25,257 bases of DNA, taken from NCBI GenBank assembly GCA_023515795.1, contig JALGPX010000155.1:1-25257 (forward strand), read 5' to 3'. The position numbers and the translations under genes are program-made. Source of the stretch: Amoeboaphelidium occidentale (taxonomy: Eukaryota > Aphelidiomycota > Aphelidea). Positions 1-25,257 of the stretch are shown one piece after another. Each line of letters begins with the position of its first letter. Position 1 is the stretch's first letter. The notes beneath the pieces were generated by a model, which saw only the letters and a list, made by a program, of their open reading frames with translations, did no database searches and was not told the DNA's origin.

Positions 1-166
1 GTTAAGCAATCTGAATTGCAGACTTTAACCGCCCAAAACTTAGTCTGTTTCAACTCATGTGAACAGAATGAACATAACTTGCAGGATTTTGATTGAGCAA
101 GATATACCCCCTTTAAGAAAGCGCATTCGCACTCCAGCTCGCAGCATGTAGACGCTTGAGCTGGAG
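1..166. repeat. 166-bp repeat, copy 1 (matches 760-925)
   Basis: Positions 1-166 match 760-925 base for base except 108 (C) against 867 (T). The copy ends exactly at the single N at 167. Its last 35 bases form an inverted repeat: CTCCAGCTC at 132-140 and GAGCTGGAG at 158-166, with a 17-nt loop. Both the window edge and the N sit at the repeat ends, so it may be a short contig placed beside its own homologue rather than a true second copy. I see no coding potential. Confidence 0.85.
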
Positions 167-167
167 N
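167..167. other. Single-N scaffold join
   Basis: One ambiguous base separates the first repeat copy from unrelated sequence. The other two Ns in the window (7180 and 7963) also follow sequence that is repeated on the other side, so this N is best read as an assembly join of unknown true length rather than one uncertain base. Confidence 0.8.
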
Positions 168-178
168 TTGTCGATTCC

Positions 179-451
179 GTGAGAAATGCTGAACTAACAA
201 GGTTCGAGCCATTCCTTGCAGAACGCATAGAGATCTTCTATAATCAGAAATGCAAGTACTCTTTGAATTTCTGTGATCTTGTCATTGAAGGGCACGGCAA
301 AGCTTATGATGAATCGCCAGACTATGGTTCCGTTTCAATGGACAAAAGACTGGCAAGAGTTCGTAATGAACGAAAGATTGTTGAATTCATTGAGAGGCGA
401 ACTTCAAACGATAATCAGGATGATAAAGGCGATCTTTACTCTGTTTGGTAA
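179..451 (+). CDS. Doubtful partial reading frame beside a gap
   Basis: A frame is open from the N at 167 to a TAA at 449-451. It has no ATG near its start (the first usable codon is GTG), so if it is real it is the 3' part of a gene whose upstream exons are lost in the gap. The roughly 90 residues are charged and of mixed composition (for example RNERKIVEFIERR), not low-complexity, which is mildly in favour of coding. I recognise no domain. A second frame (273-476) overlaps it. The final codons run into GGTAATG, which could also be a 5' splice site. Little more can be said. Confidence 0.25.
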   Translation: MRNAELTRFEPFLAERIEIFYNQKCKYSLNFCDLVIEGHGKAYDESPDYGSVSMDKRLARVRNERKIVEFIERRTSNDNQDDKGDLYSVW

Positions 452-1032
452 TGCTATGACAAGATTTAATCAATAACTGGCCCTTCGCTACAGGATTAGT
501 TCAAATAAAACCAAATCTTACTTAGAAGAGCGTTACTCGAATCGCACGATTTCTCGGCTACGCTGGTGGAGACTGTACAAGTAACTATGCAGGCATAATC
601 ACCTGTCTTTAACCACCAATTAAATTTTGCAGTTAGCTGACGAAACATCATGCACGATTCTTCCTGGAGAACGCAAGCGGTCTTTTACCTTCATTTGCAT
701 TCAAATCCAAGAAAACGTGTCTGATATTTCGTGCAGCGTTAATGTCCCTGTTCCAAACAGTTAAGCAATCTGAATTGCAGACTTTAACCGCCCAAAACTT
801 AGTCTGTTTCAACTCATGTGAACAGAATGAACATAACTTGCAGGATTTTGATTGAGCAAGATATACTCCCTTTAAGAAAGCGCATTCGCACTCCAGCTCG
901 CAGCATGTAGACGCTTGAGCTGGAGCTCTGCGCGATAAATCTGTGAAGAATGATTTATCCTTTTGTTGCCCGCGCCTGTTTCAACTTCACAAACTCCGCG
1001 AGAATAAAAATATTTCCCCGAAATAACTCAGA
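452..1032. other. Intergenic stretch upstream of the GT25 gene
   Basis: About 580 bp without a convincing gene. It holds the second repeat copy (760-925) and, just after it, an 8-bp perfect inverted repeat (GATAAATC at 934-941, GATTTATC at 952-959, 10-nt loop). The bases before the start codon of the next gene are AT-rich. I found no tRNA cloverleaf or other RNA gene by eye. Confidence 0.5.
760..925. repeat. 166-bp repeat, copy 2
   Basis: This is the complete partner of 1-166, with one mismatch (867). It includes the same 9-bp stem inverted repeat at 891-899 and 917-925. Unlike copy 1 it lies inside continuous sequence, so it is the more trustworthy copy. Confidence 0.85.
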
Positions 1033-3009
1033 ATGCCCAGCCCTATCCGACCGAGCTCAGCGAAACGTCCCTTACCTAAATTGATTTCGTTGAAGAAGGC
1101 TAAACTGTTTATTCTCATCGGATCTGTGCTGTTACTCTGTACATATTGGTTTACCTTCAGCTTCAACTTTTCATATGATGATTTTGGCTTCGATAGACAC
1201 ACCGAAAGATCAGAGTTCTCAGGTTACATGTACAATAGCTCAGCATCGATAGGATATATGATCACAAGCGAACAAGAACTAGAAGTTGCAGCAGCATCAT
1301 TCAATACATGGGCAAGATCATCGATCAACTATCCTACATTCTTTTTATGCAGTTCGTCTATATCCCTACCATCTGGTAATAATCTTCGTCCGATAGAGCT
1401 TGAAGATGTGGGATTTGATTACAGATTGATGTTGAAACAGGCTCTGAAGGAGCTCTCCAAACGAGGGAATCATAAGTGGCAATTGCTGTTATTTGCCGGA
1501 ACTCACGTCAATACGATCGCTTTAGATAAGATGTTGAAAGAATTGAATACTGTTGACGATAGCGGAGGATCATCTCGCAAGGCATTCGTTATTGGTGCTT
1601 CAGATCTGAAGAACTTCTCTTGTGATTTTGAGTCTTCTGAATCGAAATGTACCGGATTTTCTTTACTTCTGCACAGAGATGTTGTTAATGTTTTAATCAA
1701 GTTATGGGATAAATGCGTAACATCTTCCATTAAGAGCGAAGAGCAATTCAAATGTCTGTTTGGAGATGTAGAGGTCGAAGCCTGTTCTGAAGACCTTCAT
1801 AATGCTCTCGCACCGTTGTTCTGTAAGAGTAAAGAAAAGATTCGCGGGTTACTTCTGATGATGCCGCCAAAAATCAGGTTTCGAAGAGAAGGAGAGCCAG
1901 AGTTAAAGCTTCACATGGATGCAGATAGTCTAGATTATGATCCGTTCGATGATAGAACCTTCAAGCAATCATCCGAATTGTTCAATTATCCTGTTGTACA
2001 AGGACTTTCGTCTATGGCAGAGCTTAAGACTTTTCACTATCAATCTCGTTATAAGATAAGACCAGTGATCACGCAACAAGATTATACAGTCAAAGATATT
2101 TACTACCCTTTGCGTAAAATAACGGCGAGAAATTGTGTGAATAATCCTTCACAGCAACTGCATCAAAACTATGGTTTATATCTGCCTGAGTGCAAGGATA
2201 GCAGGAACGAGAATCTATCGCTCATCTCAAAGGACCAATTTAAGAATTATTTGAGAAACTTGAGAGCCTACGTTCTTAACTTACCGGGAGATGAGCAAAG
2301 ATATCAGCTTGTTAGATCATCTTTTGATAAAGTTGGAATCAATTTGAGATCGTTCCAAGGCGTTGACGGTCGTTTTGGTATTCCAGAACAATATAAGGAA
2401 TATTATAAAAATTCGACGTTGAAACCAGGAGAAGTTGGTTACAGAGAATCCATGCGGAACTTATTTGAGATGGCCATTAAGAATAATTGGAATCAAGTTT
2501 TAGTTCTAGACGACGACGCAATTCCTCATTGTGAATTTGAAAGCAGGCTTTACAATTTATTCACACAGGATCGATGTTTTGGAGCCCAAGCAACAGATCC
2601 AGATTCTGCGCGAGTTTTCCTTTTAGGTTCTGCGATTTGGAAACAGGGCAGTTATCCTAAACCAGGTAGCAATCTTGGTGGTTGGAGAATGGTTCATGCC
2701 GACATGAAAAACCATTCAGACTCGACTCAGTGTTTTAATGCAAACAATCGAACCGTTGGATCATTTGGTGTGATATACTCAAGAGTGAGTTACCGCTTCA
2801 TTCTGAAATGGATGGATATGAATCGATCAAAACCATTTGATTTAGTGTTCAGTTGGTTGAGCGATGTCGGATTTGTGAACCGAGTTGCCTTCCCAAATTT
2901 AGTCATACAAGATGTCGCCCATAAATCTAGAGTAGACCCTTCAAGGCTGAGCGACAAAATTATACGAGCTGCGATGCACAAATGGAATCTAAGCGATTAC
3001 TGCAAATAG
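1033..3009 (+). CDS. Type II membrane glycosyltransferase, GT25 (LPS/collagen galactosyltransferase) family
   Basis: 658 residues, single exon, from the first in-frame ATG. A positively charged N-terminus (KRPLPKLISLKKAK) is followed by one hydrophobic segment at about 24-45. This is the cytosol-TM-lumen layout of a Golgi or ER type II enzyme. The C-terminal third (about 410-640) carries the GT25 pattern: AYVLNLPGDEQR near 411, FQGVDGRFG, GEVGYRESM, then VLVLDDDA with the Asp triplet at about 493-495, expected to bind metal and nucleotide sugar. N-x-S/T sites occur. Known for the family: GT25 enzymes transfer hexoses to collagen hydroxylysine in animals or to lipooligosaccharide in bacteria; the acceptor here is unknown. 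The roughly 360-residue region between TM and catalytic domain (about 50-410) is not recognised. It converges with SPT6, 35 bp downstream. Confidence 0.8.
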   Translation: MPSPIRPSSAKRPLPKLISLKKAKLFILIGSVLLLCTYWFTFSFNFSYDDFGFDRHTERSEFSGYMYNSSASIGYMITSEQELEVAAASFNTWARSSINYPTFFLCSSSISLPSGNNLRPIELEDVGFDYRLMLKQALKELSKRGNHKWQLLLFAGTHVNTIALDKMLKELNTVDDSGGSSRKAFVIGASDLKNFSCDFESSESKCTGFSLLLHRDVVNVLIKLWDKCVTSSIKSEEQFKCLFGDVEVEACSEDLHNALAPLFCKSKEKIRGLLLMMPPKIRFRREGEPELKLHMDADSLDYDPFDDRTFKQSSELFNYPVVQGLSSMAELKTFHYQSRYKIRPVITQQDYTVKDIYYPLRKITARNCVNNPSQQLHQNYGLYLPECKDSRNENLSLISKDQFKNYLRNLRAYVLNLPGDEQRYQLVRSSFDKVGINLRSFQGVDGRFGIPEQYKEYYKNSTLKPGEVGYRESMRNLFEMAIKNNWNQVLVLDDDAIPHCEFESRLYNLFTQDRCFGAQATDPDSARVFLLGSAIWKQGSYPKPGSNLGGWRMVHADMKNHSDSTQCFNANNRTVGSFGVIYSRVSYRFILKWMDMNRSKPFDLVFSWLSDVGFVNRVAFPNLVIQDVAHKSRVDPSRLSDKIIRAAMHKWNLSDYCK

Positions 3010-3040
3010 ATTATCCATGATTGATTTAACGCCCCCAAAA

Positions 3041-3047
3041 TTTATTA
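3041..3047 (-). terminator. Poly(A) signal overlapping the SPT6 stop codon
   Basis: On the minus strand the stop TAA (3047-3045) is read straight into AATAAA (3046-3041), giving TAATAAA. The 3' UTR of SPT6 must then run through the 35-bp gap into the convergent glycosyltransferase gene. The signal is seen in sequence; its use is inferred. Confidence 0.55.
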
Positions 3048-6000
3048 TCTTCTCGGTGGATAAGGTCTACCTGGAGGAGGCATCTGTCCATAAGGCTGTG
3101 GAGGCCTTTGTTGAGCCATCGGAGGAGGCATTCCATATTGCGGCATGTAAGGAGCCATTCCTGGTCTTGGCATCATTATTGGAGGTCTTTGCTGCTGATA
3201 CACATATGCAGGATTTGGTTGTGGAGGATAATACTGTCCTTGTTGTGGAATAGGATATCTCATCGGCATATTCATTGGCATTGGCCTCATGCCAGGCATC
3301 ATTGGCCTGAATGGCTGTTGACCCATACCTGCTGGAATGATATTTGATGGAGCTGGTTGCGCTTTTGGTTTCGAGGATTCCATAACAAACTGTTTGAACG
3401 CATTAATCACCATCATTACATCGGTGTAAGTTTTGTCCTTGTACTTGTAGCCAGCTGGAGTGATTGTAATACCACTAGCGTTCACTGGCTCTTTGACCCC
3501 CGTTTTATACATCAGCAAGAATATTCCAGGCGTACCAGAGAATCCAAGAATATATGGAATACGTTTTGGATTCGCCATAATTTCACGCTGCAAATGTTGT
3601 TCTAGTTCTTCCTTTGAAGATCTCACAAACTTTCCGTGGTTGATCAAACTCTTTGAGAACCCAACCATCGGCATTATGTATTGCTCGTAGATTTGATCCA
3701 AATCCGAAAATGTTTCATCGCCAATTCTCAATTTACGCCCTAACAAGATAAATTAGAAACAATTTCAAAATGCTTACCCAATGAATTCCTGTCTTCCTTC
3801 TCACTTTCTTTGATTTCAATATGCTGGAACACACCATCGGATATTTTCCAAGTTAATGACAAGTAATCTGTTCCTTGTGAAGAAGGACGGAACAAAACTT
3901 CACCCGGAGGCAACTTTGCAAGATACTCCTCTGCCTGCTGGAAATCATAATTGTGGAACAATGGATGCTGAATAGCTCTCTTGATAATGAAATGCCTTTT
4001 CTCTTCAGATCTAGTGTTGCTCTTATCTGCAGCCTTCTTTTCTGCTAGACGATTATGCCAGTGCTGGTCATGCATTGCCCGAGGTTCAACATATGAAGGA
4101 ACTTGCCTTGCTGTTAATTCAACATCGAATTTATCCTTCCTAACGGAAACAATCTTGGCAACAATTGTATCTCCTTCCTTGACAAATTCGTTTGCGTTTG
4201 CATTACTACTTATCGCAGCCTTATCAGACAAATTCTTGGCCATAATGAAACCAGTAACTCCGGATGGCAATCTAACACGCGCACTTGATGGCGATACTTT
4301 CAGAACAACACAAGCAACAACTTGTTTCTCTTCAATCTCATTATCACCAGTAAACATCAAAAAGACTTGATCCGGGGTTCCTGGCATGAACGTTTTCCTG
4401 ACATCTCTGTATGGCCAGCAAATTTCCTCCTTTATACGTTCCAAAACGTGCAACTTATCTTCATTCTTGGTCTGTTTCAAGAATTGCGCATAACCATGCA
4501 TATCTAAATGCTCAACATTCCGAACATACTCCATGTTTCTCATTACTTCTTCAACATGCTCACTCATATTTTCAGTACCTTCTGGCAATTCTTCAACCTT
4601 CATTGCATCAGCAGCAACTTTTCTAGCATACTGATAATTCTCTGGTGCAATGCGGGTTGCGTCCAAAACTTCAACTAAACGATGCCTTGATCGTTTCTGT
4701 TGTGTCGGGAATGGAAAGTAATGCAACTTCAGGAATGCAGAACAATTAGTCAAAACTTTGAGTCCCATATAAATAGGCTCACTAACCAACTGTGATCTAT
4801 CATGCAACACACCACGTGAAGATTCTCGCAAATGTGCCAAAATAGCAGTCGCCTTTCTTATCCCCAGTCCACAAACAAACTGCAACACAAACTGACCATA
4901 CTGCATCGCACATAACCTATTAATATCTGCACCAACAGAATTAACCAAATCAATCATTTCCCTCTCCAGTAAATCATAAAATTCATCATCAGAAAGGAAA
5001 TGTTGCAAATCATGCAGATTCAATTTACAAACATCACCAGTAGGCTGAACTTCTGATCGATTGAACAACAAACAATACTCAAACATTGGTTCCTGAGCAG
5101 TCCTGGCAACAGAGACACAATACCTCAATAGTGGAGAAAAACTAGGAAATTCCCGTTTTGCTTGATGACTATTCATGTATATCCTGCAGACATCATCTCT
5201 TGGCAAGTAGAAACAAGGCATTTCTTTAACAGTTCCATTATCATAATCATCACCATCATCTCCCATTTGTCCGTTTGCACCACCGCCACCACCGCCGTTA
5301 TCCTGCAATTCTTGTTGTACTTGTTTAGCAATCAATTGCAATTCTTCCATAATCTTTGCATTCTGCAGACCAAATCCTGCAACTACACAACAATCTATAG
5401 AATGATAATTATCTGCCAGAAATTTTTTCAGTATCTTCAAATCCTGTGCATACTTTTCTTTCAAGTGTGGTAAATGTATTGAATTCAATTTCAGAGTATC
5501 CTGAACTTGTCCATCATCATGCAACAAACACCCAAATGATGCATCTTTCAAATCACCTTGACCACAAGTCAGAGCAAAAACTCGAGCATAAGGCCGAACA
5601 AAGAAATCCCTTGGTCTAATTCCTTGATCACTACTGGAATTGTTATTGGAATTATAGTTTCTGATGGAGAATGGTTGTGTCCCAACTACTTTTTCTCTGT
5701 ACTCTGTAGATATTTCCTGTTTTAGCTTCTGCTGTGAGTACTCATGCAACTGTTGTCTTAGAAACTTTTGTACTTTTACAGACAATTCTTTCCATACTAA
5801 TTGCAATACTTCATTCCTTATAGCATTCCATTGTTCTGCTTCTTGTGATGTTTTATCAGACAATAAATACAGTCTCATTTCATCCAGTAATTCGCGTTCA
5901 GGTAGAATGAACTGAATCTTGACCATTTGCTGTTCTTCTGCTTGCTCCAGCACCAACCATTTCTGCCATTCTCTCTGAAAATCCTTTAAAGGCTTATCTC

Positions 6001-6072
6001 TTAAACTATTGATCCAACATAAACTGTAAGCCTTGGTAGCAGGAATACCCCCAACCGATAAGTTGATGTAGT

Positions 6073-6116
<44 letters not shown>

Positions 6117-8163
6117 TTAATGGAAGTAGAAGAATCTATAGGATCTACATTCAATTTACATAATCCATACATTTTAGAATTAATTGAAAACTTCCTTCTA
6201 ATCTCACACATGAATTTATAATCATGCAATATTTCCTTTGCATAAATACTTCTTGTGATTTTGAGTAGAAGTTGTGATTGTGTCTTATCACTACCTCCTA
6301 CTCCTGCTGCTCCTGCTCCTAAATCATACTTGTGCTGATAAAAGAGACAATAATCTTCCGGAGACAACAACTCTTTAGATTCAGAAGATTCATCCTTGGG
6401 TGCATATATAATCTCTTGTGCACAATAATTCCTTACAAAATGATATGGAAGAAGACTATAACCATCCTGAAGGAATTCTCTAATGTTATACTTTTCATAA
6501 TTAGCAGAAATCAGATTGCGCCTTCTTCTCTTTCCAACATTCGAAGCAGCAGAAGCAGCAGAAACAGCAGCAGAAGAAGAATATCTGTATGAATAATAAG
6601 AAAGTAAATCATCAATTGAATCCATACAAACACAATTTCTCAATCTTTCTTCTTTAAAATCTTTCTGCAAGAGTAAATCATTCTCATCCACACCATGAAT
6701 TAACAACTTTTCCAATTGTTTAAACTTTCTGTAATACTCAAAATACTCCAAAAACAAATCATAAATCTTCCATACTAAATCTCTAACATTAAATTGTTGT
6801 TGTTGTTGTTGTTGTTGTTGTTCTAATGATAGAAGAGAAGATATCTTGTCTAATCTGTGACTAAGAATAAAAGGAACTTCCAATTGTTCTCTTGTAAATG
6901 CATCAAACAGATATTCCAAAGCATTAGAGATATTGTTAGAAGAAGAAGAAGAAGTAGTAGAAGTAGAAGTAGAATCTTGTAATAGTAATTGTTCATCCAT
7001 AACCAATACAGAAAGATTAGGAATAGAATTCAATACAAATTCCACAAACTCTTTAGAATCAGCAGTAGTAGCAGCAGTAGCAGTAGTAGCAGCAGTAGTA
7101 GAAATAAATTCCTTGTATTCTTCTACAGATTTTATAGACTGAATCTTCAACAATAATCTCTCTGGCATATCTTCACTTCNCTTGTAATAGTAATTGTTCA
7201 TCCATAACCAATACAGAAAGATTAGGAATAGAATTCAATACAAATTCCACAAACTCTTTAGAATCAGCAGTAGAAGTAGAAGTAGCAGTAGCAGCAGTAG
7301 TAGAAATAAATTCCTTGTATTCTTCTACAGATTTTATAGACTGAATCTTCAACAATAATCTCTCTGGCATATCTTCACTTCTGATGACGTCATCTTCTTT
7401 AGTAAAGAATTGACTCTTTAATTCTGAAGGTTCATAAATCTTTTTCAGTTCAGTCGTCTGATTGGTTGTTAAATCTTCTTCTTCTTCTTCTTCTTCTTCT
7501 ACTTCATTGTTATTGTTATCATACGCATAAGCATAATCATATTCTGTTCCATCTCCAAATAATTCAAATAATTCATTAGCCACAACGTCATCAGATTGTT
7601 TAACTGTAAAAGTTGTTTTTCTCTTCTTCTTTTTACTCTTGTTAAGTTCTTCTTCTTCTTCTTCTTCTTCTTCTTCTATAACTGCTGCTGCATTAGTATC
7701 TTCTTCAATGAAATCTGCCACGTCATCTTCCCGTTGCTCATCCTCAGAAGAAGAAGAATCTTGTTCAAATACTTTCATTAAATCAATTGTATTCTTCTTC
7801 TTATTATTATTATTATTATTGTTATTGTTATTATTATTGGATTGTAATCTTTTGAATCTTCCGCCTTCTTCTTCTTCTTTTTCTCCCATATTCTCTTTAA
7901 TTAAATCCAAATCTTCATCTTCCAATTCTTCTTCTGATGGATTAGAGGAATTAGAATTAGAANTTATTATTATTATTATTATTATTATTATTGGATTGTA
8001 ATCTTTTGAATCTTCCGCCTTCTTCTTCTTCTTCTCCTCCCATATTCTCTTTAATTAAATCCAAATCTTCATCTTCCAATTCTTCTTCTGATGGATTAGA
8101 GGAATTAGAATTAGAATTAGAATTAGAATCAGAATTAGAGGAGTTGTTTTCTTCTTGATTCAT
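3045..8163 (-). CDS. SPT6: Transcription elongation factor SPT6 (two exons; assembly broken twice in the 5' half)
   Basis: Histone chaperone and elongation factor that binds RNA polymerase II in the nucleus. Domains run in SPT6 order: acidic Asn/Glu-rich N-terminus with DEDLDLIKENMG; conserved IYEPSELKSQFF and SEDMPERLLLKI; YqgF-like domain (about 5600-5330); helix-hairpin-helix (about 4940-4800); S1 domain (about 4360-4110); tandem SH2 at the C-terminus, with GEVLFRPSS holding the expected phosphate-binding Arg; and a Pro/Met/Gln-rich tail. Exon 1 is 8163-3778 and exon 2 is 3739-3045, joined across a 38-nt phase-1 intron to read NSLGRKLRIGDE. The start ATG at 8163 precedes an Asn/Ser-rich leader. 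The frame shifts at N7180 and N7963, where contig ends are duplicated; dropping one copy (202 and 154 nt, each 1 mod 3) restores a single frame of about 1574 residues, a normal SPT6 length. I read this as an intact gene in a flawed assembly. Confidence 0.93.
3740..3777 (-). other. 38-nt intron in SPT6
   Basis: On the minus strand it starts GTAAGCA and ends TTGTTAG, with a CTAAT branch-like motif about 15 nt before the 3' end. It is phase 1: one G left by exon 1 plus GG from exon 2 makes a Gly codon. Removal joins the first SH2 to the second in the family's usual order, which strongly supports the intron. Confidence 0.9.
6073..6116. repeat. TAG trinucleotide repeat coding poly-Thr in SPT6
   Basis: About 14 units of the trinucleotide, read on the minus strand as ACT codons, give a run of about 14 Thr flanked by Asn. 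It is in frame with SPT6, so length changes would be tolerated. Confidence 0.8.
6794..6823. repeat. TTG repeat coding poly-Gln in SPT6
   Basis: About ten CAA codons on the minus strand, inside the N-terminal third of SPT6, in frame. Confidence 0.8.
6976..7179. repeat. Duplicated contig end in SPT6, copy 1
   Basis: 204 bp ending at N7180. It matches 7181-7381 except in a GTA/GAA-type repeat coding Thr/Ala/Ser, where the copies differ in sequence and by one codon in length. This is the pattern expected of two alleles, or of an unresolved microsatellite, left unmerged at overlapping contig ends. Confidence 0.85.
7180..7180. other. Single-N scaffold join inside SPT6
   Basis: The minus-strand SPT6 frame changes across this base because the 201-bp right-hand copy plus the N adds 202 nt (1 mod 3). 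Merging the two copies restores the frame. Confidence 0.9.
7181..7381. repeat. Duplicated contig end in SPT6, copy 2
   Basis: 201-bp partner of 6976-7179. It begins directly after the N and ends where unique SPT6 sequence (toward DDVIRSEDMPER) continues. Confidence 0.85.
7800..7962. repeat. Duplicated contig end in SPT6, copy 1 of the second join
   Basis: It runs from a TTA (poly-Asn) tract to N7963 and matches 7964-8116. The copies differ in the TTA/GTT tract length and at one site in the Glu-rich stretch (EKEEEE against GEEEEE after ENMG). Confidence 0.85.
7963..7963. other. Single-N scaffold join inside the SPT6 N-terminus
   Basis: The minus-strand frame from the ATG at 8163 changes here. 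Removing 7963-8116 (154 nt, 1 mod 3) joins the two parts in frame. As at 7180, the break sits at a low-complexity tract. Confidence 0.9.
7964..8116. repeat. Duplicated contig end in SPT6, copy 2 of the second join
   Basis: Partner of 7800-7962. It begins with the TTA tract and runs into the unique N-terminal coding sequence of SPT6. Confidence 0.85.
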
Positions 8164-8285
8164 TTTTGTAAAAGAAAAAGGGATTTCCTGATACGAGGAT
8201 ATTATCTTCTATCTCCAGCCTCTTCTAAATCACTTTTAATAACTTTCTTCATGGAATCCTTCGCCATTTGAAGCTGCTACATTGT

Positions 8286-8317
8286 GGTTGCAATAGTAAC
8301 TGTTTCATTACCAATCA
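8286..8317 (+). promoter_or_regulatory. Shared upstream module of the secreted gene cluster (gene 1)
   Basis: GGTTGCA at 8286-8292 and CCAATCA at 8311-8317, spacer 18 nt, 174 bp before the ATG at 8460. The same pair with an 18-19 nt spacer precedes all four cluster genes. Here the first half extends to GTTGC-AATA-GTAAC, an imperfect inverted repeat reminiscent of an RFX X-box. CCAATCA resembles a CCAAT box. The motif is seen; the factor is a guess. It lies in the SPT6 divergent region and could also affect SPT6. Confidence 0.6.
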
Positions 8318-8347
8318 TATTGTATTGTAATTGTTGCAGATGGAACC

Positions 8348-8375
8348 ATGTGATTCTATCCAGAAAATATAAAAA
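8348..8375 (+). promoter_or_regulatory. ATGTGATT element and TATA box of secreted gene 1
   Basis: ATGTGATT at 8348-8355 is followed by TATAAAAA at 8368-8375, about 85 bp before the ATG. Gene 2 has ATGTGATT (9591-9598) and AATAAATA (9610-9617) at almost the same distances from its CCAAT-like element (36-37 nt) and from each other. Confidence 0.55.
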
Positions 8376-8418
8376 GAGAGGATTCTCTCTCTATTGTAAA
8401 ATTTATTAATAATTCAAA

Positions 8419-8457
8419 TCTTATCTAATCTAATCTAATCTAATCTAATCTAATCTA
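8419..8457. repeat. TAATC pentanucleotide repeat in the 5' leader
   Basis: About seven units of a TCTAA/TAATC pentamer end directly before the start codon of secreted gene 1, probably in its 5' UTR. No other gene here has it. Confidence 0.8.
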
Positions 8458-8459
8458 TA

Positions 8460-9305
8460 ATGGTCAAGTCTTTTGGTTTATTGAAATCTTCTTCTTCTTC
8501 TTCTGCTTCTTCAGCGCTATTGGTGTCTTTGCTATTGGTTTACTGCATTTTGTTTAATGCTGTTTCAGTTGGTGCATTGCCTGGTCGTTCATCAGGTTCA
8601 TCAGGTAGAAGTTCTTCATCATCATCATCATCTTCTTCTTCTGCTTCATCTGTTGCATCTTTAAGAGCTGGTTCTTCTGTTTCAAAGCCTGGATCTATTG
8701 CCCAATCTCTCAGGCCACAAAGTATTACTCCACCTCCTCCTCCTGCTGCTGCTGCTGCAGTACCTCTAAATAATGCTGCAAAGTTAACTCTCATGCAGAG
8801 AATGAAGAATTTTTTTACACCAAAAAGGGCTAATGCTGGTGCAACAGTGAATACAAGACAGGTTCAGCCTCAGCCTCAAACACAGCCTCAGCCTCAACCT
8901 CAGACTGTTGCTCCTAGAGGTGGTAAAACTACTGCTGCCACTGCTGCTGGTTTAGCTTTAGTTGGTGGTTTAGCCGTTGCTGGTGGCGTTGCTGGTGCTG
9001 TTACTGGTGGTATTGCTTTGGATAAGGCTAATAAGGCTCAATCTGCTGCTGCACAAGCTATTGAAGGTGCAGAGAATGCAAATACTCCAGCTGCTATTAT
9101 TCCTACATCTGCCACAAATCAGGATATTCCAGCTCCAGATCAGCCAGCAACACTTCAACAAGCAGTACAACAAGTTCCAGTGTTTTTGAATGGATTAGCA
9201 TCATCAGCAGTAGCATCAGCAATACCACAGCAGCTGCAACAAATACAACAAGCAGCAACAACAGGACCATTAACAGTTATTCCATCATTGAATACAGTAT
9301 TCTAA
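8460..9305 (+). CDS. Secreted low-complexity protein 1 (novel tandem family)
   Basis: 281 residues; I do not recognise it. A Ser-rich N-region is followed by a hydrophobic core (ALLVSLLLVYCILF) and a likely signal-peptidase site after VGA at about residue 39. The mature chain has Ser-rich, Pro/Ala and Gln-Pro tracts. Then comes a Gly/Ala hydrophobic helix with GxxxG spacing (GLALVGGLAVAGGVAGAV, about 163-180) that could insert in or pack against a membrane, then an Asn/Gln-rich tail ending LNTVF. Residues 146-229 are encoded by a block nearly identical to one in the next gene. It is the first of four tandem genes of similar layout with a shared upstream module. AATAAA lies at 9339-9344. A wall, matrix or effector-like surface role is possible but not shown. 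Confidence 0.8.
   Translation: MVKSFGLLKSSSSSSASSALLVSLLLVYCILFNAVSVGALPGRSSGSSGRSSSSSSSSSSSASSVASLRAGSSVSKPGSIAQSLRPQSITPPPPPAAAAAVPLNNAAKLTLMQRMKNFFTPKRANAGATVNTRQVQPQPQTQPQPQPQTVAPRGGKTTAATAAGLALVGGLAVAGGVAGAVTGGIALDKANKAQSAAAQAIEGAENANTPAAIIPTSATNQDIPAPDQPATLQQAVQQVPVFLNGLASSAVASAIPQQLQQIQQAATTGPLTVIPSLNTVF
8895..9146 (+). repeat. 252-bp block shared with secreted gene 2 (copy 1)
   Basis: It matches 10085-10336 with a single difference (8958 T against 10148 G, Leu to Val). The left edge lies in a Gln-Pro simple repeat. Flanking sequence is far more diverged, including the adjacent conserved PVFLNGL, in which 4 of 7 codons differ synonymously. Confidence 0.92.
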
Positions 9306-9661
9306 ATACTTGATTACTGTTGCGGAAAATATCAAAAGAATAAATTATACGTTTTAAAATTATAATTATATTTGCTGTATTTACAAAGAATCTCTCTCCA
9401 TCATCCTATCTATTAACAAGGAATCTGTCTAATAACAACGATTAGATGCGCGACTCTATTGCTATGGACTTTTTAAGAATTATTCTTTTCTAATTTTTTC
9501 TTTATTTCATTTGTTGTTGTAACCTTGTGGTTGCATGTTGTAACGGTAACATGCCGAATCAAATTGAATCATACCATCTGACATGCGACAATGTGATTTT
9601 CAAGACTGAAATAAATAGCTCGGTTCTATGAATCCTTTTTTTATAATACAAAAAAAATAAT
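9306..9661. promoter_or_regulatory. Intergenic region between secreted genes 1 and 2
   Basis: 356 bp. It holds the AATAAA of gene 1 at 9339-9344, AT-rich sequence, and the promoter of gene 2: GGTTGCA (9529-9535), CGAATCA (9555-9561), ATGTGATT (9591-9598) and the TATA-like AATAAATA (9610-9617). I see no further gene. Confidence 0.55.
9529..9561 (+). promoter_or_regulatory. Shared upstream module of the secreted gene cluster (gene 2)
   Basis: GGTTGCA at 9529-9535 and CGAATCA at 9555-9561 (one base off CCAATCA), spacer 19 nt, 133 bp before the ATG. TGTAACC just upstream and GTAAC just downstream of GGTTGCA make imperfect inverted repeats around it. Confidence 0.55.
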
Positions 9662-10480
9662 ATGAAATTTGTTTGCATTGCTATAGCATTACTATCTATC
9701 GTGTCTCAAGCTGCTCCAGTCAAGGGGATTACCAAACAAACAGGTTCAAGACATACAACAACAAGGACTAGACCAGCATCAGGTGGTGCTGCTGCTTCAA
9801 GTGCACTAGGTCATCCAGGTGGTTATCAACCAAATCCTTTCGCTGGTATGAAACTTGATCAACTTGGAGTCAAGAACACTGCTCATGGTACTGGTGGCGG
9901 TACTGCTGCTAGTGCTGCAAACCTAAGAAGGGCAATGGAGTCAGCTGCAAACAAAAAAGCAGCAGTTGGTTCCTCTACACCAGCAAGAGCATCATCTACA
10001 TCTGAAAGTTTCAAATCGGTACAATCACAAACAATTCGTGCTAAGGAAATCCCTCCTGCAAACCCACAACCTCAGCCTCAACCACAACCTCAGACTGTTG
10101 CTCCTAGAGGTGGTAAAACTACTGCTGCCACTGCTGCTGGTTTAGCTGTAGTTGGTGGTTTAGCCGTTGCTGGTGGCGTTGCTGGTGCTGTTACTGGTGG
10201 TATTGCTTTGGATAAGGCTAATAAGGCTCAATCTGCTGCTGCACAAGCTATTGAAGGTGCAGAGAATGCAAATACTCCAGCTGCTATTATTCCTACATCT
10301 GCCACAAATCAGGATATTCCAGCTCCAGATCAGCCAACACAACAACAAGGAATAATTCCAGCAGCTGCACAAATCCAAAATATTCCATCCACTGCTCCTG
10401 TTTTTTTGAATGGCCTTCGGTCTCCACAGTTGCCAAATAGCCTCTCTGGAACACTTCCACCACTCAATCCGCTATTCTAA
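9662..10480 (+). CDS. Secreted low-complexity protein 2 (novel tandem family)
   Basis: 272 residues, not recognised. A short classical signal peptide (MKFVCIAIALLSIVSQA) has a likely cut before APVKG. A Gly/Ala/Ser/Thr-rich region follows, then a Gln-Pro tract, then residues 142-225 nearly identical to gene 1, including the Gly-zipper hydrophobic helix and the predicted short helix KANKAQSAAAQAIEGAENA. The tail is diverged but keeps PVFLNGL and ends LNPLF, like LNTVF in gene 1, so the two are true paralogues and not just carriers of one inserted block. The N-terminal half shows no similarity to gene 1. The upstream module and TATA spacing match gene 1. Confidence 0.8.
   Translation: MKFVCIAIALLSIVSQAAPVKGITKQTGSRHTTTRTRPASGGAAASSALGHPGGYQPNPFAGMKLDQLGVKNTAHGTGGGTAASAANLRRAMESAANKKAAVGSSTPARASSTSESFKSVQSQTIRAKEIPPANPQPQPQPQPQTVAPRGGKTTAATAAGLAVVGGLAVAGGVAGAVTGGIALDKANKAQSAAAQAIEGAENANTPAAIIPTSATNQDIPAPDQPTQQQGIIPAAAQIQNIPSTAPVFLNGLRSPQLPNSLSGTLPPLNPLF
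10085..10336 (+). repeat. 252-bp block shared with secreted gene 1 (copy 2)
   Basis: 251 of 252 bases match 8895-9146, with the offset constant at 1190 bp. The identity at synonymous sites argues for recent gene conversion or duplication of this segment only. Confidence 0.92.
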
Positions 10481-10615
10481 TAGATATCTTGAAGTATAAT
10501 ATCATGTTTTACATATCTTTAACGCATTCCGCTGATGTGTGACAGTAAATATTTCCATGAACTATGTAGGACTTTAAAGCAACACAGAAGTGTAGAAGGC
10601 ACAATGAAATGTTAC

Positions 10616-10648
10616 GGTTGCAAGATCCAAAACGAAATGGCCCAATCA
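10616..10648 (+). promoter_or_regulatory. Shared upstream module of the secreted gene cluster (gene 3)
   Basis: GGTTGCAAGATCCA begins at 10616 and CCAATCAAA begins at 10642; the spacer between GGTTGCA and CCAATCA is 19 nt. It lies 117 bp before the ATG, the same distance as in gene 4, which has the same extended halves. Confidence 0.65.
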
Positions 10649-10732
10649 AAACTCCATATCACGTTTCGCTGCTACGACGGCAAGTAACCTTAAAAGCAAG
10701 CAAAAGCAGCTTCATAGCATTCTTTCTTAAGA

Positions 10733-11248
10733 ATGAAATATCTTATCTCTTTTGTCGTGTTGTTTTACGCCGCTTACGCGCCTCCTCCCCCATTAACTAG
10801 AAGTCCAGCACTCCCAAGAAATCCAGCTCCTGCTGGTTCAAATACTCAACACTTTTCCAACATGTTTGGAGGTTTGGGAAAACCTGCTCCTCTGCCTATT
10901 CCTGGAGCTGCTGCTGCTATTCAAATGTCGGCGTCTACCCAGAACCAAATGGCTGCAGCTGCAATTGCAAGAGCACAAACTGGGAATCCATCAGTTTTGA
11001 ATGCTCAAGCGACAAGCGGACGTCCAGTATCTGCTTCAGGACCTGTTCCACAAGCAAGACCAGAATCACAACGTTCGCCGTCCTCTGTTAATTCATTTGG
11101 CTCCTCTTCATCCAGCGCATCTAGTGTTCCAACAAAAGGCTCATTGGTTCGTAAACTTGTACCATCAGCGGGACTACTAGCTGTCAGTACCGTAGTTGCC
11201 GGCGTATTTGGCCATGAACTCGCTACCAAGAAAAAAGGATCTCCCTAA
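10733..11248 (+). CDS. Secreted low-complexity protein 3 (novel tandem family)
   Basis: 171 residues, not recognised. The signal peptide MKYLISFVVLFYAAYA is followed at once by PPPP. The body is Pro/Ala/Ser/Gln-rich and includes a Ser run (about 121-131). Near the C-terminus lies one hydrophobic segment (AGLLAVSTVVAGVFG) flanked by basic residues (VRKLV before, ATKKKG after), consistent with a membrane anchor. It aligns loosely with gene 4: Pro-rich start, SGRPVSASG against NSRPISAG, Ser-rich linker, terminal helix. AATAAA at 11305-11310 is a likely poly(A) signal. Function unknown. Confidence 0.75.
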   Translation: MKYLISFVVLFYAAYAPPPPLTRSPALPRNPAPAGSNTQHFSNMFGGLGKPAPLPIPGAAAAIQMSASTQNQMAAAAIARAQTGNPSVLNAQATSGRPVSASGPVPQARPESQRSPSSVNSFGSSSSSASSVPTKGSLVRKLVPSAGLLAVSTVVAGVFGHELATKKKGSP

Positions 11249-11304
11249 ATAGAGTTCATTGAAAAATCGAAATGAAAGCAAATCAAACTATACTCTAGGA
11301 AACT

Positions 11305-11310
11305 AATAAA
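11305..11310 (+). terminator. Poly(A) signal of secreted gene 3
   Basis: AATAAA lies 57 bp after the stop codon of gene 3 and before the promoter module of gene 4, the expected order. Confidence 0.45.
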
Positions 11311-11375
11311 AAATATTTGAGAAATGCTCGTATCCCATACGTTCTGTTTGATTTCAAAGTAACCCGAAAGGATTT

Positions 11376-11408
11376 GGTTGCAAGATCCACCTTTGGAAAG
11401 ACCAATCA
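11376..11408 (+). promoter_or_regulatory. Shared upstream module of the secreted gene cluster (gene 4)
   Basis: GGTTGCAAGATCCA begins at 11376 and CCAATCAAA begins at 11402, spacer 19 nt, 117 bp before the ATG. Spacing, extended halves and distance to the start are identical to gene 3, while the bases between are mostly different. Confidence 0.65.
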
Positions 11409-11492
11409 AACAAATATGTCGACGTTCCATATTTGCAACAAAGAAACCAAAGCCCATAATACATGCTTAATATGGATAATTCTTTTTCATAA

Positions 11493-12065
11493 ATGAAACT
11501 ACTAATCTTTATCTCTCTAATTTCTGTTGCTATTGCTCCTCCTCCGGTCGTTCCAAGACCAGTAACTGGTACTACAGTGAACACAATCCCGATTGGACAA
11601 CCGATGGCAGCTGGTTCAGTCGCCATCGGAGTTCCTATAAGGCCGCCAAATAATCCTGCTTTAGCAAATGGCGGAATCAGTAATGCCAGGGCAGCGCAAC
11701 ATGTTGCCACCACAAGAGATTTCATGCGTGCTTTGGAATTGCAACGAGTTCAACCAAGAGGACCGGCTCCTATTCGCCCTCAGACAGTGATAACTTCGCC
11801 AGCAAACGGCGCAGCAAACTCCCGTCCGATCTCAGCGGGTTTGGGAACAGGGCTTTCCAGTCCTATACAAAATCCTAATACTATTGGCGCAGGAAGAGTT
11901 GTACCTTCTCGTTTAGGGTCAGCATCATCGATATCAAGCACCTCTTCTGGCGTTTCCAGAAGTTTAGTCTCAGGGACTTTTGCATTTGAGATTTTGAGTG
12001 GTCTAGGTCTTCTTGTTGCTTCCGGGATTGCGGCTGGTGTTGCTGTTTCCCAGACTGGAAAATGA
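11493..12065 (+). CDS. Secreted low-complexity protein 4 (novel tandem family)
   Basis: 190 residues, not recognised. The signal peptide MKLLIFISLISVAIA is followed by PPPVVPRP, as in gene 3. The body is Pro/Ala/Gly/Asn/Ser-rich with little charge. A Ser-rich linker leads to a C-terminal hydrophobic Gly-zipper-like helix (LSGLGLLVASGIAAGVAV) and a very short tail (SQTGK). A GPI-type signal is an alternative reading of the C-terminus, since the chain ends soon after the hydrophobic stretch. AATAAA at 12112-12117 is the probable poly(A) signal. It is the last gene of the cluster and converges with the AlkD-like gene 65 bp away. Confidence 0.75.
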   Translation: MKLLIFISLISVAIAPPPVVPRPVTGTTVNTIPIGQPMAAGSVAIGVPIRPPNNPALANGGISNARAAQHVATTRDFMRALELQRVQPRGPAPIRPQTVITSPANGAANSRPISAGLGTGLSSPIQNPNTIGAGRVVPSRLGSASSISSTSSGVSRSLVSGTFAFEILSGLGLLVASGIAAGVAVSQTGK

Positions 12066-12111
12066 TATCATTTCAGCAAACATATTCAAATACAATTAAA
12101 GAACCAGTAAA

Positions 12112-12117
12112 AATAAA
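12112..12117 (+). terminator. Poly(A) signal of secreted gene 4
   Basis: AATAAA lies 46 bp after the stop codon, just short of the convergent AlkD-like gene. Confidence 0.45.
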
Positions 12118-12130
12118 ACTCTTTCCGAAA

Positions 12131-13015
12131 TCAAATTAATCTTTTTGACATGTAGCTTTTTCGTTTAGTTGCCGTCATCTTCTCAATAGCATATCTGAGC
12201 ATAACTTTAGGCATTTTCTCAGCGTTCTTATCGAGGAATTGTTCCAAGACAGTCTTCTTTTGCTTCCAAACTTCTCTCAGCATCCAGCCAGTGGCTTTAT
12301 GAATGAGATCATGATTCCCTGCTTTACCAAAAGGAGTCTTATCAACATTAATTTGATCAAGCACCGAGCCTGCCAACATGAGAATCTCGTTGAATCTTCC
12401 TGCCTTGATCAAAGCCCAAGTAGAGACTATGGCTATTCTCCGAGGCCAAACACCTAAAGTATTTGATTTTCCTTCTGTCAAAGTGACATTGTCGATATCA
12501 AACGCTGATACTTCAATGTGATATCGAGAAGCTAGCGACTTGAGGCAATCTTTCCAACCATCCGAAACAAGTGCAGTCAACACAACAGTATGATCAATAA
12601 TATCATCGCCACCCATGATCATGTAATCTCCCAAAATGTAATGCGCAGAACAGTCAACAAGGTCCCAATTACACAGCAACTCACAACAACTCAAATACTC
12701 CAAAACAATCTTCAACGTCAACTTTGCATCGAGAAGCTTTTTACTATTCTCATACTTCTTGACAAAAGCCAGGCATCCCAGCATCTTCTCTTCATGATAG
12801 TCACTCAGAAGCCAACCATTAATCTGTTCGGATAAAGGCATATTAAGAAAGTATTGCATATTATCACCCAAAAGCTTTCTAAGCTCTGGCATCTGAACAC
12901 CATAAAACAATTCACCATCGCCGTAGTCACCCGGTTTAGTCTGAAAGAAGCTCTGAAGTATTTTTGCCTTTTGAGGTTTCTGAAGTGCGCGCAGTTCTGT
13001 CTTGACTCTTTCCAT
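12131..13015 (-). CDS. AlkD-like DNA alkylation repair enzyme (HEAT-repeat DNA glycosylase)
   Basis: 294 residues from the ATG at 13015 (MERVKTELRAL). The frame stays open to another ATG at 13078, but that start lies beyond the divergent neighbour's start, and the family usually begins about here. Family signatures: GDYGDGELFYGVQMPELRKL (AlkD GYGEGD/GVRVPDLR type) near 29-48; NWDLVD at 116-121, giving the Trp (117) and catalytic Asp (121) of the W-x-x-x-D motif; and WPRRIAI near 190, giving the conserved Arg (193). AlkD removes N3- and N7-alkylated purines without base flipping; eukaryotic homologues occur in scattered protists and some animals. The stretch between Asp and Arg is about 35 residues longer than in bacterial AlkD. 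All key residues are present, so activity is likely. Confidence 0.82.
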   Translation of the reverse strand: MERVKTELRALQKPQKAKILQSFFQTKPGDYGDGELFYGVQMPELRKLLGDNMQYFLNMPLSEQINGWLLSDYHEEKMLGCLAFVKKYENSKKLLDAKLTLKIVLEYLSCCELLCNWDLVDCSAHYILGDYMIMGGDDIIDHTVVLTALVSDGWKDCLKSLASRYHIEVSAFDIDNVTLTEGKSNTLGVWPRRIAIVSTWALIKAGRFNEILMLAGSVLDQINVDKTPFGKAGNHDLIHKATGWMLREVWKQKKTVLEQFLDKNAEKMPKVMLRYAIEKMTATKRKSYMSKRLI

Positions 13016-13031
13016 TCTTTCAGTTGATTGT

Positions 13032-14537
13032 ATGGAAAAGAGACAATTTGAGGAATTATCCGCGGTCATTGACGACATTCTGAAGCCAAAGTTCCATGAG
13101 CGAATTCAAAAGTGCGCAGAATTAAATGAAAGAGTGGATTCACTTTACTACGGTGTCTGTGAGGCTGAGCAGCTGATTAAATCGTGTCTGGTTCGATTGA
13201 ACATGTTGTCTGATAGCAGAAGGGTTTCCGCAGAAGAGGGCACAGCTGTAATTGAATTCCGATCGCCTTTACTTGCGGCTGGACATGCTGAAGATGTTCC
13301 GTTGGAGGCTCGCTGTCACGAATTACCAAAATTTGAAAGCAAGTTGCCAAATTTCCCGTTGTATGGTTCTGTTGACTTTTATGATGACACTTGGCTAAAT
13401 GGAAAGAGTGCACATGATGTTTTACCTAAAGCTGAAAGGAAGGAAGAATTTCCAGAGGTTCCGAAAGATACTTCTGTCGTAAAGTCTTTGCTTGATAAGG
13501 TTGAAGGTGATTCAGATAAGGATGATTACCAAATTAAGCTCAAAGATGAAGTTTTAGATGATAATCCGTTTATGGCTGATTATCCATCAGAACAAGTTGA
13601 ATCCATGCAAACATCACCGCGAAGTTCTAATGCAGCAAGTTTGTTCAGAAAGAAACCTGTTGGTGGCGTTCCAGTGTTTTCAGAATCTGTAGATGATCAA
13701 CTACGTAAACGAACAGTTTCAAATGGTTCGGCTTATGAGGCAATAGCAGAAGCTGCGAACACTGCTATTGCTGTTTCAAATGCATCGAAGCGACCAAATG
13801 AATTATTCTCGTCGCTCTTTGAAGATGATGATAATGACAAATTTCTTGGTTCTAGTAGCAAATCTGTTACATTTAAAGAACAAGATAAGAAGGTGAATGA
13901 AAAGTTATCCAGCTTGTTGGTTGATGCAAAACCATCTGTTCCTGAATACGTTCCTGCTCCAGTACCTGTCAGTGATACCTTAAATAAGAATCCATGGGCA
14001 TCTTCCGAATCTATTGGAGACTCCACAGCTGATTTAGTTCTGCCTGCGATGGGCAGCACCGATTATTTGGTAACTTCGAAAACTAAATCAAGACCAAGGC
14101 CCGCCAGATTGCAAAAGTTAAGCAACACGCCTAAATCCCCGGCTACTGGCAGTTCTTCTCCACGAGATACAGTGTCTCCAAAGAACAAACTCAAAGTTTT
14201 GTTTGATGATATGGAAGGCGCATCGCCATATTCTCCTAATCCTTTTGTTTCAACATCTAATGTGATAGAAAACAAGGCTGAAAGCAAAATGAGCTCCTTG
14301 TTTGATCGAAAGAATGAAGAGGATACCAGAAAGGAATTGAGTTCTAGCGGACTGTTTACAGCGCCGAAGGAAAGCAAAGCTATTTCATCTACTTCTAAGG
14401 CTGACCTATTTGGAGATGCAAAAGAAGATAAATCATCTAAGCCTACAACCATCAACTCAAGCTCATTATTTGGGGATGAAGATAATAGCGCAGTTAATCG
14501 AAGTAAACTGTTAAAAAGTCTCTTCGACGAAGACTAA
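13032..14537 (+). CDS. Acidic LF-motif protein, possibly a short FAM21 (WASH complex subunit 2)
   Basis: 501 residues from the ATG MEKRQFEEL; an upstream TTG in frame is not needed. The N-terminal 70 residues look helical (FHERIQKCAELNERVDSLYYG), ending in a segment (LNMLSDSRRV) that loosely recalls the FAM21 head. The rest is disordered and acidic with spaced LF motifs: SLFEDDDNDKF, VLFDDMEGAS, SLFDRKNEED, DLFGDAKEDK, SLFGDEDNS and the final SLFDED. FAM21 uses such repeats on endosomes to bind retromer and capping protein. Two NPF tripeptides could bind EH domains. The length is less than half of animal FAM21, and the head similarity is weak. Another endocytic adaptor is a fair alternative. 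Its start lies 16 bp from that of the divergent AlkD-like gene. Confidence 0.5.
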   Translation: MEKRQFEELSAVIDDILKPKFHERIQKCAELNERVDSLYYGVCEAEQLIKSCLVRLNMLSDSRRVSAEEGTAVIEFRSPLLAAGHAEDVPLEARCHELPKFESKLPNFPLYGSVDFYDDTWLNGKSAHDVLPKAERKEEFPEVPKDTSVVKSLLDKVEGDSDKDDYQIKLKDEVLDDNPFMADYPSEQVESMQTSPRSSNAASLFRKKPVGGVPVFSESVDDQLRKRTVSNGSAYEAIAEAANTAIAVSNASKRPNELFSSLFEDDDNDKFLGSSSKSVTFKEQDKKVNEKLSSLLVDAKPSVPEYVPAPVPVSDTLNKNPWASSESIGDSTADLVLPAMGSTDYLVTSKTKSRPRPARLQKLSNTPKSPATGSSSPRDTVSPKNKLKVLFDDMEGASPYSPNPFVSTSNVIENKAESKMSSLFDRKNEEDTRKELSSSGLFTAPKESKAISSTSKADLFGDAKEDKSSKPTTINSSSLFGDEDNSAVNRSKLLKSLFDED

Positions 14538-14644
14538 AATCATCGAGTGCTGTTGTGATGCCGCAGTTTAAACTTAGTTTAATTGATATCGCGCGAGTTA
14601 AGAACGCTTTCAATTGAATAGAAAACAATATCTTCGTGAGTTAA

Positions 14645-15688
<1,044 letters not shown>

Positions 15689-15692
15689 TTGG

Positions 15693-15701
15693 AATAAATA
15701 G
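15693..15701 (+). promoter_or_regulatory. AATAAATAG: poly(A) signal and/or TATA-like box
   Basis: It lies 5 bp after the GDP-fucose synthase stop and 87 bp before the next ATG. The same ATAAATAG core lies before the kelch gene (16729-16737) and secreted gene 2 (9610-9618), which favours a promoter role, but a poly(A) role for the upstream gene is equally possible. Confidence 0.4.
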
Positions 15702-15779
15702 CCGAAGGAAGGTTCTGTGACTCTGGAACCACAAATCTATTTTTACGTCATCGCGATTGTTACAACACAGTGTAATCAG

Positions 15780-16718
15780 ATGGAAGAAGGTAAAATCACC
15801 TTAGATGCCATAATTACCGGTACTACATCGTTTCCGCTAACGGTACCAGAGCTGCAGAAGTTCATGGATACGAGAACACACGATGCTGAGAACATTGAGT
15901 TCTTGATCGACTTAGTGCAGTGCTCCGAAAGACAGCAGATATATCTTTCAATGTTGTCTGATGATCAGCTGAAGAACTCAACAATGTCTCTGGCAACTCT
16001 AAAATGGTTGACGTATGAACCTCTTAAGGTCAAGACGGTTGATAAAATCACAAAAGAAATCATGAATCGTTTGCAGGCCAACAACTTGACAACTTCTACA
16101 TCTCTCCCACTAGATCCGGAAATCTACAAGCAGTTCTGCCAGAAGGAGCATGAGGTCCTAATTGATTTGTATCTTAGTGCTGATTCTCAGAAGGAGTTGA
16201 ATATTTCGGCTAGTGCGCGTACAGAAGCACTGAAGCTTGCTCAGACATCTACAATTGCTTATGATTCTTTCAATGCGTGTTTCAGAGAAGTTTACGCTAA
16301 CATTGAATCTAATGCTGTGCCAAGATTTGTTAGTTACGTATCCAAAACTAACCTATCTGACAGACTTGTAAGAAAGAGATTGATCATGTCTGTTATAACA
16401 TGGGTGCTTGTTGTTGGAATCAATGCAGTATTGATGGTGTTCAACTTAAACAGCTTGTTCCGTATTTTGACACTACCTATCTGCGCTGGATTCCTTTTTG
16501 CTGCGGTTTCTTACAGGCAAAGATTCTGTATTAATTTGGGCAGAAAATCAGCTGTTCATGGCGAGGATGGTGAAGAGAAGAAGATTGTCGAGGCATGCGT
16601 ATTAAAAAGTCACGCAAAGAAACAGCAAGAATTGAAAACGGTTATTCTAATTGGTACGGTGGCATTTTTGGTTATATTGCTGGTATTGCCTCCTTACCAG
16701 TTTACGGCGATGATGTGA
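15780..16718 (+). CDS. RGS-like domain protein with three C-terminal membrane segments (Rax1-like)
   Basis: 312 residues from ATG MEEGKITLD; the upstream open frame begins without an ATG. An N-terminal RGS-like fold is suggested by FPLTVPELQKFMDTRTHDAE followed by NIEFLIDLVQC (about 21-50), then SLPLDPEIYKQFCQKEHEVLIDLYL and ALKLAQTSTIAYDSFNACFREVY (about 120-180), the split pattern seen in fungal Rax1. Three hydrophobic segments follow, about 202-221, 227-245 and 288-306, the last ending near the C-terminus. Known for Rax1: a plasma membrane landmark protein in bipolar budding of yeast, with distant RGS relatives in other fungi; a G-protein GAP activity is not established. I assign the family from pattern only. 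A role in cell polarity here is a guess. Confidence 0.6.
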   Translation: MEEGKITLDAIITGTTSFPLTVPELQKFMDTRTHDAENIEFLIDLVQCSERQQIYLSMLSDDQLKNSTMSLATLKWLTYEPLKVKTVDKITKEIMNRLQANNLTTSTSLPLDPEIYKQFCQKEHEVLIDLYLSADSQKELNISASARTEALKLAQTSTIAYDSFNACFREVYANIESNAVPRFVSYVSKTNLSDRLVRKRLIMSVITWVLVVGINAVLMVFNLNSLFRILTLPICAGFLFAAVSYRQRFCINLGRKSAVHGEDGEEKKIVEACVLKSHAKKQQELKTVILIGTVAFLVILLVLPPYQFTAMM

Positions 16719-16728
16719 AGTCAGAATC

Positions 16729-16737
16729 TATAAATAG
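16729..16737 (+). promoter_or_regulatory. TATA box of the kelch-type gene
   Basis: TATAAATAG starts 11 bp after the stop codon of the RGS-like gene and ends 26 bp before the next ATG. With only 45 bp between the genes, the core promoter and the preceding 3' end must overlap. Confidence 0.5.
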
Positions 16738-16763
16738 ATTTTTTGATATTGAGTGCGGTCTGG

Positions 16764-17633
16764 ATGAAAATACTCAAGGGAGTATCTCTGATATCTCTAC
16801 TTTCACAAATACTTTCCAATTCAGTACTAGCGCTCATTGATTTTGTGCTAGTTACAGACTATGAGTATCCAACACTGTCGAATGTTTCAACTTGTCACAA
16901 CTCTACAAATGAAAGGTTGTACGCCAGAGGATTATCAACTACAAACGAGATTCAGCTATGGGCATTGAATGACAAAAGCCTTTCATGGACTTTAGTATCT
17001 CGTCACAATGTCTCATCTACATCGAGGACTTTTGGTGATCTATGTGTTGCAAAAGATACTTACGTCATTGCCAATAACACGCTATGGGAACTAAACTATA
17101 CCTCGCTTTTAGAAGAGCGGTATGACTATTGCGTTGGTGTAGATACATCTGCGACGAGAATCTTTGTATTTGGGGGGAAAAGCAAGAGCAATGGAACAAT
17201 GCTGAAAGATCTATGGGCAATTGATCCCAGACGTAATACATGGAACCAGTTTATGATAAATAATCTTGATATAACTTCCAAACGATGCATCACTTTCATT
17301 AACTCGCATAATACCTTGGCATTTGTCTCAGACAATCTGGATCGCGTGTGGACATTAGACACGAACGCGCTTCAAGAGAGGCAAGACAATCCTACTGAAA
17401 ACGCCCAAAGAACAGCTGATGGGTTTCTTGTGCTGTACTTTACTGGGTTGCTGATTACTATGACAGTATCATGCGTGATCTTGATCAGGATGTTGATGCT
17501 AAGACGAAAGATGAACTTATCAGTAGGAATATCACCACAGCGCTCCAACGTTGAACAAAAGCTACTATTTGAAACGATACCCAGAAGAAGGGCTGATTCT
17601 TCAGCCAGAAATTTGTGGCCCAAAGCATTCTGA
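16764..17633 (+). CDS. Single-pass membrane protein with a kelch-type luminal domain
   Basis: 289 residues from ATG MKILKGVSL, chosen because it exposes a signal peptide (hydrophobic core to SVLA at about 23). The luminal part has several N-glycosylation sequons. It holds at least one clear kelch repeat, IFVFGGKSKSNGTMLKDLW followed by IDPRRNTW (about 132-160), with weaker repeats before and after (LWALNDKSLSW, VWTLDTNAL). That is fewer than a full propeller, so it may be partial or pair with another protein. A hydrophobic segment (VLYFTGLLITMTVSCVILI, about 222-240) is followed by basic RMLMLRRKM, giving type I topology with a tail of about 45 residues. Its position next to a Rax1-like gene recalls Rax2, a kelch-containing membrane partner of Rax1, but Rax2 is far larger and I see no direct similarity. 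Confidence 0.65.
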   Translation: MKILKGVSLISLLSQILSNSVLALIDFVLVTDYEYPTLSNVSTCHNSTNERLYARGLSTTNEIQLWALNDKSLSWTLVSRHNVSSTSRTFGDLCVAKDTYVIANNTLWELNYTSLLEERYDYCVGVDTSATRIFVFGGKSKSNGTMLKDLWAIDPRRNTWNQFMINNLDITSKRCITFINSHNTLAFVSDNLDRVWTLDTNALQERQDNPTENAQRTADGFLVLYFTGLLITMTVSCVILIRMLMLRRKMNLSVGISPQRSNVEQKLLFETIPRRRADSSARNLWPKAF

Positions 17634-17672
17634 GATAATTTTCGCATTTTCCTTTCAATAGATTCTGACAGG

Positions 17673-19196
17673 ATGAATTTCATAAGCAGAATCGCAGTGA
17701 TACTCGCGCTGTGCACAATTGCAAGTGCAATACGTCTTATATATCCGGAATCTGGTTCAATACTGTACATCAACGAAGAGCCAGATGGAATACATTTGAA
17801 CGCGCCATTTTACGTGGAACTTGAAGACAACGAAAGAATTGACCCAACTGAAGGCGTGTTCATAACGCTATCATCACATGTTAAGCCATCTTTACAATCG
17901 TTCTGCATTCCTTTCGAGGTTACTGTTCCTTCTGGATCAGCGAAGCCGCGCCTTGATGGTGTGATGTATTTGGGACAAGATGACACGAAATTCTTGGATG
18001 GATTATACAATGTTACTTTGGTTGACTCTTGCGATAAAGGAAAGGCAAAGTTTGTATATGCTCATAGACGTGATGTTCGATTTGTAAGACTGAACGGACG
18101 CGATAATGAGATGAAGGATATCAAAGTTTTGGCTCTTAATGGTATTCATATAAGTATGCAGTTGAAGGGTTACTATTACACAGGAAAGCCTATAAAATTT
18201 ACTCTTTTTGATATGCGCACACTCAAGGAAGTGTTTGTATGGGAGAAGACTTTCTTTGGCTCGGAAACGAAAGAGCAGGAATATGTGGAGTACGCATTTA
18301 CCATGCCGGTCCCTCAGGATGTTGCTGGATGGTATTTCCTCGGAATTGAGAACGGAGGTAGTATTTATATGTGGAAGTCTTTGCCACTATTTTTTGCACC
18401 TAAAGGCATCTCTATTGGTAATACTTTGGCACTTCCAAAACATTCATTGATGAACTATAATGGATTTGAGAAAGACTTGATCTATGCTTTATTAAAGGAT
18501 GGCTGGAATGATATGCTGTTCTATTTGCTTAAACAGAGCGGATCCTTCTTCTTTCACGATGGCGATTTACTGTCTTATGCTATTCTTGCTTCTAATAAGG
18601 AAATGCTCAAGTATTCACTTGATAACGAAAACATAAAGTATCTCGATGAGAAAGTTCCGACACTCGGTTCAGAAAAAGAAAAGAAATCTTTTCGTTCATA
18701 TGGGAACGTTATCACGAAGCAGAATATGTTTGACAGTGTGGTTCTAGGAGAGGATTACCGAAGTTTGGTTACTTCTTTGGCAGAGACTAATTTAAGACAA
18801 GCCGCAAATCAGCTGTTTAGATCTTCATCGTTTATGTCATGGTTGTTCTTACAGAGAAGGTTAGAAGCATGTCTGGCTCCAAACTTATACTCAGAGTCAT
18901 TTATGGAGGCGTTTCATAAATGCCCAAACTGTTTGGCTGTGGTGATACTAAACGGAATCGTAGAAGGTCCATTCTATCCTGATCATGATAAGAGCGTGAA
19001 AGTTAAGAAGAATGGCTGCAAGAAGAATGAGGAGTACATTTATACTAAACTGAAGAATAATGAAATATTCCCAACCGAAGAACAATATCGTGTAGCCCTA
19101 AAAGCAGCCAAGTACGTCATGTCATACTTTCCTGAAAAATCTTCGTGGGTGGAACTCATACTCCAAAGGCTTCCAAGTGAGACTGGCATGAAGTAA
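17673..19196 (+). CDS. Secreted or ER-luminal protein of unknown family
   Basis: 507 residues, not recognised. A clear signal peptide (MNFISRIAVILALCTIASA, cut before IRL) and no later membrane segment. The N-terminal half (about 20-240) has a beta-rich look with short charged turns (LIYPESGSILYI, IKVLALNGIHISMQLKGYYY), compatible with an immunoglobulin- or beta-sandwich-like fold. The C-terminal half is helical (FEKDLIYALLKDGWNDMLF, LLSYAILASNKEMLKYSLD), with some ankyrin-like spacing. A CPNC pair lies at about 411-414 and isolated cysteines elsewhere could form disulfides. No KDEL-type ending: it closes ETGMK. The stop is followed at once by AATAAG-like sequence, and the next gene starts 30 bp on. 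Confidence 0.75.
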   Translation: MNFISRIAVILALCTIASAIRLIYPESGSILYINEEPDGIHLNAPFYVELEDNERIDPTEGVFITLSSHVKPSLQSFCIPFEVTVPSGSAKPRLDGVMYLGQDDTKFLDGLYNVTLVDSCDKGKAKFVYAHRRDVRFVRLNGRDNEMKDIKVLALNGIHISMQLKGYYYTGKPIKFTLFDMRTLKEVFVWEKTFFGSETKEQEYVEYAFTMPVPQDVAGWYFLGIENGGSIYMWKSLPLFFAPKGISIGNTLALPKHSLMNYNGFEKDLIYALLKDGWNDMLFYLLKQSGSFFFHDGDLLSYAILASNKEMLKYSLDNENIKYLDEKVPTLGSEKEKKSFRSYGNVITKQNMFDSVVLGEDYRSLVTSLAETNLRQAANQLFRSSSFMSWLFLQRRLEACLAPNLYSESFMEAFHKCPNCLAVVILNGIVEGPFYPDHDKSVKVKKNGCKKNEEYIYTKLKNNEIFPTEEQYRVALKAAKYVMSYFPEKSSWVELILQRLPSETGMK

Positions 19197-19226
19197 ATAA
19201 GAAATAGAATTATTTTTGCTAGAATA

Positions 19227-20507
19227 ATGTTCATAAAGTTTAGAATCAAAGATCGAAGTTTAGTGGAACGCTTGGTTAAAACTTCAATAGCGAAACATTC
19301 GAAATGGTTTGGCTTGAAGCCCGATTTAATAACGATATCATCTGTGGAAAAAGCTTATGTGCCATTCATTGCCTTTCGTATACGCGCTTTATCGAGCATT
19401 CATGCCTTGCTGAAATCAAATGGTTCAACTGAGGACAGAAAATCCGTATCGCATTTAATAGCAAAGACTTACGATTCCTCCAAAGATCTCCAACTTCCGG
19501 CTACTTATTCAATTGGTCAAAAGTCTCTGGGCTGTCTTAAATGCGATGTTATTGATGAACTTATAAAGGAATCAACTAAAGAAATACCACAAGACCAAAA
19601 CGTCAACATTTATCCCTTCGCTATATCACCTGCGATTCTGTTCAGGGAATCTGTGGAACCATTCATTCAAAGGGAAGAGTTACGCAGAGTTTTCGTGTAT
19701 CTCAAGCACAAGTATTCTGATAGATTTGATGTGAACTCTGTGGATCATCAAGTCAAGTTTGATGATATTGAGCCTAGACAAGCGTATGTACCTGCGTATA
19801 TCGTAAAGTACACGGTTGACGGGTCAGAAGAGTTTCAGGCAATTTTAAATGCCATCAATGGCGACTTGCACACAATCAAGCACTTGGATCATCGTAAAAT
19901 TTCCTATGCGGCAACTTGTATTGGTTCTTTGTGTGGATTGCTCTTCTCTATACCTTCAATATTCACTCTGAAAACTATTTCTTTATTTGTAGCAAAGTAT
20001 CAGTTGTTGCCGTATCTCTTATCAGGCCGTTTAACTCGTGCTTATGCTGTCGTACAAAAATATAGACAGGAATTCGATATGAAACAAAGACAAGACAAAG
20101 ACTCAAAACAAGTCAAGGGCTTCTCCTTCTCTGATACTCCAATTTTCACTTCAAAGATGTTTGAAAATTTCTACGAATGGCAGAATGTTCAAGGTCAAAA
20201 GGAGAGCGTGAGAACCTATAATGAATACGAAGATTACATTAATTCCGTTGGACGAAGTGACTTAAGGAAAAACATGAAGCATTCTGACACAAAAGGCTAT
20301 TACAGTGCTCTTGGTTTAACTGGCAAAGAAGTTGAAGCATCAGAGGAAGAAATATCAAGAGCTTTTAAGAAGTTGGCAAGTTTCTATCATCCAGACAATC
20401 GAGAAAGTGGTAATCAAGAGATATTTAAGAAACTTAGTGAAGCTCACAATGTTTTAAAAGACTCAAAGCGACGCAAAGAGTATGACAGAATAAATATTCG
20501 TGTTTAG
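19227..20507 (+). CDS. J-domain protein with C-terminal DnaJ domain and unrecognised N-terminal region
   Basis: 426 residues. The J domain is at the very C-terminus (about 356-424): KGYYSALGLTG, helix II with RAFKKLASFYHPDN (the HPD triplet that stimulates Hsp70 ATPase is intact), and LSEAHNVLKDSKRRKEYDR. The first 230 residues are not recognised; two similar strands, AYVPFIAFRIRA and AYVPAYIVKYTVDG, suggest an internal repeat of a small domain. A hydrophobic segment (AATCIGSLCGLLFSIPSIF, about 230-250) could be one membrane span, and the basic, Arg/Lys-rich N-terminus (MFIKFRIKDRSLVERLVK) could be a mitochondrial presequence. Membrane topology and compartment are inference. AATAAA at 20489-20494 lies inside the coding region, just before the stop. 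Confidence 0.8.
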   Translation: MFIKFRIKDRSLVERLVKTSIAKHSKWFGLKPDLITISSVEKAYVPFIAFRIRALSSIHALLKSNGSTEDRKSVSHLIAKTYDSSKDLQLPATYSIGQKSLGCLKCDVIDELIKESTKEIPQDQNVNIYPFAISPAILFRESVEPFIQREELRRVFVYLKHKYSDRFDVNSVDHQVKFDDIEPRQAYVPAYIVKYTVDGSEEFQAILNAINGDLHTIKHLDHRKISYAATCIGSLCGLLFSIPSIFTLKTISLFVAKYQLLPYLLSGRLTRAYAVVQKYRQEFDMKQRQDKDSKQVKGFSFSDTPIFTSKMFENFYEWQNVQGQKESVRTYNEYEDYINSVGRSDLRKNMKHSDTKGYYSALGLTGKEVEASEEEISRAFKKLASFYHPDNRESGNQEIFKKLSEAHNVLKDSKRRKEYDRINIRV

Positions 20508-20538
20508 CTGAAACGGTCACTTTGTTCGCTCGCTCGCT

Positions 20539-22758
20539 ATGTCGGAAGCCTGGCGCTCCAAAAAACTTTCACAGATTCAACAACAACGCCCGCTATCAAA
20601 GTTCGCTGCGGATATGATTTCAGATCATTACTCTTCAATGAAGCACAGCTCGCCAAAGATCAAAAGAAGAATCTCTTTTAATTCACAGTTACAATCAACT
20701 CCATCCAGGACAAATGTAATGGAGCTGCGAGATGGTAAAGAAATTGATACAACACCGACATCGAAAATGTTCAAGACAAGATCAGCCATGCCTTTTGTTA
20801 GTAATCCTCCAAGTTCAATTCACCGACAAAGTGGAATGATGCCTGGTGGAGCTGATGATGAAGTTGATGCACTGGATTGGGGTATGGAAGGGTTTCAGTT
20901 GGTCGCTGATACTCCTCAGCCAAAAGAAGAAAAGGAAAACATTAGCCACCGTAGTTCCCCATTCCTTCAACGATTTACTTCGAGGACAATGTTTGCTGGA
21001 TCATCAGGAATGGCATCAGACAAGACAGTCAGGTACAGTCTTACAGGAAGAAGCAGAATAGCGAAACCAACACCTTTATTGCACTCACAGATTGTTAAAG
21101 AAGAAGAGGCACAGTTTTCTGAAGAAGATGAGCAGCCTGGAGAGGAGTATGAAGAAGAGCTTTTACCGCAAGCCCATGACGATCATGAAATGCCAACATT
21201 CCAGTATCCTTCAAGAAAATGGAATTTGGTTGATTACTTGGCATGGCTAACTGACACTCTGCACCTCAATTGGGAATCGCCTTTCATTGCTTTACTGTTC
21301 ATCTTGAAGGCTGGCAAGTTTGTTGCGACGCTGGCGTTTCAACTGATGGTTGGTTCACTGCAATTAATGAAACTTCTTTATCACAAGAACAAGCTGATCT
21401 TCGCTGGAATTGTTTCATTGGCAGCATTGTCTTTGATTTATAGATGGTCTCCTTCTAGCCCAGATCCCAAACAATCTGTTGATCCACTGGTTACACAAGT
21501 TTCACAAGACACATCCGCGATTTTAGTCGCGAGAACTGAACAAGATGAAATTCCATCTATTAAAATTGAAGCTAATGAAATCAAGAAGGATATCACTGAA
21601 AAAACGTTTGTGAAAGAAGCATTGAGCGACGTCGAACAGAGAATGTTGATGCTTGAACGAAAACTTCGAGATATTCCTAAAGAAACTATTTCAGGAAATA
21701 ACAAACAAATTGTAACTCTAAGCAATGCAATACTTAACATCACGAATATCGTTACCAAGATCCAAGATGATTTACAGAAACTTAAACAACAAGGCACAAT
21801 TCAATCACAAAACTCTCCCAGTGTTGATCATTCACTTATACAAGATATGGTTCAAAACTATACGAAACAATTTGTGTCACAAGAGACTGATAAATCAAAT
21901 GTTCTTGACGAAGATAAGGTTGCTTCAATGATTTCGAAAGAATTGAACGCAGTAAAGAAGGAGATGGTTGACAAGGATTTTGTTATTTCATATGTTCTTG
22001 ATACTGTAGCTAATCAAACAACGTCGGATACACATGCCTCTAAACTAAGCCAAGATGGTCCTGATTATGCCTTGCACTCATCTGGAGCCAGAGTGTTGAG
22101 ATATGGAGGAATGACTTCGAAAGTTTTTGTAGATGATTCGGAGTACTCTTCAAGAAAGAAAAAGAGAGGACTTCTTGGAGTGCTTAAGAGCATCATATTT
22201 GACAATGGTGTAACAAAAGAACCTCCACCGATGGCTAATCCTCCTGAAGTTTCACTTAAAGCTGACAATCACTTGACACCTGGTAGTTGTTGGTATTTCA
22301 ATGGCAAGAAAGGATTCTTTACTTTCATTCTTTCTAAACCCGTTGTCCCCAAGTTCCTTACCTTCCACCACGTTTCACCTCTTTTATGGCCTGACTATTC
22401 ATGTGCTCCTAAAAACTTTGAAGTTTGGGGAATGCAATTAAGAGACAAAGATCGTTCTCTATTAAAGTATTCATACCGAAGATCTCTTTACGATCGTGGT
22501 TTGTTGGAACACATTTATGATTCTTTCGTTGACACGCTGCCTGTGGATGGAAATGTTCCTGAAGGAAAGAGTTTCTTAATAGCGAATGCAACGACATCAA
22601 TATTAAATGACAGCGATTATATTACAGAAAATTTTGATTTAAATCTAGAAAAAGAATTAGATATTGTACAAATAAGATTTCTGGATAATTATGGAAACAA
22701 CAACTTTACATGCTTCTACCATCTATCAGTTCATGGACAAGAAGTTCCGGAATACTAA
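20539..22758 (+). CDS. SUN-domain inner nuclear membrane protein
   Basis: 739 residues. The C-terminal SUN domain (about 510-739) is clear: PDYALHSSGARVLRYGG, TPGSCWYFNGKKGFF, FHHVSPLLWPDYSCAPKNFE, VQIRFLDNYGNNNFTCFYHL and a final SVHGQ. Known for the family: SUN trimers in the perinuclear space bind KASH peptides and link chromatin to the cytoskeleton (LINC complex). The N-terminal 240 residues are basic to acidic and disordered, expected nucleoplasmic. Two hydrophobic stretches (about 248-275 and 286-302) give one or two spans, followed by a helical, coiled-coil-like stalk (about 345-500). A basic insertion (SRKKKRGLLGVLK) sits early in the SUN domain. It converges with the PUF60-like gene, with 12 bp between stop codons. 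Confidence 0.93.
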   Translation: MSEAWRSKKLSQIQQQRPLSKFAADMISDHYSSMKHSSPKIKRRISFNSQLQSTPSRTNVMELRDGKEIDTTPTSKMFKTRSAMPFVSNPPSSIHRQSGMMPGGADDEVDALDWGMEGFQLVADTPQPKEEKENISHRSSPFLQRFTSRTMFAGSSGMASDKTVRYSLTGRSRIAKPTPLLHSQIVKEEEAQFSEEDEQPGEEYEEELLPQAHDDHEMPTFQYPSRKWNLVDYLAWLTDTLHLNWESPFIALLFILKAGKFVATLAFQLMVGSLQLMKLLYHKNKLIFAGIVSLAALSLIYRWSPSSPDPKQSVDPLVTQVSQDTSAILVARTEQDEIPSIKIEANEIKKDITEKTFVKEALSDVEQRMLMLERKLRDIPKETISGNNKQIVTLSNAILNITNIVTKIQDDLQKLKQQGTIQSQNSPSVDHSLIQDMVQNYTKQFVSQETDKSNVLDEDKVASMISKELNAVKKEMVDKDFVISYVLDTVANQTTSDTHASKLSQDGPDYALHSSGARVLRYGGMTSKVFVDDSEYSSRKKKRGLLGVLKSIIFDNGVTKEPPPMANPPEVSLKADNHLTPGSCWYFNGKKGFFTFILSKPVVPKFLTFHHVSPLLWPDYSCAPKNFEVWGMQLRDKDRSLLKYSYRRSLYDRGLLEHIYDSFVDTLPVDGNVPEGKSFLIANATTSILNDSDYITENFDLNLEKELDIVQIRFLDNYGNNNFTCFYHLSVHGQEVPEY

Positions 22759-22766
22759 CCGAAATT

Positions 22767-22775
22767 TTTATTAAA
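22767..22775. terminator. Overlapping poly(A) signals on both strands between SUN and PUF60-like genes
   Basis: On the plus strand ATTAAA (22770-22775) follows the SUN stop by 11 bp. On the minus strand the PUF60-like stop TAA (22773-22771) is read into AATAAA (22772-22767). Both transcripts must end inside the other gene. Confidence 0.5.
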
Positions 22776-23628
22776 TCTTTTGTTTACTGCTTTTATCACT
22801 TGCAGCAGAAGATGTTGCTGCACCATCATCAACTTTGCTGATGGGACGTTTCTTTCCTGTAGGCAAATTCAAACCTTCAGGCATTTTACCACCACAAACA
22901 GCTTTACATAACCGAAGCTTTCGATCAGCCAGAGAATACCCATTAAATGTTTGTATAGCCAAATCTGCATCTTCTTCGTTATCAAACTCAATGAAACCGT
23001 AACCCTTGTGCTTTTTACCAGAAGAATCAGGAACCAAAGAGAGTTGCTTAACAGACAAAACACTGAAGAGCTGCTGAATTTCATCAGGAGACAAATACTC
23101 GTTAATGTTTGCAATGTAAATACGCGTTGGCGATGGTGGAGGTAAAGCTTTGTTGCCAGCCAAAGGAAAAGCTGTTGGCCTTCCTACTTTTATGCTTCTG
23201 TTCCCCAGCAGCGCCCCATCCATAACTTCAATCGCTAAAGTAGCAGCCTCCGGAGTATCGAAATCTATAAAAGCAAAACCCTTGTGCCGATTCTCTGTTG
23301 GTTCATAAGACATTGAGCAAGATTTTACAAACCCAAAAGACTGGAAAACATCCTTAAGATTCTGTTCCGTAATGTCAAAGTTCACAGAGCCAATGTACAC
23401 CCGACAGAAGAGCGACAAATCCCGAATCTGTTCCTCCTGTTGCTTCCGTACAGCGGCCTGAATCGCGGCTTGAATGATCTTTGGCTTCAATAGAATTAAT
23501 TCCTCTGATATTTCCTTTGCGTACTTTCTGGCCTTATCCAGTTTTTCCTCCTGTTCCACCGTGAGTTTCTGTTGCTTCTTAGCGTTCAGTTCCTGTAGCC
23601 ATTTTGGTAACTTTTTAGCGGTTGTCAT
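22771..23628 (-). CDS. PUF60-like splicing factor with two RRMs, lacking the C-terminal UHM
   Basis: 285 residues from ATG MTTAKKLPKW. A helical N-terminus (about 1-72, with AIQAAVRKQQEEQIRDLSL as in PUF60) leads to RRM1 (about 76-150: RVYIGSVNFD as RNP2, HKGFAFIDF as RNP1, then IKVGRPTAF matching the PUF60 linker start). RRM2 follows (about 168-243: RIYIANINEYL, KKHKGYGFIEF). The closing CKAVCGGKMPEGL resembles the GKAVTPPMP of PUF60. PUF60 binds U-rich intron ends with U2AF; its third RRM-like domain (UHM) recruits U2 snRNP proteins. Here the chain stops about 40 residues after RRM2 in a Ser/Lys tail, so no UHM is present. No intron or second frame downstream supplies it, because the SUN gene follows at once. 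The protein is probably complete but minimal. Confidence 0.85.
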   Translation of the reverse strand: MTTAKKLPKWLQELNAKKQQKLTVEQEEKLDKARKYAKEISEELILLKPKIIQAAIQAAVRKQQEEQIRDLSLFCRVYIGSVNFDITEQNLKDVFQSFGFVKSCSMSYEPTENRHKGFAFIDFDTPEAATLAIEVMDGALLGNRSIKVGRPTAFPLAGNKALPPPSPTRIYIANINEYLSPDEIQQLFSVLSVKQLSLVPDSSGKKHKGYGFIEFDNEEDADLAIQTFNGYSLADRKLRLCKAVCGGKMPEGLNLPTGKKRPISKVDDGAATSSAASDKSSKQKI

Positions 23629-23695
23629 CTTTCGAAAACAGGAAAAGCAAAGTCAGAAAACGCTATGATAACGTTCACATTCTATTAGACAAGAT

Positions 23696-24837
23696 TTACT
23701 TTGCATCCAAATTGTACTTCTTAACAAGAGGATCTTCTGATGGTTTACCGTCTTCAGCCTTTGGTTCCCACATTATCTCATTTGGCATGTTTCGTAGCGA
23801 GTCTGTCGATATCGTTGGGAATGGAGGACATGGTGCAATCTGGCCATAAGCATCCCATTGAGTCTCATGTTTGAATAATGCATCTCTAATAGAAACGATA
23901 CTTTCACGTGGTCCAGGAACTGTTCCCTTCACGTAAATCAGATTCAGACTCTTGTCGATCTTGATAATTCTCAAAGAGTGAACAGTGACACTTTCTTTGC
24001 CCATTTGTCCAGGCATCTTCTTTCCTTTAAACACTTTACCAGGGTCCTACAAGGAGGAAGTTTAATCCAAATTACTCATGCGGAAGTTTACCTTTCTCTG
24101 ACCAATAGATCCCGGAGAACGATGTGCCAATGAAGTACCATGGGAAGCAGACTGGCCTTTGAAACCCCATCGCTTCACAACACCTTGAAATCCCTTGTCT
24201 TTAGAAATTGCTTGAACATCAACGAATTGACCAGCCGAAAAGTGTGCAGCATTCAGAGAAAGACCAACTGGCAATAGACCCTTTTCTGTAACAGGAAACT
24301 CAACTACGCGCTCTAAACAGAAACCAATGCCAGCCTTCTGACACCATCCAATTTGGAATCGAAACTTTTCAGCTTCTTCTGCAGTTTCTATAGCCTTTTG
24401 CTTACATCCAACCATCAAATAGTGTCGCACTTCAGCATCATCACCATCCCTGTACACGTCAGGCTCCTGTTTCCTTTGACCGAGAACATAAGTATCTTCA
24501 AGCTACACGTGATAATCACAATCATTAGAGTGCTGATAAGAATCGATATTACTTGTAATACGGTAACTGGTAAATGTTGTCCCCATTTATCCCACATTGA
24601 TAGCATTCCCTTCTTTACAGCCAGAACGCCTGTTCGCTTATCAGCTGGTGTCCACGTCTCGCTCTGAATCTCGAAATCTTGTTTGCGTGCCGTGCTGAAT
24701 GATATTGGCGTGAATGATGGATCTTTCCTCACAGGAACTGATTTAATTGATGTCTCTGATGTTTTAGTTAATGATTTTGGCGCAGATTTAACAGCGCTGG
24801 TCGTGTGCTTTCGAAAAGCAATGCGTATGTGAATCAT
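23696..24837 (-). CDS. MRPL3: Mitochondrial large-subunit ribosomal protein uL3m (three exons)
   Basis: Exons 24837-24553, 24502-24092 and 24046-23696 join in phase 0 to give 348 residues, the usual length for MRPL3. Exon 1 carries a basic, Ser/Thr-rich N-terminus typical of a mitochondrial presequence (MIHIRIAFRKHTTSAVKSA), then the L3 start TPADKRTGVLAVKKGML and WDKWGQHLPVTVLQ. Exon 2 gives VDVQAISKDKGFQGVVKRWG and the L3 loop GQSASHGTSLAHRSPGSIGQ. Exon 3 gives GKKMPGQMGKESVTVHSLRI and VKGTVPGPRESIVSI. L3 helps form the peptidyl transferase region of the large subunit, here the organellar ribosome. Both introns interrupt well conserved sequence and their removal restores it. It is transcribed toward the PUF60-like gene, 67 bp away. 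Confidence 0.93.
24047..24091 (-). other. 45-nt intron 2 of uL3m
   Basis: Minus strand GTAAAC at the start, CTTGTAG at the end, pyrimidine-rich near the 3' end. Phase 0. Without splicing the frame stops within the intron after GQRKVNFRMSNLD. Confidence 0.9.
24503..24552 (-). other. 50-nt intron 1 of uL3m
   Basis: Minus strand GTAATA at the start, CACGTGTAG at the end, with a CTCTAATG branch-like motif mid-intron. Phase 0. Removal joins TVLQ to LEDTYVLGQRKQ, continuing the uL3 core. Confidence 0.9.
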
Positions 24838-24912
24838 TATGCGATAAGAATGTTTTGATTACAGAAAAGATATTGGGGATTGTAACTGCTTGATAGTCAG
24901 CGGCTGATTATT

Positions 24913-24932
24913 AGGAATATAATGATATTCCT
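24913..24932. repeat. Perfect 8-bp inverted repeat
   Basis: AGGAATAT at 24913-24920 and ATATTCCT at 24925-24932 with a 4-nt loop, in the divergent region between uL3m and the edge reading frame. It could be a dimeric protein site or chance in AT-rich DNA. Confidence 0.4.
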
Positions 24933-25060
24933 TAGGAAGCTACTTGGATGCGATTCATGCACTGGTTGCTAGCGATATGCCCTGGGACAGTGTGACATGA
25001 TTCGAGATCTATTTTAAGACTAGGGCGTCATGCTAAATGTATATTTAAAGTACAAAATCA

Positions 25061-25257
25061 ATGCTTAACGAAGACCTCCACTCTCAGCTGAAGAAGTTTC
25101 CTTATGCTGCCGAGCCTTTGTCTGAATACTTGGGCGAGTATCTGCCTGATAATCGCTTTGATGAAGAATTCTACAAGCATATTAACCCCTTGAATGCCAT
25201 GATTCTAAAATTATTAAAAATCACTTTCGTACAAATTTACCTTGGTTACTTTTGTGC
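25061..25257 (+). CDS. Start of an unrecognised gene, cut by the window edge
   Basis: From ATG MLNEDLHSQLKKFPYAAEPL the frame stays open for 65 codons to the last base. The first 45 codons have mixed, codon-biased composition like neighbouring genes (EYLGEYLPDNRFDEEFYKHI), then a hydrophobic stretch (MILKLLKITFVQIYLGY). An AT-rich, TATA-like run (25039-25050) lies just upstream, in the correct place for a promoter divergent from uL3m. I recognise no domain. A splice site near 25230 cannot be excluded, so the last 10 codons are less certain. Confidence 0.45.
   Translation, partial: MLNEDLHSQLKKFPYAAEPLSEYLGEYLPDNRFDEEFYKHINPLNAMILKLLKITFVQIYLGYFC

Follow-up and report, generated by a model that had tools for sequence, protein, structure and literature searches.

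Many of the lineage-specific, tandemly arranged small secreted proteins described from fungi are cysteine-rich. In Encephalitozoon, the polar tube protein genes ptp1 and ptp2 are clustered, and their products are described as containing many cysteines, with PTP1 being acidic and PTP2 basic (PMC10229552). In bacteria, contact-dependent killing by Caulobacter is described as involving two glycine-zipper surface proteins (PMC5380434). Here we analysed a 25,257-nucleotide stretch of the Amoeboaphelidium occidentale genome (assembly GCA_023515795.1, contig JALGPX010000155.1; GC content 39.5%), hereafter the window, in which an earlier note had singled out four tandem genes as a locally expanded, co-regulated family of surface, wall, matrix or effector-like proteins. 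The four products are best read as surface or wall proteins that are jointly expressed, anchored in a membrane, disordered and basic; that they are secreted, anchored and expressed together, and what role they play, is what we infer. They resemble each of the systems above in part, and match none of them fully.

Gene models and protein layout

Four consecutive open reading frames occupy the plus strand: gene 1 (positions 8460–9305, 281 aa), gene 2 (9662–10480, 272 aa), gene 3 (10733–11248, 171 aa) and gene 4 (11493–12065, 190 aa), with location, strand and lengths agreeing with the first description of the locus. The remainder of the window had been called housekeeping, and most neighbours are indeed ordinary genes; for two, 13002–14537 and 17673–19196, no Pfam match rose above its cut-off.

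All four proteins begin with a hydrophobic segment and contain a single other hydrophobic stretch. The N-termini are signal-like in every case (long and serine-rich in gene 1), consistent with the proposed signal peptides and, together with the single later helix, with a secreted or surface-type layout. This helix had been placed towards the C-terminus, which is correct for genes 3 (approximately residues 142–160) and 4 (approximately 167–185), whereas the Gly-rich helices of genes 1 (approximately 163–181) and 2 (approximately 159–177) lie mid-protein. Viewed by eye, genes 3 and 4 (family B below) carry short polar or basic tails directly after their helices (basic in gene 3, SQTGK in gene 4), while genes 1 and 2 (family A) continue for approximately 50–100 residues past theirs to the predicted LNxxF endings, LNTVF and LNPLF, respectively. 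In GPI-anchored wall proteins the C-terminus is hydrophobic to its end, with no polar tail, and both features seen here may count against that class. The mature chains of genes 3 and 4 had been taken to begin at PPP; since proline immediately after a signal cleavage site is disfavoured, cleavage may instead fall 1–2 residues earlier. All four helices are only moderately hydrophobic, with the best 19-residue hydropathy window matched by 25, 5, 6 and 35 of 1000 body shuffles for genes 1 to 4, that is, by 0.5–3.5%.

The five bodies scanned (genes 1–4 and a further copy on contig C188) contained no N-glycosylation sequons and an excess of basic residues (K+R 13–20 versus D+E 2–9), with 0–1 cysteine per whole protein. 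A layout rule set after the genes had been seen (a signal-like start, one and only one later helix, an A/G/P/S/T/Q content of 40% or more and a length of no more than 320 aa) was passed by all four genes and by 6 of the 31 ATG ORFs in the whole window, the other two (3987–4370, plus strand; 21438–21740, minus strand) being antisense to longer genes. Elsewhere it was passed by 1/12 ORFs in locus L041, 1/5 in L042 and 0/49 in 17 other loci (53,015 bases), the latter consisting of chance pattern matches and housekeeping matches rather than random draws.

The view that these proteins belong to no recognised family was upheld, as all four fell below every Pfam and NCBIfam cut-off. Pfam-A returned sub-threshold matches only, to PF20616 for gene 1 (15.4 against a cut-off of 22.1) and to PF13663 for the C188 copy (14.1 against 27), and NCBIfam gave no match for the six proteins scanned. 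A non-exhaustive literature search at the level of titles and opening lines of abstracts found no description of either family. Viral relatives of gene 2 were also considered and rejected, with no relative among 600 pattern matches in viral contigs.

Structure models placed a helix at residues 162–188 of gene 4; in gene 2, residues 159–177 did not form one continuous helix and were helical only at 161–166. Because both models are of low confidence (mean pLDDT 48.1 for gene 4 and 45.2 for gene 2, from 5 and 3 sequences, with no residue reaching 70), neither disorder nor a membrane helix can be taken from them as proven. The gene 2 model would nonetheless suit structural components of a wall, tube or adhesive that lie outside any membrane, built by Gly-rich self-assembly and perhaps a counterpart of the microsporidian polar tube, and so would the Pro-rich proteins and clustered genes, as with Encephalitozoon ptp1/ptp2 (PMC10229552). 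We consider this unlikely, as PTP1 and PTP2 are described as cysteine-rich and PTP1 as acidic; identity with either polar tube protein was rejected on cysteine content and charge.

Two families, their relatives and their conservation

By sequence comparison, the four genes are two families, A (genes 1 and 2 with the C188 relative) and B (genes 3 and 4). The single family of four originally proposed is not supported by shuffled controls, from which the A–B pairs do not stand out: with signals removed, the scores of pairs 1–3, 1–4, 2–3 and 2–4 were reached by 66, 314, 668 and 804 of 1000 local shuffles (residues shuffled inside blocks of ten), and with full chains by 7, 141, 95 and 326 of 500 plain shuffles, respectively. 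The one marginal pair, genes 1 and 3, was reached by 92/500 shuffles once the first 20 residues were left out. Within family B, genes 3 and 4 do resemble each other, as had been claimed: they are 34% identical, a similarity reached by 0/500 plain and 4/1000 local shuffles, and share a signal/APPP start. Within family A, the Gly-rich helix and the LDKAxKA segment that follows it are shared beyond shuffles and include invariant columns, with 0 (genes 1 and 2), 0 (gene 1 and the C188 copy) and 1 (gene 2 and the C188 copy) of 1000 local shuffles reaching the score.

The central block noted between genes 1 and 2 is present at 8898–9146 and 10088–10336 (plus strand), 83 codons in which one base differs. 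A 77-residue comparison shows one difference between genes 1 and 2, against nine between gene 2 and its orthologue, which suggests a recent gene conversion or duplication.

Orthologues of genes 2 (P0002), 3 and 4 (P0004) were found in a metagenome relative, along with one further relative of gene 3 (P0006 and P0007 being the two gene 3 relatives). Frame, start and helix are kept in these relatives, with 246/277, 149/176 and 167/191 identical columns for genes 2, 3 and 4, and on this comparison the three are conserved proteins. Low-complexity sequence may stay open by chance, and for the part of gene 1 beyond the shared block no orthologue was seen among the candidates scored; even so, amino-acid conservation makes it very unlikely that genes 2 to 4 are spurious, and spurious reading frames are scarcely credible as an account of the locus. 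Scoring in the protein searches was restricted to the 7,994–7,996 candidates with the most shared words, and gene 1 and the C188 copy were not listed; the missing gene 1 orthologue is therefore uninformative.

Conservation also bears on the idea that the proteins are released to act on a host or prey cell, as effectors or membrane-active glycine-zipper proteins whose helix enters the foreign membrane. They are small, basic, tandem and apparently lineage-restricted, with Gly-rich helices, and killing on contact by glycine-zipper proteins of a bacterial surface has been described (PMC5380434). The middle of gene 4, however, is nearly invariant between relatives (9 or 10 of 10 residues in eleven consecutive blocks, columns 41–150), unlike a fast-evolving effector, and we hold such an activity to be a minor prospect.

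Searches of the genome itself with genes 3 and 4 each returned the query alone; that the two failed to find each other despite 34% identity implies that distant paralogues are missed by this search. The C188 copy was recovered with modest E-values (9.8e-4 with gene 2, 0.0195 with gene 1). Contig C46 holds another three genes in tandem whose layout is partly similar. Any tie of two of them, c46a and c46b, to family A is weak, their scores against the C188 copy being reached by 0/1000 plain shuffles each, but by 81/1000 and 3/1000 local shuffles; a tie between c46c and gene 1 (0/1000 plain, 136/1000 local) is not claimed. Local expansion thus describes the gene 1–2 block and the gene 3–4 pair, but not the relative on C188 or the trio on C46. 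Of the earlier interpretation as a whole, the layout, the lack of a known family, local duplication and a co-regulation signal stand, while a single and purely local family does not.

The upstream module

All four genes are preceded on the plus strand by a module of GGTTGCA followed by C(C/G)AATCA, 25–26 bases apart start to start. It lies at 8286–8317 for gene 1 (GGTTGCA and CCAATCA, 25 bases, −174/−149), at 9529–9561 for gene 2 (GGTTGCA and the CGAATCA variant, 26 bases, −133/−107), and at 10616–10648 and 11376–11408 for genes 3 and 4 (26 bases and −117/−91 in both). Because the patterns were derived from these four promoters, matches at the cluster arise by construction, and it is rarity elsewhere that carries information. 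The strict form occurs three times in the 11.3 Mb genome, each time at the cluster (reversed control, 0), and a looser form ten times, four of them at the cluster (reversed control, 8). Allowing at most one mismatch, GGTTGCAAGATCC was found at 8 genome places versus 3 for its control, with only the gene 3 and gene 4 promoters matching exactly.

Comparison of the 200-base upstreams showed genes 1 and 2 exceeding 300/300 shuffles and genes 3 and 4 exceeding 299/300, while the four cross-family pairs were at background (133 to 248 of 300 shuffles reaching the score). For either pair, plain inheritance by duplication may account for the module, and promoter likeness is indeed greatest within pairs. 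Carried to its end, this would make the module a by-product of tandem duplication with no regulatory role, upstream of independently expressed genes; we find that improbable, as both families have the module at the same spacing in upstreams that otherwise do not exceed shuffles. A module at four of four promoters and nearly private to the cluster argues for the proposed co-regulation, and the genes may be switched on together for building something at the cell surface.

Interpretation and comparison with known systems

We tentatively favour, at somewhat less than even confidence, one transcriptional set for membrane-anchored surface proteins that would work as follows. The signal peptide would direct each protein into the secretory pathway; the cysteine-poor, basic, Pro/Ala/Ser/Gly-rich chain would remain unfolded outside the cell, in or through a chitinous wall, and would probably be O-glycosylated. 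The Gly/Ala-rich helix, with its small-xxx-small spacing, would sit in the membrane and pair with its like, in genes 1 and 2 as a putative glycine zipper. The shared module, at near-fixed spacing, would activate all four genes jointly, probably in one life stage. In favour we count the layout in all four proteins, the frame, start and helix kept in relatives, the short tails of family B, the lack of N-glycosylation sequons, the scarcity of cysteine, basic charge, the module, the genome's two matches to chitin synthase and the helix in the gene 4 model; against it, the moderate hydrophobicity of the helices, the gene 2 model, the low confidence of both models, the stretch after the family A helices, which clouds their topology, and the possibly inherited module. 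A more specific and rather doubtful version has two families that are not related brought under one nearly private module, their products forming a two-component, helix-packed membrane or wall assembly in a chitin-making microbe, with similar sets on C188 and C46.

In small, uncultured eukaryotes, few components are as poorly annotated as taxon-restricted surface and secreted proteins. A module nearly absent elsewhere in the genome that links two unrelated families leads to the concrete prediction that they are expressed together and function together. The layout itself, running from a signal through a basic linker and a Gly-rich helix to a Pro-rich tail, offers a handle on members invisible to ordinary homology search.

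Like tandem small secreted fungal proteins, the four have a signal-like start, no Pfam match, a tandem arrangement and an apparently taxon-restricted distribution; they differ by their membrane-type helix and by a promoter module that they share and that is nearly private to them. As far as the published descriptions allow, they share with PTP1 and PTP2 secretion (here predicted), low complexity, clustered genes and divergence between species, and with PTP2 a basic charge, and are set apart by their scarcity of cysteine, by a basic charge where PTP1 is acidic, and by an internal Gly-rich helix. The described Caulobacter proteins are exported and surface-associated, as the present ones are predicted to be, and likewise have a glycine zipper and involve two proteins; that system is bacterial and kills on contact.

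A tandem cluster in a eukaryotic contig

The window makes up the complete contig C25 of a genome of 11,314,846 bases in 204 contigs, and open reading frames of 281, 272, 171 and 190 residues (genes 1–4; plus strand, 8460–9305, 9662–10480, 10733–11248 and 11493–12065) were found within the stretch (8460–12065) that the earlier note had given for its four genes. Around them lie matches to the Spt6, SUN-domain, DnaJ, RRM, kelch, GT25, epimerase, DNA-alkylation-repair and ribosomal L3 families, which, together with two places in the genome above the cut-off for chitin synthase (PF01644), mark the window as eukaryotic. Judged by its solved relatives, the epimerase-family gene would encode a GDP-L-fucose synthase. 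Two contigs filed as viral (loci L020 and L021) encode relatives of this GDP-L-fucose synthase-like protein (14675–15688), with 49 and 46% identity over the best segment. Towards its 5' end (7000–8120), the Spt6 gene contains single N bases at 7180 and 7963, each sitting between near-identical adjacent copies (117 bases at 95% and 153 bases at 97%), and its N-terminal coding part is present twice; this looks like an assembly artefact in which the ends of two haplotypes or contigs were joined. A short TCTAA tandem repeat occupies 8414–8459, immediately 5' of the start codon of gene 1.

Two protein families and their relatives

No protein of the cluster scored above any Pfam or NCBIfam cut-off, in keeping with the description of the genes as unrecognised, while their description as one single family gave way to two. 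In comparisons with local shuffles (residues permuted inside blocks of ten), the score of genes 3 and 4 (family B, 34% identical) was reached by 4/1000 shuffles, and on signal-less chains no pair linking them to genes 1 and 2 (family A) stood clearly above its controls (66, 314, 668 and 804 of 1000). The closest such pair, genes 1 and 3, was matched by 7/500 plain shuffles of the full chains and by 92/500 once the first 20 residues were removed; the two families may have a remote common origin.

Genes 1 and 2 have in common a 285-base repeat of 96% identity, whose core of 83 codons (8898–9146 and 10088–10336) differs at one base. Across 77 residues of this core, gene 1 differs from gene 2 once, and gene 2 from its orthologue P0002 nine times; the remaining parts of the two window genes have little in common beyond the word PVFLNGL and their endings. 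This pattern fits gene conversion, or else a partial duplication of very recent date.

An additional family A member of 139 residues (g5) was detected on contig C188 (L042, 4559–4978), with modest genome-search E-values (9.8e-4 with gene 2 and 0.0195 with gene 1 as query) and scores reached by 0/1000 local shuffles with gene 1 and 1/1000 with gene 2. It has the start APTKG (APVKG in gene 2), the Gly-rich helix and an LDKAxKA segment, and it ends in F; no second such gene was present in the surrounding 9.9 kb that were read. With g5 as query, a weak match (E = 0.35) fell on contig C46, in the leading member of a tandem trio of small genes (124, 84 and 150 residues; L041, 3092–4608), which have signal-like starts, Gly-rich helices and no Pfam match. 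The first two, c46a and c46b, are related to each other (0/1000 local shuffles), have helices below the hydropathy cut used and show a weak link to family A (g5 with c46b, 3/1000; with c46a, 81/1000).

Among 5.8 billion proteins, the gene 2 search (7,996 candidates scored) returned only gene 2 itself and P0002, 85% identical, and the family B search the two window proteins, P0004 (gene 4), P0006 and P0007 (both gene 3); a family A profile added nothing to those already found. These relatives speak for genes 2–4 encoding real proteins. P0002, P0004 and P0006 each come from one contig of 5,286 bases, probably the same one given the equal size, in which case the gene cluster would be kept in the relative. 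Conservation of gene 4 is uneven, with 9 or 10 of 10 residues identical in every block of columns 41–150, 6/10 in the first block and 4/10 in columns 161–170.

A shared promoter module hardly seen elsewhere in the genome

All four genes are preceded by GGTTGCA and, 25–26 bases further on (start to start), by C(C/G)AATCA (−174/−149, −133/−107, −117/−91 and −117/−91 for genes 1–4). On both strands of the window outside 8131–12065 (21,321 bases), GGTTGCA occurs 0, GGTTGC 5, CCAATCA 2 and CCAATC 3 times. Both genome-wide patterns were derived from these promoters and match here by construction: GGTTGCA N10–30 CCAATCA has three places, upstream of genes 1, 3 and 4 (reversed control, 0), and GGTTGC N18–21 CVAATC has ten, four being these promoters (control, 8). 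Given this control, the six others look like chance. The weight of the module is that it is present in 4/4 promoters, across two families, at one spacing and hardly anywhere else. Beyond it, upstream similarity in the four cross-family pairs does not exceed that of shuffled controls (248, 133, 174 and 218 of 300 score as high), whereas in the within-family pairs it does (0 and 1 of 300). The HAP/NF-Y complex classically binds CCAAT. A TATA-like word precedes gene 1 (at −92) and gene 2 (at −53); the same pattern was not found for genes 3 and 4. Upstream of g5, CCAAT (−103) and GCAACC (−69) form an arrangement differing from the module, and the C46 genes have neither word on either strand of the upstream stretches scanned (180–254 bases each).

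Chain chemistry and a possible surface role

The bodies of the five proteins (genes 1–4 and g5) contain no N-glycosylation sequon and are basic (K+R 13–20 vs D+E 2–9), with 0–1 cysteine per whole protein. Glycines 171, 175 and 179 of gene 2 have the GxxxGxxxG spacing, a motif with a role in helix packing; P0002 has alanine at the first position. Unconfident AlphaFold models place helices at 2–13, 62–85 and 162–188 of gene 4 (five sequences) and at 3–15 and 81–99 of gene 2 (three sequences), the expected Gly-rich helix of the latter being replaced by fragments (161–166 and 186–189). The models would fit disordered chains.

Gene anatomy, conservation and the module are what the data show; for expression, location and role, we tentatively propose, at somewhat short of even odds, that the four genes would be expressed jointly and their products exported, anchored through a self-packing helix and extended as an unfolded basic chain outside the cell, at a chitin-bearing surface. 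The same basic, helix-bearing proteins might instead be released effectors or membrane-active proteins, which we consider unlikely; structural proteins outside any membrane, a reading favoured by the fragmented helix in the gene 2 model, seem equally improbable. Both families are without a match in the libraries searched, and their general kind is already known, lineage-specific tandem small secreted proteins being familiar; the less usual part of the finding is a promoter module all but confined to these four genes.
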